Assembly: GCA_024743275.1 (NCBI GenBank)
Contig: JANSWW010000009.1
Location: forward strand, 62,001-126,000
Direction: 5' to 3'
DNA length: 64,000 nt
DNA from: Alphaproteobacteria bacterium
Lineage (GTDB): Bacteria; Pseudomonadota; Alphaproteobacteria; JANSWW01
Position numbers and translations under genes: made by a program
Notes under the pieces: model-generated
The model's database searches: none
What the model was told of the DNA's origin: nothing
The model's input: the letters and a program-made list of their open reading frames with translations, nothing else
Part shown: positions 1 to 64,000 of the stretch, one piece after another
Layout of the letters: the number at the start of each line of letters is the position of its first letter
Numbering within the stretch: the stretch's first letter is position 1

Positions 1-817
1 CGAGCGCCGCATAGGCCAGAACGCCGGTGCCGACCTGTTCGAAGGCGAGCCCGGTCAGCAGGACCGCGCCGGCGTAGAAGACCGTAACCGCCGGCTTGGT
101 CCGGTCGCCGAGCGCGATGGCCGAGCTCTTGACGCCGGCGATCAGATCGTCGGCCTTGTCCTGATGGGCGTAAAGCGTGTCGTAGCCAAGGGTCCAGAAG
201 ATCCCGGCGGCGTAGAGCAGGACGGCCGGCCAGCCGATCTCGCCGGTCACCGCCGCCCAGCCGACCAGTGCCCCCCAATTGAAGGTGAGCCCGAGCCAGG
301 CCTGGGGCCAATAGGTGATCCGCTTCATGAACGGGTAGGCGGCGACCAGGGTAAGGGATGCGATGGCGATCAGCCAGGTTGCCGGGGGCAGGCTCAACAG
401 CACCAACAATCCGATGAGAAGCTGTGCCGCCAGAAAGACAAGCGCCTGTTTCGGCGTGATCGCGCCGGAGGGGAGCGGCCGGTCGGCGGTCCGGGCCACC
501 TTACCGTCGATGTCGCGGTCGGCGAGATCGTTGACGGTGCAGCCGGCCCCCCGCATCACGAAAGCCCCGACCGCGAACAAGCCGAGGATCGCCGGGTCGG
601 GCCACACACCGATAGGGTCGCCGACGGCGCCGTCGGGGGAGACGGCCTGTGTCGCCAGAGCCGCCGAGATCCAGCAGGGGAGGAGCAGGAGCCAGGTTCC
701 GATGGGCCGGTCGGCCCGCGCGATGACGAGATAGGGATGCCAGGCGCGCGGACTTAACCGGAGCGTCCAATGACGTCTTGCGATATCGCTCTCGGAGGGT
801 GACAAAAAGTTTGACAT
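1..817 (-). CDS. ubiA: 4-hydroxybenzoate polyprenyltransferase, C-terminus cut by window edge
   Basis: This is the N-terminal 272 residues of the inner-membrane enzyme that attaches the polyprenyl tail to 4-hydroxybenzoate in ubiquinone synthesis. The reading frame is open to the left edge, so the end of the protein is missing. Both Asp-rich sites that bind Mg and prenyl diphosphate are visible: NDLADRDID at residues 96-104 and YDTLYAHQDKADD at about 212-224, with hydrophobic helices between them. The chosen ATG is at 815-817. No good Shine-Dalgarno precedes it, so the start is the least certain point. The gene is divergent from rsmE, with 83 bases between the two starts. A ubiquinone enzyme fits the nearby aa3 oxidase cluster of an aerobic respirer. 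Confidence 0.93.
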   Translation of the reverse strand, partial: MSNFLSPSESDIARRHWTLRLSPRAWHPYLVIARADRPIGTWLLLLPCWISAALATQAVSPDGAVGDPIGVWPDPAILGLFAVGAFVMRGAGCTVNDLADRDIDGKVARTADRPLPSGAITPKQALVFLAAQLLIGLLVLLSLPPATWLIAIASLTLVAAYPFMKRITYWPQAWLGLTFNWGALVGWAAVTGEIGWPAVLLYAAGIFWTLGYDTLYAHQDKADDLIAGVKSSAIALGDRTKPAVTVFYAGAVLLTGLAFEQVGTGVLAYAAL

Positions 818-900
818 GGACCGGGATACTGCTTTTTTCGGCGCAACTCCGGAAAGAGGTACGCTACGGCGGTCGTTAGGAAAAGGGGGCGTGGCGGAAT

Positions 901-1686
901 ATGGCGAAGGAGCCGATCCCGACACCAGTGACGCGACTTTATGTCGAAGGGGACTTCACGGCGGGGCTCAGCGTCCTCCTGGATGCGGAGCGTGCCCATT
1001 ATCTGCGCTCGGTGCTGCGGCTGAAGCCCGGCGAGGCGATTTCGCTGTTCAACGGCTCGGCCGGGGAGTGGTGCGGGGAAATCACCTCGCTCGCCAAGTC
1101 GGCGGCCGCCGTCACCTTGACCAAGCGGAACCGGGCGCCCGCCGCCGAGCCCGATCTGTGGCTCTGTTTCGCGCCGGTCAAGCGGGCCCGCATCGACTTC
1201 ATCGCCGAAAAGGCCGCCGAGCTTGGGGTCTCCCGCCTTGTGCCGGTCATGACCCGCTATACCCAAATGAGCCGAGTCAACACCGACAGGCTCGCCGCCA
1301 ACGCCATGGAGGCGGCGGAGCAATGCGAAAGGCTGACCGTGCCCGAGGTCGCCGAACCGGTCGCCTTCGACCGGCTGCTCGCCGATTGGGATTCGGAAAG
1401 GCAGCTTATCCTGGGAGACGAAACTGGCGCCGGGCCGCCGATTGCCGAGGCTTTGAGCGCTTTGTCGGCCGACCGGCTGGCGGTTCTCGTGGGTCCCGAG
1501 GGCGGCTTTGCGCCCGACGAGCTTGACGCCTTGCATGGGAAGGCATTTGTTACGCCTGTCAGCCTGGGGCCGCGTGTCCTCAGAGCGGATACCGCCGCCT
1601 TGGCCGCGCTTGCTTGCGTCCAGGCGTGGAGCGGGGATTGGCGTCATGGCCGCCCCGATTTCCGCGCCGGTCTCAAGCGGGGGTGA
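901..1686 (+). CDS. rsmE: 16S rRNA m3U1498 methyltransferase
   Basis: The 261-residue product is the cytoplasmic SPOUT-class enzyme that N3-methylates U1498 of 16S rRNA with S-adenosylmethionine. An N-terminal PUA-like region (about 1-75, with RAHYLRSVLRL) precedes the trefoil-knot domain. The knot carries the family motifs LVGPEGGF near residue 197 and SLGPRVLRADTA near 225. The length matches the family (about 240-260). It is the first gene of the rightward block, followed 38 bases later by gshA, so the two could share a transcript. ATG 901 gives the usual short leader before the conserved TRLYV segment. Confidence 0.95.
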   Translation: MAKEPIPTPVTRLYVEGDFTAGLSVLLDAERAHYLRSVLRLKPGEAISLFNGSAGEWCGEITSLAKSAAAVTLTKRNRAPAAEPDLWLCFAPVKRARIDFIAEKAAELGVSRLVPVMTRYTQMSRVNTDRLAANAMEAAEQCERLTVPEVAEPVAFDRLLADWDSERQLILGDETGAGPPIAEALSALSADRLAVLVGPEGGFAPDELDALHGKAFVTPVSLGPRVLRADTAALAALACVQAWSGDWRHGRPDFRAGLKRG

Positions 1687-1724
1687 GCCCCCACCCAGTT
1701 GATTAGCCCCACAGGTGAACCGAG

Positions 1725-3092
1725 ATGTCCCGTCCCCCCGAGAGCCGTGGTGAGCCGATCACCTCGAAGCAGCAGCTCGTGGACCATCTGGCCCAGGCGG
1801 TGACCCCGCGGCAGGGCTGGCTGATCGGTACCGAGCATGAGAAGTTCGCCTTCCGGGCCGACGACCACCGCCGGCTGCCCTATGACGGCGCGACCTCCAT
1901 CGAGGCGTTGCTGAAAGGCTTCGTGCGGTTCGGGTGGCAGCCGATCGAGGAGGAGGGCAAGGTCATCGCGCTATCGCGTGACGGCTGTGCGATCACCCTG
2001 GAGCCGGGCGGACAGTTCGAGCTGTCGGGCGCGCCTCTGGAAACGCTGCATCAGACCTGCGACGAGGCCTATACCCATCTGGCCGAGGTCAAGCAGGTCG
2101 CCGACGAGATCGGCGCCAAGCTGGTCGGCCTCGGCTTCGATCCGGAATGGCGCCGCGAGGACATCGGCTGGATGCCCAAGGGCCGCTACGGGATCATGAG
2201 CCGCTATATGCCCACCGTCGGCACCCTCGGGCTCGACATGATGCTCCGGACCTCGACCATCCAGGTCAATCTCGACTTCGAGTCGGAAGCCGACATGGTC
2301 GAGAAGTTCCGCATCGGGATCGCGCTGCAGCCGATCGCGACCGCGCTGTTCGCCAATTCGCCCTTCCATGAGGGCAAGGATTCGGGCTTCCTGTCCTATC
2401 GCTCCCATGTCTGGACGGACACCGATCCCGACCGGTGCGGCATCCTGCCCTTCGTGTTCGAGGATGGCATGGGCTTCGAGCGCTATGTCGACTATCTGCT
2501 CGATGTGCCGATGTATTTCATCTACCGCGACGGCGTGTATCACGACTTCGCCGGCAAGAGTTTCCGCAAGTTCCTCGACGGCACCCTGGACGGGGCCGAG
2601 GGCGTCGTCCCGGACATGGGCGACTGGACCGATCATATGACGACGGTCTTCCCGGAGGTGCGGCTCAAGCAATATCTCGAAATGCGCGGCGCCGACGGTG
2701 GCCCGTGGGGGCGGATCTGCGCCTTGCCCGCGTTGTGGGTCGGTCTGCTGTACGATTCCGACGCCCAGACCGCGGCCTGGGATCTGTGCAAGGACTGGAC
2801 CCTGGAGGAGCACGAATACCTCCGGGCTGAAGTGCCCCGGCGCGGTCTCAAGACGCCGTTCCGCGGTCGCACGGTGCAGGATCTCGCCAAGGAGGTTCTC
2901 GCCATCGCGGAGAAGGGGCTCACCGCCCGCAACAAGGTCTCGCCGAAATCCGGCATCATCGAGACCCACTATCTCAAGCCGCTGCACGAGATCGCCGAGA
3001 GCGGCATCACCCCGGCCGAACGCCTGCTGGAGCGGTTCGAAAAGGACTGGAACGGCTCCGTCGCCCCGGTCTGGGACGCAGAAGCGTACTAA
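1725..3092 (+). CDS. gshA: glutamate-cysteine ligase, proteobacterial/plant type
   Basis: The 455-residue product matches the class of glutamate-cysteine ligase shared by alphaproteobacteria and plants, which makes gamma-glutamylcysteine in the ATP-dependent first step of glutathione synthesis. Characteristic stretches are IGTEHEKFAF near residue 34, LEPGGQFELSGAPL near 92 and the RTSTIQVNLDFE segment in the middle. The length agrees with family members of about 450. A short AGGTGA lies upstream of the ATG at 1725. The gene ends 51 bases before the convergent tldD, and a hairpin sits in that gap. gshB is not in the window. Confidence 0.95.
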   Translation: MSRPPESRGEPITSKQQLVDHLAQAVTPRQGWLIGTEHEKFAFRADDHRRLPYDGATSIEALLKGFVRFGWQPIEEEGKVIALSRDGCAITLEPGGQFELSGAPLETLHQTCDEAYTHLAEVKQVADEIGAKLVGLGFDPEWRREDIGWMPKGRYGIMSRYMPTVGTLGLDMMLRTSTIQVNLDFESEADMVEKFRIGIALQPIATALFANSPFHEGKDSGFLSYRSHVWTDTDPDRCGILPFVFEDGMGFERYVDYLLDVPMYFIYRDGVYHDFAGKSFRKFLDGTLDGAEGVVPDMGDWTDHMTTVFPEVRLKQYLEMRGADGGPWGRICALPALWVGLLYDSDAQTAAWDLCKDWTLEEHEYLRAEVPRRGLKTPFRGRTVQDLAKEVLAIAEKGLTARNKVSPKSGIIETHYLKPLHEIAESGITPAERLLERFEKDWNGSVAPVWDAEAY

Positions 3093-3106
3093 GGCCGAGT
3101 AGGAGG

Positions 3107-3127
3107 CCTCCCCTTCGCAAGGGGAGG
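3107..3127. terminator. hairpin between convergent gshA and tldD
   Basis: A perfect 9-base-pair stem (CCTCCCCTT pairing with AAGGGGAGG) with a three-base loop CGC lies exactly between the stops of two convergent genes. There is no strong T tract on either side. It may stop or protect both transcripts, or be one of a family of dispersed palindromes; a related CCCCTTG/CAAGGGG hairpin lies between the convergent genes at 48807-48822. Confidence 0.45.
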
Positions 3128-3143
3128 GTGGAGCGGTTTCCGC

Positions 3144-4580
3144 CTACGCCTCGGTGCCGCCCACGGTGAGGCCGGCCATCTTCAGGGTCGGCTGGCCGAC
3201 GCCGACCGGCACACCCTGGCCGTTCTTGCCGCAGGTGCCGATCCCGTCGTCGAGTTTCATGTCGTTGCCGAGCATGGTGATCTGGGTCATGGCGTCCGCG
3301 CCGGTACCGATCAGCGTAGCCCCCTTGACCGCCGGCCCGATCTTGCCGTCCTCGATCATATAGGCCTCGGAGGCGAAGAAATTGAACTTGCCCGAGGTGA
3401 TGTCGACCGACCCGCCGCCGAAGTTGACCGCATAGAGGCCCTTCTTGACGCTGGCGATGATCTCCTCAGGCTCCTTGTCGCCGCCGAGCATGTAGGTGTT
3501 GGTCATCCGCGGCATCGGATGATGGGCATAGGACTGGCGGCGGCCGTTCCCGGTCGGGGCCACGCCCATGAGCCGGGCGTTCTGGCGGTCCTGCATGAAA
3601 CCGACGAGAACGCCGTCCTCGATCAGGGTGTTGTAGGCCGACGGCGTGCCCTCGTCGTCGATGGTGAGGCTGCCGCGCCGATCCGGCAGGGTGCCGTCGT
3701 CGACGACGGTGACCCCCTTGGCCGCCACCTGTTGTCCCATATGGCCCGAGAAGACGCTGGTCTTCTTTCGGTTGAAGTCCCCTTCCAGGCCATGACCGAC
3801 CGCCTCGTGCAGCATGACCCCGGGCCATCCGGCCCCGAGGACGACCTCCATTTCGCCGGCCGGGGCCGCGACGGCGTCGAGGTTGACCAGCGCCTGACGC
3901 AGCGCCTCGTCCACATTGGCCTGCCAGGCCGCCGGATCGAGATAGCGGTCGAAGGCGAAGCGGCCGCCGGCGCCGTAACTGCCGGTCTCCATCTTGTCGC
4001 CGTCGCCGACCACGACCGACACGTTGATCCGGACCAGCGGCCGGATATCGGCGGTCTTGGAGCCGTCCGGGCGGAGAATCTGGACCGCCTTCCAGGACCC
4101 GGCGAGGGAGCAACTCACCTGCCGCACCCGCGGGTCCTTCGCCCGTGCATAGGCGTCGATATCCTCCAACAGCTTCACCTTCTGCTCGAAGGGGATGCCG
4201 GAGAGCGGGTTGTCGTCGGTGTAGAGATGCCGGTTGGTCGGCGCCGGCGGCTCCGCATAGGTCCCGCCATAGCCCGCCGAGACCGCGCGGACCGTGGCCG
4301 CGGCCCGTTTCAGGGCGTCTTCCGAGAGGTCGGCCGCATGGGCGTAGCCGGTCGCCTCGCCCGCGATCGAGCGGAGGCCGAAACCATGGGACGTGTCATA
4401 GCTGGCATTCTTCAAGCGGCCATCGTCCCACGAAAGACTCTCCGATTGGGCGTACTCCAAATAGAGCTCCCCGTCGTCGGCGCCGGCAAGGGCGTCGGAG
4501 ACGATGCCCTCCACGCGTACCGGGTCGAGGCCCGTCCGATCGAAGAACAGGCGGTTGGTCTCGTCGATGAAGCGGGCCAT
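3144..4580 (-). CDS. tldD: TldD metalloprotease subunit
   Basis: The 478-residue product is TldD, the metal-binding subunit of the cytoplasmic TldD/TldE (PmbA) peptidase that degrades or matures modified peptides. The HEAVGH motif near residue 255 is the HExxxH metal site, followed by GLEGDFNRKKTS as in other TldD proteins. The length is close to E. coli TldD (481). The frame stays open to 4631, but an AAGGACG Shine-Dalgarno sits seven to eight bases upstream of the ATG at 4580, and the MARFIDETNRLFF start fits homologues. The partner TldE is not in the window. A 333-base intergenic region separates it from the divergent ctaC. Confidence 0.95.
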   Translation of the reverse strand: MARFIDETNRLFFDRTGLDPVRVEGIVSDALAGADDGELYLEYAQSESLSWDDGRLKNASYDTSHGFGLRSIAGEATGYAHAADLSEDALKRAAATVRAVSAGYGGTYAEPPAPTNRHLYTDDNPLSGIPFEQKVKLLEDIDAYARAKDPRVRQVSCSLAGSWKAVQILRPDGSKTADIRPLVRINVSVVVGDGDKMETGSYGAGGRFAFDRYLDPAAWQANVDEALRQALVNLDAVAAPAGEMEVVLGAGWPGVMLHEAVGHGLEGDFNRKKTSVFSGHMGQQVAAKGVTVVDDGTLPDRRGSLTIDDEGTPSAYNTLIEDGVLVGFMQDRQNARLMGVAPTGNGRRQSYAHHPMPRMTNTYMLGGDKEPEEIIASVKKGLYAVNFGGGSVDITSGKFNFFASEAYMIEDGKIGPAVKGATLIGTGADAMTQITMLGNDMKLDDGIGTCGKNGQGVPVGVGQPTLKMAGLTVGGTEA

Positions 4581-4913
4581 GGGGCGTCCTTTTCGGCGGT
4601 TTCGCTCGGGTTGTCGCAATGATATGGCCATCCTGCCGCCATTCGCCAGGGCTTGTGAAGGGCGTCGAGACCTCTTGACGCCGGCGCAATGTCATTTCAC
4701 AAAGCCATAAAAATTTTGCGCCTTTGTGCGGCAACGGGTCTTAATGACCGCCGCATTGGACCTGCTAGACTCCAGCCGGTTAAAATAAAACGGCCGTTTG
4801 GGAGTTCATAAGGGTTTGCGGCGCGGCAAAGCTTGTGCTTATTTCCGCGCCAGCCATCCCTCGGACGGACCTGGCGGGGTGGGAACAAGACAAAAGTGGG
4901 TGAGGTCGGACAC
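4581..4913. other. intergenic region between divergent tldD and ctaC
   Basis: No gene is supported in this 333-base stretch. It must hold the promoters for both tldD and the cytochrome oxidase cluster. The middle (about 4690-4800) is less GC-rich than its flanks. Open frames entering from either side are only unused upstream extensions of tldD (to 4631) and ctaC (from 4833). Confidence 0.6.
4756..4786 (+). promoter_or_regulatory. possible sigma70-type promoter for the cox cluster
   Basis: TTGGAC at 4756-4761 is followed after 18 or 19 bases by TTAAAATAAAA, giving a possible -10 of TTAAAA or TAAAAT in the AT-rich part of the intergenic region. It points toward ctaC, about 125 bases upstream of its ATG. 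The match is only moderate. Confidence 0.33.
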
Positions 4914-5807
4914 ATGAATTTGATTACCGGTCGTAGGGCTCTCATGGGCCTGATGGGCGTTGGCGCACTGGCGCTGCTCGCCGTCTTCGGGGCGACGAGC
5001 GTCATGGCGGCGCAGCCGCAGGACTGGCAGCTGGGCTTCCAGCCGTCGGCGACTCCGGTCAAGGAGGTCATGACCTCCTTTCACAACATGCTGCTGTGGG
5101 TCATCACCTTCATCACGCTCTTCGTGCTGGCGCTGCTGATCTATGTCTGCGTCAAGTTCAACAAGAACGCCAACCCGACGCCGTCGAAGACCTCTCACAA
5201 CACGCTGATCGAGGTCATCTGGACGGTCGTGCCGGTCATCATCCTGGTGGTGATCGCGGTGCCGTCCTTCCGCCTCCTCTATTACACGGACCGGGTCGAG
5301 CAGGCCGACATGACCGTCAAGGTCACCGGGCGCCAGTGGTACTGGGACTACCAGTATCCCGACCATGGCGGGTTCGAGTTCTCGAGCTATCCCAAGGAAG
5401 AGGAAGATCTCGAGGACGGCGAGCAGCTTTACCTGGCCGTGGACAACGAGATGGTGATCCCGGCCGGCGCGACCGTGCGGGTGCTGGTCGCCGGCGCCGA
5501 TGTGCTCCACTCCTTCTTCATCCCGTCCGCCGGGGTCCAGGTCTACACCGTCCCGGGCCGGATCAACGAAACCTGGATGCGCTTCGACGAGCCGGGAACC
5601 TATTACGGCCAGTGCAACCAGATCTGCGGCATCAACCACTACAACATGCCGATCGCGGTGAAGGTCGTGCCGGCGGAAGAGTTCGAAAGCTGGGTCGAGT
5701 TCGCCCAGGACGAATTCGCCGACGCCGACACCTTCAAGGTCGCGGGCAAGGTCGCGGGTCAGGTCACCGGTCAAATCGCGGGCCAGACCGCGGGCATGCA
5801 ACAATAA
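4914..5807 (+). CDS. ctaC: cytochrome c oxidase subunit II
   Basis: The 297-residue product is the CuA subunit of the aa3-type oxidase, which takes electrons from cytochrome c at the periplasmic face. It has an N-terminal signal or membrane segment (residues 8-24, cleavage likely near VMAA), two further membrane helices, the aromatic WYWDYQYP segment and the complete CuA site: His199 and C234-x3-C238-x3-H242-x2-M245. The ATG at 4914 follows GAGGT and gives a normal leader; the frame is open upstream to 4833. The C-terminus carries an unusual tail of four-residue AGx repeats (about 276-293). It is the first gene of the oxidase cluster and is followed 48 bases later by ctaD. Confidence 0.97.
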   Translation: MNLITGRRALMGLMGVGALALLAVFGATSVMAAQPQDWQLGFQPSATPVKEVMTSFHNMLLWVITFITLFVLALLIYVCVKFNKNANPTPSKTSHNTLIEVIWTVVPVIILVVIAVPSFRLLYYTDRVEQADMTVKVTGRQWYWDYQYPDHGGFEFSSYPKEEEDLEDGEQLYLAVDNEMVIPAGATVRVLVAGADVLHSFFIPSAGVQVYTVPGRINETWMRFDEPGTYYGQCNQICGINHYNMPIAVKVVPAEEFESWVEFAQDEFADADTFKVAGKVAGQVTGQIAGQTAGMQQ

Positions 5808-5834
5808 CCGCTCGATTGGCGGCATCGGATTTGA

Positions 5835-7451
<1,617 letters not shown>

Positions 7452-7485
7452 CCGATCCCGGACTTGACAGGCAGCAAGTAAGGAC

Positions 7486-7512
7486 GGGGTCTCGGTCACG
7501 CATCGGGACCCC
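7486..7512 (+). terminator. hairpin between ctaD and ctaB
   Basis: GGGGTC at 7486-7491 pairs with GACCCC at 7507-7512, with possible extra CG pairs inside. No T tract follows. It is more likely a transcript-processing or attenuation element, tuning ctaB relative to ctaCD, than a full terminator. Confidence 0.35.
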
Positions 7513-7538
7513 TTCCGGTATCAGGATCCGAGAAGCAG

Positions 7539-8540
7539 ATGCGTACGACTTTGGAAACCAACCCGCTGACCGCGACCGCCGGCATGGACGGAAACGGTAT
7601 GGCGGCCCTCAAACCGGGCATGATCCCGGCCTATGACGGCTCGGTGAAGGATTGGTTCCAACTGCTCAAACCGCGGGTGATGTATCTCGTGATCTTCACC
7701 GCGTTCACCGGCATGGTGATGGCGCCGGGCGACCTTCATCCGGTCCTCGCCGCGATCGCGATCCTGGCCATCTCGGTCGGGGCGGGTGCCTCCGGCGCGA
7801 TCAACATGTGGTACGACCGCGATATCGACGCGGTGATGCGCCGGACCAAGGGCCGTCCGCTGCCGGCGGGCAAGATCTCGCACGAGGACGCTCTGATCTT
7901 CGGCGTGGTGCTGTCCCTTCTGTCGGTGATGGTGATGGGGCTGGCGATCAACTGGACCGCCGCCCTGCTGCTCGCCGGGACCATCGGTTTCTATGTCTTC
8001 ATCTACACCATGTGGCTGAAGCGCCGGACGCCGCAGAACATCGTCATCGGCGGGGCCGCCGGCGCCTTTCCCCCGATGATCGGCTGGGCCGCCGTCACCG
8101 GCGATGTCAGCCTCGTCTCGGTGGTGCTTTTCCTGATCATCTTCATGTGGACCCCGCCCCATTTCTGGGCGCTGTCGCTCTACACCAACACCGACTACAC
8201 AACCGCGAAGATCCCGATGCTCCCCGTGGTGGCGGGCGAGACCGAGACCAAGCGGCAGATGATGATCTATTCGGTGTTGCTCGCCCCTCTCGGCGCGGCG
8301 CCGTGGCTGCTCGGCGCCACCACTGCGTTTTATGGTGTGGCCGCGAGTGTCCTTGGCGCGCTGTTCCTGCTCTCGACGGTGCATGTCTGGCGGTCGGCGA
8401 ACGGCTCGACCGAGCAGACCCGCCGGGCCAAGCAGCTCTTCGCCTATTCGATCCTCTATCTCTTCCTGATCTTCACCTTCCTCCTCCTGGATGTCTGGGT
8501 CGGGGAGGGCGTGATCGCGGCCATCACGGGGGTGCTATGA
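7539..8540 (+). CDS. ctaB: protoheme IX farnesyltransferase
   Basis: The 333-residue membrane protein is a UbiA-superfamily prenyltransferase that farnesylates haem b to haem O, the precursor of the haem A used by CtaD. The first Asp-rich motif NMWYDRDID is near residues 89-97, followed by RTKGRPLP, and there are about nine hydrophobic helices. The N-terminus is about 30 residues longer than the shortest homologues, so an internal start is possible. Its TGA overlaps the next gene's ATG (ATGA at 8537-8540), showing translational coupling to coxF. Confidence 0.96.
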
Positions 8541-8722
8541 CCATGACCGACGAGAAGCGGCCGCAGGACGGCATGCACCCGGAAATCGACCCGGCGGCGG
8601 GCGAAAAGGCGGATCTGTTCCGAAGCCGGAAGAAGTCCCGGAACAAGGCCCTGTTGGCCGTTCTTCTAGGGCTCGCGGTGATCTTCTACGCGGTGACGAT
8701 TCTCAAGATGGGAGCGGAGTGA
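8537..8722 (+). CDS. coxF: small single-span CoxF-like protein
   Basis: This 61-residue protein has a charged N-terminal half (Asp, Glu and Lys-rich) and one membrane helix at about residues 39-57, predicted to leave its N-terminus in the cytoplasm. A small protein at exactly this place, between ctaB and ctaG, is typical of alphaproteobacterial oxidase operons and is usually called CoxF or an oxidase assembly protein; its biochemical role is not well defined. It overlaps ctaB (ATGA) and ctaG (TGATG), so all three are translated together. The name rests on position and topology more than on sequence motifs. Confidence 0.75.
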
Positions 8723-9324
8723 TGGCGCGGGCGTTGGACAAGGGTCAGGTCAAGACGGTTGCCGGGGTTCTCGGGGTCATCGGGTTTATGACCGGCCTGA
8801 CGATCGCGGCCGTTCCGCTCTACGAACTCTTCTGCCAGGTGACCGGCTTCGGCGGCACGACGCAGCGGGCCGACGCGGCGCCGGAAGAGGCGGGGGCCCG
8901 CGAGATCACCGTGCGCTTCGATTCCAATACCTCCGGCATCGATTGGAAATTCATTCCGGTCCAGACCGAGATCGATCTGAAGGTCGGCGAGGAACGGCTC
9001 GGCTTCTATCAGGCGACCAACACGTCGGACACGCCGCTGGTGGGCACGTCGACCTATTCGGTCACGCCGCACAAGGCCGGCCCGTATTTCTCGAAGATCC
9101 AGTGCTTCTGTTTCACGGAGCAGGTTCTCCTGCCGGGCGAGACCGTCGACATGCCGGTCACCTTCTTCATCGAGCCGGATATCGTCGAAGACGAGAACCT
9201 GGCCGACGTCGATACCATCACCTTGAGTTACACCTTCTTCCAGGCGAAGGGGGAGTCCGCCGACGAGGCGCTGGCCGAACGGGTCAGCGCGGTTGAAACC
9301 GAAACAGAGAACACGCTTAACTAG
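8722..9324 (+). CDS. ctaG: cytochrome oxidase copper chaperone Cox11/CtaG
   Basis: The 200-residue product is the membrane-anchored copper chaperone that delivers Cu to the CuB site of subunit I. It has one N-terminal membrane helix (about residues 13-33), then a periplasmic beta domain with the copper-binding CFC motif at Cys128 and Cys130 in IQCFCFTEQ. ATG 8722 overlaps the coxF stop as TGATG; a GTG three bases earlier (8719) is an alternative start. Its place after ctaB and coxF and before ctaE is the standard alphaproteobacterial order. Confidence 0.96.
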   Translation: MARALDKGQVKTVAGVLGVIGFMTGLTIAAVPLYELFCQVTGFGGTTQRADAAPEEAGAREITVRFDSNTSGIDWKFIPVQTEIDLKVGEERLGFYQATNTSDTPLVGTSTYSVTPHKAGPYFSKIQCFCFTEQVLLPGETVDMPVTFFIEPDIVEDENLADVDTITLSYTFFQAKGESADEALAERVSAVETETENTLN

Positions 9325-9387
9325 ACGCCGAACGGGCGATAACGAAAGCTCGCAGACCTAAGGGTATTTGGGGGAGAGGACCAACAA

Positions 9388-10197
9388 ATGAGCACGCACG
9401 AGCAAAAGCATCCCTACCATCTCGTCGATCCGAGCCCCTGGCCGGCCGTCGGCGCCCTGTCCGCCTTCACCATGGCGGTCGGCCTGCTGATGTGGATGCA
9501 CGACAAGGGGATCCTGGTCCTGCTGCTGGGCACCGCCGCGGTTCTGGGGACCATGTTCTTCTGGTTCCGCGACGTGGTGCGGGAGAGCGAGAGCGGCCTC
9601 TATCACACGCCGGTGGTCAACCTCGGCATCCGCTATGGCATGGTGCTGTTCATCGCCTCCGAGGTGATGTTCTTCGTCGCCTTCTTCTGGGCCTATTTCA
9701 ACGCCGCCCTGTTCCCGACGGAAGCGATCGGCGGGGTCTGGCCGCCGGAAGATATTCTGACCTTCGCGGCCTTCGATCTGCCCTTCGTCAACACGCTGAT
9801 CCTGCTGCTGAGCGGCTGCACCGTGACCTGGGCGCACCATGCCCTGCGGGTCGGCAACCGCCGCGACCTGATCCGGGGCCTGGCGCTCACCGTCGCCCTC
9901 GGCCTGCTGTTCACCTCGATCCAGGCCTATGAATACAGCATCGCCGCGTTCTCCTTCGACCAGAACGTCTATACCAGCACCTTCTACATGGCGACCGGCT
10001 TCCACGGCTTCCATGTGATCGTCGGGACCATCATGCTGATCATCTGCCTGATCCGGGCGATGAAGGGCCACTTCACCAACGAGGAGCATTTCGGTTTCGA
10101 GGCGACCGCCTGGTACTGGCATTTCGTCGATGTGGTGTGGCTGTTCCTGTTCGTCTGCGTCTATTGGTGGGGCGAAGGCAACGTCGCGCCGCACTGA
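9388..10197 (+). CDS. ctaE: cytochrome c oxidase subunit III
   Basis: The 269-residue product is subunit III of the aa3 oxidase, with seven membrane helices and no redox centres; it stabilises subunit I. The start MSTHEQKHPYHLVDPSPWP and the segments ASEVMFFVAFFWAYFN, TGFHGFHVIVG and YWHFVDVVWLFLF are typical of the family. The length is normal. GGGGGAGAGG sits upstream of the ATG at 9388. A strong hairpin follows the gene, so the main oxidase transcript may end or be attenuated there. Confidence 0.97.
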   Translation: MSTHEQKHPYHLVDPSPWPAVGALSAFTMAVGLLMWMHDKGILVLLLGTAAVLGTMFFWFRDVVRESESGLYHTPVVNLGIRYGMVLFIASEVMFFVAFFWAYFNAALFPTEAIGGVWPPEDILTFAAFDLPFVNTLILLLSGCTVTWAHHALRVGNRRDLIRGLALTVALGLLFTSIQAYEYSIAAFSFDQNVYTSTFYMATGFHGFHVIVGTIMLIICLIRAMKGHFTNEEHFGFEATAWYWHFVDVVWLFLFVCVYWWGEGNVAPH

Positions 10198-10231
10198 TCC
10201 GTCGACCACCGATTAGAGTGTGACTCGGGGG

Positions 10232-10265
10232 CGCCCCGGTTCGGTCTCAGTGACCGGCCGGGGCG
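10232..10265 (+). terminator. long hairpin after ctaE
   Basis: CGCCCCGG at 10232-10239 pairs perfectly with CCGGGGCG at 10258-10265, and an inner CGGTC/GACCG pair extends the stem. Only TTC follows, so it lacks a good U tract. It lies between ctaE and the DUF983 gene and could reduce read-through into the downstream genes. Confidence 0.45.
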
Positions 10266-10286
10266 TTCGCATATGGGGAGTGCGTG

Positions 10287-10664
10287 ATGACCCAGGACTA
10301 TTATCCGGCCCCGAGACCCTTCTCGACGGGTCTGGCGTGCAAATGCCCGCGCTGCGGGGCCGGCCCATTGTTCGACGGCTTCCTTCAGGTCAAGGACCGC
10401 TGCGACGTCTGCGGCCTCGATCTCTCCCAGCATGATTCCGGCGACGGCCCTGCGGTCTTCGTGATCTTCATCCTCGGTTTTCTGGTCGTGCCCTTGGCGA
10501 TCTGGCTGGAATTCGCCGTTCAACCGCCCCTGTGGCTTCATGCGGTCCTGTGGTCCGCGGTGATCCTCGGCGGGGCCTTGCTTCTGCTGCGACCGTTGAA
10601 AGCGGTCATGGTGGGCTTGCAATACAAGCACCGGTCAACAAGTACTGACCCAAGAGATATCTGA
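10287..10664 (+). CDS. DUF983 family membrane protein
   Basis: The 125-residue protein belongs to the DUF983 family regularly found between ctaE and surf1 in alphaproteobacteria; its function is unknown. Near the N-terminus are two CxxC pairs, CPRC and CDVC (about residues 21-42), that look like a zinc ribbon. Two membrane helices follow at about 53-73 and 79-100. GGGGAG lies six bases upstream of ATG 10287; a GTG at 10284 is an alternative start. The context suggests a role in oxidase biogenesis, but that is inference. Confidence 0.85.
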   Translation: MTQDYYPAPRPFSTGLACKCPRCGAGPLFDGFLQVKDRCDVCGLDLSQHDSGDGPAVFVIFILGFLVVPLAIWLEFAVQPPLWLHAVLWSAVILGGALLLLRPLKAVMVGLQYKHRSTSTDPRDI

Positions 10665-10689
10665 CCGTCCGTCCTTCAGGAGAAACCCG

Positions 10690-11394
10690 ATGCGGTTCCG
10701 TCCGGCCCTTTGGCCCACGGTGATTTCGTTGCCCATGCTGGCCGTGATGCTGGCGCTGGGTGTTTGGCAGTTGCAGCGGCTCGCCTGGAAGACCGACGTC
10801 ATCGACACCCTGACCGCCCGCCTCGCGGAGCCCGCCGTCCAGGCCCCGGAGGAGATCGACCCGCAGGGCATGGAGTTCCTCAAGGTCGAATTGACCGGCG
10901 AATGGGTCCATGAGAGCGAAATGCTGATCCTCGGCCGTCCGGAGAAGGGTACGCCGGGTTTCCACATCGTCACGCCGTTGCGGACCGCCGACGGCCGGCA
11001 TTTCATCGTCAATCGGGGCTGGATCCCCGACAAGCGGGTGGATATCCGCGCCCGGCCCGAAAGCCGGCCGGAGGGCACGGTGACGCTCGAAGGGCTGATT
11101 CGGACCCAGGAACGGCGCGGCTGGTTCCGGCCGGACAACGAGCCCGAGCGCGATATCTGGATGTGGGAGGACCCAAGGGCGATGGCGGCCCGCCACGACT
11201 TGGCAGATCCGGTTCCCTATCTGGTCGTGGCGATCCAGGGCGACGAGGATCCGCGTCTGCCGATCGCCGCCAGCCCGGAGGATGTGCTGTCGATCCGCAA
11301 CGAACACCTCAATTACGCGCTGACCTGGTTCGGGATGTCGCTCGGCCTGATCGTCGTCTACCTGATGTGGCATCGCCAGAACGGGCGGCTCTAA
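10690..11394 (+). CDS. surf1: SURF1 family oxidase assembly protein
   Basis: The 234-residue product is a SURF1/Shy1 homologue, an inner-membrane factor for haem a insertion into cytochrome oxidase. It has the family topology: one membrane helix near the N-terminus (residues 8-25) and one near the C-terminus (about 205-225), with a large periplasmic domain between. Conserved family stretches are LGVWQLQRLAWK, GTPGFHIVTPL and VNRGWIP. AGGAG precedes the ATG. It closes the oxidase cluster; the next gene starts five bases after its stop. Confidence 0.93.
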   Translation: MRFRPALWPTVISLPMLAVMLALGVWQLQRLAWKTDVIDTLTARLAEPAVQAPEEIDPQGMEFLKVELTGEWVHESEMLILGRPEKGTPGFHIVTPLRTADGRHFIVNRGWIPDKRVDIRARPESRPEGTVTLEGLIRTQERRGWFRPDNEPERDIWMWEDPRAMAARHDLADPVPYLVVAIQGDEDPRLPIAASPEDVLSIRNEHLNYALTWFGMSLGLIVVYLMWHRQNGRL

Positions 11395-11398
11395 GGCG

Positions 11399-12904
11399 AT
11401 GACCATGAGCATGCACGGGAACTTGTCCTATCAGGAGTTGATGCGCCGCTATCGCCGGATCGGGATCCTCGGTGAGGTTTCTTCCATGCTCCATTGGGAC
11501 GGGGCGGTGATGATGCCCGAGGCCTCGGCCGCCGCCCGCGCGGAACAGCATGCGGAACTCGCCATCCTCAAACGCGAACTGCTGGTGGATTCGAGGATGG
11601 GCGCCCTGATCGAGGGGGCCTGGGACGAGGATCTCGACGACGCCCAGCAGCGCGATGTCGCCCTTCTCGAGCGTCAACGCCTCAGGATGATGGCGATCCC
11701 CTCGGACCTGCTGACAGCGCTCACCCGGCAGAAGAGCAAGACCGAGATCGAGTGGCGGGCGGCCCGCGCGGCGAAGGACTACAAGGCCGTCGCCCCCGCA
11801 CTCGCCCGGCTGCTCGCCCTGGTGAAGGAACAGGCCGCGGCCCTCTCCGACTCCCTGGGCCTCGATCCCTATGACGCGCTGCTCGACGGGTTCGATCCCG
11901 AGATGACGGCGGAGCGGGTCGACGCGCTGTTCCTCGATCTGTCGACCTGGCTCCCGGAATTGATCCAGGCGGCGATCGACCGCCAGAGCACGGACCCGGC
12001 TCCGCCGCCCTTCGACGGAAGCTTCGCGGCGGCAACCCAACACCGGCTCGGCGAACAGGCCATGGCGGCGCTCGGCTTCCCCTTCGACAAGGGCCGTCTC
12101 GACCTCTCGACCCATCCGTTCACCGGCGGGATCCCCCAGGACATCCGGATGACCACCCGCTGGGACGAGGCCGACCCGGTCTCCGGCCTGCTGGCGGTGC
12201 TGCACGAGACCGGCCACGCCCTCTACGAAGCCGGGTTGCCGGCGTCGCGCATTCATCGGCCGAGCGGCCGGTCGGTCGGCATGACCCTCCATGAGAGCCA
12301 GTCGCTTTTCATCGAGATGCAGATGGCCCGCTCGCCCGCCGGGGCCGTTTGGCTCAGCGGCTTGATGACCGAGCATTTCGGGCCTCAGCCGGCTTTCGAG
12401 CCGGAGGCCCTGGGACGCCGCCTGCGCCGGGTCGAGCGCGGCTTCATCCGGGTGGAGGCGGACGAGGTCACCTATCCGGCCCATGTCATGCTGCGCTACC
12501 GCCTGGAGCGCGGCTTGCTGGCGGACGATCTTTCCGTTCACGACCTGCCCGAGGCCTGGGCCGCCGGCATGGAGGACCTGCTGGGCGTCACGCCGCCGGA
12601 CGACGCGCTCGGCTGCCTTCAGGACATTCACTGGTATGACGGCGCCATCGGCTATTTCCCGACCTATACGCTGGGCGCCATGGCGGCGGCGCAGCTCGCG
12701 GAGACCGCCCGGATGGAGATGGCCGATCTGGACGCCCGGGTCGCGGCGGGCGAGGTCGAGGCGGCGGTCGCCTGGATGCGCGAGAAGGTGCATGCGGAGG
12801 GCAGCCTCCACGGCACCGACGATCTGCTGACCCGGGTCACCGGCCGGCCCCTGGAGACCGGGGCCTTCCGCCGTCATCTCGAAGGGCGGTATCTCGACGG
12901 TTAG
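11399..12904 (+). CDS. carboxypeptidase Taq, M32 family
   Basis: The 501-residue cytoplasmic zinc metallocarboxypeptidase removes C-terminal residues from peptides. The HExxH zinc site is HETGHALYE starting at residue 269, followed by HESQSLFIE, which supplies the third ligand. The family motifs DIRMTTRW and YPAHVMLRY are also present. The length is standard. Three in-frame ATGs occur at the start (11399, 11405, 11411); AAGGCG lies about three bases before the first and nine before the second, so 11405 may be used. The gene starts five bases after surf1 and ends two bases from the convergent cation-efflux gene. Confidence 0.95.
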   Translation: MTMSMHGNLSYQELMRRYRRIGILGEVSSMLHWDGAVMMPEASAAARAEQHAELAILKRELLVDSRMGALIEGAWDEDLDDAQQRDVALLERQRLRMMAIPSDLLTALTRQKSKTEIEWRAARAAKDYKAVAPALARLLALVKEQAAALSDSLGLDPYDALLDGFDPEMTAERVDALFLDLSTWLPELIQAAIDRQSTDPAPPPFDGSFAAATQHRLGEQAMAALGFPFDKGRLDLSTHPFTGGIPQDIRMTTRWDEADPVSGLLAVLHETGHALYEAGLPASRIHRPSGRSVGMTLHESQSLFIEMQMARSPAGAVWLSGLMTEHFGPQPAFEPEALGRRLRRVERGFIRVEADEVTYPAHVMLRYRLERGLLADDLSVHDLPEAWAAGMEDLLGVTPPDDALGCLQDIHWYDGAIGYFPTYTLGAMAAAQLAETARMEMADLDARVAAGEVEAAVAWMREKVHAEGSLHGTDDLLTRVTGRPLETGAFRRHLEGRYLDG

Positions 12905-12906
12905 GG

Positions 12907-13545
12907 TTATTCGGCCGGGACGGAGGCTTCGGTGGCCTCCCTGCGCTCCGCCAAGGCCTGCTTGATGATCTGCAGCGACGACCACAGGAACAGGCCGGCC
13001 ATCAGGGCGGCGACGACCAGGTCCGGCCAGGCGCTTGCGGTCAGATAGACCCCGCCGGCCGCTCCCATCACCGCGACATTGCCGATGGCGTCGTTGCGGC
13101 TGCACAGCCAGACCGACCGGACATTGGCGTCTCCGTCCTTGTAGCGCATCAGGACCAGAACGCTGGCGAGGTTGGCGGCCAGCGCCAGGAGGCCGACCCA
13201 GCCCATCACGGTCGCGTTCGGCAGGCCGAGGACCAGCACCTGATAGGCGGTGGACCCGAACACCCAAAGGCCCATCAGCGCGAGGCTGATTCCCTTGACG
13301 AGAGCCGCCGTCGACCGGACCCGGAGCGACATGCCCAGCACCATCAGGCTGATCCCGTAGGTCAGGGTATCGCCGAGGAAGTCGAGGGCGTCCGCCTTCA
13401 GCGCCTGGGACCCGGCGAGCGACCCCGCGGTCATTTCGATGGCGAACATGACCGCGTTGATGGCGATCACGATCCACAGCGCCCGGCGAAAGCCTTGCGA
13501 CATGCCGTCGAATTTCGGTGTGTTGGTACAGCAGCTTCCGACCAT
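12907..13545 (-). CDS. cation-efflux transporter, probably heavy-metal exporter
   Basis: The 212-residue protein looks like a compact cation-diffusion-facilitator-type membrane transporter: six hydrophobic segments and an aspartate pair in DALDFLGDTLTYG and in SRNDAIGN, where the family places its zinc/cadmium site. It lacks the usual cytoplasmic C-terminal domain (full-length members are nearer 300). A Cys pair sits at residues 5-6. ATG 13545 follows AGGA at good spacing. It is divergent from a MerR regulator, and its promoter has the 19-base spacer with dyad typical of MerR control, which strongly supports metal-induced efflux. The exact metal cannot be read from the sequence. Confidence 0.85.
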   Translation of the reverse strand: MVGSCCTNTPKFDGMSQGFRRALWIVIAINAVMFAIEMTAGSLAGSQALKADALDFLGDTLTYGISLMVLGMSLRVRSTAALVKGISLALMGLWVFGSTAYQVLVLGLPNATVMGWVGLLALAANLASVLVLMRYKDGDANVRSVWLCSRNDAIGNVAVMGAAGGVYLTASAWPDLVVAALMAGLFLWSSLQIIKQALAERREATEASVPAE

Positions 13546-13585
13546 GGCGGTCCTGGATCCTCTTGCAAACGGATGCGATCCGATA

Positions 13586-13616
13586 AATCTAAGAGCTACA
13601 GTCGCTGTAGCATCAA
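13586..13616 (-). promoter_or_regulatory. MerR-type promoter/operator for the cation-efflux gene
   Basis: On the minus strand, TTGATG (13616-13611) and TAGATT (13591-13586) are separated by exactly 19 bases. A perfect 7-base inverted repeat, GCTACAG-CGA-CTGTAGC (13611-13595), occupies the spacer and overlaps the last base of the -35. Overlong 19-20-base spacers with a central dyad are the hallmark of promoters that MerR-family activators twist into shape. The site points at the efflux gene and lies just upstream of the merR-like gene, so the regulator can also sit on its own control region. Confidence 0.85.
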
Positions 13617-13629
13617 GGGGAGATTCGAC

Positions 13630-14076
13630 GTGCCCTCCGAAATGACGATCGGTCGGGTCGCCAAGGCGGCCGGCTGCAAGGTGCAGACGGTGCGATACTA
13701 CGAGCAGATCGGCCTGGTCCCCGCGCCCCCCCGCTCCGAGGGCAACCAGCGGCTCTACGGCCAGGCGGCGGTGGACCGCCTTCTGTTCATCCGCCACGCC
13801 CGGGAGCTCGGCTTCTCCCTGCCGGCGATCCGTGACCTCATCGGCCTGTCGGACAATCCGGACCGGCCCTGCGATGCGGTGGACGCCATCGCCAAGGCGC
13901 AATTGGCCGAGGTCGACCTGCGACTCCAGCGGCTTCAGGCGCTGCGCGGGGAACTTGAGCGGATGATCGCGCAATGCCGCGGCGGACGGATCGCCGAGTG
14001 CCGGGTGATCGAGGTTTTGGGCGACCACAGCCTTTGTGCCGCCGAAAGCCACGATCCGGCGTCGCCTTCGCTTTAG
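13630..14076 (+). CDS. MerR-family heavy-metal-responsive regulator
   Basis: The 148-residue product has the MerR winged helix-turn-helix at its N-terminus (TIGRVAKAAGCKVQTVRYYE), a long dimerisation helix near residues 80-115 and a C-terminal metal-binding region with cysteines in CRGGRIAEC and HSLC, as in Cd/Pb/Zn-type regulators. GTG 13630 is preferred because GGGGAG ends six bases upstream; an ATG at 13642 has no suitable ribosome site. It is divergent from the efflux gene and presumably activates it through the dyad promoter at 13586-13616. Which ion it senses is not resolved. Confidence 0.92.
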   Translation: MPSEMTIGRVAKAAGCKVQTVRYYEQIGLVPAPPRSEGNQRLYGQAAVDRLLFIRHARELGFSLPAIRDLIGLSDNPDRPCDAVDAIAKAQLAEVDLRLQRLQALRGELERMIAQCRGGRIAECRVIEVLGDHSLCAAESHDPASPSL

Positions 14077-14131
14077 GGCCAGAGTCCCAGGTCCCCTTGG
14101 CATCCGGCCCGCGAGGGCGCAACTATTGGGA

Positions 14132-15091
14132 ATGGTGTATTCACTTCCCACCGACGAGATCGGGGCGGCGCCCAGGATCGGGTTGGCGCTGGGCGGCGGC
14201 GTGGCGCGGGGCTGGGCCCATATCGGGGTCGTCCAGGCGCTCCATGAGATTGGACTTCGGCCGGACATCGTCTGCGGCACCTCGATCGGGGCTCTGGTCG
14301 GCGGTTGCGAGTTGGCGGGGCATCTCGGGGCTCTCGAGGACTGGGCCCGGTCACTGACCAAACGCAAGATGCTGGGCTATCTCGACCTGTCCTTTTCCGG
14401 GGGGCTTCTGGGCGGCGACAGGCTGGTGGAGGAAATGCTGGCCCATATCGGGCCGGTGAACATCGAGGAGCTCGAGCGCAGCTTCGCCGCCATCGCCACC
14501 GATCTCGGCACCGGGCACGAGGTCTGGCTCACCTCCGGACCTTTGCACGAGGCCATGCGGGCGAGCTTCGGGCTGCCGGGTGTCTTCGAACCGGTGAAGC
14601 TCAACGGCCGCTGGCTGATCGACGGGGCGCTGACCAATCCGGTGCCGGTGACCGCCTGCCGGGCGCTGGGGGCCAATGTGGTGATCGCCGTCACGCTCGC
14701 CGGTGACTGGGTCGGTAAGGTCGAGATGTTCGAGGGCGACGTGCCCCGGGCCATCGGCCACGATGTCGACCTGGAGATCGAGGAGGAGGCCCGCCGACGC
14801 TGGTTCAATCCGGCGGCTTGGGTCTTCCAGCGGCTGTTCGCCCGCAAGGCACATAGCCCCAGCCTGTTCGGCACCATGAGCAATTCGCTGGGGATCGTGC
14901 TCGACCGGATTTCCCGCTCGCGTCTGGCCGGCGATCCGCCGGATGTGCTGCTGACGCCGCGGCTCGGCCATATGGGGCTTTTCGAGTTCGACCGGCCGGA
15001 GGAAGCCATCCGACTGGGCCATGAGGCGGTGATGCGTATGGACCGGGAGATCCTGGCGGCGGTCGCGGCGGCACAGCGGCAAGGATTGTAG
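14132..15091 (+). CDS. patatin-like phospholipase / RssA-type esterase
   Basis: The 319-residue protein is a patatin-family serine hydrolase of the RssA type, probably a cytoplasmic or membrane-associated lipid esterase. The oxyanion loop LGGGVARGWAHIG is near residues 18-30, the nucleophile elbow GTSIG near 50, and the DGA motif with the catalytic Asp in DGALTNPVP near 167. The frame is open upstream to 14036, but that stretch overlaps the merR gene; ATG 14132 gives a normal start, though only a weak GGGA precedes it. The natural substrate is unknown. Confidence 0.9.
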   Translation: MVYSLPTDEIGAAPRIGLALGGGVARGWAHIGVVQALHEIGLRPDIVCGTSIGALVGGCELAGHLGALEDWARSLTKRKMLGYLDLSFSGGLLGGDRLVEEMLAHIGPVNIEELERSFAAIATDLGTGHEVWLTSGPLHEAMRASFGLPGVFEPVKLNGRWLIDGALTNPVPVTACRALGANVVIAVTLAGDWVGKVEMFEGDVPRAIGHDVDLEIEEEARRRWFNPAAWVFQRLFARKAHSPSLFGTMSNSLGIVLDRISRSRLAGDPPDVLLTPRLGHMGLFEFDRPEEAIRLGHEAVMRMDREILAAVAAAQRQGL

Positions 15092-15181
15092 GTCAGCCAT
15101 TCCGCCACCGGCTTTCGGGCCGCGTCCAACGGTGCTACATGATCCGTCGTTCCACGCGCTCCGCCCAGTTCAGAGGTCCCC

Positions 15182-16579
15182 ATGCGCTATATCTCCACCC
15201 GGGGGCAGGCCCCGGTGCTGCCCTTCGACGACGCCGTTCTGGCCGGGCTCGCCACCGATGGCGGGCTCTATGTCCCGGAGACCTGGCCGACGCTCTCCGC
15301 CGCCGATCTGCGGGCGATGCGGGGGCTGAGCTACGCGGAGATCGCCAAACGGGTGATCCGTCCCTTTGTCGGCGAAACGGTGGCGCCGGCCGATCTCGAC
15401 CGGATCATCGACGAGACCTATGGCACCTTCTCCCACCGGGCCGTCGTGCCAATGAAGGAGCTGGACCAGAATCTTTGGCTTCTGGAGCTGTTCCACGGCC
15501 CGACGCTGGCCTTCAAGGATGTCGCCCTGCAATTCCTCGGGCGCCTGTTCGATCATCTGCTGGCCCAGCGCGGCGAGCGGGTGACCATCGTCGGGGCGAC
15601 CTCCGGCGATACCGGGTCGGCGGCCATGGAGGCCTGCCGCGACCGGTCGGCCATCGATATCTTCATCCTGTTCCCGGAGGGCCGGACTTCCGAGGTGCAG
15701 CGTCGCCAGATGACCACCATCGACGCGGCCAATGTCCACGCGCTCTCTCTGCAAGGGACCTTCGACGACTGCCAGGACATGGTGAAGGCCATGTTCAACG
15801 ACGCCGATTTCCGCAAGCGGATGAATCTGTCGGCGGTCAACTCCATCAATTGGGCCCGGGTCGTCGCGCAGATCGTCTACTATGTCTCCAGCGCCGTCGC
15901 GCTCGGCGCGCCGGACCGGTCGGTCAGCTTCTCCGTCCCGACCGGCAATTTCGGCAATGTCTTCGCCGCCTATGGCGCCAAGCGCATGGGGGTTCCGATC
16001 GACAAGCTGTTCGTCGGCACCAACCGCAACGACATCCTGGCCCGCTTCTTCGAGAGCGGCGCGATGACCATGGCGGCGGTGGAGCCATCCTTGAGCCCGT
16101 CCATGGACATTCAGGTCTCGTCCAATTTCGAACGGCTGCTCTTCGACCTCTATGGCCGCGACGGCGCGGCGGTGGCCGACACCCTGACCCGCTTCCGGCA
16201 GGAGGGGACGTTCTCGGTCAGCGAAAACGCCCTGAACTCGGTCCGCGAGACCTTCGACGGGACGCGGGTGAGCGACGAGGAGACCCTGGCCGTGATCAAG
16301 AAGCTGCACGAGGGCACCGGCGAGATCCTCGACCCGCACAGCGCCATCGCGGTCGAGACGGCGGAGCGGCTGCGGCACCTGGCGGGAACCAGCCCCGTGG
16401 TCGCCCTGGCTTGCGCTCACCCGGCCAAATTCCCAGATGCGGTCGAACGGGCCGTCGGTCTGCGCCCGGCCCTGCCGGGGCGCCTCGCCGATCTTCTCGA
16501 CCGCGCGGAGCGGCAGACCAGCTTGCCCAACGACCTGAAAACGGTTCAGGATCATATCGAAGAAACGCTGAAGCGGTGA
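15182..16579 (+). CDS. thrC: threonine synthase
   Basis: The 465-residue pyridoxal-phosphate enzyme converts O-phosphohomoserine to threonine, the last step of threonine synthesis. It starts with the characteristic MRYISTRG and carries the PLP lysine in HGPTLAFKDVALQFLGR (near residue 110), followed by GATSGDTGSAA and SVPTGNFGNV, which bind the phosphate. The length fits the longer proteobacterial/fungal type. thrC followed by an M16 protease is a common order in this part of alphaproteobacterial genomes; the next gene starts 34 bases later. Confidence 0.97.
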   Translation: MRYISTRGQAPVLPFDDAVLAGLATDGGLYVPETWPTLSAADLRAMRGLSYAEIAKRVIRPFVGETVAPADLDRIIDETYGTFSHRAVVPMKELDQNLWLLELFHGPTLAFKDVALQFLGRLFDHLLAQRGERVTIVGATSGDTGSAAMEACRDRSAIDIFILFPEGRTSEVQRRQMTTIDAANVHALSLQGTFDDCQDMVKAMFNDADFRKRMNLSAVNSINWARVVAQIVYYVSSAVALGAPDRSVSFSVPTGNFGNVFAAYGAKRMGVPIDKLFVGTNRNDILARFFESGAMTMAAVEPSLSPSMDIQVSSNFERLLFDLYGRDGAAVADTLTRFRQEGTFSVSENALNSVRETFDGTRVSDEETLAVIKKLHEGTGEILDPHSAIAVETAERLRHLAGTSPVVALACAHPAKFPDAVERAVGLRPALPGRLADLLDRAERQTSLPNDLKTVQDHIEETLKR

Positions 16580-16613
16580 GGTCGCCCCGCGTTGGGACGT
16601 CCGCCGCGTTAGG

Positions 16614-17894
16614 ATGAAAGAGCATAAACCCTTTATGGCATCCGAGATCACCAAGCTTCCCAACGGCATCGTCGTCGCCACCGACGCCATGCCCCATGTC
16701 CATTCCGCCTCCCTCGGGGCCTGGATCGGCATCGGCGCGCGGCATGAGACGGCGGAGCTCAACGGCATCTCCCATCTTCTCGAACATATGGCCTTCAAGG
16801 GCACGGAACGCCGCTCGGCCCTTGGGATCGCCGAGGAGATCGAGGCCGTGGGCGGTCATATCAACGCCTACACAAGCCGGGAGAACACCGCCTATTACGC
16901 CAAGGTTCTGGACGAGCACGTGCCGCTGGCCGTCGACATCCTGGGCGACATCCTGACGCGTTCGGTCTTCGACGGGACCGAATTGCAACGCGAGCGCTCG
17001 GTGGTGCTGCAGGAGATCGGCCAGTCCCACGACACGCCGGACGACATCATCTTCGACCATGTCCAGGAAGCGGCCTTCCCCAACCAGCCGGTCGGCCGGC
17101 CGGTGCTGGGCACGGCGGAAACCGTTCAGGCGATCACCCGCGACCATCTGGTGGCCCATGTCGAGAGGGCTTACGGCGGCGATACCTTGCTGTTCGCCGC
17201 GTCCGGCAATGTCGAGCACGACCGGGTCGTCGATCTGGTCGGCACCCATTTCGGCGCTCTCGCCCCGACCGGCGCCGGCCAGACCGAGCCCGCCGCCTAT
17301 AGCGGCGGCGATATCCGGGTCGAACGGGATCTCGAACAGCTCCACGTCATTCTCGGCACCGAGGGCATGGCGTTCGCCGATCCCGACTATCACGCCATGC
17401 AGGTGTTCTCGACCCTGTTCGGCGGCGGGATGTCCTCGCGCCTGTTCCAGGAGGTCCGGGAAAAGCGCGGGTTGGTCTATTCGGTATTCAGCTTCGCGTC
17501 GCCCTTCCTCGATTCGGGCTTCTTCGGCGTCTATGCCGGGACCGGACCGGACGAGGCCGCCGAGTTGATCCCGGTGGTCTGCGAGCAATACCACCACACC
17601 GCCGAGACTTTGAGCGAGGAGGAGATCGAGCGGGCCAAGGCGCAGCTCAAGGCTTCCATCCTGATGGGGCAGGAGAGCACCGGAAACCGGGCCGAGACCC
17701 TGGCCCAGCATCTTCTGATTCACGGCCGGGCGATCCCGATCGCCGAGCAGGTCGCCAAGATCGAGGCGGTCGACGCGGCGCAGATCCGGCGGGTCATCTC
17801 GAGGCTCACCGCCACCGCCCCGACCGTGAGCGCCATCGGCCCCTGCCGGACCCTGGAGCCGATCGAACGGATTCAGGAACGGCTTGCGGCGTAA
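16614..17894 (+). CDS. M16 family zinc protease, mitochondrial-processing-peptidase-like
   Basis: The 426-residue protein is a soluble M16 metalloprotease close to the beta subunit of the mitochondrial processing peptidase. The inverted zinc motif HxxEH is HLLEHMAFKGT near residue 56, with the downstream helix QRERSVVLQEIGQ that supplies the third ligand. The C-terminal half has the glycine-rich FGGGMSSRLFQEVREKRGLVYS. The length matches single-chain alphaproteobacterial homologues. ATG 16614 and ATG 16635 are both possible starts. The bacterial substrate is unknown; co-occurrence with thrC is conserved but does not reveal its role. Confidence 0.93.
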   Translation: MKEHKPFMASEITKLPNGIVVATDAMPHVHSASLGAWIGIGARHETAELNGISHLLEHMAFKGTERRSALGIAEEIEAVGGHINAYTSRENTAYYAKVLDEHVPLAVDILGDILTRSVFDGTELQRERSVVLQEIGQSHDTPDDIIFDHVQEAAFPNQPVGRPVLGTAETVQAITRDHLVAHVERAYGGDTLLFAASGNVEHDRVVDLVGTHFGALAPTGAGQTEPAAYSGGDIRVERDLEQLHVILGTEGMAFADPDYHAMQVFSTLFGGGMSSRLFQEVREKRGLVYSVFSFASPFLDSGFFGVYAGTGPDEAAELIPVVCEQYHHTAETLSEEEIERAKAQLKASILMGQESTGNRAETLAQHLLIHGRAIPIAEQVAKIEAVDAAQIRRVISRLTATAPTVSAIGPCRTLEPIERIQERLAA

Positions 17895-17989
17895 CGTCGC
17901 ACCCTCCAAAATCGGGGATTGTTTCCATCAGGCGAAACGCCCGACACTCTAAAAGTGGTTGATGGGCCGTGGGGCATGGGGAGGCAGCC

Positions 17990-18580
17990 ATGGTTTTCGA
18001 GATTTTCCAACAGGGTCGCTCGGAACCTCATCTCCGGGGCGATCGGGTCATGTTGCGACCGCCCCGGCGCAGCGATTGGCGCGAATGGGCGCAGCTTCGC
18101 GCGCTGTCCCGCGATCATCTTACGCCGTGGGAGCCGACCTGGAGCGCCGACACCCTGACCCGGGCGGCCTTCCGCCGGCGGCTCGACCGCTATGCCACCG
18201 ATTGGGTGCAGGACCGCGGCTACGCGTTTTTCATTTTCCGGGAGACCGATCAGGCTTTGGTCGGCGGTTTGACCATTTCCAATGTCCGCCGGGGCGTGTC
18301 CCAATCCTGCGCGCTCGGCTATTGGATGGGCCTGCCCCATGTCGGCAAGGGCTATATGACCGAATCGGTCATCACCGCCTCGGGCTTCTGTTTCGAGCAG
18401 TTGTCGATGCACCGGATCGAGGCCGCCTGCCTGCCCCACAATGTCGCCAGCCGCACGGTGCTGGAGCGCAGCGGCTTCGTGCAGGAGGGCATTGCCCGCA
18501 AATACCTCCGGATCAACGGCCGCTGGCAGGACCACGTGCTGTTCTCCCGCCTCCGGGAGGACGCCGAGCGCGGGATGTAG
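17990..18580 (+). CDS. rimJ: RimJ/RimL-type GNAT acetyltransferase
   Basis: The 196-residue product is a GNAT-fold N-acetyltransferase of the RimJ/RimL group, which acetylate ribosomal protein N-termini; other substrates are possible. The acetyl-CoA loop is seen as LPHVGKGYMTESV (about residue 117-129), and the typical C-terminal HNVASRTVLERSGFVQEG follows. GGGGAGG lies seven bases upstream of the ATG at 17990, which decides this start over an upstream in-frame one at 17969. It is followed by the convergent algH-like gene. Confidence 0.88.
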   Translation: MVFEIFQQGRSEPHLRGDRVMLRPPRRSDWREWAQLRALSRDHLTPWEPTWSADTLTRAAFRRRLDRYATDWVQDRGYAFFIFRETDQALVGGLTISNVRRGVSQSCALGYWMGLPHVGKGYMTESVITASGFCFEQLSMHRIEAACLPHNVASRTVLERSGFVQEGIARKYLRINGRWQDHVLFSRLREDAERGM

Positions 18581-18627
18581 GGCGGCGTTCGGCGTGTCCT
18601 TTTAGCGTGGTCCTTTAAGCGTGGCCC

Positions 18628-19257
18628 TCACGCATGTCCGGCGTCGCCGGACAGCAGATGGGCGGAGATGCCGAGCTTGGCCAGCGCCTGATCCCATTTG
18701 TCGTCGAGATCGTTGCCGAACAGGAGATCCATGTCCGGTTTGACCGAGAGCCAGGCGTTCTCCTGAATCTCCTTTTCGAGCTGGCCCGGTCCCCATCCGG
18801 CATAGCCGAGCGCCATGATCGACTGGCTCGGCCCCTCGCCCTCGGCGATCAGGCGCAGGATGTCCATGGTCGCGGTCAGCGCGATGCCCTGGTCCATCTC
18901 GACGCTTTCCTCCGAGACGAAGTCGCTCGAATGGAGGACGAAGCCCCTTGTGGTCTCCACCGGCCCGCCGAAATGGACCGGCTTCGTCGGCAGCACCAGA
19001 TCGGCCTTCACGTTGAGCTGGTCCAACAGCTCGGTGAAGGTGAGCGAGCCGATCAGCCGGTTGATCACCAGACCCATCGCGCCCTCCTCGTTATGGGCGC
19101 ACAGATAGATCACCGTGCGGGAGAAGCGCGGGTCGAGCATGGACGGCATCGCGATCAACAAATGGCCGGCGAGATAGCCGTCGTCGTCGCCATAAGGATC
19201 TTCCTGATTCGGGTCTTCCCGCTTCTGGTCTTCTGGGCGTGTGTCGTCTTCGGTCAT
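18628..19257 (-). CDS. algH: AlgH/YqgE (UPF0301/DUF179) family protein
   Basis: The 209-residue cytoplasmic protein has the family signature: an N-terminal [37 protein letters not shown] region, GGPV in the centre and [17 protein letters not shown] toward the end. The first 25 residues are an acidic, low-complexity leader ([10 protein letters not shown]), longer than in most homologues. ATG 19257 follows AAGGG; an upstream in-frame start at 19338 would add an unlikely extension. The biochemical function of AlgH proteins is unknown; the name comes from alginate regulation in Pseudomonas. Confidence 0.92.
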
Positions 19258-19486
19258 GGTCTCTACACCCTTCGCTCCGACGGGGGCGGGTGGGCTGTCC
19301 TCCGGCCACGATACACATCTTGGGGCCTGTTCGCCCACAAGATCGGTGAGGCGGGGCGCCCGCTGTCGGCTTTGTGAGTGTTAGCCTGTTCTCTCCTCCC
19401 TATATTGGGCACAATTCGCGGCGATAAAACACTCGGAACCGGATTTGGATTCGCGAACTCACGATATGGTGGAAGATGGGCTTTTG

Positions 19487-21667
19487 ATGGCGGGGCGGAC
19501 AGCGATCGAGAATGACGGCCGAAAGCGGCGAACCCGGGGGCTTGTCCGAGCGCTGCGCCGGGTGAGCGCCGCCCTGGTGCTCGGGGCCGCCCTGGTCGGC
19601 ACTGCGCTGGTCGGCGGCGCCCTGGCCCAGGAGACGTCCGCCGGCGGGGAGGTGGCGACCGGCTGGTCGGACAGCGACGTGGCGCCTGTCCGCCTGATTG
19701 CCGGGGCGGACGGTCCGATGGCCGGCGGGGCGCTGCCGCTGGCGCTGGAATTCGATCTCGCCGAGACCTGGAAGGTCTATTGGCGGTCCCCCGGGGACGC
19801 GGGCTATCCGCCCGAACTGACGGACCAGGGTTCCGAGAATCTGGCGAGCATCGCGCTGGAATGGCCGGCGCCAAAGCGGTTCTCGATCTTCGGGCTGGAG
19901 AGCTTCGGCTATGGCGGCAAGGCCGTGTTGCCGCTTACGGTTAGGATCGACGATCCGGATAAGCCGGTCACCGTCCGCCAGAAGGTCTCCTATCTCACCT
20001 GTTCCGATATCTGCGTGCCCTTCGAGGCGGAGCTTGCCTTGACCCTCGACGGGACCGGGGAGCCGACGGAGCATACCCAGGCCATCGGCAAGGCGCTCGG
20101 CAAGGTCCCGGTTCCCGCCGGCCTGTTCGGCGCCACCGTCGAGTCCGCCTTCGCCCCGGCCCCCTCCACGGGCAGTGCCGACACGGCGCCCGCGATCACC
20201 GTCGCCGTGGCCGGCCTTCCCCTGGCGGGGGCCGACGTGATCGTCGAGGGGCCGCTGGGTGTCGCCTTTTCGAAGCCCGAGATACGGCCGACGGCACAGG
20301 GCTTCGCCGCCCGTATGGACGTTCAGGGGGACACCGGTCTGGTCGCCGCCGACACGGCGCTCACGGTGACCGTGCTGTCGCCGGAGGGCGCGATCGAGCA
20401 GTCGGTCACCGCGGGGGGCGCCGGGACGGGGACGGAGGAATCGGTACCCTGGCTGAGCATGATCGGGTTCGCTCTGCTCGGCGGGCTGATCCTCAATCTG
20501 ATGCCCTGCGTCCTGCCGGTGCTGTCCTTGAAGCTGATGAAGGTGATCGGCTTTGGCGGGCGGGAATTGCGGGAGATCCGGGCCGGCTTCCTCGCCTCCT
20601 CGGCCGGTATTCTGAGTTTCATGCTGGCGCTCGCCGGCGGCCTGATCGCGCTCAAGAGCGCCGGCGCCGTGGTCGGCTGGGGCATCCAGTTCCAGGAACC
20701 GCTGCTGCTCGGCTTCATGGTGGTGGTGTTGAGCCTGTTCGCCGCCAATCTCCTCGGCTTCTTCGAGTTCGCCCTGCCGCAGAAGGTCAGCGACGGCGCC
20801 CTCAAGGCGACCGGTGGGCAGGGATTAGTGGCCCAATACGGCCAGGGCGCCTTCGCGGCCCTGTTGGCCACGCCCTGTTCGGCGCCCTTTGTCGGGACGG
20901 CGGTCAGTTTCGCGCTGGGCCGGGGCGCGCTGGAGATCGTGGTGATCTTCGCGGCCCTGGGGGTCGGTCTCGCGGCACCCTTCCTGCTGGTCGCGGCGGT
21001 TCCCGCCCTGGCGCAGCGGCTGCCACGTCCCGGCCCGTGGATGGTCAAGCTGCGCTGGGTCCTGGCTTTCGCACTGGTCGCCACGGCCGTTTGGCTGCTC
21101 TCCATCGTCTGGGTCCAGGCCGGCGTCATGACGGCGGTCGCCCTGGGCATCGGCGCGGCGCTGCTTCTCGGCCTGCTGGCCCTGCGCGGTCAGGTGGGGC
21201 AGAGACGCGTGGCCGGTGTCTGGGCCGGCGCGGCCCTGACGGCGCTCGTCACGCTCTCCCTGCCGGCCTGGGTCGGGCAAGCGACGCCGGTGGAGACACC
21301 GGCCCCTGCCAGCGACGCGCTGTGGGCCGACTTCGACCCGGCGTTGATCCAGAGCCGGGTCAAGGCGGGCGAGGTGGTCCTGGTGGACGTCACCGCCGAC
21401 TGGTGCCTGACCTGCAAGGTCAATAAGCGGCTGGTGCTGGACGCCGAGGCGATCACCGCCCTGATCGGGGGGGACGGGGTCACCGCGGTGCGGGCCGATT
21501 GGACCAATCCGGACGATCGGATCAGCCGTTATCTCGCCAGCTTCGGGCGCTACGGCATCCCGTTCAACGCGGTCTATGGGCCGGCCGCCCCGGACGGCAT
21601 CGCGCTGCCGGAACTCCTGACCGTGGAGGCGGTGCTGGACGCGGTGGAGCAGGCGCGGGGCGGTTGA
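19487..21667 (+). CDS. DsbD/ScsB-like thiol:disulfide interchange protein
   Basis: The 726-residue inner-membrane reductase carries electrons from cytoplasmic thioredoxin to periplasmic partners. It has a signal segment (about residues 26-48), an N-terminal periplasmic domain with the redox pair YLTCSDICVPF, a membrane core with the two cysteines in LNLMPCVLPVLSLK and ATPCSAPFVGTA, and a C-terminal thioredoxin domain with C640-LT-C643. This domain order is that of DsbD/ScsB. The start is uncertain: ATG 19487 has GGAAG/GATGGG upstream, and ATG 19466 and TTG 19445 are in frame. Copper-oxidase and cytochrome genes in the window are potential users of such reducing power. Confidence 0.92.
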   Translation: MAGRTAIENDGRKRRTRGLVRALRRVSAALVLGAALVGTALVGGALAQETSAGGEVATGWSDSDVAPVRLIAGADGPMAGGALPLALEFDLAETWKVYWRSPGDAGYPPELTDQGSENLASIALEWPAPKRFSIFGLESFGYGGKAVLPLTVRIDDPDKPVTVRQKVSYLTCSDICVPFEAELALTLDGTGEPTEHTQAIGKALGKVPVPAGLFGATVESAFAPAPSTGSADTAPAITVAVAGLPLAGADVIVEGPLGVAFSKPEIRPTAQGFAARMDVQGDTGLVAADTALTVTVLSPEGAIEQSVTAGGAGTGTEESVPWLSMIGFALLGGLILNLMPCVLPVLSLKLMKVIGFGGRELREIRAGFLASSAGILSFMLALAGGLIALKSAGAVVGWGIQFQEPLLLGFMVVVLSLFAANLLGFFEFALPQKVSDGALKATGGQGLVAQYGQGAFAALLATPCSAPFVGTAVSFALGRGALEIVVIFAALGVGLAAPFLLVAAVPALAQRLPRPGPWMVKLRWVLAFALVATAVWLLSIVWVQAGVMTAVALGIGAALLLGLLALRGQVGQRRVAGVWAGAALTALVTLSLPAWVGQATPVETPAPASDALWADFDPALIQSRVKAGEVVLVDVTADWCLTCKVNKRLVLDAEAITALIGGDGVTAVRADWTNPDDRISRYLASFGRYGIPFNAVYGPAAPDGIALPELLTVEAVLDAVEQARGG

Positions 21668-21794
21668 GAGAGGATTTAACCGCCTCTCCCACGCGCGCTC
21701 CCTTTGCCGCTCCGGGGTGGCGCCCTACATAGCGTGAGGGCCACCGACGCCGGGCCGGAAATCGGCGTTGTCAAAAACAGGGACTGAAAAGACC

Positions 21795-22280
21795 ATGACG
21801 ATTTCCGTGGGGGACAGCGTTCCCGCAGCCACCTTCCGCATGCTGACCGCCGACGGTCCGGCCGAGATGTCCAGCGACGAGTTGTTCAAGGGCAAGAAGG
21901 TCGTCGTCTTCGCCGTGCCGGGCGCCTTCACGCCGACCTGCTCGGCCAAACATCTGCCGGGCTTCATCGAGCACGCCGGTTCGATCAAGGGCAAGGGCGT
22001 CGACACCATCGCCTGCGTGTCGGTGAACGACATGTTCGTGATGCAAGAGTGGGGCAAGCAGCAGGGCGCGGGCGACGACATCCTGATGCTTTCCGACGGC
22101 AACGCCGAGTTCACCAAGGCCGCCGGCCTGGACTTCGACGGCAGCGGCTTCGGCCTCGGCACGCGCTCCAAGCGCTATGCGATGATCGTCGAGGACGGCA
22201 AGGTCACCCATCTCTCCGTCGAGAACGCACCGCCGGAAATGAACGTTTCCGGGGCCGAGCACGTCCTCGCCGCCCTCTAA
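21795..22280 (+). CDS. peroxiredoxin, Prx5 subfamily
   Basis: The 161-residue thiol peroxidase reduces hydrogen peroxide and organic peroxides. The peroxidatic Cys lies in PGAFTPTCSAKHLPGF near residue 49, and the Prx5 features VSVNDMFVMQEWG and GTRSKRYAMIV are present. The length is typical. ATG 21795 gives the usual start; a TTG at 21768 is in frame but has no support. It follows the DsbD-like gene by 127 bases and ends nine bases from the convergent binding-protein gene. Confidence 0.95.
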   Translation: MTISVGDSVPAATFRMLTADGPAEMSSDELFKGKKVVVFAVPGAFTPTCSAKHLPGFIEHAGSIKGKGVDTIACVSVNDMFVMQEWGKQQGAGDDILMLSDGNAEFTKAAGLDFDGSGFGLGTRSKRYAMIVEDGKVTHLSVENAPPEMNVSGAEHVLAAL

Positions 22281-22289
22281 CGCCCTTCC

Positions 22290-23510
22290 TCAGGCCGGCG
22301 GCGACTGATTGAGATAGTCGCTGCCGTCCTTGAAGGTCCAATCGGTCAGGCGGGGCTTGCCGTCGATCAGCCCGATGGTGCCGACGAAGGCACCCATGGT
22401 GCTCTGCCGGTCGTCCTGGAAGGTGACGTCGCCGAACGGTCCGCCGACGGTGAGCCCGTTGAACGCCGCCGCGACCGCGTCCGCGTCGGTCGAGCCGGCC
22501 TTCTCGATGGCCTGGGCGATGGCCTTCAGTGAGACATAGCCGACGACCGAACCGAGACGCGGATAATCGTCGTGGGCCGCTTCATAGGCCTGCCTGAAGG
22601 CATCGTGGGCCGGGCTTTCATATTCGTGCCAGGGATAACCGGTGGCGATCCAGCCGACCGGCGCCTCGGCCCCCAGCGGGTCGAGCCATTCCGGTTCGCC
22701 GGTGAGCATCGACACGCCGGAGAATGTCTCCAGGAAGCCACGGACCCGGGCCTCGCGGACGAATTTCGCCAGATCCCCGCCAAACAGGACGTTGAATACC
22801 GCCTCGGGAGCCGCGCCTTGCAGGGCCGTGACGGAGGCGCCGGCGTCGATCTTGCCGAGACCGGGCCATTGCTCGGCGACGAATTCCACGTCCGGGCGGC
22901 GGGCTTTCAGGGCCTGTTGGAAGGCGGCGACGGCCGACTGGCCGTATTCATAGTTCGGCGCGATGGTCGCCCAGCGCTTCGCCGGCAGCTTGGACGCCGC
23001 CTCGGCCAGCATGTTGGCCTGGGTAAAGGTGCCCGGCCGCAGGCGGTAGGTCATGGCGTTGCCGCCATCGCCGATCAGCGCGTCGGTCAACGGTTCCGCG
23101 GCGAGATAGGGGACATTGCGGCGGGCGGCAAAGTCGCTCACCGCAAGGCCGACATGGGACAGCAGGGTGCCGAACAGAACCTCCGCGCCGGCCCGGGTGA
23201 CCAGCTCGTTGGCGGTCCGCTGGGCATCCGCCGGAGTCGCGCCGTCGTCGCGGGTCTCGACCGCGAGCGGGCGCCCGAGCACGCCGCCGGCGGCGTTGAT
23301 TTCCTCCAGGGCCAACTGCCAGCCCTTGCGATAGGGGATGGTGAAGGCGGCGAAGCGGCTATAGCTGTTGAGATCGCCGAGAATGATCGGATCGGCGGCA
23401 TGGCCGAGCCGGATCGAGGCGGGCAGCGTCGCGAGCGCGCCCAGGGCTGCGGCGGATTTCAGAAAGACCCGGCGGGTCTTCCGGCGAGCGAAGGTCGTCT
23501 TGTCAGTCAT
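22290..23510 (-). CDS. Tat-exported branched-chain-amino-acid-type ABC binding protein
   Basis: The 406-residue product is a type I periplasmic binding protein of the LivJ/leucine-binding family (Peripla_BP_6). A twin-arginine signal, TRRVFLK followed by a hydrophobic stretch ending near LGHA, opens the protein, so it is probably exported folded. The mature part begins DPIILGDLNSYS and includes the family segment EEINAAGGVLGRPL. ATG 23510 follows AAGGATGGGAAAG; the in-frame 23555 start is less likely. No permease genes adjoin it, but a Liv-type permease and two ATPases without their own binding protein lie at 50520-53780. A link between them is only inference. The ligand is unknown. Confidence 0.9.
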   Translation of the reverse strand: MTDKTTFARRKTRRVFLKSAAALGALATLPASIRLGHAADPIILGDLNSYSRFAAFTIPYRKGWQLALEEINAAGGVLGRPLAVETRDDGATPADAQRTANELVTRAGAEVLFGTLLSHVGLAVSDFAARRNVPYLAAEPLTDALIGDGGNAMTYRLRPGTFTQANMLAEAASKLPAKRWATIAPNYEYGQSAVAAFQQALKARRPDVEFVAEQWPGLGKIDAGASVTALQGAAPEAVFNVLFGGDLAKFVREARVRGFLETFSGVSMLTGEPEWLDPLGAEAPVGWIATGYPWHEYESPAHDAFRQAYEAAHDDYPRLGSVVGYVSLKAIAQAIEKAGSTDADAVAAAFNGLTVGGPFGDVTFQDDRQSTMGAFVGTIGLIDGKPRLTDWTFKDGSDYLNQSPPA

Positions 23511-23605
23511 CTTTCCCATCCTTGGGGTCGCCGTTCGGGCGGGGCCGGGCGTCAAGCGCCCTCATCAGCATATGGGTATAGCAGACCGATCGGACGATTC
23601 ACCGT

Positions 23606-24862
23606 TTAAGACTGCGAAGGTTCTTTGACGATGGCCGAGAGCGCGTCCTCGATCGGGATGAAGAAGTTGAGGCCCTGCTGGCTGCCGAAGATCATCACCC
23701 CGCTCACGGCCACGCCGACCACATTGCCCTTGTTGTCGAGCAGCGGCCCGCCCGAGTTCCCGGGATTGAGGCCGACATCGGCCTGAAGGAAAGTCAGATT
23801 ATCATAGCGGCGCTCGGCGCTGACGATCCCTCGGCGCAGGGTCCCGGCCAGCTTTTCGTCCAGCGGCGTGCCGATGGAAAAGACGTCGTCCCCCACCTTC
23901 GGCCGAGTTGTGGCGATGGAGAGGGGGCGCCCCTCGATCTCCACCTCGACCGTGGCGACGTCGCGGACGGGATTTCGTGACGTGACCCGGCCGTCGACCT
24001 CGAGGCCGCCCTCCAGGACCACCCGGACCTTCTTGGCGGTGCCGACCACATGCTCATTTGTCAGGAAGAGGTTCTTTTCGATCAGGAAGCCGGAGCCGAT
24101 CCCGTTGGGGGAGCGGATGGTGGCCACCGAGTATTTGAGCGTGTCGTAGTCGACGCCGGGATTGGCGTCGAAGGTCAGGGCGAGGGCACCCTTCAGTCCT
24201 TCGGGAGCCGCGCCGGGTCCGGGGGTCCGAAGAAGGTCGTAGAACCGCCGGTCGGCCAGAAGATTGGCCACCGCGGCGGCGAATGCGGCGTCGGTTGCCT
24301 CCGCCATCGGCGCGCGAACGCCCTCGACCCGGCCGGAGCCCTGGGTGTCGAGTTCCAGCACCACCCGGCGGCGCAGGGTATCGTAGACCTGCCATTCGAC
24401 CTCCAGGAAGGCGGTCCCGTCACCGCTGGAATAGATGCCGAAGCCTCCATAGGGAAAACAGCCCGTGGTCTCGGCGTCGACGACGAGGCCGGCGACGAAA
24501 TACTCCGCCCGGTCGAGGTCAGGGTCGCCGAACAGACGGTCGGGATCCCCGACGACCTCGTAGTTCGCCTCGGTGAGCGAATCCCGGAAGATGTCGTTGA
24601 ACCGGTCGTCGTCGAGCCTCTGCCGCCTGCCCGGGCCAAACAGGCTGGTTGACGGCACGCAAAGCACGCCGACGCCGATCGATCCGATCCGCTTGTCCCC
24701 TGGAATACGGCTGACGATCTTGCGGAAGGCGATCGGTTTGGTGGTCTCCTGCGCCTTGACCGGAATCGGGGTCAGGGTCTCCACCACCCTCCCCGTCGTC
24801 TGACAGGCCGACAGGCCCGCCAAGGCGATCGCCGCGGTCAGAACGATGATCGGTCTGCGCAT
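23606..24862 (-). CDS. lipoprotein with trypsin-like serine protease domain
   Basis: The 418-residue product starts with a lipoprotein signal whose lipobox LAGLSAC places the lipidated Cys near residue 20. The middle region (about 30-220) matches no family I recognise. The C-terminal 190 residues form a chymotrypsin-fold protease like Deg/HtrA without PDZ domains: His in TNEHVVG, Asp in NPVRDVATV and the nucleophile Ser in NPGNSGGPLLD. It is therefore probably an envelope protease facing the periplasm. GGAGG precedes ATG 24862 at good spacing; an upstream in-frame start at 24886 is less likely. It lies downstream of aspS on the same strand with 103 bases between. Confidence 0.9.
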   Translation of the reverse strand: MRRPIIVLTAAIALAGLSACQTTGRVVETLTPIPVKAQETTKPIAFRKIVSRIPGDKRIGSIGVGVLCVPSTSLFGPGRRQRLDDDRFNDIFRDSLTEANYEVVGDPDRLFGDPDLDRAEYFVAGLVVDAETTGCFPYGGFGIYSSGDGTAFLEVEWQVYDTLRRRVVLELDTQGSGRVEGVRAPMAEATDAAFAAAVANLLADRRFYDLLRTPGPGAAPEGLKGALALTFDANPGVDYDTLKYSVATIRSPNGIGSGFLIEKNLFLTNEHVVGTAKKVRVVLEGGLEVDGRVTSRNPVRDVATVEVEIEGRPLSIATTRPKVGDDVFSIGTPLDEKLAGTLRRGIVSAERRYDNLTFLQADVGLNPGNSGGPLLDNKGNVVGVAVSGVMIFGSQQGLNFFIPIEDALSAIVKEPSQS

Positions 24863-24965
24863 GACAGCCTCCACACCCGATGGCACCCTCTTTGGATAAT
24901 GCCATCTTAGGTGTTAAACAAGGCTCTCTTTGTTCCTTTTGCGTGCGCGAGGCCGCCGTGCCTGC

Positions 24966-26735
24966 TCAGTCCGTCTTGATCTTCGGGGCGAGGCGGATCG
25001 AGAGTTCGTCCAGGGCCGACTTGTCGACCTCGCCCGGCGCGCCCATCAGAAGGTCCTCGGAGCGCTGGTTCATCGGGAATAGGATGACCTCCCGGATGTT
25101 GGGCTCGCCGGACAGCAGCATGACCTTGCGGTCGATGCCGGTGGCGATCCCGCCGTGCGGCGGCGCCCCGTAATGGAAGGCCTGATAGAGGGCCGGGAAT
25201 TTGGACTTCACCGCCTCGGCCGGATAGCCGGCGATCTCGAACGCTTTCACCATCACGTCGGGCTGGTGGTTCCGGATCGCGCCGGAGCCGAGTTCGACAC
25301 CGTTCACCACCGCGTCGTATTGGTGGGCCATGACATCCAGCGGATCCTTGGTCTCCAGTGCCTCGAGCCCGCCCTGGGGCATGGAGAACGGGTTGTGGGA
25401 GAACTCGATCTTGCCGGTCGCCTCGTCCAACTCATACATCGGATAGTCGACGATCCAGCAGAACTTGAAGCAGTTCGGCTCGATCAGGTCGTGGTCGTGA
25501 CCGATTTTGAGACGCGCCTTACCGGCGAGGTCGGCGGCCTGATTGGCCTTGTCGCAGGCGAAGAAGATCGCGTCCCCGTCGCCCATGCCGGTGCGGTCCT
25601 TGAGGGTCTGAAGCTGCTCGGCGGTCAGCTTGTTGGCGACCGGGCCTCGGCCTCCGCCCTCGGCCAGGATGATATAGCCCATCCCGGGGGCGCCTTCGCC
25701 CTGGGCCCAGGCGTTCATCCGGTCGCAGATCGCCCGGCTGCCCAGTTTCGGACCCGGGATGGCGCGCACGACGGCACCCTTTTCGATGTTGCGGGCGAAG
25801 ATCGCGAAATCCGAGCCCTTGAACACGTCGGTGACGTCGCAGATCTCGAACGGAATCCGCAAATCGGGCTTGTCGTTGCCGTATTTCAGCATCGATTCGG
25901 CATAGGGAATCCGCGGGAACGGCATCGGCGTGACGTCCCAATCGGAAAACTCGGTGAACACCCCGTGCAACACCGGCTCCATCGCCGCGAACACGTCGTC
26001 CTGAGTGACGAAACTCATCTCCACGTCGAGCTGGTAGAACTCGTAGACCCGGTTGGCCCGCGTGTCCTCGTCCCGGAAGCAGGGGGCGATCTGGAAATAG
26101 CGGTCGAAGCCGGAGACCATGGTCAGCTGCTTGAACTGCTGTGGCGCCTGGGGAAGGGCGTAGAACTTGCCCGGATGCATCCGGCTCGGCACCAGGAAGT
26201 CCCGCGCGCCCTCGGGGCTGGAAGCGGTCAGGATCGGCGTCTGGAACTCCATGAAGGTCTGATCGTTCATCCGCCGGCGGATCGAGGAGACGATGTCGCT
26301 GCGCAGCTTGATCTTGCGCTGCATCTCTTCCCGGCGCAGGTCGAGGAAGCGGTATTTCAGGCGGGTTTCCTCGCCGGCCACCTCGTCGCCCATCACCGGC
26401 ATCGGCAGCACCTCGGCGGCCGACTGGACCTCGTAATCGTCGATCAGCACCTCGATATGCCCGGTCGGCAGTTTCTCGTTCACCGTCTCCGCCGCCCGTT
26501 CGACGACCCGGCCGGTGACCGTCACAACGCTTTCGACACGGGTGTTCTCGACCTTCTCGAACAGCGCCATTTCCGTATCGATGACGCACTGGGTGGTGCC
26601 GTAATGGTCGCGCAGGTCGATGAAGACGAGCTGGCCGTGATCCCGCTTGCGGGCGATCCAGCCGGAGATGCGGACGGTTTCGCCGACATGCTCGGAACGG
26701 AGTTCGGCACAGGTATGGGTGCGATAGCGATGCAT
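24966..26735 (-). CDS. aspS: aspartyl-tRNA synthetase, probably non-discriminating
   Basis: The 589-residue class II synthetase charges tRNA with aspartate. It has the N-terminal OB-fold anticodon domain (about 1-110), class II motifs including [10 protein letters not shown] (motif 2), the bacterial GAD insertion in the middle and motif 3 near [11 protein letters not shown]. His33 in RKRDHGQ occupies the position where Pseudomonas-type enzymes have the His linked to relaxed tRNA(Asp)/tRNA(Asn) recognition, while E. coli has Leu. That suggests a non-discriminating enzyme working with GatCAB, as common in alphaproteobacteria. The length is normal. A possible promoter lies at 26790-26817. Confidence 0.96.
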
Positions 26736-26789
26736 GGGTGGTTCACCGGGAATTGGATGCGGAATAAGCGCTGTTTTGAGGATGGCGGG

Positions 26790-26817
26790 ACTATGCAGTC
26801 TTCGCCTTCAGTTGCAA
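26790..26817 (-). promoter_or_regulatory. possible promoter for aspS
   Basis: On the minus strand TTGCAA (26817-26812) and CATAGT (26795-26790) are separated by 16 bases, about 55 bases upstream of the aspS ATG. Both boxes are partial matches to the sigma70 consensus. Confidence 0.35.
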
Positions 26818-26860
26818 GTGTCAGTTGGCGCGGATCAGGTGTTTTCTTCGGGTCTCTTCT

Positions 26861-27805
26861 TCAGGGCAGCAGCGTGACATCGGCGGTGCGGCTGCTTTCC
26901 CCGCCATCCCCCTCGGTCAGGACCGCCGTCGCGCGATAGGTCCCCGGGTCGAGGCCGGAGATATCGCGCAGCCCGATCCAGTTGGTTCTCAGGATCTGCG
27001 CCCGGTCGACGCTGATTTCGTCTCCGGCGAGGCGGCGTCCGTCCGGTCCGGTGATCGCGAGACTGAGGGTCTGGCCGGGGGCCGCGCCGAGAACCGTGAC
27101 GTAGAACAGGAAATTACCGCCGTCCCGCGTCAGTTCGGCCGGCTCGTAGTCGCCGGCGATGATCCGCGTCTTCTCCGGCGCCTGTTTCGCGAAACCGACA
27201 TGGAGCACGACCGGGCCATAGGCCCGCGCGATCTCGTCGGTCGCCCACAGGCCCGTGGCGTTGGGATCGACGACCTGGTTGTCCTTGCGGACCTGGAATT
27301 CGAGATGGGGAAACTCGGTCAGGCCGGAAAGGCCGAGAAAGCCGAGCGGGTCGCCGGTTCGGACACTGTCCCCTTCGGCCACCATGACGCTGCCCCGCTT
27401 CAAATGGCAGTAGATCGTCGTCCAGCCCCCGCCGTGCTCCAGCAGAACGGCGTTGCCGCAGCCGATCCTGCTGGTGGCCTCCCGGGTCTCGTCCGTGACG
27501 ATCCGGTCGGGAACGCCGTCGCGCAGGCGGAAGACGGTCCCGTCGGCGGCGGCCAGCACCGGGATTCCGGTTTCGATGTCGTCGATGTCCTCGACGCCGA
27601 TATCGGTGCCGTCATGGCCGTCATAGCTCATCTTGCCGCCGCGATAATCGCGCCAGCCGGGGCCGGGATCGGTGTCGGGGTATTGATAGACCCAGCAGGT
27701 CTCGCCCAGCGAGCAGGCAAGTGGGAAGGCCAGCGTCGGCGCTTCCTGCGCGGCCGCCGGCAGGGCGAACAAGACCGCGAAGAGGAGGCTAATGACCGGC
27801 CGCAT
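26861..27805 (-). CDS. secreted M23-like peptidase with altered zinc motif
   Basis: The 314-residue product has a clear Sec signal (residues 1-19, cleavage after AAAQ or nearby), then an M23/LytM-type domain (about 50-190) and a C-terminal beta-rich region. M23 enzymes cut peptidoglycan cross-links. The first zinc motif HDGTD and the catalytic-histidine segment TIYCHLKRG are present, but the final HxH motif reads HLE (in FPHLEFQV), so one expected zinc-ligand His is Glu. It may be inactive, like regulatory LytM proteins, or use Glu as ligand. Its ATG lies 17 bases inside the end of rfbA, so it is translated with the dTDP-rhamnose operon. Confidence 0.85.
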
Positions 27806-28667
27806 CGTCGGCGATCCGGATCAGATAGTCGCCATATCCGCTCTTGGCGAGGCTTTCGCCGAGGACCCGCAGATGAGCGGCGTCGATATAGCCCATATTG
27901 TAGGCGACCTCCTCGACGCAGCCGATCTTGACGCCCTGCCGGTCCTCGACCGTACGGACGAATTCCGAGGCTTGCAGCAGGCTGTCATGGGTGCCGGTGT
28001 CGAGCCAGGCGAAGCCGCGGCCCAACTGCTCGACGTTGAGGTCGCCGCGCTCCAGATAGGCGTTGTTGACGTCGGTGATTTCCAACTCGCCCCGGTGCGA
28101 CGGCTTCACATTGGCGGCGATGTCGACCACGTCGTTGTCGTAGAAATAGAGACCTGTCACCGCCCAGCGGCTCTTCGGCTCCTTGGGTTTTTCCTCGATC
28201 GACGTGGCGATCCCGCCGTCCTTGAAGGCGACCACGCCGTAGCGCTCCGGATCGCGGACCTCATAGGCGAACACCGTGGCGCCACGCTGCCGGTTCGCCG
28301 CGCGGTGCAGCATTTCGGTCAGGCCGTGGCCGAAGAAGATGTTGTCGCCGAGCACCAGGGCGCAGGAGTCGTCGCCGATGAAGTCCCGGCCGAGAATGAA
28401 GGCCTGGGCCAGACCGTCGGGGGAGGGCTGCGCGACATAGTCGATGTGGATACCCCACTGGCCGCCGTCGCCCAGCAGGCGCTGGTACATCGGCAGGTCC
28501 TGGGGCGTCGAGATCAACAGGATCTCCTTGATCCCCGCCAGCATGAGCGTGGAGAGCGGATAATGGATCATCGGCTTGTCGTAGACCGGCAGCATCTGCT
28601 TGGAGATGGCCAGGGTCAGCGGGTGAAGCCGGGTGCCGAGACCGCCGGCAAGAATGATACCTTTCAT
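27789..28667 (-). CDS. rfbA: glucose-1-phosphate thymidylyltransferase
   Basis: The 292-residue enzyme makes dTDP-glucose from dTTP and glucose-1-phosphate, the first step toward dTDP-L-rhamnose. The nucleotide-binding [11 protein letters not shown] is at residues 8-18, followed by [17 protein letters not shown] and the metal-site LGDNIF. ATG 28667 lies 52 bases downstream of the rfbD stop and fits the invariant MKGIILAGG start; the frame is open further upstream only by chance. It is the fourth gene of the operon rfbC-B-D-A, and the M23-like gene overlaps its end. Confidence 0.97.
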
Positions 28668-28719
28668 GGAACCTGCTCTCTTTCCTCTACGTCCCCTGGA
28701 ACTCGGGGAGAACCTTGTC

Positions 28720-29607
28720 TCAGCCGGCCTTGCCCTCGCCGGCCGCGACCAACGCGTCGACGACGTCGGCCATGCCGTCCTGCCAGGGCCGCCGGGGCGG
28801 CGCCCAGATCCGGTCGATCTTCGCGCAGTCCAGGACCGAATTCTCAGGTCGTTTGGCGGGCGTCGGGTATTCCGAGGACGGAATGGCGGCGATCTCGGGT
28901 TTGCGGCCGGTCGCCGGGGCGGCGCGGTCGAAGATCGCACGGGCGAAGTCGTACCAGGTCGCGTTGCCCCGGGCCGTCAGGTGATAGGTGCCCCAGTCGG
29001 ATTGCCTGTCGCCGATCTTCGCGAGAATATCGGCGATCGCCGCCGCGATGTCCTTGGCCGCCGTCGGCGTGCCATGCTGGTCTTTGACGACTTTGAGCGC
29101 GTCGCGGGTGGCCCCGACCCGCAGCATGGTGCGAACGAAATTCTTGCCATGGGCGGCATAGACCCAGGCGGTGCGCAGGATGAGATGCTTGGGATTGGCC
29201 GTCCGAACGGCCTGTTCTCCGGCCTCCTTGCTGGCGCCATACACGCCCAGCGGGGCGACCGGGTCGTCCTCGCCATAGGCGCCGGATTTCGTGCCGTCGA
29301 ACACATAATCCGTGGAGATGTGGATCAGCGGGATGCCCCGTGCCGCCGTCGCCGCGGCCAGCAGGCCGGGGGCGGTGGCGTTGACGGCGAAGGCCCGGTC
29401 ACGGTCCTCTTCGGCCTGGTCGACGGCCGTGTAGGCGGCGCAATTGACCACGGCATCGACATCGGCCACGGCGGCCCGGACGGCCTCCGCGTCGGTGATG
29501 TCGAGATCGGCCCGGGTCCGGCCGACGAAGCTCAGCCCCCGCTGTCCGTCGAGGGCCAGCAATTCCGTCCCCACCTGACCGGCGGCACCCGTCACCAGGA
29601 CCTTCAT
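28720..29607 (-). CDS. rfbD: dTDP-4-dehydrorhamnose reductase
   Basis: The 295-residue NAD(P)H-dependent reductase makes dTDP-L-rhamnose in the last step of the pathway. It is an extended SDR: Rossmann motif GAAGQVG near residue 7, STDYVFDG near 102 and the catalytic YGASK near 126. ATG 29607 overlaps the rfbB stop as ATGA, which fixes the start. The product feeds lipopolysaccharide or exopolysaccharide synthesis. Confidence 0.97.
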
Positions 29608-30656
29608 GCGGCGGTTCCCCGCCGGTTGAGATAGCTGCCGTCGCGGATCGCCTCGATCCAGGCCGGATTGTCGAGATACCATCGGATGGTGCGTTCGAGT
29701 CCTTCCTCGAAGTCCACCGACGGCGCCCAGCCGAGCTCCGTCTTGATCTTCGTCGCGTCGATCGCATAGCGCTTGTCATGGCCCGGCCGGTCGGCGACGA
29801 AGGTTTTCAGCCGGTTATGGGGCCGGTGCGCGCTGTCGGGCAACATGTCGTCCAGCAGGGCGCAGATCCGGTCCACGACCGCGATATTGGTTCGTTCCGC
29901 GTCGCCGCCGACATTGTAGCTCTCGCCGACCCGCCCCTTGGCGAGGATCAGGCGGAGCGCCGCCGCATGATCCTCCACATAGAGCCAGTCGCGGACATTG
30001 TCGCCCTTGCCGTAGATCGGCAACGCCTCGCCGGCCACCGCCTTCAGGATCATCAGAGGGATGAGCTTTTCCGGGAATTGGCAGGGGCCGTAATTGTTCG
30101 AACAGTTCGACATCACCACCGGCAGGCCATAGGTGTGATGCCAGGCCCTGACCAGATGGTCCGACGACGCCTTGGACGCGGAATAGGGCGAGTTGGGCGC
30201 GTAGGGCGTGGTCTCGGTGAAGTAGCCCTCCGGGCCGAGCGAGCCGAACACCTCGTCGGTGGAGATGTGGTGGAAACGGAAATCCGCCTGTTTGCTATCG
30301 CCCAGCCCCCGCCAATAGCCAAGCGTGGCCTGCAGCAGCTGGAAGGTGCCGTCCACATTGGTACGGACGAAGTCGCCGGGGCCGTCGATCGAGCGGTCGA
30401 CATGGCTTTCGGCGGCCAGATGCATGATCGCCCGGGGCTTGTGCGCCGCCAGGATCTCGGTCACCGCGTCCCGGTCGCAGATATCCGCCTCGACCAACGT
30501 GTGCCGGGCATCCTCCAGCGCGGGACCGAGGGAATGCGGGTTCGCCGCATAGGTCAGCTTGTCCAGCGTGACCACGGTCTCGTTGGTCTCGGCGATCAAC
30601 TGCCGGACGACCGCCGAGCCGATGAAGCCGGCCCCGCCTGTCACCAGTATGCTCAT
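29604..30656 (-). CDS. rfbB: dTDP-glucose 4,6-dehydratase
   Basis: The 350-residue extended SDR converts dTDP-glucose to dTDP-4-keto-6-deoxyglucose with bound NAD. GGAGFIG is at residues 7-13, [12 protein letters not shown] near 80, STDEVFGSL near 131 and the catalytic [10 protein letters not shown] near 157. ATG 30656 overlaps the rfbC stop (ATGA), and its own TGA overlaps the rfbD start, so translation of the three is coupled. The length is standard. Confidence 0.97.
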
Positions 30657-31225
30657 CGGGCGGCCTCGTAGGCGAAGGGAGACACGAAGTCGGCGAAGGC
30701 GGGTTGCGTGCCGTCCTTCTCCGACAGGACCGGCGTCAGGCCGTCGAGGGGCCACGCGACCGCCAGGGTGGGATCGTCCCAGGCGAGGCCGGCATCGGCC
30801 TCCTTGTCGTAATAGCCGTCGACCTTGTAGCTCACGATCGTATCCGGTTCCAAAGTGATGAAGCCGTGGGCGAAGCCGCGCGGCACGAAGATCTGTTTGA
30901 AGTTCTCTTCGCTGAGTTCCAGGGCGACCCACTTCCCATAGGTCGGCGAGCCGTTGCGGATATCGACGGCAACGTCCCAGATCCGGCCACGCAGCACCCG
31001 GACAAGCTTCGCCTGTGGACTCGGCGGGGCCTGGAAATGCAGCCCCCGCAGGGTGCCCGGCGTCGCGGAGAGGGACTGATTGTCCTGTACCCAGTCGATG
31101 GCAAGCCCCGTCGCGTCGGCGAACTTCATCGCGTTGTAGGTCTCCGCGAAATAGCCGCGATGGTCGCCGAATTTAGGCGGACTGATCTCTAAAACGTCCG
31201 GGATTTCAAGCGCTGTCACCTGCAT
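30653..31225 (-). CDS. rfbC: dTDP-4-dehydrorhamnose 3,5-epimerase
   Basis: The 190-residue cupin epimerises carbons 3 and 5 of dTDP-4-keto-6-deoxyglucose. The family stretches [11 protein letters not shown], the catalytic-His [11 protein letters not shown] (near residue 58) and VPRGFAHGF are present. It is the first gene of the rhamnose operon; the promoter should lie in the 31226-31380 region, but I could not identify convincing boxes. Its stop overlaps the rfbB start. Confidence 0.97.
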
Positions 31226-31763
31226 GGGCCGGGCGCGCTCCTCTCTTTGATCTGGCGGGGTTTTCCTAGGAACGGGGCGATAGCACGGGGGCGCCTTCGC
31301 TGCAACGGCGGGGAGTTGGGGTATAGTCGGAAAATAACTGTTGATCTTAGTGTGTAAGTTACTGTACTTTTCCAGTCAGCGAGAGGGCGGCAACCGTCCT
31401 GCACCATGATCGGGCCAAAGACAGATATCTCGTCGGAGCAGCCCCTCCAGGCTCGATCAACCCCCAGCCCCACCGCCGGTGTTTGGCGACGGCTTCCCTC
31501 TCGCGCCCCCCTCATTGGGCATTCGCTCATCTCTCAAAGATGGTTAGTGCTCCACTCCGCCCCGCTCCGCACCGCCGGATGCGGGGTTTTCTTTGGAGCG
31601 CCCGGGCGAGTGTCCATTTCTTGATAGCCCGAGATAAAGTGCGGGCTTGTACGAGGCGGCATATTGCGTTGAAAAACACCGCTTAATGCTATATCTTGTT
31701 TGTAGCCCTGCTGAGGTCGAAGCTTAACGTTCCACGTTTAGTATTAGTAGTCCTCGGTGGGGC
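31226..31763. other. intergenic region between rfbC and the DUF3800 gene
   Basis: No protein gene is supported in these 538 bases. The left part must contain the leftward rfb promoter. A moderate rightward promoter-like pair, TTGATC (31341-31346) and TACTTT (31365-31370), lies upstream of a strong rightward terminator at 31560-31594, so a small RNA of about 220 bases could be encoded between them. From about 31620 the base composition becomes visibly AT-rich, marking the start of the foreign-looking DUF3800 segment. Confidence 0.5.
31560..31594 (+). terminator. strong orphan rho-independent terminator
   Basis: CCCCGC (31560-31565) pairs with GCGGGG (31581-31586) and TCCG (31566-31569) with CGGA (31576-31579), with a single bulged T, a six-base loop and a TTTTCTTT tail. 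This is one of the clearest intrinsic terminators in the window, yet no rightward gene precedes it. It may end an undescribed small RNA or be left over from a lost gene. Confidence 0.7.
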
Positions 31764-32663
31764 TTAACTCTCATCCTCAGTTGACGTTTTAGCCTTGAAA
31801 AGCCAATGGCGGTATGGGTGTCGCCATCGATTTGAATAGTCTCCATCGTGCCCTGTAGTTGCGCCTATATTGAAGCGTGGATAAATTTTCTGGATTTCTT
31901 TGTTGATCGCTTTGTATACACGCTCTTTCGCGCGGGTTCTCTTGCCCCTCACTCTTTGCCCATTTGGCTTCTCAAGATTTAGCTTGTTTAGCCGAAAATA
32001 CATTGACCCAAGGATAATATCTAATCCTTGTAGTATATTGTGACTCTTTGAATTAATGTTTGCAATTTCAGATTTAGGGATAGATATATTTTTTCCATAG
32101 AGGAGAGATGTGTTTTCGATATTTGAAATGTATCTGCGAAATTCATTCAGTTTTTTTGTTGAGTGTGGAACTTCATCGAGTAGTACGCTAAAGTACACTT
32201 TGTCTAAAGAATTTGGATTGGCATACCGTATCCCAAATGCATGTTTTATCATCTGGTAATAGAGTAAAAAGTATTGATTTTCAATTTGCTCTTCGGTCAG
32301 TGTTGGTTTCGTGTGAATGTTTTGAGTAAACATAATTCGAACTCGTAGGCGGTTTGTTCTAATGAAAGAAAAATAAAATTGGATAAATTCAATATATTTT
32401 TCTTCGTATTGTTCGGTAATTTTCGTCCATTTTAATTCTTTGAAAAAGTTCAGCTCTTCCTTTTTCTCTTTTAACAGGTGCTCAATCAATTCTCGATCTT
32501 CGGCTTTTAGCAATACGCCACCGTAAAAGTTCGAGAAAAGTGCCCCTTTTTTTGAAGACTCATCACAGAAAATAACGTAACGCCGTTTTGCCATAGGTAG
32601 CTCGCAGAAGGCACAGTATGAACTGGGAAGAGTAGAGTGTCCGACGCAAACTGTGCAACCCAT
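31764..32663 (-). CDS. DUF3800 protein with possible N-terminal zinc ribbon
   Basis: The product (299 residues from ATG 32663) contains the DUF3800 hallmark YVIFCDESSKKG followed by SNFYGGVLL. DUF3800 proteins are predicted to have an RNase H-like fold and are often found among phage or defence genes, but their activity is not established. Before it lies C3-x2-C6-x10-C17-x2-C20, which resembles a zinc ribbon; if ATG 32594 is the start, this part is lost. The DNA is strikingly AT-rich and Lys/Asn/Ile-rich compared with its neighbours, indicating horizontal acquisition. It lies 40 bases after rnhA on the same strand. No mobility gene adjoins it. Confidence 0.8.
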   Translation of the reverse strand: MGCTVCVGHSTLPSSYCAFCELPMAKRRYVIFCDESSKKGALFSNFYGGVLLKAEDRELIEHLLKEKKEELNFFKELKWTKITEQYEEKYIEFIQFYFSFIRTNRLRVRIMFTQNIHTKPTLTEEQIENQYFLLYYQMIKHAFGIRYANPNSLDKVYFSVLLDEVPHSTKKLNEFRRYISNIENTSLLYGKNISIPKSEIANINSKSHNILQGLDIILGSMYFRLNKLNLEKPNGQRVRGKRTRAKERVYKAINKEIQKIYPRFNIGATTGHDGDYSNRWRHPYRHWLFKAKTSTEDES

Positions 32664-32703
32664 GGGGGTTCGTTCGTCTGCGCCTTTCTCCAGAATAGGT
32701 GGC

Positions 32704-33147
32704 CTACGCCTCCGGCAGGATGCCCTTGACCGCGTCGGTCGCCAGTTTGTCGACCCGCTCGTTCTCGGTGTGCCCGGCATGGCCCTTGACCCAGATCCAT
32801 TCGATGTCGTGGCGCTTCGCGGCTTCGTCGAGTCGCTCCCACAGGTCCTGATTCTTCACCGGCTTCTTGGCCGCCGTCCGCCAGCCGTTCTTTTTCCAGC
32901 CATGGAGCCATTTGGTGATGCCGTCGCGGACATAGGTCGAATCCGTATGGAGCGCGATGCTGAGCGGCCGTTTAAGGCTTTCCAGCGCCATGATGGCGGC
33001 CATCAGCTCCATGCGGTTGTTGGTCGTGTCGTCCTCATGCCCGGCGAGTTCCTTCTCGACGCCGCGCCAGCGCAACAGCACGCCCCACCCGCCGGGACCC
33101 GGATTACCGGAGCACGCCCCGTCCGTGAAGGCTTCCACATCGGCCAT
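32704..33147 (-). CDS. rnhA: ribonuclease HI
   Basis: The 147-residue enzyme degrades RNA in RNA-DNA hybrids. The acidic catalytic set is visible: Asp9 in FTDGACSGN, Glu47 in NRMELMA, Asp69 in HTDSTYV and the C-terminal Asp in NERVDKLA. The basic protrusion with [13 protein letters not shown] is also present. The length is normal. It lies 19 bases downstream of ispH and is probably co-transcribed with it. Confidence 0.97.
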
Positions 33148-33166
33148 GGAGGTGTCCTGGACTTCG

Positions 33167-34123
33167 TCAGGCGGTGACGATCTTCGGGAGTTTGAAGATG
33201 ACGTTTTCCTCGGTCAGCGTGATTTCCTCGGCCTCCACCTCGAACCGCTCCCGGAGCTTGTCGAGAAGGTCGGTCACCAGGATTTCCGGCGCCGAGGCTC
33301 CGGCGCTGATCCCGAGGGTCCGCACGTCGTCGAGGAAATCCCAATCGAGGTCGGCCGCCTTTTGCAGCAGCATCGCCTTCTGCGCGCCCGCGGCGGACGC
33401 CACCTCCACCAGCCGGCGCGAGTTCGAGGAGTTGGGCGCCCCGATGACGATCACCGCGTCAGCGTCCTTGGCGACCGCCCGCATCGAGGCCTGGCGGTTG
33501 GTCGTCGCATAGCAGATGTCTTCCTTCTTCGGCGCGGCCACCTGGGGAAAGCGCACTCGCAGGGTGTCGATGATCTCCTGGGTGTCGTCGACGGATAGGG
33601 TCGTCTGCGTGACATAGGCGAGCGGCGCGTCGGCCGGAATATCCAGCTTCGCGACATCCTCTTTGGTCTCGACCAGCAGGATCGCCCCCGGCGGCAGCTG
33701 GCCCATGGTGCCGATCGCCTCCGGATGGCCGGCATGGCCGATGAACACGATCAGTCGGCCGTCGGCGTGGTGCCTTTCGGCCTCGCGATGGACTTTGGAG
33801 ACCAGGGGGCAGGTGGCGTCGACATAGATCATCTGGCGGGCTTCCGCCTCGGCGGGCACGCTCTTCGGCACCCCGTGGGCGGAGAACACCACCGGCCGGT
33901 CGTCGGGGCATTCGTCGAGTTCCTCGACAAAGACGGCGCCCTTCGCCTCGAGGCTTTCGACGACATAGCGGTTATGGACGATCTCATGGCGCACATAGAC
34001 CGGCGCCCCGAATTTCTGGATCGCTTGCTCGACGATCTGGATGGCGCGATCGACACCGGCGCAGAAACCGCGCGGCCCGGCGAGTTTCACCATCAGATGC
34101 GGCTTGGTCCTCGCGACATTCAT
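33167..34123 (-). CDS. ispH: 4-hydroxy-3-methylbut-2-enyl diphosphate reductase
   Basis: The 318-residue iron-sulfur enzyme makes IPP and DMAPP in the last step of the MEP isoprenoid pathway. The three cluster cysteines are in [21 protein letters not shown] and the later [11 protein letters not shown]; substrate contacts are visible in [12 protein letters not shown] 34123 follows GAAGGGA and is right for the family; the long upstream open frame is fortuitous. rnhA follows on the same strand. Its products feed the ubiquinone and haem A side chains made by UbiA and CtaB in this window. Confidence 0.97.
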
Positions 34124-34325
34124 CAAACGGTCCCTTCTCTCTTGCCCCGTTGCACGCCCCGGTTCATTTGGGCGCTCCGGGGCCGCAATACTAGCATTGG
34201 CGCCATCTTTCGGCGTCCCGATGGACGGGGCCGCCAAACGGTTGCCCGACACCGATGCCTGTGCGTATGGTCTAGCGGGCGCCTCGTCAATCGCCCAAAT
34301 CTCACTATAGAGCCTAATCGACCGC

Positions 34326-34907
34326 GTGAAAGCAGAGGATATGACCCTTCGCCGCCTCTCCCTGGTTTTTGGTTTCGGCGCGATGGCCGCGCTTCTCGGC
34401 GCGTGCGAGAGCGCGCAGGAATCGATCGAATCGGTCTTCACCGAGGAAGAGCCGATCCGCCTTTTCTGCCCCGATGTGCGGGTGGTCGACAACCTGACCC
34501 GCTTCGTCAGCCACCGGGCCGGTGGACGCGACATGTCGGATGTCCTGGTCGAGGCGGAAATGCAGGGGATCTCGTCGACCTGCGTCTACAAGCGCGGCGG
34601 CCCGTCCGTCGAGGTCGAGGTCACGCTGACCATGGCGGTGACAAAGGGGCCGGCGAACCAGAGCGGACTGGCCGAGTTCGACTATTTCGTCGCCATCCTC
34701 GACGGCGGGAACGCCATCGTCGAGAAGAGGATATTCCCGACCCGCTTCGAATTCCCCCAGAGCCAGTTGGCCGTCCAGGTGGTCGAGCCCTTGAAGCAGA
34801 TCATTCCGCTGCCGACGCTCGCCGCCGGGGAGGACTACCGCATCCTGATCGGCTATCAGCTCTCGCCCGAGCAGCTCGACGACAATCTCCGCCAGTCCGG
34901 GAGCTGA
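34326..34907 (+). CDS. lipoprotein of unknown function
   Basis: The 193-residue product has a lipoprotein signal with lipobox LLGAC (Cys near residue 27), so it is probably anchored in the envelope. The mature part is a single domain of about 165 residues with DNLTRFV, TCVYKRG and the ending [15 protein letters not shown] recognise no family with a known function. The start is ambiguous: GTG 34326, or ATG 34341, which has AGAGG only two bases away. A weak promoter-like pair, TTGCCC and TATGGT with an 18-base spacer, lies at 34242-34271. It ends three bases before gcvT. Confidence 0.8.
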
Positions 34908-34910
34908 GAC

Positions 34911-36026
34911 ATGAACGCCAGCGATCTCCTGAAGACCCCGCTGCACGCGCTGCATGAGGAACTCGGCGCGCGGATGGTGCCGTTCGCCGGCTATGCGATG
35001 CCGGTGCAGTATCCGTCCGGGATCCTTCATGAGCATCATCATTGCCGCACCGCGGCCGGACTGTTCGACGTCTCCCATATGGGCCAGCTCACCCTGCGCG
35101 GGACCGGGGACAGCGCGGCCGAGGCGCTGGAAACGCTGGTGACCGCCGATCTTCTGTCCTTGAAACCCGGGCGTCAGCGCTACGCGTTGCTGACCAATGA
35201 CGCGGGCGGCGTGCGCGACGACCTCATGGTTCTGCGGCGCGCGGATCACCTGGCGTTGGTGGTCAACGCCGCCTGCAAGGACGCGGATTTCGAGTATCTT
35301 AAGGAATCCCTCCCGAACGGGGTCGTGCTGACGGCCCTGTTCGACAGGGCGCTTCTCGCGCTGCAGGGGCCGGCCGCCGGCGCCGTCATGGAACGGCTCG
35401 ATCCGAAAGCGGCCGAGATGATCTTCATGGACGGTGCCGATCTGTCGCTCGACGGAATCCCGGCTCAGGTGACCCGGTCGGGGTATACGGGCGAGGACGG
35501 CTTCGAAATCTCGGTCGAGTCGCGCGACGCCGAGAAACTCGCCCGACGGCTTCTGGCCGAGCAGGAGGTCGCCCCCATCGGTCTCGGCGCTCGGGACTCC
35601 CTCCGCCTCGAGGCGGGGCTCTGCCTCTACGGACACGACATCGATACCGGGACCTCGCCGGTCGAGGCCGACCTGGTCTGGGCGATCGGCAAGCGGCGGC
35701 GGCGGGAGGGTGGCTTCCCCGGGGCGGATCGCATCCTGCGTGAGTTAAAGGACGGTACCCAACGGGTCCGGGTCGGCCTGAAGATCCAGGGCCGTCAGCC
35801 CGCAAGGGAAGGCGCGGAGATCGCCGACAACGAGGGGCGCGTCATCGGCCGGATCACCTCCGGCGGGTTCGGACCGACGGTTGGCGCGCCGGTCGCAATG
35901 GGGTATGTCGACCGGGATTTCGCCGAAATCGGAACGGTGGTGCATCCGGTGGTGCGCGGGAAACCGCTGCAGGCCACGGTCTCCGCCTTTCCGATGGTCG
36001 AACAACGTTACCGAAGAAAAGGATAA
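34911..36026 (+). CDS. gcvT: glycine cleavage system T protein, aminomethyltransferase
   Basis: The 371-residue protein transfers the methylene group from the aminomethyl-lipoyl arm of GcvH to tetrahydrofolate, releasing ammonia. Typical stretches are FAGYAMPVQYPSG near residue 24, the DVSHMGQ motif near 55, TRSGYTGEDGFEISV near 184 and the RDSLRLEAGLCLYGHD segment. The length matches the family. gcvH follows ten bases downstream. gcvP is absent from this window, which is unusual because gcvP genes often follow gcvTH in related bacteria. Confidence 0.97.
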   Translation: MNASDLLKTPLHALHEELGARMVPFAGYAMPVQYPSGILHEHHHCRTAAGLFDVSHMGQLTLRGTGDSAAEALETLVTADLLSLKPGRQRYALLTNDAGGVRDDLMVLRRADHLALVVNAACKDADFEYLKESLPNGVVLTALFDRALLALQGPAAGAVMERLDPKAAEMIFMDGADLSLDGIPAQVTRSGYTGEDGFEISVESRDAEKLARRLLAEQEVAPIGLGARDSLRLEAGLCLYGHDIDTGTSPVEADLVWAIGKRRRREGGFPGADRILRELKDGTQRVRVGLKIQGRQPAREGAEIADNEGRVIGRITSGGFGPTVGAPVAMGYVDRDFAEIGTVVHPVVRGKPLQATVSAFPMVEQRYRRKG

Positions 36027-36035
36027 GAGAACGTC

Positions 36036-36401
36036 ATGCCGATCAAATTCACCGAAGATCATGAGTGGATCTCCGTCGACGGCGATATCGGGATGGTGGG
36101 CATCACCGATTACGCCCAGGAGCAGCTCGGCGACGTCGTCTTCGTCGAACTGCCGGATGTCGGCAAGAAAGTGGCAAAGGGCTACGATCTCGCGGTCGTC
36201 GAGTCCGTGAAGGCCGCGAGCGAGATCTACGCCCCGGTCGCCGGCGAGGTCGTCGAGGTGAACGAGGCCCTGCCCGACGCGCCGGAGACGGTGAACAGCG
36301 ACCCGCGGGGCGGGGGCTGGTTCGTCAAGATCAAGATCAAGGATCCGTCGGACTTGGACGCCCTGATGGACGAGGACGCCTATAAGGCCTTCGCCGGCTG
36401 A
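36036..36401 (+). CDS. gcvH: glycine cleavage system H protein
   Basis: The 121-residue lipoyl carrier shuttles the aminomethyl group between GcvP and GcvT. The lipoylated Lys is in [14 protein letters not shown] near residue 60, and the C-terminal [10 protein letters not shown] is typical. The length is normal. A hairpin follows nine bases after the stop, and then the foreign SPARDA module begins on the opposite strand. Confidence 0.97.
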
Positions 36402-36409
36402 ACGGACCG

Positions 36410-36426
36410 GGGGCGGCACGCCCCTT
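36410..36426 (+). terminator. hairpin after gcvH
   Basis: GGGGCG (36410-36415) and CGCCCC (36419-36424) form a six-base-pair stem around a three-base GCA loop, followed only by TT. It fits a weak terminator of the gcvTH transcript and marks the last native-looking sequence before the lower-GC module. Confidence 0.45.
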
Positions 36427-36452
36427 GCCGAGGGAGGCACATCTAGGTGCAG

Positions 36453-37910
36453 TCATATATATCGCCGATAGTCACTGCTAACAGGCTGCCCCTCTTTAAT
36501 ATACTTCAACACTTCTCCAACTTTTCGTGCTGCCCGAATGGGTATCGGAAGTCGCTGATTCATCTGCGTGGAATTCCAATTTATCTTTGTTAGGGACAAT
36601 ACTTCCTCGGCGATTTGCGCGACCGTGCTGTCGCAACTTTCATGGGGGCAGAGCAGCAAAGGCCTTGGATCATAAAGACCTGGATAAGTCCCATAGTACG
36701 GGATGCTCCCATTCGTGTAGAGCATTCCCTTTCCTCCAAGGTTTACAAATGTTCCGCGCAATACGGGGTAATTTCCATCCCGCAAAATCTTGACAGAGTA
36801 AGATTCCTGAACCCAGACCAGATCCCGCATTTCTGTTCCGGATTCCTCAAGAGCCTTTAAGATTCCTTCTGCTTCCTCATCTCTAAATCGAGAGGTCTTC
36901 AATACGATCACGCGCGCAGGAAAATGCTTATGGTGGGTCTTGTACGCCGCTAGAACCTGGGTCATCAGTTCATAGGCGTCGTTGAAAGTCATGAATGGAT
37001 GCCGACCACGAATTTCGGTCTGTGCACGCTTGCCTTTTAGAATGAACCCACGACCACGTTCGTCGAACATTTGGGCAGCACTCGTGAAGAGTTGTTGACC
37101 GCCAGCTTCCCGATAAAAACTGATCCCAACGTAACAGGCAGCATACTCATCCTCTCGCGGCAACCTTCTCCATGGAACGCGACCAGAGCCTTTGTAATAA
37201 AGGGTAGTTAGAAGATTCCAACTTCTATCGGCTATGTCTTGTATATCGCGATCGCGGCTCTCTTTTACCTTCTGGGGGATTGACGCTTTTTCATCAATCA
37301 CATCTTCCCAAACGATTTGTATCGGGAAGCTAATGTCCATCGTTTTCGCTTTAAGAAGGCCGCGAAAATTTGGAGCATCGGACCCCGCACTATCTTCCTT
37401 CTCGGTCGTGCTCTTGGAATCGACCTTCGCGTTCCAAACCCGTTCAATTAGCGAACCGGGAAGCGCTACGATCGTTACCTGTGGCCGATCGCCGCTATCA
37501 TCAAGCGATTGCAACAGTGCAACGATCTCATCGACAGCCATCTCGACCGCTTTTTCGTGATTAGGCTCCTTGATGATCTTATCGATCTTGCTTTGGGTCA
37601 GCGCACCGGTAGCGCCTTCCGAAATTTCAAACCGACAGCGAAACGGGTTTTGGTTGCCGAGCCCTGGAAAATCAGGGTGCAGATTAGGGTGCTTCTCGGT
37701 CTTGCCCTTAACGCCTGATGCAATCGCTGAAACGTAATTCTTGGTGCTTTCAACTGTCTTGGCGCTCCCAATGACACCAACCCGGATTACCTCCCCAAGA
37801 GGGGGTTGCAGGGGACCGGCCTCAACGAGACCAAGTCGAGGGTCTGGATGGTGATGCTGATCGCCAAATTCCAATTCCGGTTCTTCAAATATCTTGCTCT
37901 CGAACTCCAT
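36453..37910 (-). CDS. short prokaryotic Argonaute (MID-PIWI), catalytically inactive
   Basis: The 485-residue product is a short Argonaute lacking N and PAZ domains. A MID-type region (about 140-250) ends in [18 protein letters not shown], as in short Argonautes. The PIWI domain follows to the C-terminus and closes with the diagnostic LTKINWNST (440-448) and [17 protein letters not shown]. The first catalytic Asp of active PIWI domains is Ser264 here (YVGISFY), and the last position reads Asn in INWNS, so slicer activity is not expected; it should act as a guide-loaded sensor. ATG 37910 overlaps the effector stop as TGATG, implying a stoichiometric complex with the APAZ protein upstream. Confidence 0.93.
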
Positions 37911-39232
37911 CAAACTGCGAGCCTTTCCTGAATTTCGGGATCCTCAGGCTGTTTCTTAGTTTCTCCCCAAACGTCTTCTGGGACGCGCGTATCGAGAGAC
38001 ACTTGAGGTGGGACCTCAAACCTCAGGCATGCTTCGAGTTCAGAATCTTGTGCAAACAGATCGTCCTTCGCGCGATCGCTCTGCGTCAGAAATCGGTGCC
38101 ACATTATGACCTGCCCGCGCAGCGAAGCGCTGTTGTCCAAGCGCTTCTTGCCAGCGAGCAGTGCTTGAGGGTATGGATGTGGCGTGAAGCCGTTAGTCGT
38201 GAAAAAGTAGGTGGGTGTCACAACCAGAAACCATTGATCGTTCAGGAGTTCGAAACGCGGCACAAAGGCGTGGTGCCGTACAAAGTCAACTCGCCCTTCT
38301 TCTTTTTTGCTGTGTGTTACGTTTACGACGTCAGCGTGCGTCTTTTTGCGGGACGCCTCGTAGTGAAACCGACGAGGTGTGTTCTTCTCCTGAGCACGGA
38401 AATAAAGCAGCTTACGTTCTTTCTCCCAATTGAGATCCTGCTGAAACTGATGCCGTAGGGTTTGCCGCAGCAGGAAAGCGAAATTGTTTTGCTCGCTCAG
38501 GTCTTCATGAAATGCGAGATAGTCAGTCTCGACGGCTTCGACTTGGTCGAGATCAACAATTTCTCGGCAAGACGAGGTGCTCGGGTCATGAAATGACCAA
38601 AACGAACCTCCATTGATCACCCAATCGAAGCGAGCTGGTTCATCGGCATCAAGCAGAAACGCGGCAGCCTTACGTCCCGAATGCGGCGTTGACGCGACAA
38701 AAATCTCTTTAGGCATGATGATTGGCAGGATATTGACCAGTGCCTCCTCACCGCCGCCAAGAGAAGGTACGTAGTAACCGAATCCCGCCTTGGGAACAGT
38801 AAGGGCGGCCAGTCTATCAACGGAATTTCGATCAAGCACATCTCGTTGCTTGTCGAATTGGAGACGGCGATCTCCTTCGGAAATCCCTCTTGGCACTTCT
38901 TGCCAGAAGAATGTTTCGTCAGACTTTCGATATAGTACGATTATGACCGGCAGGTTTGATCCGCGCCAATAGTTGAGATCCTTGCGCCGGAGCAGATAGC
39001 TGAATCCGGTTTCATTTTCGCCCACATAGGTTCCGGACGCGGTCGCTTTCACTTGGACTGCAATCATCCGTGCCAGTGGGCTCCCGTCCTCGATCACTTC
39101 GGCAATACCGTCTATCCCGGCTTCGAGGCGCGAACGACCGTCAAATTGAAACCCGATATTGAGGAACCTACCTCGAACTGCGGCTTCGCCGATTTCACCT
39201 AGAAATTGATTTTGTGTGATTCTCTTGGGCAT
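37910..39232 (-). CDS. DREN-APAZ effector: DUF4365 nuclease fused to APAZ domain
   Basis: The 440-residue product has an N-terminal DUF4365/PD-(D/E)XK nuclease domain (about 1-150): [10 protein letters not shown] with Glu16, AGIDGIAEV with Asp41, and the Q60-V-K62 core lysine, followed by the family stretch [16 protein letters not shown]. The rest (about 180-440) is the position and size of an APAZ domain, which pairs with short Argonautes in place of N and PAZ. This is the architecture of the SPARDA effector, reported to become a collateral DNA/RNA nuclease when the Argonaute finds target DNA. ATG 39232 gives a conserved-looking start; upstream frame runs to 39283. No strong Shine-Dalgarno is visible. 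The Argonaute gene overlaps by one base. Confidence 0.9.
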
Positions 39233-39254
39233 TATGGCAGTATAGAACAACTGC

Positions 39255-39277
39255 GGAACAGTTCCCACGGAATTATA
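39255..39277 (-). promoter_or_regulatory. possible SPARDA promoter -10 and palindromic operator
   Basis: On the minus strand a perfect TATAAT (39277-39272) lies about 40 bases before the effector ATG, although no convincing -35 box is seen. Just downstream, where transcription would start, is a perfect palindrome GGAAC-T-GTTCC (39265-39255). A repressor site here is possible but unproven. Confidence 0.35.
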
Positions 39278-39445
39278 GGTCAAAGGACGGTTATCCTGAG
39301 GAGAATTGGTCCGAAGTTATGGTCGAGGTTGAGCTAACAGAAAGCGCAACCCAACTGCACAGGCGTTTGTTGAGACGGAGCGCCGGAACGTTTCGATTGG
39401 CTCGTATGAGCTAACAAGCGGGGATTTGCACAAGGGGGCGGATAT

Positions 39446-39476
39446 CCAACCCGGGCTGGCCTATTGCCCGGGCTGG
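39446..39476 (-). terminator. hairpin across the stop of the sodium-channel gene
   Basis: On the minus strand CCAGCCCGGGC pairs with GCCCGGGTTGG (11 pairs including one G-T) around a nine-base loop that holds the channel's TAG stop. No U tract follows. It probably ends or stabilises the cytochrome c/sodium-channel transcript and marks the right edge of native sequence next to the SPARDA module. Confidence 0.5.
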
Positions 39477-40282
39477 CGCAAGGCCCGGACCTCGGCCCGC
39501 AGGGCCTTGACCTCCTCGAGGATCGCCTCCGCGTCCGCGTGGGCGGCATTCTTGATGTCCTTTCGGTCGGCGTCGGCCTCGGCCTCGTGCTCGCTCTGCA
39601 TCGCGTTGACGATGATCGCGATGAACAGGTTCAAGACCGTGAAGCTGGTCGCGAGCACGAAGACGACGAAGAAGATCCAGGACAGCGGGAACAACTCCAT
39701 GGTCGGCCGCGCGATGCCCATGGACCAGCTTTCCAGCGTCATGATCTGGAACAGGGTGAACAGGGACCGGCCAATGGTGCCGAACCATTCCTGCATCTGG
39801 GCGTCGGGGCTGCCGCCGAACAGCTTCGTCGCCAGAACCGAGAAGACATAGAAGGTGATCCCGAGGACGGCCGCGACGGACATGATGCCGGGCACCGCGC
39901 TGAGCAGGGCCGTCACCACCTTGCGCATCGACGGGACGATCGACATCAGGCGCAGCACCCGAAGGATCCTGAGCGCCCGCAGAACCGAGAGATTGGCCGC
40001 CAACGGCGCCAGCGAGATCGCGACGATCAGAAAGTCGAAGATGTTCCAGGACGACCGGAAGAAGTCCCTGCGATAGGCCAGCAGTTTGATCCCCAACTCG
40101 GCGACGAACAGGGTTAGCAGCATGCTGTCGAGGGTCAGCAGGATCGGCCCGATCTCGGCCATCACGGTCGGACTGGTCTCAAGGCCAAGGGTGACCGCAT
40201 TCAAGAGGATCGCCCCGGTGATGACGTTCTGGACCCACTGGCGTTCGATAAAGGTGGTGAGCGTCGTCCGGTCGAGGATCAT
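39461..40282 (-). CDS. bacterial voltage-gated sodium channel, NavAb/NaChBac type
   Basis: The 273-residue protein has the six-helix layout of a single-domain voltage-gated channel. The S4 sensor carries regularly spaced arginines (RALRILRVLRLMS, about residue 100) and runs into VPSMRKVV. The pore has the selectivity filter TLESWSMG, identical to that of NavAb, followed by the S6 helix ending in IVNAMQ. The C-terminus is a charged coiled coil (about 225-270) of the kind that holds the tetramer. ATG 40282 overlaps the upstream cytochrome stop (ATGA), so the two are translated together, an unusual partnership. Such channels are linked to motility, chemotaxis or pH/Na responses in other bacteria; its role here is unknown. 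Confidence 0.93.
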   Translation of the reverse strand: MILDRTTLTTFIERQWVQNVITGAILLNAVTLGLETSPTVMAEIGPILLTLDSMLLTLFVAELGIKLLAYRRDFFRSSWNIFDFLIVAISLAPLAANLSVLRALRILRVLRLMSIVPSMRKVVTALLSAVPGIMSVAAVLGITFYVFSVLATKLFGGSPDAQMQEWFGTIGRSLFTLFQIMTLESWSMGIARPTMELFPLSWIFFVVFVLATSFTVLNLFIAIIVNAMQSEHEAEADADRKDIKNAAHADAEAILEEVKALRAEVRALRQPGQ

Positions 40283-40863
40283 TTGTTCTGCAGCGCGTCG
40301 CGCTGCCTCCTGATATCGGCTGGCCATTGGGCCTCGATGAATGCCACCACGGCCCAGATCTCCCAGTCTTCCAACAAGGACGCGTAGGCGGGCATGGTGT
40401 TGCGGTATCCCTCCGGCGAGACCGATTGCCCGCCGTTCTTTATGATGCGGAATAGAAGATCGTCCGAATGCCCCGGCGCGGGGCCGGTCGCGTCGAGCGG
40501 GACCGGAGGACGGTTGCCTGTCGGATAGGCGAGATCCCAGTCCTCCTGACCTTCTAGATAGTCTCCGTGGCAGTAAGCGCAATTGGCATAGTAGATCTCG
40601 CGTCCGGCCTGGATCTGGGCCAGATCGCTCGGGTTCGCACCGGACAGGAACTGCGCGCTGTAGCGCTCGACATATTCCCAGCCGAAATAGCCGACGCCGA
40701 TGAAAATGAACGCGGCGACGAAGAAGATCAGCTTATTCGCCCCTCGTCCCGGCGGGCCGTTGCCCATCGGACCGAATTCGTCATCGTCCTTCTTCGGCGC
40801 GGGCTTGCTGCCCCGAAGCCGGTCGAGTCTTTCCTGACGCCTGCGATGGGGATCCATGGCCAT
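40279..40863 (-). CDS. membrane-anchored c-type cytochrome
   Basis: The 194-residue protein has a charged cytoplasmic N-terminus (about 1-40), one membrane helix (about 43-62, LIFFVAAFIFIGVGYFGW) and a periplasmic cytochrome c domain with the haem motif CAYCH near residue 95 and a likely axial Met in NTMPAYASLL near 159. It resembles monohaem cytochromes of the cytochrome c class I type. ATG 40863 is preferred, with GGAAGAG about 12 bases upstream; ATG 40857 is possible. The stretch upstream to 41013 is open but contains hairpins and repeats and is probably untranslated leader. Its stop overlaps the sodium-channel start. Confidence 0.87.
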   Translation of the reverse strand: MAMDPHRRRQERLDRLRGSKPAPKKDDDEFGPMGNGPPGRGANKLIFFVAAFIFIGVGYFGWEYVERYSAQFLSGANPSDLAQIQAGREIYYANCAYCHGDYLEGQEDWDLAYPTGNRPPVPLDATGPAPGHSDDLLFRIIKNGGQSVSPEGYRNTMPAYASLLEDWEIWAVVAFIEAQWPADIRRQRDALQNK

Positions 40864-40908
40864 GGGGATCGCGGTCTCTTCCGTCTCTTCCTTGCGCGCC
40901 CTGCAGTG

Positions 40909-40947
40909 GGCGCTCTTCGGGGGGGGGCGCTCTTCGGGGGGCGCTCC
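40909..40947. repeat. tandem CGCTCTTCGGGG repeats in the cytochrome leader
   Basis: Two copies of a GGCGCTCTTCGGGGGG unit, 17 bases apart, and a partial third copy (GCGCTCC) lie between the atp terminator and the cytochrome gene. Read on the minus strand they become GAAGAGCGCC repeats, followed closer to the gene by two GGAAGAGAC copies. Confidence 0.6.
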
Positions 40948-40952
40948 AACGA

Positions 40953-40986
40953 CAAAAGCCCATGGAGGGCTCTCCATGGGCTTTTG
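40953..40986 (-). terminator. terminator of the atp operon
   Basis: A perfect 15-base-pair stem (CAAAAGCCCATGGAG pairing with CTCCATGGGCTTTTG) with a four-base loop GGCT has A/T runs at its base, giving a short U tract on either strand. It lies 66 bases after the last gene of the ATP synthase operon and before the cytochrome gene, so it should separate the two leftward transcripts. Confidence 0.75.
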
Positions 40987-40995
40987 CGTACCGTT

Positions 40996-41038
40996 CCGTT
41001 TCCCCGAGGACAAGAGGGAAGAGCCCTCGGGGAAACGG
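40996..41038 (-). terminator. second stem-loop at the 3' end of the atp operon
   Basis: CCGTTTCCCCGAGG (40996-41009) pairs perfectly with CCTCGGGGAAACGG (41025-41038), a 14-base-pair stem around a 15-base loop. It lies directly after the atpF stop and in front of the terminator hairpin. With no U tract of its own, it may protect the atp mRNA 3' end or be a protein-binding site. Confidence 0.5.
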
Positions 41039-41051
41039 CAAATTGTCGTGG

Positions 41052-41534
41052 TCAGTGCAGTTTGGCCGGAAGGTCCTTCACCGCGGTGTCGATCAGCGCG
41101 CCGGCCTGCTTGTCCGTCAGCTTGACGGCGAGCAGTTCGCGGGTCGCCGCAATGGCGATATCCGCCGCCTTGCCCCGGACGTCGGCGAGGGCCTGGGCCT
41201 CCGCCTGTCCAATACGGTCGGCGATCTGCTGCTCGCGGCGGGTCAGCTGAGCATCCAGGTCCTTGGCCGCCTGCTCCTGATTGATCTTCGACTGCTCGCG
41301 GGCGTGATTGAGGATTTCCTCGGCTTCCTTCAGAGCGTCCTTTTGCTTGCGCTTGTAGCTGGCCAGCATGGCCTGGGCTTCTTCACGCAGGCTCTCGGCC
41401 TCGTCCAGTTTCGCCTTGATCCCGGCGGACCGCTTGTCGAGGCCCTCCGTGATGAACGCGGAGCCCTTCTTCGCCACGAGGACGAAGAAGATGACGAAGG
41501 CGACCAGGACCCAGAATGTGGGATCGGAGAACAT
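41052..41534 (-). CDS. atpF: F0F1 ATP synthase subunit b
   Basis: The 160-residue subunit b forms half of the peripheral stalk that holds F1 to F0. It has one N-terminal membrane helix (about 7-22) and then a long charged helix rich in Ala, Glu, Lys and Gln, ending near the delta-binding region. ATG 41534 overlaps the stop of the b' gene (TGATG). It is the last gene of the F0 operon, with two strong hairpins behind it. The F1 genes are not in the window, which is normal for alphaproteobacteria. Confidence 0.94.
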   Translation of the reverse strand: MFSDPTFWVLVAFVIFFVLVAKKGSAFITEGLDKRSAGIKAKLDEAESLREEAQAMLASYKRKQKDALKEAEEILNHAREQSKINQEQAAKDLDAQLTRREQQIADRIGQAEAQALADVRGKAADIAIAATRELLAVKLTDKQAGALIDTAVKDLPAKLH

Positions 41535-42145
41535 CAGGCCTGCTCCTTCATCGCTTTTTCGATGGCCGACTCGAGCTGCTTTTCCGTGGCGTCGAGCCCG
41601 GTCAGCTTCGTCAGGGCCGAGGCCGCCGCGTCGCTGGCGACCGACCGGAGGTTTTCGAGCGCCTCGGCCTTGGCGGCGGCGATGCGCTCCTCGGCCTCCT
41701 TGAGGCGCTTGTTGAGCTTGGCGTCGAGGTCGGCGGTCCGCTTGGCGGCATCCTGAGCCGCGGCGTCGGCGGCTTCGGACAGCACGGCGGACGCTTTCGC
41801 CCGGGCGTCTGCCACGGCCTTCTCATATTCGGCGAGAATACCCTCGGCCTCGGCCTTCAGCTGCCCAGCCTTTTCGAGATCGCTGGAGATCCGACGGTCC
41901 CGTTCCTCCAAGGCGGAACGGACCTTCGGCAGCGCCACCCGGCTCATCAGCAGGTAGAAGACGCCAAAGGACAGAAACAGCCAGAAGAGCTGAGACGCGA
42001 AGGTTTCGGGGTTGAGCTGCGGCAGCCCGCCCGAGGACTGGCCTTCCGCGGCGTAGGCCACGGAGGAGGCGGCAATCCCGACGGTCAACGCCGTTACCGG
42101 CGCGAGAAGCCGCGAGATGCCCCGAATGCGCAAGGAGCTGGTCAT
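41534..42145 (-). CDS. atpG: F0F1 ATP synthase subunit b'
   Basis: The 203-residue product is the second, divergent stalk subunit b' typical of alphaproteobacteria and chloroplasts. An N-terminal hydrophobic segment (about 14-32) is followed by a proline/glutamine-rich linker, the membrane helix in TFASQLFWLFLSFGVFYLLMS and a long Ala/Glu/Lys coiled-coil helix. The extra N-terminal segment is longer than in many b' subunits and resembles a cleavable signal. GGAAGG precedes ATG 42145. It is coupled by TGATG to atpF. The symbol atpG is used for b' in some alphaproteobacteria and atpF' or atpX in others. Confidence 0.92.
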   Translation of the reverse strand: MTSSLRIRGISRLLAPVTALTVGIAASSVAYAAEGQSSGGLPQLNPETFASQLFWLFLSFGVFYLLMSRVALPKVRSALEERDRRISSDLEKAGQLKAEAEGILAEYEKAVADARAKASAVLSEAADAAAQDAAKRTADLDAKLNKRLKEAEERIAAAKAEALENLRSVASDAAASALTKLTGLDATEKQLESAIEKAMKEQA

Positions 42146-42230
42146 GTCCGTAACCCTTCCAAACCTAGAACCGTTCCAAAGCGGGCGCGGCGTGCGAACG
42201 ACCCCGTGCCCGGCTGAAGGAAACGGCCGC

Positions 42231-42455
42231 TTAGGCGAAGAGGATCAGGAACGCGATCAGCAGCGCGAACAGCGCCACGGCTTCCGTCAGCGCGAAGCCG
42301 AGAATGGCGATCGGCTGGATTTCCGACTTGGAGGCCGGGTTGCGCGCAACGGAGGCAACGAAGGTGGAGAAGATGTTGCCGATCCCCACGCCGACGCCGA
42401 GGAGGGCGATCACGGCGATACCGGCACCGATCATCTTAGCTGCTTCGACTTCCAT
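42231..42455 (-). CDS. atpE: F0F1 ATP synthase subunit c
   Basis: The 74-residue proteolipid forms the rotor ring of F0. It is a two-helix hairpin with the glycine-rich first helix [10 protein letters not shown], the conserved polar loop [10 protein letters not shown] and the proton-binding Glu58 in ALTEAVAL. The residues around Glu58 do not show the usual sodium-ring pattern, so it is read as proton-driven even though a sodium-channel gene lies nearby. ATG 42455 follows AAGGA/AGGTAAA. Confidence 0.96.
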
Positions 42456-42526
42456 TTTACCTATCCTTCAGTCTTGGTGATTGAGATTTGGGTGTTTTGC
42501 GTCAGGGCCTTTTCTTCTGGCGACCC

Positions 42527-43249
42527 TTAGTGCAAGTGGATCGCGTCGTTGATGTAGAGGCACGTCAACAGCGCGAAAACATAGGCCTGGAGGAAAGCCA
42601 CCAGGAATTCGAACCCGGTCAGGGCGACGTTGATCGCCAGCGGAGCGACCCCGAAGACGCCCATGGCGACCGTGAAGCCGGCGAACACCTTCAGCATGGT
42701 GTGGCCGGCCATCATGTTGGCGAAAAGACGGATCGAGAGGCTGACCGGCCGGGAGAGGTAGGAGATCACCTCGATCAGGATGATCAGGGGCAGCAGCACC
42801 TTGGGCGCGCCCTCCGGAACGAACAGCGAGAAGAAGTGGGTCCCGTGCTTGGCGAAGCCCAGAACGGTCACCCCGATGAACACCATCGCCGCCAGCCCGA
42901 AGGTGACGATGATGTGGCTCGTGAAGGTGAAGGAATAGGGGATCATGCCCAGCATGTTGCCGAACAGGATGAACATGAAGAGCGTGAACACGAACGGGAA
43001 GTAGGGACGCCCCTCCTGACCGACATTCTCCTTCACCATGTTCGCGACGAACTCGTACATCAACTCCGAGATCGACTGCATGCGGTTCGGCACCAGCATG
43101 TGGCCCCGCATGCTCAACGTGATCAGCAGGGTGACGATGGCGACCGAGGCCACCATGAAGAAGGCGGAGTTCGTGAAAGAAAGATCCAGCGCGCCGAATT
43201 CCAGCGCCACGATCGGCTTGATCTCGAACTGTTCGATGGGACCGGCCAC
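42527..43249 (-). CDS. atpB: F0F1 ATP synthase subunit a
   Basis: The 240-residue subunit a forms the proton half-channels against the c-ring. It has five to six membrane helices; the essential Arg is in SRPVSLSIRLFANMMAGH near residue 177. The length and ending (YINDAIHLH) are typical of alphaproteobacteria. The start codon is GTG at 43249, preceded by AAGGA. It lies between atpI and atpE. Confidence 0.96.
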   Translation of the reverse strand: MAGPIEQFEIKPIVALEFGALDLSFTNSAFFMVASVAIVTLLITLSMRGHMLVPNRMQSISELMYEFVANMVKENVGQEGRPYFPFVFTLFMFILFGNMLGMIPYSFTFTSHIIVTFGLAAMVFIGVTVLGFAKHGTHFFSLFVPEGAPKVLLPLIILIEVISYLSRPVSLSIRLFANMMAGHTMLKVFAGFTVAMGVFGVAPLAINVALTGFEFLVAFLQAYVFALLTCLYINDAIHLH

Positions 43250-43287
43250 GGTATCCTTACCCTTCCGTATGTTTCGATCCGCCGCTT

Positions 43288-43638
43288 CTAGGGGAATTTC
43301 CCGTCCGCGTCGGACCCGTCCTTTTTCGTTTCTGCCCGCCCGTCGTCCTTGCGGAAGCCGGGTGTCATGCTCATCCCGTTAATCGCGCGGTAGACATTGA
43401 AGACGCCCGCCGCCGCGCCGAGAAAAAAGAATACGATCAACAGCCAGGGCTTGGTGCCGAGCCACCGGTCGAGAAGCCATCCGACTCCGACACCGACCAT
43501 GAGGGCGGAGACCAGCTCCGTCCCGACGCGAAACGCCATGCTGGAGGCCTTCTGATCCGATCCCGCGGGCTTGTGTGTCCGCCGTTTTTCGTCCTCGGGC
43601 GCGCGTGCCTTTTCCAGCCGTTTGCCCAAATCGTCCAA
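43288..43638 (-). CDS. atpI: AtpI-like ATP synthase assembly protein
   Basis: The 116-residue protein has a charged N-terminus, two membrane helices (about 40-58 and 66-88) and a charged C-terminus, as in AtpI proteins, which help assemble the c-ring. The boundary given uses a TTG at 43638, but no ribosome site precedes it. A strong AAAGGGGG at 43679-43672 sits six bases before an in-frame ATT at 43665 (ATC at 43668), so translation may begin there at a non-standard codon, adding nine residues (ISDPNGKSP). It is the first gene of the F0 operon. Confidence 0.85.
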   Translation of the reverse strand: MDDLGKRLEKARAPEDEKRRTHKPAGSDQKASSMAFRVGTELVSALMVGVGVGWLLDRWLGTKPWLLIVFFFLGAAAGVFNVYRAINGMSMTPGFRKDDGRAETKKDGSDADGKFP

Positions 43639-43810
43639 CGGTGACTTGCCGTTAGGGTCGGAAATGATGTGCCCCCTTTGACCGTCTGTCGCGTCCGCCT
43701 ATCGTCTAGGCCGGCATCGACGCCAGATCTCCCCGGGCGGAACCCCGCGGAACCCTGGACGCAAGGCACACCGAACCCGTCGAACGGCTCCGGCCCGCCA
43801 GCGCGCGCGG

Positions 43811-43840
43811 AACTTACGGAGACCCCCCATCCTCTGTCAA
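43811..43840 (-). promoter_or_regulatory. promoter for the F0 ATP synthase operon
   Basis: On the minus strand a perfect TTGACA (43840-43835) is followed after 17-18 bases by GTAAGT/TAAGTT (43817-43811). The -35 matches the consensus exactly but the -10 is weak. It lies about 150-170 bases upstream of atpI and just beyond the smc stop. Confidence 0.5.
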
Positions 43841-43874
43841 GCGTTACCGGTCGTGGCGCAGGGGTGCGGTGCGC

Positions 43875-46800
43875 TCAACCCGCCTCGGCGCGGACGATTT
43901 CGGGCTTCGAGTCCTTGGAATCCCGGATCTGGACGGCCCCGCCGAGATCGACGGAGACCAGGGTGCTGACCCCGCGTTCCGCCATGGTCACCCCGAACAG
44001 CCGGTCCATCCGGGCCATTGTCATGCGGTGGTGGGTGATCACCAGGAACCGCGTACCGGTGGTCCGGGCGATCTCCTCCAGAAGCGTGCAGAAACGGTCG
44101 ACATTGCTGTCGTCGAGCGGCGCGTCGACCTCGTCGAGCACGCAGATCGGCGCGGGATTGGTAAGGAACACCGCGAAAATCAGCGCCAGCGCTGTCAACG
44201 CCTGCTCGCCGCCGGACAGCAGAGACAGGCTCTGCATCTTCTTGCCGGGCGGGCTCGCCAGGATCTCCAGCCCGGCATTGAGCGGGTCGTCGGTCTCGAT
44301 CATCTCGAGCCGGGCCTGACCGCCGCCGAAAAGCCGGGTGAACAGGGTCCGGAAATGGGTGTCGACCTTGTTGAAGGAAAGATTGAGCCTTTCCCGGCCT
44401 TCCTTGTTCAAGGCGGAGATGCCCTGGCGTAGGCGGGCGATGGCCTGGATGAGGTCTTCGCGCTCGGTGGCCATCCCGGCGATCTGGGTTTCGACCTCCT
44501 CGACCTCCGCCTCGGCCCTGAGATTGACCGGCCCGATCGCATCCCGGGAGCGAACCAGCTTTTCCAGTTGTGCGGCGAGATCGGCCTCCCGGCCCAGCTC
44601 CTCTTCCCCATCGAGTTGGGCGGCCTGGCGGATCTCCCCTGGCCGGCAGTCGAGTTTTTCCTGGATGCGTTCGGCCAAAGAACGCCGGGCCTCGGCGGTT
44701 TGCTCGACCCGGGACTCGGCGCGCACCCGCGCTTCCCGCGCGGCCTGCATCCCGGCTTCAAGCTCCTTGAGGGCCTTGTCGGCCTCGGCCAGCAGGGTTT
44801 CCCCCTTGGCCAGCAGATCGGCGGCCTCCCACCTGGCGTCCTCGGCGTCCTTGATCTGGGTCGCGACCCGGCGACGCTTCTCGTCGATCTCCGCCGGCCG
44901 GCCCTCCAAACGCTCCAGATCGGCGTTTTCCTTGGCCCGCCGGCCTTCAAGGTCGGAAAGCCGCTCGCCGGCCCCGCCGGATCGGGTTCGCCAGGCCCGT
45001 TTCTCGTCCTCGATCTGGGCATGGCGCTGGGTTCGCGCCGCGATCTCGCGGGTCAGGTCGTCCAGGGCACGGCGCGCCTCCGCCGCTTTCTGACGGGCGG
45101 CGTCCCGGGCGTCCCGTCGACGATCCCGCTCTTCCTTAAGTCCGGCATCGCTGCCGAGATCCGCATGGTGCGCGGTCAGTCCGTCGAGGGTTGTTGCCGC
45201 CTCCTCCGCATCCGCCCGCGCCCGTCCGGCGGTCTCCTTGGCCTGCTCCAGACGCAGAAGCGCGTTCTCCTGATCGCGGCCCAGGCGGTCGAGTTGTTGC
45301 CGGGTGGCGGTGACATAGTCGGTTTTCCGCTTGAGGGCTTCCCGGGCCGCCTTGTGGGCCGAGACCGCCGCCTCCCGGTCGGCCTTGGCGTCGTCGAGGG
45401 CCGCCTGGGTGCGTTGCCGCTTCCCGGCCGCTTTCTCGAGGTCCTTCTCCAGAGCGTTGAGGCGGTTCCGCTGCTCGAGCCGGACGGCGCTTTCCGAAGG
45501 CGCGCCGGATTCGCGGATGAAGCCGTCCCAGCGAATCATATCGCCGTTGCGGGTCACCAGCCTTTGGCCCGGCCGCAGGCGGTCGACCAGGGCGAGACCC
45601 GCCGCGAGATCGATCACCAGACCGACCTGACCGAGGCGCCGGGCCAGTTCCGGCGGAGCCTGGATCGCGTCGTCGAGCCGGTCGACCCCCTCCGGCAGGG
45701 TCTGCTCGTCGTCGGGAGTTGTCACCCCCTGCCAGCGTTTCGCGCCGTTGTCGCCGGCGGGTGCGTTGAGATCGTCGCCCAGCGCGGCGGCCAGCGCATG
45801 CTCGTAGCCGAGTTCGACGGTGATGTAGTCGAGCACCGGCACCAGGCTCGCATCCTCGAAGGGGCGGCGGATCAGTTTGGTCAGCGCGTCGACCTCCGCC
45901 TTCACGCCGGTATGAAGTCCGACGGCCGCCTGATGGGCGGTGCGGGCTTTTTCCTCGGCCTCGTTGGCCATGGCGATCCCGGCCTCCGCCGCCTTGACTT
46001 CCTCCTCGCCGGTCTGGGCCTTCTCCTCCGCTTGGGCAAGGGCGCCCCGGGCCGCCTCCAGGGCCGCCGCGTCGGGCAGCGCGCTTTCGGCCGCCGCCAG
46101 CTTCGCCTGGCTTTCGGCGAGCAAGCGGCTCAGACGGTCGGCCCGTTGCCGGGCTTCCGCGATCTGCCGGTCGAGGGACCGTCGGGTGGCGTCCGCCGCG
46201 GCGATCCGGTTGTCGATCTCCGCATAGGCCCCGTCGGCGGTCGCCGCGGCCTCCTGCGCCTTGTCGGCGGCTTCCTGGCGGGCCTGACGATCCGCTTCCT
46301 CCCCGTCTTGGGCGGCGGCGATCTTCGCGGCCTCCTCGTCCAACCGACCGATCGCCTCCCGCGCGTCGTCGGCCAGACGGCTTTCCCGGTCGATATCCTT
46401 GGCAAGCTGGTCGAGACGCTGGCGGGCGTGATGTTGCGCGCCGGCGATCCGCTTCGCCTCGCTTTCGAGATCCCGTTGGGCGAGGGTGAGGCGTTGCAGC
46501 GCCGCCGCCGCGTCGGCCTCCGCCGCCCGTAATTGCGGCATGGCGTTGGCCCGGTCGGCCTGGTGGGTCGAGGCGGCGGTGACCTGGCGGGCAAAGTCCG
46601 CGACCTCCCGTTCGGCGACGCGCAGCGCCTCGGCGGCCTCCCCGGCCTCCTTGGCCGCCTCCTCCCAGCGGCGCAGGAAGAGCCGGGCCTCGACCTTGCG
46701 GATATCCTCGGAAAGCCGTCGGTAGCGGGACGCCTGCTGGGCCTGCTTCTTCAATCCGGCCAGTTGCTTGTCCATGGTCTCGACGACGTCTTCCAGCCGT

Positions 46801-47375
46801 TCGAGATTGCCCTCCGCCGCCTTGAGGCGCAGTTCGGCCTCGTGCCGGCGGCTGTGCAGGCCGGTGATCCCGGCGGCATCCTCCAGGACCTGGCGGCGTT
46901 CCTGGGGTTTGGCGTTGACGATGGCGCCGATCCGCCCCTGGCTGACGATGCCCGGCGAGCGGGCGCCGGTCGCGGCGTCGGCGAACAGCAGATGGACGTC
47001 CCGGGCCCGAACCGACTTGCCGTTGACCCGGTAGTCGGAGCCCTTGCCGCGTTCGATCCGCCGGCGGATGACGATGTCGTCATAGCCGTTGAAGGCCGCC
47101 GGCGCCGTTTTCCGGTCGTTGAGCAGTTCCAGGCTCACCTCGGCGAAATTGCGCGGCGCGCGCCGGTCGGTTCCGCCGAAAATGACGTCGTCCATCTCGC
47201 CGCCGCGCATCTGCCGGGCCGAGGTCTCGCCCATCACCCAGCGCAGGGCCTCGATGATGTTCGATTTGCCGCAGCCATTCGGCCCCACCACACCGCTCAA
47301 ACCGGGCTCGATCGCGAGGTCCGTATTCTCGACGAAGGATTTGAAGCCGGTCAGTCTGAGGCGTGTGAACTGCAA
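43875..47375 (-). CDS. smc: chromosome segregation ATPase Smc
   Basis: The 1166-residue protein has the full SMC layout. Walker A GPNGCGKSN at residues 31-39 opens the N-terminal ATPase half; two long coiled-coil arms flank a central hinge (about 510-640); the C-terminal half carries the signature LSGGEQAL and Walker B VLDEVDAPLDD. It organises and segregates the chromosome with ScpA and ScpB, which are not in the window. The start appears to be TTG at 47375, giving the usual MQFTRLRLTGFKSF beginning. It follows the dsbA-like gene by 40 bases on the same strand. Confidence 0.97.
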   Translation of the reverse strand: MQFTRLRLTGFKSFVENTDLAIEPGLSGVVGPNGCGKSNIIEALRWVMGETSARQMRGGEMDDVIFGGTDRRAPRNFAEVSLELLNDRKTAPAAFNGYDDIVIRRRIERGKGSDYRVNGKSVRARDVHLLFADAATGARSPGIVSQGRIGAIVNAKPQERRQVLEDAAGITGLHSRRHEAELRLKAAEGNLERLEDVVETMDKQLAGLKKQAQQASRYRRLSEDIRKVEARLFLRRWEEAAKEAGEAAEALRVAEREVADFARQVTAASTHQADRANAMPQLRAAEADAAAALQRLTLAQRDLESEAKRIAGAQHHARQRLDQLAKDIDRESRLADDAREAIGRLDEEAAKIAAAQDGEEADRQARQEAADKAQEAAATADGAYAEIDNRIAAADATRRSLDRQIAEARQRADRLSRLLAESQAKLAAAESALPDAAALEAARGALAQAEEKAQTGEEEVKAAEAGIAMANEAEEKARTAHQAAVGLHTGVKAEVDALTKLIRRPFEDASLVPVLDYITVELGYEHALAAALGDDLNAPAGDNGAKRWQGVTTPDDEQTLPEGVDRLDDAIQAPPELARRLGQVGLVIDLAAGLALVDRLRPGQRLVTRNGDMIRWDGFIRESGAPSESAVRLEQRNRLNALEKDLEKAAGKRQRTQAALDDAKADREAAVSAHKAAREALKRKTDYVTATRQQLDRLGRDQENALLRLEQAKETAGRARADAEEAATTLDGLTAHHADLGSDAGLKEERDRRRDARDAARQKAAEARRALDDLTREIAARTQRHAQIEDEKRAWRTRSGGAGERLSDLEGRRAKENADLERLEGRPAEIDEKRRRVATQIKDAEDARWEAADLLAKGETLLAEADKALKELEAGMQAAREARVRAESRVEQTAEARRSLAERIQEKLDCRPGEIRQAAQLDGEEELGREADLAAQLEKLVRSRDAIGPVNLRAEAEVEEVETQIAGMATEREDLIQAIARLRQGISALNKEGRERLNLSFNKVDTHFRTLFTRLFGGGQARLEMIETDDPLNAGLEILASPPGKKMQSLSLLSGGEQALTALALIFAVFLTNPAPICVLDEVDAPLDDSNVDRFCTLLEEIARTTGTRFLVITHHRMTMARMDRLFGVTMAERGVSTLVSVDLGGAVQIRDSKDSKPEIVRAEAG

Positions 47376-47415
47376 GGGTGAGGATTACTCCGCCGGTTGT
47401 GCCCGGGGCGGGCTG

Positions 47416-48045
47416 TCAGACGTCGATGCGCGTGTCGATGACTTCCTTGAAGGCGTCGAAGGGTTGCGCGCCGCGGATCACTTCCGTGCCCCCTCCGCCG
47501 CCGGTGATGAAGAAGGTCGGGGTGGAGTTGACCCCCTTTTCCCGTTCGGCCTCGAAGCGCTGGGCGACCACGGCGTTCAGCAGGCCCTCGTCGTTCATGC
47601 AGGCGTCGAAGCTCTCGCCGCTGATCCCGCCGACCGCGCCGATCGCCCGGAGATTTTGCATATAGCCTTCGGTCGCCCAGGTCGCCTGCTGGTCGAACAG
47701 CACGTCGAGGAACTGGAAATAGCGTTGCGGCGGGGCGCAGCGTGCAAGCATCGCCGCCCGCAGGCCGGCCTGGTCGAAGGGGAAATCGTAATAGATCAGC
47801 TTCACCTTGCCGGTATCGATATACGCGGTCTTGAGGCGCGGCAGGGTGTCCTTGTGGAAGGAGCGGCAATGAGGGCAAGTCAGGGAGGAATGCTCCTCGA
47901 TGGTGACCGGGGCCGCGGGGTCGCCGAGGACGCGGGGCTGGCCGCGCAGGTCGGTCGATTCCGCCAAGGCCGGCCGGTTGCCCGCGATGACGGCGCCGAG
48001 AGCGGTGGTAGCCACAAGACCTTGAAGAAAATAACGACGATCCAT
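47416..48045 (-). CDS. DsbA-like thioredoxin-fold oxidoreductase, probable Tat export
   Basis: The 209-residue protein begins with a twin-arginine-like signal (MDRRYFLQG and a hydrophobic stretch ending near PALA). The rest is a DsbA-family thioredoxin fold with the active site C-PH-C in SLTCPHCRSFH near residue 57 and the cis-proline in NSTPTFFI near 173. It probably oxidises or isomerises periplasmic disulfides. ATG 48045 is the natural start. It lies just upstream of smc, as in many alphaproteobacteria, and is divergent from the YHS gene. Confidence 0.93.
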   Translation of the reverse strand: MDRRYFLQGLVATTALGAVIAGNRPALAESTDLRGQPRVLGDPAAPVTIEEHSSLTCPHCRSFHKDTLPRLKTAYIDTGKVKLIYYDFPFDQAGLRAAMLARCAPPQRYFQFLDVLFDQQATWATEGYMQNLRAIGAVGGISGESFDACMNDEGLLNAVVAQRFEAEREKGVNSTPTFFITGGGGGTEVIRGAQPFDAFKEVIDTRIDV

Positions 48046-48308
48046 GGTTTATCCCCTACATCTGGTAGTTAATGACATCGCCAGGGCAAAGGCGAGTCCT
48101 TTTTTCGGTCGCTTGGATGCGCCCCTAATGTGGCAGCAAAGCGGAGAAATGGGACGAAAATTCGATGGCAGTCACCGCTTTCCGGACCCCATCCTCGGCG
48201 CTGTTTCGCTGACGGCGGCTCACATTCCCGTCAGGCCTCTTCAAGGTCGGGTCCGCGCGCCAATATCCGAGTTGGCAACAGACATCCATTGAATGAGGGA
48301 AGGTCAAC

Positions 48309-48788
48309 ATGCTCAAGCTCTCACGGCGCGCCCTTTTCGGTCTCGCGATCGCCGGCGCCCTTGCCGCCGGCCTGAACACCGGTCCGTCGGTTACCCCCGC
48401 CTTCGCCGCCGAGGACGCGGTCTATTCGGACTGGCGCGGTCGGGCCATCGGCGGCGCCGACCCTGTCGCATACTTCACCCAGGGCAAGCCGGCCAAGGGC
48501 GACAGCGACTTCACCCACGATTGGAACGGGACAACCTGGTATTTCGTATCCGCCGAAAACCGTGATCTCTTCGCCGCCGATCCGGAGAAATACGCTCCGC
48601 AATATGGCGGCTACTGCGCCTGGGCGGTCAGCCAGGGCTATACGGCCAGCGTCGACTACGAGGCCTGGAGGATCGTCGACGGCAAGCTCTATCTCAACTA
48701 CAGCAGCTCGGTGCAGCAGACCTGGGAACAGGACATTCCCGGCCACATCCAAAAGGCCGACGCCAACTGGCCCAAGGTGCTGAACTAA
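48309..48788 (+). CDS. exported YHS-domain protein
   Basis: The 159-residue protein has an N-terminal export signal (LSRRALFGLAIAG, cleavage near AFAA), possibly Tat-type because of the paired arginines. The mature part holds a YHS-like domain with GGADPVAYF and PQYGGYCAWAVSQG. YHS proteins often bind metals or sit beside metal-handling proteins, but this family has no assigned function. GGGAAGG precedes ATG 48309 at a good distance. It converges on dciA, with a hairpin in the gap. Confidence 0.9.
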   Translation: MLKLSRRALFGLAIAGALAAGLNTGPSVTPAFAAEDAVYSDWRGRAIGGADPVAYFTQGKPAKGDSDFTHDWNGTTWYFVSAENRDLFAADPEKYAPQYGGYCAWAVSQGYTASVDYEAWRIVDGKLYLNYSSSVQQTWEQDIPGHIQKADANWPKVLN

Positions 48789-48806
48789 GGCCTCTTTTTC
48801 CATGCC

Positions 48807-48822
48807 CCCCTTGGACAAGGGG
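48807..48822. terminator. hairpin between the YHS gene and dciA
   Basis: CCCCTTG (48807-48813) pairs with CAAGGGG (48816-48822) around a two-base loop between two convergent genes. It closely resembles the palindrome at 3107-3127 and may be a member of the same dispersed family. Confidence 0.4.
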
Positions 48823-48829
48823 AGGCTTG

Positions 48830-49357
48830 TCACTTCTCGGCGTTACCGCTCAACAGCCGCTCGCCGAGACGGGTTAGCGAGGCCTTGAGACCGTCCGAGG
48901 CGCCCTGTCCGGTCAGCTTGTCGAGCCGCCGCTCGACCTCTGGCGTCGGGACCGGGCGCTTTTTCCGTTCGGGTGCCCTCGCTGGGACATAGCCCTGCTG
49001 CAGCGAGATCCTGTCGATCACCCGATAGCCGAAATAGCTGTTCACCCGGTCGATCAGCAGGGCTGCCTGGTGGTTGACCTCCGAGGCCCAGGCGCCGTCG
49101 ACCTTGAGAATCAGGGTCTGTGCCCGCCGTCCGCCCTCCGGGGTTCTGCCGCCCCCGGTCAGCTTGAGCGGGAGCGTGCGGGCGCCCAGCGTCTTACCGG
49201 CGATCCCGGGCCAACCGAAGGTCAGATCGGTCAGCAGCGGCGGGCGTTTTCCCGCCCCCTTACGGGCCACCGGGCGCAGCGACCGGGCGATCGCTTGCGG
49301 CCCGAAGCCGCGCTTCTTCTGCCGCGTTCCCTTCTTGTCATGACTTTGTGGGGCCAT
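48830..49357 (-). CDS. dciA: DUF721 family protein, DciA-like helicase loader
   Basis: The 175-residue product matches DUF721, the family that includes DciA, which loads the replicative helicase DnaB in bacteria without DnaC. The central DUF721 region (about 45-115) has WPGIAGKTLGARTLP and LILKVDGAWASEVNHQ, followed by INxxFG-like NSYFGYRVID. The N-terminus is basic (Lys/Arg-rich), suited to nucleic-acid binding. ATG 49357 lies 53 bases from the divergent mutY start, a common arrangement. Confidence 0.88.
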   Translation of the reverse strand: MAPQSHDKKGTRQKKRGFGPQAIARSLRPVARKGAGKRPPLLTDLTFGWPGIAGKTLGARTLPLKLTGGGRTPEGGRRAQTLILKVDGAWASEVNHQAALLIDRVNSYFGYRVIDRISLQQGYVPARAPERKKRPVPTPEVERRLDKLTGQGASDGLKASLTRLGERLLSGNAEK

Positions 49358-49410
49358 GGCGGTTATGGTCCTGCCTCAGCGTGTCCTATCCCGGTCGAGG
49401 ATGTGAGCCG

Positions 49411-50502
49411 GTGTCCGAACAGGATATCCAAAGCCTGAAGTCAAGTCTCTTGGAATGGTATGACCGTCATCGCCGGGTCATGCCCTGGCGGGCCGAGGCC
49501 GGCATGCGGCCCGATCCCTATGCGGTCTGGCTCTCCGAGATCATGCTGCAGCAGACCACGGTGGTGACGGTCGGCCCCTATTTCCGCGACTTCATCGCCC
49601 GCTGGCCCACGGTGAGCGATCTGGCGGCAGCCGATCTCGACGCGGTGCTGCACGCCTGGGCCGGGCTCGGATATTACGCCCGGGCCCGCAATCTCCATAA
49701 ATGCGCCCAGGCGGTGGCGGCGGAGCATGACGGCGTGTTCCCCGATACAAAGGAAGCGCTGGCCAAGCTGCCCGGCATCGGGGCTTACACCTCCTCCGCC
49801 ATCGCTTCGATCGCCTTCGACCGGGCCGTCGTGCCGGTGGACGGCAATGTCGAGCGGGTGCTGAGCCGCCTGCGTCGGATCGAAACACCGCTGCCGCTGT
49901 CCAAGGACCTCATCAAGGCGGAGGCGGACCGGTTCGCCGCCTGCAACCGGTCCGGGGGCCACCGATCGGGCGACTTCGCCCAGGCGCTGATGGATCTGGG
50001 GGCCACCGTTTGCACCCCGAAGAAGCCGAAATGCCTGACCTGTCCCTGGCGGGCCTCCTGCAGCGCCCGGATCGCCGGCATCGCCGAGACCCTCCCGGCG
50101 AAGATGCCGAAGAAGGAAAAGCCGACCCGGCGGGCGGTCGCCTTCTGGGCGGTCGGCCCCAATGGCGAGGTGTTGTTGCGCCGCCGGCCCGAAAAGGGGC
50201 TGCTCGGCGGCATGATGGAGATCCCGTCCTCCGATTGGATGGAGGGGCCGCTGGACCGCGAGGCGGCACTGGCCAAGGCGCCGGTCACGCCCAAGAGCGA
50301 TTGGGAGGAACTGCCCGGCATCGTCCGCCACACCTTCACCCATTTCCATTTCGAGATCACGGTGATGGCCGCCCGGACACCGCGGGCCAGTTGGGCCGGG
50401 GTCTGGGTGCCGGTCGACCGCCTCGACGAGCATGCGCTGCCGACGGTGATGAAGAAGATCGTCCGCCATGCCCTCAGCCGGGCCGGCCGTAAGGCCGCCT
50501 GA
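49411..50502 (+). CDS. mutY: A/G-specific adenine glycosylase
   Basis: The 363-residue base-excision enzyme removes adenine mispaired with 8-oxoguanine. The catalytic Glu lies in LSEIMLQQTTV near residue 38; the helix-hairpin-helix LPGIGAYTSSAI and catalytic Asp in PVDGNVERV follow; the 4Fe-4S cysteines are C-x6-C-x2-C-x5-C in CTPKKPKCLTCPWRASC. The C-terminal NUDIX-like domain with PEKGLLGGMMEIPSS recognises 8-oxoguanine. GTG 49411 is taken as start, with GAGG about ten bases upstream; the frame is open to 49348 but would overlap dciA. Confidence 0.96.
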   Translation: MSEQDIQSLKSSLLEWYDRHRRVMPWRAEAGMRPDPYAVWLSEIMLQQTTVVTVGPYFRDFIARWPTVSDLAAADLDAVLHAWAGLGYYARARNLHKCAQAVAAEHDGVFPDTKEALAKLPGIGAYTSSAIASIAFDRAVVPVDGNVERVLSRLRRIETPLPLSKDLIKAEADRFAACNRSGGHRSGDFAQALMDLGATVCTPKKPKCLTCPWRASCSARIAGIAETLPAKMPKKEKPTRRAVAFWAVGPNGEVLLRRRPEKGLLGGMMEIPSSDWMEGPLDREAALAKAPVTPKSDWEELPGIVRHTFTHFHFEITVMAARTPRASWAGVWVPVDRLDEHALPTVMKKIVRHALSRAGRKAA

Positions 50503-50519
50503 CCGGAAACAAAGCCCCC

Positions 50520-52364
50520 ATGGCCCTGCTGATCTCGGAACTCACGACTATTCTCGCCTCCGCGGCCGGCCTGTTCCTGGTCGCCAGCGGCCTTACCATC
50601 GTCTTCGGCGTGACCCGGATCGTGAACTTCGCCCATGGCAGCTTTTTCCTGATCGGGGCCTTCATGACGGCGGATCTCTCCCCGTCCATCGGCTTCTGGC
50701 CGGCCATGGTCACGGCCCTTGTGACAGCGGGGTTTTTGGGCGCCCTGCTGGAGATGGCCCTGATTCGCAGGCTCTACCGCGCGGGCGAGCTCTACAGCCT
50801 GTTGGCGACCTTCGCCGTGGTCCTGGCGGTGCAGGATCTCGCCCTGTGGATCTGGGGGCCGGAGGACATCATCGGACCGCTGGTTCCCGGTCTCGACGGG
50901 CGGATCGAGGCGGGCGGGACGATCATTCCGGTCTACGACCTCTTTCTCATCGGTTTGGCGGCGACGGTCTGGGTGCTGCTCTGGGCGGTCATCAATCGGA
51001 CCCGGTTCGGGGCCTATGTGCGGGCGGCGACCGAGGACCCGGTGATGCTGAGCCTTCTCGGTGTCGACCGGCGGCCGATCCTCACCGGCGCCTTCATGCT
51101 CGGCGCCATGCTGGCGGCTCTTGGCGGGGCGGTGATCGTGCCGAAGGGGGCGGCGGCCCATGGTATGGATCTGGAGATCATCGCCGAGGTCTTCGTGGTG
51201 GTGGTCGTCGGCGGGCTGGGGTCGATCAGCGGGGCCGCGCTCGCCGCCATCCTGGTCGCCGCCGTGCGCACGCTCGCCATCGTCAACGCCGACGTCACGA
51301 TCGCCGGGATCGAGGTGTGGCAGATCGAGCTGGTGGCGATCTTCGTGCTGATGGCCGGAATCCTGGCGGTGCGGCCCTACGGTCTTCTCGGCAGGCCCCC
51401 GGCCAAGGCGGAGGGGGAGAGCCACGGCCCGGCGGACCCGATTCGGCCCTTGAGCCGCAACGCGGCGTTTGTTTGCGCCGGTGCGGTCCTGGCCTTCGCC
51501 CTGTTGCCGATGGTGTTCGGCGACTATGTCCTGACCCTTGCGACGGAGGCGGCGATCCTGATGCTGTTCGCGGCCAGCCTGCATCTTCTGCTTGGCGTCG
51601 GCGGGCTCGTGACCTTCGGTCACGCCGCCTATTTCGCCCTCGGCGCCTATGGGGCGGGGCTGGCGACGGTCACTCTGGGCTGGCCGTTCGGCACGGCGCT
51701 GTTGGCCGGGATGGTGCTGGGCGGGGCGGGCGGACTACTCTTCGGATGGTTCTGCGTGCGGCTCTCCGGCGTCTATCTCGCCATGCTGACCCTCGCCTTC
51801 GCCCAGATCGCCTGGGCGGTGGCCTTCCAATGGGTCGCCGTCACCGGGGGCGACAACGGCCTCCTAGGCGTCTGGCCTCCGTTCTGGGCCGATCTGGAGG
51901 TCTTCCACGTTCTGACGGTCGCCCTCGTGACCATCGGCCTCGTCGCCATCCGCCAGACCGTGGTCGGGCCGTTCGGCCTGTTGCTGCGGGCGGGTCGGGA
52001 CGCGTCGGGACGGGCGGTCGCCATCGGATTGAATGTCCGGCGAAGCCGCTGGGCCGCCTTTGCCATCGCCGGGGCCATGGCGGGGCTCGCGGGCGCGCTC
52101 TATGCCTTCCTGAAAGGGGTCGCGACACCGGATTTCGGCGCTATCCCCCAATCGGTCGACGGGCTGGTGATGGTGCTCCTCGGTGGGGTCGGCAGCCTGT
52201 TCGGGCCGATGATCGGAGCGCTCGGCTATACCGTCGCCAAGGCGGAGCTGTTGGCGATCACCGACCATTGGCGGCTGATCCTCGGGCTCGGCATTCTGGT
52301 GATCGTGATCGCGGTGCCGGACGGGTTGTTCGGCCTGTACCGCCGGGTGAGGAGGGCGCTGTGA
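50520..52364 (+). CDS. fused LivH-LivM branched-chain-amino-acid-type ABC permease
   Basis: One 614-residue frame contains both membrane subunits of a Liv-type importer. Residues 1-290 match LivH (GLTIVFGVTRIVNFAHGSFF at the start, FVVVVVGGLGSISGA later). A linker of about 25 residues rich in Lys, Glu and Pro follows. Residues about 315-614 match LivM (GVGGLVTFGHAAYFALGAY, GVWPPFW). In most bacteria these are two genes. livG begins at an overlapping GTGA, so the ATPase is coupled. No binding protein gene is adjacent; the one at 22290 is a candidate. Substrates of this class include branched-chain amino acids, amides and urea. Confidence 0.92.
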   Translation: MALLISELTTILASAAGLFLVASGLTIVFGVTRIVNFAHGSFFLIGAFMTADLSPSIGFWPAMVTALVTAGFLGALLEMALIRRLYRAGELYSLLATFAVVLAVQDLALWIWGPEDIIGPLVPGLDGRIEAGGTIIPVYDLFLIGLAATVWVLLWAVINRTRFGAYVRAATEDPVMLSLLGVDRRPILTGAFMLGAMLAALGGAVIVPKGAAAHGMDLEIIAEVFVVVVVGGLGSISGAALAAILVAAVRTLAIVNADVTIAGIEVWQIELVAIFVLMAGILAVRPYGLLGRPPAKAEGESHGPADPIRPLSRNAAFVCAGAVLAFALLPMVFGDYVLTLATEAAILMLFAASLHLLLGVGGLVTFGHAAYFALGAYGAGLATVTLGWPFGTALLAGMVLGGAGGLLFGWFCVRLSGVYLAMLTLAFAQIAWAVAFQWVAVTGGDNGLLGVWPPFWADLEVFHVLTVALVTIGLVAIRQTVVGPFGLLLRAGRDASGRAVAIGLNVRRSRWAAFAIAGAMAGLAGALYAFLKGVATPDFGAIPQSVDGLVMVLLGGVGSLFGPMIGALGYTVAKAELLAITDHWRLILGLGILVIVIAVPDGLFGLYRRVRRAL

Positions 52365-53110
52365 CGGCTCTGCTCGAAGCGCACGGGCTCAGCAAGGCCT
52401 TCGGCGGCGTTCAGGCCGTGCAGGATGTGTCGCTTACCGTCGGGGCGGGCGAGAAGGTCGCGCTGATCGGCCCCAACGGCGCCGGCAAGAGCACCTTGTT
52501 CGATATGCTGAGCGGCGCCTCCCGGCCCGATTCCGGGAAGGTCCTGTTCCAAGGCCGGGACGTGACCGGTCTCGGCGCCGACCGGCGCTGCCGCCTTGGG
52601 ATCGGCCGGACCTTCCAGGTCGCTCCGGTATTCGCCTCGCTGACCGTCCGCGAGAATGTCGAGGCTGCCCTTCTAACCGCCCGCAACAAGGCGTTCTCGC
52701 CTTTCGGGCGTTTGGCGGCGGAAAGCGTGACGCCGGTCTTGGAGGAGGTCGGTCTCGCCGACCGGGCCGACCGGCCGGCCGCCGCCCTCGACTACGCGAA
52801 CCGCAAACGGCTCGATTTCGCGCTTGCCGTGGCCCACCGCCCGGCCCTGTTGCTGATGGACGAGCCGACCGCCGGTACCGCCCGGGAGGATAGGGCCGAG
52901 ATCATGGGTCTGGTCGACCGCCTGGTGGCCGAGACCGGGGCCGGGCTGCTGTTCACCGAACACGATATGGATGTGGTCTTCGGGCATGCCGAGCGGGTGC
53001 TGGTTCTCTCGCGCGGGCGTGTGATCTTCGACGGGGCGCCCGGCGCGGCCCGCGCCGATGCCGAGGTCCGGGCCGTCTATCTGGGGACGGGAGGGTTCCA
53101 TGACCGGTAG
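52361..53110 (+). CDS. livG: Liv-type ABC ATPase, LivG-like
   Basis: The 249-residue ATPase has Walker A GPNGAGKST near residue 38, the LivG-type RTFQVAPVFASLTVRENV and Walker B LLLMDEPTAG. The ABC signature is unusual: where LivG normally has LSYG-x-QRR, this reads LDYANRKR, losing the usual Ser and Gly. GTG 52361 overlaps the permease stop (GTGA), with GGAGG upstream. livF overlaps its end by 11 bases. It should pair with LivF to drive the fused permease. Confidence 0.92.
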   Translation: MTALLEAHGLSKAFGGVQAVQDVSLTVGAGEKVALIGPNGAGKSTLFDMLSGASRPDSGKVLFQGRDVTGLGADRRCRLGIGRTFQVAPVFASLTVRENVEAALLTARNKAFSPFGRLAAESVTPVLEEVGLADRADRPAAALDYANRKRLDFALAVAHRPALLLMDEPTAGTAREDRAEIMGLVDRLVAETGAGLLFTEHDMDVVFGHAERVLVLSRGRVIFDGAPGAARADAEVRAVYLGTGGFHDR

Positions 53111-53780
53111 GGCCTTGGAGGTGAACGGCCTCACCGCGGGCTATGGCGGCGGCGGACGGGCCATCGAGGAGGTGACCTTCTCGATTCCGGAAGGCGGGGC
53201 GCTGGCGCTGATCGGGCCGAACGGGTCCGGCAAGTCGACGACCATGAAGACCATCGCCGGATTGCTGGCGCCGCTCGCCGGCGACATCCGCTATGGCGGC
53301 CAGCCGATCGGCGGATTGGCGCCAGAGCGGATCGCCCGTCTCGGCGTCGCCTATGTGCCGGAGGACCGGAGGATGTTCGCCGACCTGACCGTGCGCGAGA
53401 ATCTCGCCATCGCCCGGCGCGGGGACGGTGGGGGTCGGTGGCCCGAGGAGGCTCTGTTCGATCTCTTCCCCAATCTGGCGGAAATCGCCGGCCGCTCCGC
53501 CGGGGCGACCAGCGGTGGCGAGCAGCAGATGATCGCCATCGCCCGGGCGCTTGCCGGGGAGCCGGATCTGCTCATGCTCGACGAGCCGTCCGAGGGATTG
53601 GCGCCGAAGATCGTCGAAAACCTGGCGGCCGCGATGGAACGGCTGCGGCGCGACGGGATCACCTTGCTCATCTCGGAACAGAATCCGGCTCTCCTGGGCC
53701 GTGTCGTCGAGGACTGTGTCGTTTTGTCCGGCGGCACGATCCGCTGGACCGGCCCCCTGGCCGGCTTGAGGGAGTCATAG
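53100..53780 (+). CDS. livF: Liv-type ABC ATPase, LivF-like
   Basis: The 226-residue second ATPase has Walker A GPNGSGKST near residue 41, the LivF feature YVPEDRRMFADLTVREN, a readable signature ATSGGEQQMIAIARAL and Walker B LLMLDEPSEGLAP. ATG 53100 follows GGGAGG and overlaps the livG stop by 11 bases. The protein ends the transporter operon; the DUF1194 gene follows 38 bases later. Confidence 0.95.
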   Translation: MTGRALEVNGLTAGYGGGGRAIEEVTFSIPEGGALALIGPNGSGKSTTMKTIAGLLAPLAGDIRYGGQPIGGLAPERIARLGVAYVPEDRRMFADLTVRENLAIARRGDGGGRWPEEALFDLFPNLAEIAGRSAGATSGGEQQMIAIARALAGEPDLLMLDEPSEGLAPKIVENLAAAMERLRRDGITLLISEQNPALLGRVVEDCVVLSGGTIRWTGPLAGLRES

Positions 53781-53818
53781 TGCTTGTGCGGGGCGGAAAA
53801 CGCCCCACTTGAACCGGC

Positions 53819-54568
53819 ATGACCCGTCTTCTCCTTCTGCGCATCGCCGCCTTCCTGTGGGTGGGCATTCTGTTCGCCGGCACACCGGCCAAGGCCGAGG
53901 ATCTCCGCGTCGATCTCGAACTGGCGCTGGCCATCGACAGCTCGTCTTCCGTCGACTATGGCGAGTTCGACCTCCAGGTCCGGGGGCTTGCCGCCGCCTT
54001 CCGCGACCCACGGGTGATGGCCGCGATCGAGAGCGGACCCTTGGGCAAGATCGCGGTCACCGTGATCGAATGGTCGAGCCCGGAACCGCAGTTCCAGCGG
54101 GTCAACCTTCCCTGGACGCTGCTGGATGACGCCGAGAGCATTGAGGCCTTCGCCGAGGACCTGGATCAGATGCCGCGCCTCCAGCCCGGCGGCGGTACGG
54201 CGATCAGCCGGGCGCTCTATTTCGCGGTCCGGCAGTTCGAGAACAACGGCTTCGACGGCACGCGCAAGGTGATCGACGTGTCCGGCGACGGCGAAGACAA
54301 CTGGCAGGAACCCCTGGAGGACGCCCGAAACCACGCGACCGCCTGGGGGATCACGATCAACGCGCTCGCCATCCTCAACGAGGCGCCGGATCTTGACGCC
54401 TATTTCCGCAAAAGGCTGATCGGCGGCCCCGGCGCCTTCGTGATCACGGCGGACGACTACGAGGATTTCGCCCGGGCGATCCGGGAAAAGCTCGTCCGCG
54501 AGATCGGCTCCCCGCCGATCGCCCTCGCCGATCGCCCTCTTAGTGCCGGAAATGCCGTAGGCCGGTGA
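53819..54568 (+). CDS. exported DUF1194 protein with von Willebrand A-like fold
   Basis: The 249-residue product has a Sec signal (residues 1-26, cleavage near PAKA) and a DUF1194 domain that resembles a von Willebrand A domain: the metal-site DSSSSV at about residue 39 and the later SGDGEDN motif. It may bind a divalent metal and act in protein-protein contact in the periplasm; no function is established. Its last 29 bases overlap the end of the convergent purH gene. Confidence 0.9.
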
Positions 54569-56120
54569 ACACCATGGCGAGGCCGGCCTTGTTGGCTGCC
54601 TCGATCACCTCGTCGTCGCGCATGGAGCCGCCCGGCTGGATCACCGCCGTCGCCCCGGCCTCGACCAGGGCCTCCAGCCCGTCGGCGAAGGGGAAGAAGG
54701 CGTCGGAGGCGGCGACCGATCCCTCGGTCCTCCGGCCGGTCTCGCCGGCGGCCTTGCCCATCTCGGCGGCCTTCAGGGCGGCGATCCGGGCGGAGTCGAC
54801 CCGGCTCATCTGACCCGCGCCGACGCCGACGGTGGCGCGATCCTTCACATAGACGATGGTGTTCGACTTCACATGCTTGGCGACGGTGGTCGCGAACAGC
54901 ATGTCGGCGATTTCCTTTTCCGTCGGGGCGCGTTCGGTCACGACCTTGATGTCCGTGGCGACCGCCTTGGTGTAGTCGCGGTCCTGCAGCAGGAGGCCGC
55001 CGGCGATCGACTTGGCGAGCAGGCGCCGGGCGGTCGGATCCGGCAGATCTCCGGTGGTCAGAACCCTCAGATTGCCTTTTTTCGCGAAGATCTCGCGGGC
55101 GGGTGCCTCGATGGACGGGGCGATCACCACCTCGGAGAAGATCTCGACGATGGCCTCGGCGGTGGCGGCGTCGATCGGCCGGTTGGCCGCGATGATGCCG
55201 CCGAAGGCGCTGACCGGATCACAGGCCTTGGCCCTGCGGTAGGCCTCCTCCAGCGTGTGGCCGGTGGCGACGCCGCAGGGATTGGCGTGCTTGATGATCG
55301 CCACCGTCGGCTCGCCGAACTCGGAGACCAGCTCATAGGCCGCGTCGGTATCGTTGAGATTGTTGTAGCTCAGCTCCTTGCCCTGGAGCTGCTCCGCCGT
55401 GCCGACGCCGACGGCGCCGTCGTTCACCCGATAGACGGCGGCCCGCTGGTGCGGGTTCTCGCCATAGCGCAGCACGTCGGCCCGCTCGGCCGCGATCACC
55501 ACCCGCTCCGGGAAGGCCTCTTCGGCATGCTTGGCGAACCAACCGCCGATGGCCGCGTCATAGGCGGCGGTGCGGCGATAGGCCTTGCCGGCGAGATAGC
55601 GGCGGAAGGCCCGACCGGTCTTGCCGTTCTCGTCGTCCAGCGCCTCGATCAGCTTGTCGTAGTCCGAGGGATCGACGATCACGGCAACATCGCCGTGATT
55701 CTTCGCCGCCGCCCGGATCAGCGCGGGGCCGCCGATATCGATGTTCTCGATCGTCTCCTCGAGACCGGCGCCGCGGGCGACCGTCGCTTCGAACGGGTAG
55801 AGATTGACGATGACCAGGTCGATCGGCGCGATGCCGTGTTCCTCCATCTGGGCGACATGGTCGGGATCGCCGCGGCGCCCCAGGATGCCGCCATGGATCG
55901 ACGGCTGCAGGGTCTTGACCCGGCCGTCGAGGATTTCCGGAAATCCGGTGTGATCGGCGACCTCGACCACGTCGCAGCCGGCATCTCTCAGGGCCTTGGC
56001 GGTCCCGCCGGTGGAGAGGATTTCGACGTGATGGCGGGCGAGCGCCTTGGCCAGGCCCTCCAGCCCGGTTTTGTCGGAAACGGAGATGAGGGCGCGGCGC
56101 ACCGGCACGAGATCGGTCAT
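54540..56120 (-). CDS. purH: bifunctional AICAR transformylase / IMP cyclohydrolase
   Basis: The 526-residue enzyme performs the last two steps of IMP synthesis. The N-terminal MGS-like cyclohydrolase domain (about 1-145) has [21 protein letters not shown] and the [10 protein letters not shown] segment. The C-terminal transformylase domain has [11 protein letters not shown], the catalytic KHANPCGVA and FFPFADGLE. The length is standard. ATG 56120 starts the usual [11 protein letters not shown]; a TTG upstream in frame is not needed. It ends the leftward block that begins at htpX and overlaps the convergent DUF1194 gene by 29 bases. Confidence 0.97.
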
Positions 56121-56145
56121 GACAAGGTCCAAACGGGAGTTGAGA

Positions 56146-57093
56146 TCAGGATGCAGGTTTTACTTCGGCGGCCTGCTTTTTCAAGCGCGCTTCCCGGACG
56201 CCGATATAGATCGCGCCGCCGGCGATCATCACCCCGCCGACGAGGGTCCACAGATCCGGCACCTCCATGAAGAAGAGATAGCCGATCAGGGAGGCCCAGA
56301 TCAGTTTGGTGAAATCGAGCGGCAGAACCGCCGAGGCGTCGGCATGTTTGAAGCTCTCGGTCAGCGAGACGTGGGATATGGAGCCGAAAAGGCCGACCAG
56401 CAACAGCCAGAAGAGGTTTTCCCAAGTGGGCCAGGCCCAGAAGGGGATCGCCGCCAGCAAGGTGATCGGCATCAGGATGATGACCATATAGGCGGAGATT
56501 GCCAGGCTCGACTCGGTCTCCGACAGCCGCTTGACCATCAGCAGCGCGCAGGCCCACAGCATCGAGGAAATGACGGTGAGAAGGGCCCCGGTCGAAACAT
56601 CGATGATGCCCGGGCGGATGATCACCAGCATACCGGTGAACCCGATGATCAGCGCCGTCCAGCGGCGTATGCGGACGACCTCGCCGAGGATCAGGGCGGC
56701 GCCCAGCGTGCCGAACAGCGGGGCGGTGAAGCTCAGTGCCGTGACCTGGGCCAGGGGAATGAGGCTGAGCGCCGTGAAGAACATCAGCATCGCCGCGGCG
56801 TTCAGGACCCCGCGCCCGATATAGAGCGGCATCTTTGTCGTCTTGAGAATGCCGAAGCCAGCCCGGTAGAGCACCGGCAGGAAAACGATGAAGCCGAAGA
56901 AATTCCGGAAGAAGGCGATCTCGAAGGGATGAAGGTCCCGGCTGACATGGCGGATGGTGCCGTGCATCGCCGCGAAGCCCAGGGCGGCGATCAACATCAG
57001 CAGGGGGCCGCGGACCGTTTTTGGCACACGTTCAATAGAAAGCGGGTAAGCGCTCGGAAACTTCACCATGGGGAAAGAATAGTCCCCGGGCAT
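56146..57093 (-). CDS. DMT/EamA family transporter
   Basis: The 315-residue protein has ten hydrophobic segments in two EamA repeats (about 30-155 and 165-295), the layout of drug/metabolite exporters. Features such as [13 protein letters not shown] in the first repeat and [26 protein letters not shown] in the second are typical of this family in alphaproteobacteria. The substrate cannot be told. ATG 57093 and ATG 57069 are both possible starts; neither has a strong ribosome site. purH follows 25 bases downstream. Confidence 0.9.
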
Positions 57094-57111
57094 GTTTCTG
57101 GTAGCGCCGCC

Positions 57112-58086
57112 TCAGAGGGTCAGCCATGCGGTCGCCCGCCCGCGCTTCATCCAACTGATCAGGCTGTGCACCACGGCGGCGGCCAACAGGATGCAGAGAA
57201 TTTCGAAACCGGGCGACACAAGAGCGAGGCCGAGAAGCAGGACGTTGGCGACCAGGACCCGTTTCGTCATCGCCCGCGGCTCGCCGAGCCGGTCGATGGC
57301 CTGCTGATAGGCATGCCTGCGGTGGCCCTGGGTCAGCTTTTCGCCTCGGCACCAGCGATGGAAGATCGTCAGCGTTGCATCCCAGCAGAAATAGGCCGGC
57401 AGGATCATCGCGGCTGCCCAGTCGGGGCCGTTGACGCCCGCGACGAGCCAGAAGGCGAGCAGATAGCCCAGCGGGACGCTGCCGCCGTCGCCGAGGAAGA
57501 TGCGCGCCGGATGCCAGTTCAGGATCAGGAAGCCGAGCAGGGCGCCGATCAGAATGGCGCCGGTCCCGAGACCCAGGATGCCGACCGCGACCAGGCCGAT
57601 CAGCACCATCACCGCTTCGCTCCCGGCCAGGCCGTCGGCTCCGTCCATGAAGTTGAAGCCGTTGATGAACCAGAGCCATCCGAGACCGAGAAAGAGGATC
57701 CAGCCATAGGCCATCGGACCGTCCGCCGGCAGCGTCCCGTCGGCGATCAGGACCCCGAGGCCGAGGACGACGGCCACCGCCTGGGCCCCGAGCCGGATCC
57801 AGATGGATTGGGGCCGGACATCGTCGACGCAGGAGACGACCGTGAGCAGGATGAGGCCCCCGACCACGGCGAGCGGCGGCGGATATCCCGTCACGGTCCA
57901 GATCAACAGGGCGACGGTCAGGAGAATTACGCCGCCGGCATTGGGAATCCTTCCGCGATGGCCGGAGCGCCCATTGGCCTCGTCGACCGCGCCCACCCAC
58001 TCGAGGTGCGGCAGAGCGATCCGGATCGCGGCCGCGGTCAGCGCGAAGGCGGCGAGGGTCGCCATGAAGATGGTGAACAGGGTCAC
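57112..58086 (-). CDS. WecA/MraY-like glycosyl-phosphate transferase
   Basis: The 324-residue membrane protein belongs to the glycosyltransferase 4 family, which transfers sugar-phosphates from UDP-sugars to undecaprenyl phosphate. It has about ten helices with the conserved cytoplasmic loops SGHRGRIPNAGG, SCVDDVRPQS, the NFMDGADGLAG motif and the HRRHAYQQAIDRLG loop. It lacks MraY-specific features and is closer to WecA/WbpL, so it probably starts O-antigen or exopolysaccharide synthesis. The start is GTG 58086, overlapping the heparinase-like stop (GTGA) with AGGGGAGC upstream. A rhamnose pathway at 27789-31225 could supply sugars for the same polymer, but that is inference. Confidence 0.9.
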   Translation of the reverse strand: MTLFTIFMATLAAFALTAAAIRIALPHLEWVGAVDEANGRSGHRGRIPNAGGVILLTVALLIWTVTGYPPPLAVVGGLILLTVVSCVDDVRPQSIWIRLGAQAVAVVLGLGVLIADGTLPADGPMAYGWILFLGLGWLWFINGFNFMDGADGLAGSEAVMVLIGLVAVGILGLGTGAILIGALLGFLILNWHPARIFLGDGGSVPLGYLLAFWLVAGVNGPDWAAAMILPAYFCWDATLTIFHRWCRGEKLTQGHRRHAYQQAIDRLGEPRAMTKRVLVANVLLLGLALVSPGFEILCILLAAAVVHSLISWMKRGRATAWLTL

Positions 58087-59699
58087 CTTGCTCCCCTTCG
58101 AAACGCCCAATTGACGATCGTCTCCCCGCCCTCATGACTTCTGCTCAGAACGATCTGGCGGGTCTTCTGCATATGGCCCCGGTCGCCGAAATAGACGCTC
58201 TCCGCGATCTCCGGCGGCGCGCCCTTCGTCTCGAACCGCCACCCGCCGCCGCCGGGCAGGCGCAACAGCACGGCCCCGCCCTGGGTCGGCTGGGCGACGA
58301 CCCTGGGGTGGAGATGAAACCGGATCTCGAAAGGATATCCACCGGCGCCGACCAGGCGATCCTCGCCGCGCAGGTCGTCCCCGTCCGCTCCGAGATAGAG
58401 GGAGCGGCTGTGCGACAGGCCCAGCAGATCGACATAGCCGTCATGGCGGGCCTCGACGAGGCTGCTTCCCTCGGCCTCTGTCCGGGTCCACTCGACCGAG
58501 GCGAGCCGGGTGCCGAGCGCACCGTCCGCATCGATCTCCGAGGTGTCACGCCCGTCGACGCAGAGCGCGGAATGCGCCGGTGTGCGGCGCAGGGCCGCGT
58601 TCCAGTCGGCGAGGCCGGAAGCGGCACCGCAATTGACCACGAGCCTTTCCCGGCCGACCGAGAACTCAAAGGCCAGCGCGCTGGCATGGGCATGGCCACC
58701 CGGGCGCGGCGGGCCGACATCGAAAATGACCGTCGACCGGCCGGCCTGCAGCCGCTCATAGGCCATCTCGGGGGCGACGGCGGGCGCCTTGGCCCGGCGG
58801 TCGGTCTGCGCCAGCACGGCTTCGATCAACGCCGCCTCTTCGAGATTGCTGTCCTGGAACAGGGTGAGATGCCCGTCCCCATGCCGGAGGAAGCGGACCA
58901 TGCCGGCCAAGGGGGTCATGGCCGCCCGCGCCGATTCGGGAAGGGCCGCTCCGCAGGCCGTGAGGCCGGCACGCGCATCGATCAGATCGCGCAGAAACCG
59001 GATCTGGGCGGAGGGGCTGCGGGAGACGTGGCCTCCGTCCTCGCCGACCAGGCGCTGGGCCGCCTCGTCGATGATGGCGACCGCCTCATCCAGCCAGTCC
59101 GCGGCGTCCGTCAGCTCGTCGCCGAAGGCCGCCGCCGCCGCGCATAGGCCCCGCGCGGCCTGCATCCGGTCCGGCCAGTTCTCGAGATCGGCGAGCCTGG
59201 CCATGACGTGGCGGGTCTGTAGCGCCAAATGCGCCAGCACCCGCTGGCCGAGCGCCTCGTCGGCGGCGCCGCAGACGAAATCGAAGAGGGTGATCCAATT
59301 GGCGACCCGCCGCGCGGTGGTGGCCGGCCGCCAAGCGACCGCGTCATAGTGGCTATAGCGATCGAGCCAGCTCGACACCAAGTGCCGAGCGGTCTTGCGG
59401 GACGCATCGCCGCCGAGGGTCGCGAGATCCCGCAGCCAGTTGAAGGCGTGGAGCTCGTCCCGCCACGGATCGCCGGGCGCGTGTTCCTCGGCGAATTGCC
59501 ATGGCGGCAATCCGGCCTCCAACGCCTTGCCAAAGAACTCGAACCGCCCGGCAACGATTTCTCTGCCACGATCCGCCGAGCCGGGCCAGGCGTCCGATGG
59601 CGCGCTGCGCAACGCGGTCGGCGTCTTGCCCCTGAGTGCCAGCCGGTAGAGCGGGCTCTTCAGATAGGCTGCGGTGACGAACCGGTCGGCGGCGGACAT
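58083..59699 (-). CDS. heparinase II/III family protein
   Basis: The 538-residue protein has an alpha-helical N-terminal domain (about 70-300; FNWLRDLATLG, WRPATTARRVANW) and a beta-sandwich C-terminal domain of the heparinase II/III type (GPPRPGGHAHASALAFEFSVG, HSALCVDGRDTSE). No signal peptide is visible, which is unusual for a secreted polysaccharide lyase, and the cognate substrate in such alphaproteobacteria is unknown. The order rsmB, rpe, this gene and purH is widespread in the group. The next gene overlaps by GTGA. Confidence 0.88.
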   Translation of the reverse strand: MSAADRFVTAAYLKSPLYRLALRGKTPTALRSAPSDAWPGSADRGREIVAGRFEFFGKALEAGLPPWQFAEEHAPGDPWRDELHAFNWLRDLATLGGDASRKTARHLVSSWLDRYSHYDAVAWRPATTARRVANWITLFDFVCGAADEALGQRVLAHLALQTRHVMARLADLENWPDRMQAARGLCAAAAAFGDELTDAADWLDEAVAIIDEAAQRLVGEDGGHVSRSPSAQIRFLRDLIDARAGLTACGAALPESARAAMTPLAGMVRFLRHGDGHLTLFQDSNLEEAALIEAVLAQTDRRAKAPAVAPEMAYERLQAGRSTVIFDVGPPRPGGHAHASALAFEFSVGRERLVVNCGAASGLADWNAALRRTPAHSALCVDGRDTSEIDADGALGTRLASVEWTRTEAEGSSLVEARHDGYVDLLGLSHSRSLYLGADGDDLRGEDRLVGAGGYPFEIRFHLHPRVVAQPTQGGAVLLRLPGGGGWRFETKGAPPEIAESVYFGDRGHMQKTRQIVLSRSHEGGETIVNWAFRRGAR

Positions 59700-59722
59700 G
59701 GTCCCTGACCCCGCGCCCGAAA

Positions 59723-60385
59723 TCAGCCGCGTAAGGTCTTGATGTTGTCGGCATAGGCGCCGGGGCCGCCGGTGAAGGTGGCCGTGCCGGCCACCAGCAC
59801 ATCGGCTCCGGCCGAGATCACCCGTGCGGCGGTCTCCCGGTTGACGCCGCCGTCGACCTCCAGATCGATGGCCTTGCCGGTCGCCTCGATCCGGGCGCGG
59901 ATGGCCTCGATCTTCGGCAGCGCGCTTTCGATGAAGCTCTGGCCGCCGAAGCCCGGATTGACGCTCATGACCAGGACCAGGTCGAGCTCCTCGAGAACAT
60001 GGTCGAGACAGGACAGCGGCGTCGCCGGATTGAGCACCAGACCGGCCTTCACGCCCCTTGCCTTGATCGCCTGGATCGTACGGTGCGGATGCGGGCCGGC
60101 TTCGGGGTGGAAGCTGATGATGTCCGCACCGGCATCGGCGAAGGCGTCGACATAGGGGTCGACCGGACCGATCATGAGATGGACGTCGAGCGGTTTTTTC
60201 GTGATCGGCCGGATCGCCTTCACCACCATCGGGCCGATGGTGATGTTGGGAACGAAATGGCCGTCCATCACGTCGACATGCACATAGTCGCAGCCCGCCT
60301 CGTCGATCGCCCGGATTTCCTCCCCCAGACGGCTGAAATCGGCGGACAGGATGGACGGGGCGATTTTGATCGGGCGCGTCGACAT
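59723..60385 (-). CDS. rpe: ribulose-phosphate 3-epimerase
   Basis: The 220-residue TIM-barrel enzyme interconverts ribulose-5-phosphate and xylulose-5-phosphate. Motifs are APSILSADFSRLGEE near residue 9, HVDVMDGHFVPN with the catalytic Asp near 39, LDVHLMI near 65, MSVNPGFGGQ near 140 and DGGVN near 176. ATG 60385 is the natural start and gives the standard length. It lies downstream of rsmB and 23 bases upstream of the heparinase-like gene. Confidence 0.97.
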   Translation of the reverse strand: MSTRPIKIAPSILSADFSRLGEEIRAIDEAGCDYVHVDVMDGHFVPNITIGPMVVKAIRPITKKPLDVHLMIGPVDPYVDAFADAGADIISFHPEAGPHPHRTIQAIKARGVKAGLVLNPATPLSCLDHVLEELDLVLVMSVNPGFGGQSFIESALPKIEAIRARIEATGKAIDLEVDGGVNRETAARVISAGADVLVAGTATFTGGPGAYADNIKTLRG

Positions 60386-60467
60386 GGCGGTTCCTTCGTC
60401 GCGGGGGTGGGCCGGCATCGGGGCGGGGTGGCCGTGAGACACTGTTGCGGGTCTAACGCTGAAGGAT

Positions 60468-61784
60468 TTACGCGGAACCGCCCACAAGCTGCAAGCGCGC
60501 GGCGTAGAATCCGTCCATTCCGCCCTGATCGCCGAGATGGAAGGGCAACGAGCGCAGATCGCCGTCGGCCGTGAGGACCTCGGTGATCCCGCCGAGCTCA
60601 CTTGGATTGATCGGCGAGCGGCGGAACTCGGGATGATCCTCCAGGAATTCGGAAACGATCGCGGGGCCTTCGACCGCCTCGATAGAGCAGGTGCAATAGA
60701 CGATCGTCCCGCCCGGTTTCAGCATCTTGGACGCGTTCTCCAGGATCGTGCCCTGGACTCGGCTCAAGGCCTCGATATCGGACGGGGTTTTGAGGTGCAG
60801 GATATCTGGATGACGGCGGATCGTCCCGGTCGCGGAGCAGGGGGCGTCCAGCAGGATGGCGTCGACCGGCTCCTCCGGCTGCCATTCATTGGCGTCGGCC
60901 CGGATCACGGTCGCCGGCATCCTGAGGCGCGTCAGGTTCTGAATAAGGGCTTTGAGCCGGCTTTTCGACCGGTCGACGGCGATTACCTTTGCGCCGGCCG
61001 CCGCGAGCTGAGCGGTCTTGCCGCCGGGCGCCGCGCAGAGGTCGATCACGGTCTTACCCTGGATATCGCCGAGAAGACGGGCCGGGATCGCCGCCGCCGC
61101 GTCCTGGATCCACCAGGCGCCCTCGTTGAAGCCGGGCATATCGGTGATCAGTCCACCAAACCGTTTCCTCAGCGAGCCCATGGGGAGCATGGTCGCTTCC
61201 AACTTCTCGGCCCAACCGTCCACGCCATTGCGCAGGGTGATGTCGAGCGGCGGCTCGCTCAGATTGGCGAGCGCGATCTGCCGGGCAACGTCTTCTCCGT
61301 AGGTTTCGATCCAGGATTTGAGTAGCCATTCCGGCGTATTGGCGAGAACCGGATCAATCCCGGCGAGGATCTCGGTCTGGCGTTCCGCCAGGCGCCGCAA
61401 CACGGCGTTGACAAGGCCCTTGAGCCCCGGCGCGCCCAATTCGGCCGCCAATTGAACACAGCCATCGACCGCCGCATGGGGTTTGACGCCCAGATGCACG
61501 ATTTGAACGACCCCGATCGCCATGAGCCGGAGAACCGCGCGGCCGGGTTTACCCTTGGGCGTCCGCTTTATGAGGGCTTGCAGGCAAGACGCCACTTCCC
61601 CCTGCCGCTTCAGAACAGTTCGCGCGATCAGTAGCGCGAACGCCCGGTCTCGGAGAGAGTCAAGCGTCGAAAACGTCTTGGCCATCTCGATCGCTTCGTC
61701 GAGAGGCCGGCGCTGCTCATGAACCAACGTCAGAATGTCATAGGCGGCGCGACGGTCGGAGTATTTATCCACCATGTGCGGCAT
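60468..61784 (-). CDS. rsmB: 16S rRNA m5C967 methyltransferase
   Basis: The 438-residue enzyme methylates C967 of 16S rRNA. An N-terminal NusB-like RNA-binding domain (about 1-140) precedes the SAM-dependent domain: CAAPGGKTAQLAA near residue 248, then the catalytic DAPCSATGTIRRHPD and YCTCSIE, the two-cysteine pair of m5C enzymes. The length is typical. ATG 61784 and ATG 61775 are both possible. It follows htpX on the same strand, and the short gap is AT-rich with a run AAAAATTTTTTT near 61827-61838. Confidence 0.95.
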   Translation of the reverse strand: MPHMVDKYSDRRAAYDILTLVHEQRRPLDEAIEMAKTFSTLDSLRDRAFALLIARTVLKRQGEVASCLQALIKRTPKGKPGRAVLRLMAIGVVQIVHLGVKPHAAVDGCVQLAAELGAPGLKGLVNAVLRRLAERQTEILAGIDPVLANTPEWLLKSWIETYGEDVARQIALANLSEPPLDITLRNGVDGWAEKLEATMLPMGSLRKRFGGLITDMPGFNEGAWWIQDAAAAIPARLLGDIQGKTVIDLCAAPGGKTAQLAAAGAKVIAVDRSKSRLKALIQNLTRLRMPATVIRADANEWQPEEPVDAILLDAPCSATGTIRRHPDILHLKTPSDIEALSRVQGTILENASKMLKPGGTIVYCTCSIEAVEGPAIVSEFLEDHPEFRRSPINPSELGGITEVLTADGDLRSLPFHLGDQGGMDGFYAARLQLVGGSA

Positions 61785-61897
61785 GTACTAGCGTCGCCAC
61801 CGTCCCAAGGAAAGGGGCCGTGGGTAAAAATTTTTTTCACGTTCTTCAGGGCGATACGGCCTTTGGGATGGGGCCGGACGCAGACTTTCCCGCGATG

Positions 61898-62764
61898 TCA
61901 GCCCCAGGGGCGCGCGGAAGGCGTTGCGCCGGCCAAGGCATAGAGCCGTTCCACACGGTTCCGGGTCGCCGGGTGGGTCGAAAACAAACTGTCGACCGTA
62001 TGCGCGTGCAAAGGATTGATAATGAACAGATGGGCCGTTTCCGGATTGCGCTCCGCCCGGTGGTTGTCGGCGCGGGAGGCGACATGCTCGATCTTCTCCA
62101 GCGCGGTGGCGAGCCACAGGGGACGCCCACAGATCTCGGCGCCGATCCTGTCGGCCTCGTATTCACGGCTACGGCTGATCGCCATCTGCACGATCATCGC
62201 GGCAAGCGGGGCGAGGATGGCGACGAGCAGCACGCCGACGAAGCCGAGCGGCGAATTGCGGTTGCCGCCGAAGAACAGGCCGAAATTGGCGAGTAGGGAG
62301 ACCGCCCCGGCGATCGTCGCGGTGATGGTCATGATCAGCGTGTCGCGGTTCTTGATATGCGCCAGTTCATGGGCGACGACCCCGGCGATCTCTTCATGGC
62401 TCAACTGCCGCATCAGGCCGGTGGTGACCGCGACCGCGGCGTTGTCCGGATTGCGGCCGGTGGCGAACGCGTTCGGTTGGTCCGTTTCCATCACATAGAC
62501 GGCCGGGACCGGCAGGCCCGCCCGTTCGCTCATCTGCCGGACGATGCCCACGAGCCAGGGCGCCGAGGCGTCGTCGACCCGCCGCGCGCCGTGCATCCGC
62601 AGCACCATCTTGTCGGAATTCCAATAGGCGAACAGGTTCATGCCGGCGGCCACGACGAGCGCGATCAAAAGGCCGCCTTCCCCGGCGATCAGAAAGCCCG
62701 CGCCGACGAAAAGGGCGGTCATTCCGGCCATCAGGATGGTGGTTTTGAGATAGCTGCTGGTCAT
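61898..62764 (-). CDS. htpX: membrane protease HtpX
   Basis: The 288-residue M48 zinc metalloprotease degrades misfolded inner-membrane proteins. Two N-terminal helices (about 7-45) precede the cytoplasmic domain, where NAFATGRNP, the zinc site HELAH in [14 protein letters not shown] near residue 130 and the third ligand in [12 protein letters not shown] are visible; a second hydrophobic pair lies between. The length fits. ATG 62764 is the usual [12 protein letters not shown]-type start. It is divergent from the sdhAF4 gene. Confidence 0.96.
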
Positions 62765-62886
62765 GTGGGGATCACGGTCCTCATTTGTTCTTCCTATGCA
62801 GCGATAGATGGGGTGCGGTGCCCGGCCCCTCAAGATGCGGCCGAATGGGCCTTGCCGTCGCTGGGTTTTCCCCACATATCCAGCGG

Positions 62887-63111
62887 ATGAACGATCAAGA
62901 ACCCCGCTTCAAGGACGTCTCCCCGCCCCGCAAAGAGCGGACGCCCGACGAGACAGTCGCCCAAGACTCCGGCCCGACAGACACGGCTTCCGCCGATAGC
63001 GAGGCGCCGCGACCGGTTCAGCCGACCGAAAAAGAAATCGGCGGCCCCGACGGGCCGGAGCCGACCCGGTTCGGCGACTGGTCCTTCAAGGGGCGGGTCA
63101 CGGATTTTTGA
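62887..63111 (+). CDS. succinate dehydrogenase assembly factor SdhAF4 (DUF1674)
   Basis: The 74-residue protein ends in the DUF1674 signature [25 protein letters not shown], which in mitochondrial SdhAF4 binds the FAD-containing SdhA subunit. The first 45 residues are polar and probably disordered. ATG 62887 gives the normal length. It lies between htpX and argD; no sdh genes are in the window. Confidence 0.93.
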
Positions 63112-63185
63112 GTTCCGCGCGCAAGCCACCGGTCTTTCCCGTCATGCCTGCGGCGCATGCGGCCTAGAACGTCATTTAACTTTCA

Positions 63186-63214
63186 TTGACAGAACGGGGG
63201 CGCGTCCCGATACT
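63186..63214 (+). promoter_or_regulatory. sigma70-type promoter for argD
   Basis: A perfect TTGACA (63186-63191) and a GATACT -10 (63209-63214) are separated by exactly 17 bases, the best promoter match in the window. The expected start lies near 63221, leaving an 85-base leader. That leader contains a small CCCGA-TGT-TCGGG hairpin just before the ribosome site, which could affect translation. Confidence 0.7.
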
Positions 63215-63305
63215 CGCCGGCTTCCTTGGCGGGTCGCCCCTTCGGCGGCCGCCGGAACCACCTACCCGATGTTCGGGAAACCCTTTGTTTGGGAGGACTA
63301 TCGAC

Positions 63306-64000
63306 GTGTCAGCGGTCATGCCCACATACGCACGGGCCAATTTGGAATTCGACCGGGGTGAAGGTTGCTATCTCTACACCGCTGACAACCGACGATTCCT
63401 CGACTTCGCCGCCGGTATCGCCGTGACCTCGGTCGGCCACTCCCATCCCCATGTGGTCGATGCGCTGAAGTCCCAGGCCGAAAAGCTGTGGCATGTCTCC
63501 AATCTGTATACGATTCCGGGTCAGGAGAAGCTCGCCAAACGGCTTTGCGAGAACAGCTTCGCCGACGTCGTCTTCTTTTCCAACTCCGGGGCCGAGGCGT
63601 GCGAAGGGGCGATCAAGCTCGCCCGCAAATACCACAGCGCCGACGGGCGTCCGGAAAAGACCCGCATCATCACGGTGAAGGGCGCGTTCCACGGCCGCAC
63701 CACGACGACCATCGCGGCGGCGGGCAACGAGAAGTACACGGAGGGTTTCGGCCCCCTGGCGCCCGGCTTCGACACCGTTGCCTGGGGCAATCTCAACGAG
63801 CTGCGTGGCGCGATCACGCACGAGACGGCGGCGATCATGGTGGAGCCGGTCCAGGGCGAGGGCGGGATTCGTCCGGCCAGCCTCGACTATCTGCGCGAAC
63901 TGCGGAAGATCGCCGACGAATACGGCCTCTTGTTGATTTTCGACGAGGTGCAGATCGGCTTCGGGCGCAGCGGCAAGCTGTTCGGCCACGAGTGGGCCGG
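63306..64000 (+). CDS. argD: acetylornithine aminotransferase, C-terminus cut by window edge
   Basis: The first 231 residues of a class III PLP aminotransferase that makes N-acetylornithine in arginine synthesis. Visible motifs are the [22 protein letters not shown] start, [20 protein letters not shown] (about residue 94-113), [11 protein letters not shown] and the PLP-binding [16 protein letters not shown] just before the edge; the PLP lysine lies beyond it. GTG 63306 fits homologues that start [11 protein letters not shown], with GGGAGG about ten bases upstream; ATG 63318 is an alternative. A strong promoter lies at 63186-63214. Confidence 0.92.

Follow-up and report, generated by a model that had tools for sequence, protein, structure and literature searches.

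In type III toxin-antitoxin systems, the RNA antitoxin consists of direct repeats located upstream in the toxin operon. Type 2 RNases H carry an adjacent Asp-Glu in their DEAGRG motif. As for the DUF3800 RNAs, for which Weinberg et al. 2017 is said to be the source, the family DUF3800-VIII (RF03075) and its link to DUF3800 genes are already catalogued in Rfam. A pairing of protein and RNA has been studied in Clostridioides difficile, where the phage-borne protein AbiF goes together with a conserved structured RNA, RCd22; the published passages on this system describe a toxic protein that is neutralised by its ncRNA through direct binding (PMC12373285). The passages on DUF3800 proteins attribute to them an RNase H fold, to which one of the two sources adds a catalytic rearrangement, and report them from some V-A2 (Cas12a2) and VI-F CRISPR loci (PMC10910872, PMC12669027). 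No function for the DUF3800 RNAs is stated in the passages on 'DUF3800' that were consulted, including those of these two sources.

The locus described here lies in a window of 64,000 nucleotides, i.e., the whole stretch of DNA that was analysed. It combines a DUF3800 gene with a DUF3800-VIII RNA that ends, on the opposite strand, on the stop codon of this gene (Table 1). Since Rfam already lists this RNA family together with its DUF3800 link, the locus adds a member to a known pairing. What is added beyond RF03075 is a strand test, lineage-specific promoters, the geometry around the stop codon, and carriers of the IS1595 and type I restriction kinds. In this pair, an RNase-HII-like gene has at its end a small RNA with a predicted promoter of its own, and the whole is found on mobile elements and in defence loci.

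The reading that we favour, with a probability of about one half, is that the locus would be a two-part mobile cassette, made of the DUF3800 protein and of a convergent structured RNA of about 65 nt at its 3' end, and that this RNA-restrained nuclease would serve addiction or defence. The protein would bind the RNA through a conserved core, in which an invariant GAA faces UAG, and the RNA would hold the RNase-HII-like nuclease in check, akin to an RNA antitoxin. The nuclease would be freed by phage attack or by loss of the RNA, and the cassette would act as an addiction system or as a defence of the abortive infection type. As far as the passages published on it go, AbiF with its ncRNA is the closest tested parallel to the DUF3800/RNA pair, both associating a protein with a conserved structured RNA. 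However, AbiF is an Abi_2 family protein and is not RNase-H-like, while the RNA of the window is convergent and the toxicity and binding proposed here are predictions. The arrangement is not that of type III toxin-antitoxin systems either, the RNA being single, downstream and on the opposite strand.

The first-pass annotation of this DNA had singled out an AT-rich DUF3800 gene lying directly downstream of rnhA, and both points are borne out. GC content is 36.7% in the gene body, counted from ATG 32594, as against 64.7% over the whole window and 64.4% in rnhA, and the sole other clearly AT-richer stretch of the window is found at 36.5-39.2 kb. The rnhA gene (Pfam RNase_H) lies directly upstream on the same strand and ends at 32704. 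The identity of the gene is likewise confirmed by a PF12686 (DUF3800) match of 24.8 bits, above the curated cut-off of 21. Taken as a whole, this annotation was right about a DUF3800 gene of foreign composition, an RNase-H-like fold and phage and defence contexts, whereas its zinc ribbon did not hold and the RNA partner escaped it.

Table 1. Coordinates of the features of the locus, of the Argonaute pair of the window and of the transposons that carry relatives of the gene.
Feature	Position	Strand	Details and basis
DUF3800 gene, predicted RNase-HII-like fold	31764..32594	-	start ATG 32594 (MAKRRYVIFCDES...), stop codon 31766-31764; PF12686, PDC-M04A, AF2
In-frame 5' stretch containing CxxC-x10-CxxC; leader or promoter region, most likely not translated	32595..32663	-	homologous loci, AF2
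DUF3800-VIII small RNA (RF03075)	31702..31766	+	cmscan; 3-nt overlap with DUF3800 stop codon
Predicted sigma-70-type promoter in front of the small RNA (TTGAAA, 17-nt spacer, TATCTT)	31669..31697	+	predicted site; homologues share the elements and their offset
Short Argonaute and DUF4365 effector with APAZ-like part	36453-37913, 37910-39283	-	PADLOC pAgo_I E 1.6e-173, Aga_REase E 3e-177
IS1595-type transposons with a DUF3800 passenger gene	L010 5288-8048; L012 5408-7906; L015 5132-8017		

The RNA of the window belongs to RF03075, which it matches over the full model (positions 1-64 of 64) with 50.2 bits (gathering threshold 40.2, E 6.4e-8). It is the sole match in a permissive Rfam scan of 31400-33150, and this 65-nt RNA is the only copy in the genome of the window. 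Applied at its gathering threshold, the Rfam model recovers a DUF3800-VIII RNA from 39 of 59 homologous loci, in each case just behind the gene and on the other strand. A covariance model (R1) built from 40 DUF3800-VIII RNAs finds it in 52 of these 59 loci and in the window; 39 of the 52 are among the 40 sequences used to build the model and 13 are independent gains. The RNA occurs once per locus and always on the opposite strand. Its distance from the stop codon ranges from -24 nt (inside) to +19 nt (beyond) in the 49 loci measured, and it keeps this place and orientation across many phyla and phages.

No R1 match was found in two plasmid relatives of 28% identity (L005 and L006), in a gene fragment (L051), in L012, or in L040, L049 and L056, where the contig ends close to the end of the gene; in the genome of L040, another contig has an RNA at its end and could be either contiguous with the gene or separate from it. 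Another Rfam class of DUF3800 RNA was considered behind the distant gene of the Citrobacter plasmid (L005), and dismissed, as a permissive Rfam scan of this locus gave no convincing match to any DUF3800 RNA. The gap between this plasmid gene and a facing gene for a toxin of the PemK/MazF family (4284-4396 of L005) looks structured and may hold a different RNA.

Both the pairing pattern and the strand bias point to an RNA that is maintained as a fold. In a MAFFT alignment of the 40 RNAs, 93.0% of the pair cells are standard versus 72.9% in shuffles, two-sided changes occur at 13 of 17 pairs, the covariation score reaches 0.642 versus 0.258, and the pairing signal is lost when the partners are slid by 1-3 columns. 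At the 21 consensus pairs of the 40 RNAs, G-U and A-C cells number 88 versus 13, and still 44 versus 12 on a structure derived from the other strand. The minimum free energy is lower on the RNA strand than on the opposite one for 37 of the 40. The invariant GAA that faces UAG lies between two helices and is likely to be a contact with the protein. Compensatory changes, invariant unpaired residues and strand-specific G-U pairs therefore indicate selection on the folded RNA.

These same data weigh on the proposal of a type I-like antisense role, in which the RNA would regulate the DUF3800 mRNA by pairing with its 3' end and the fold would be secondary. The proposal would explain why 3' ends are convergent and overlap in many loci. 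However, it accounts poorly for compensatory changes, for unpaired residues that are invariant across phyla and for a strand-specific G-U bias; moreover, in 21 of 49 loci the RNA lies short of the stop codon (gap of 0 or more), where an overlap with the 3' UTR of the mRNA is still possible. We consider the antisense role improbable. A REP-like DNA element was also discarded, there being one RNA copy in the genome of the window and one in most genomes searched.

The RNA has its own predicted promoter, which is lineage-specific in the relatives. The window has TTGAAA-17-TATCTT, separated from the RNA by 4 nt; it is the only promoter-like site in 31500-32800, an interval for which shuffles average 2.6, so this single site proves little. 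Among the 36 non-Bacteroidota loci, joint -35/-10 elements stand at the expected place in 17 (mean of 0.67 and maximum of 5 of 36 in shuffles), and in none in the reverse direction. As the joint sigma-70 pattern is absent in 19 of the 36, the case for an own promoter therefore rests on enrichment. The Bacteroidota group comprises 17 loci, assigned from record titles or, for L059 and L060, by similarity; three of them (L003, L004, L060) are near-identical. Seven of these 17 share, at one offset, TAnnTTTG, the promoter motif of Bacteroidota type. In consecutive 8-nt blocks behind the RNA, the T fraction starts at 0.58 and 0.57 and is 0.17-0.37 from the third block on. This T-rich tail is seen on the RNA strand only, not on the opposite strand, and it is poor in the RNA of the window. 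A guide RNA of the kind used by TnpB or CRISPR systems was rejected, with no variable segment between promoter and tail.

The next reading after that of the restrained nuclease would make the RNA an activating cofactor, or the scaffold of a ribonucleoprotein nuclease that attacks foreign nucleic acid. An RNase H fold and a constant RNA structure would suit such a role, and the published passages on DUF3800 proteins of CRISPR loci suggest that these take part in interference or in the biogenesis or degradation of crRNA (PMC10910872, PMC12669027). However, the promoter and the T tail bracket the conserved RNA so closely that no room is left for a variable guide, and the loci with a broken gene and a retained RNA bring no positive support. 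An activating RNA is a possibility that we regard as less likely than a restraining one.

For the preferred reading, in which the RNA would restrain the nuclease, retention of the two partners gives a mixed picture. The gene is broken and the RNA kept in four loci (L020, L046, L048 and L050), though frameshifts in MAGs can be assembly errors. Two orphan RNAs have no detected gene (L096 and L097), the core letters of that of L096 being in decay. An RNA that outlives its protein suits a harmful protein with a protective RNA, but also plain neutral decay. L012 runs counter to strict addiction, with a near-complete DUF3800 frame and no RNA, but the 3' end there is altered next to an IS1595 transposase. 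In keeping with a unit of two parts, distances among the RNAs track those among the proteins (Mantel r 0.61, reached by 0 of 2000 permutations; 35 sequences present in both alignments).

Two side observations concern RNAs found apart from the gene. The orphan DUF3800-VIII-like RNA of L097 (1377-1440) lies about 500 nt from a pair that looks, by eye, like HigB/HigA (1923-2728). The Bacillus subtilis control genome contains an RF03075 match (coordinates not given) and no match to PF12686, phrog_3732 or PDC-M04A; this match is either an orphan RNA or a chance match.

The RNase H-like nature predicted for DUF3800 proteins agrees with the structural model. The AF2 model of the window protein, computed from a 46-row alignment, has a pLDDT of 93.8. 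Its best fold match in the PDB is 1eke, an RNase HII (VIA-align: Z 9.7, 169 residues, 3.6 A; Foldseek: E 3.3e-4). The first 17 rows of the VIA-align list are all RNases HII, H2 or HIII (Z 9.7 to 7.1), followed by Argonaute PIWI (about Z 6) and RNase H1 (about Z 5.5). A search of the PDB by sequence gave no match for the DUF3800 protein. Residues D34, E35, E76, D163 and D215 (P0001 numbering) are invariant in an alignment of 46 proteins, namely that of the window and 45 of the 49 stop-free homologues (alignment A4, from which L012, L025, L045 and L056 were omitted). The adjacent D34-E35, together with D163, D215 and E76, suits an RNase-HII-like active site, the mapping of residues being putative.

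The modelled fold thus resembles that of RNase HII, and a nuclease role is predicted. Like the type 2 RNases H (RNase HII, H2A and HIII), the protein has an adjacent Asp-Glu on the first strand, but it shares only about 11% identity with them and has extra helices and an RNA partner of its own. In the same way, the TPR-DUF3800 protein of Cas12a2 loci has, according to the passages on it, a DUF3800 domain with an RNase H fold and noted links to ncRNAs (PMC10910872), whereas a single DUF3800 domain fills the window protein, which has no TPR match in Pfam and beside whose gene no CRISPR gene was noticed. The protein also matches PADLOC PDC-M04A (E 1.4e-18), component A of PDC-M04, which is for PADLOC a candidate defence system only. 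No PDC-M04 partner was found among the best 25 of 455 families for 147 proteins neighbouring homologues (set A5; of the 169 ORFs called as neighbours, 20 were left out as short and 2 as very long), and the literature search found no mention of the name 'PDC-M04'.

It had been proposed that the protein starts with a zinc ribbon. The minus-strand frame opened by ATG 32663 stops at 31764 (299 aa, N-terminus MGCTVCVGHSTLPSSYCAFCELPMAKRRYVIFCDESSKKG) and does contain C3-x2-C6-x10-C17-x2-C20 as letters. However, comparison with homologues and structure prediction, the two checks suggested at the time, both go against its translation. A CxxC in the open frame upstream is absent from all 57 homologous loci compared, and in 45 of the 57 the frame is closed, by a stop or the contig end, at most 33 residues upstream of the DES aspartate, which leaves no room for the extension (L045 and L050, both without N-terminus, are omitted from this count). 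The relatives start at the MAKRRYVIFCDES methionine: the starts of the Riemerella phage protein (MAGFYIFCDES) and of the Citrobacter plasmid protein (MKYIIYADEA) both align to the internal methionine (ATG 32594) of the window protein. The first-pass annotation had named such an outcome as one that would overturn the ribbon. In a second AF2 model, that of the extended protein (alignment A6: 32 homologues and the window), the ordered core begins at residue 27 and the extension, modelled without zinc and without homologue rows, has a pLDDT of about 50 and no secondary structure. The GC content of the 69-nt extension (52.2%) is intermediate between that of the gene body, which it does not resemble, and those of the window and rnhA.

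The spacing of the cysteines had been judged hard to explain unless the stretch is translated. Two CxxC pairs are indeed rare: shuffling the 23-codon extension yields them in 141 of 104,173 stop-free cases (0.14%). Yet the double CxxC is compatible with chance, because the stretch was picked from the whole window and the pattern is not conserved. ATG 32594 is most likely the true start, as predicted from these comparisons. The CxxC stretch is sequence that relatives do not translate, most likely a leader or promoter region, and would play no part in the mechanism. In spite of an open frame and a rare pattern, we therefore give hardly any credit to the idea that translation from ATG 32663 adds an N-terminal zinc ribbon to the DUF3800 nuclease. 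More generally, what looks like a protein motif in an AT-rich island can have its origin in sequence that relatives leave untranslated.

Relatives of the gene were collected from phages (14 records), plasmids (2 records), genomes (45 loci) and viral contigs (10 loci). The viral scan gave 0 relatives with a single sequence and 10 with a 3-row alignment (A2). Among 96 genomes searched for close relatives, including that of the window, only the latter and one weak match were found. The phage and defence contexts that the first-pass annotation named for the family were recovered, with relatives in phages, on plasmids and next to type I restriction genes. The match in OQ791282 (Shigella phage Henu10) has the same coordinates (7192-7989) and identity as that in Riemerella phage PT15, and the host label of this record may be wrong.

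Type I restriction genes directly adjoin the DUF3800 gene in 5 of 49 loci (a raw count with no background rate). The gene is located between hsdM and hsdS in L016, after hsdR in L017, before hsdM in L033, after hsdS in L042 and before hsdR in L045. A convergent IS1595 transposase is found just downstream in 5 of 49 loci, again as a raw count with no background rate. In L010, L012 and L015, terminal inverted repeats enclose the whole group, and the transposon ends show an exact 8-bp duplication (CTTTTTAT) in L010 and a 10-bp duplication in L015. The RNA is also aboard the transposons of L010 and L015. No terminal repeats or transposase were found near the window gene, which does not appear to be such a passenger. 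In L010, L011, L012 and L047, a short, divergently oriented ORF that carries a D-K-F-R motif (DKFRDLARQLEADED-like) is found ahead of the gene.

The mobility of the gene, and the occurrence of RNase-H-like folds in transposases, could suggest a mobile cassette that has the hairpin as its DNA end or as a bidirectional terminator, and in which DUF3800 would be the recombinase recognising this hairpin. However, the visible mobile ends are the IS1595 inverted repeats, well outside the gene/RNA pair, while one hairpin per locus and genome is the rule and the promoters are lineage-specific; this explanation is very improbable. Returning to the RNA-restrained nuclease, it can be tentatively proposed that DUF3800-VIII cassettes are mobile RNA-guarded nucleases, shipped by phages and IS1595 elements, which would form a second line in type I restriction operons. 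If so, the toxin would fire when phages disable the host or its restriction system, and the other Rfam classes of DUF3800 RNA would stand for parallel pairs of one and the same system.

The window contains another AT-richer insertion, 4 kb from the DUF3800 gene, which encodes the Argonaute/DUF4365 pair (about 50-52% GC) next to a gene that we take, by eye, to be gcvH. According to the published passages on them, SPARDA-like defence systems are matched by such a pair of an Argonaute and a protein of the DUF4365-APAZ type (PMC12205087, PMC10810196).
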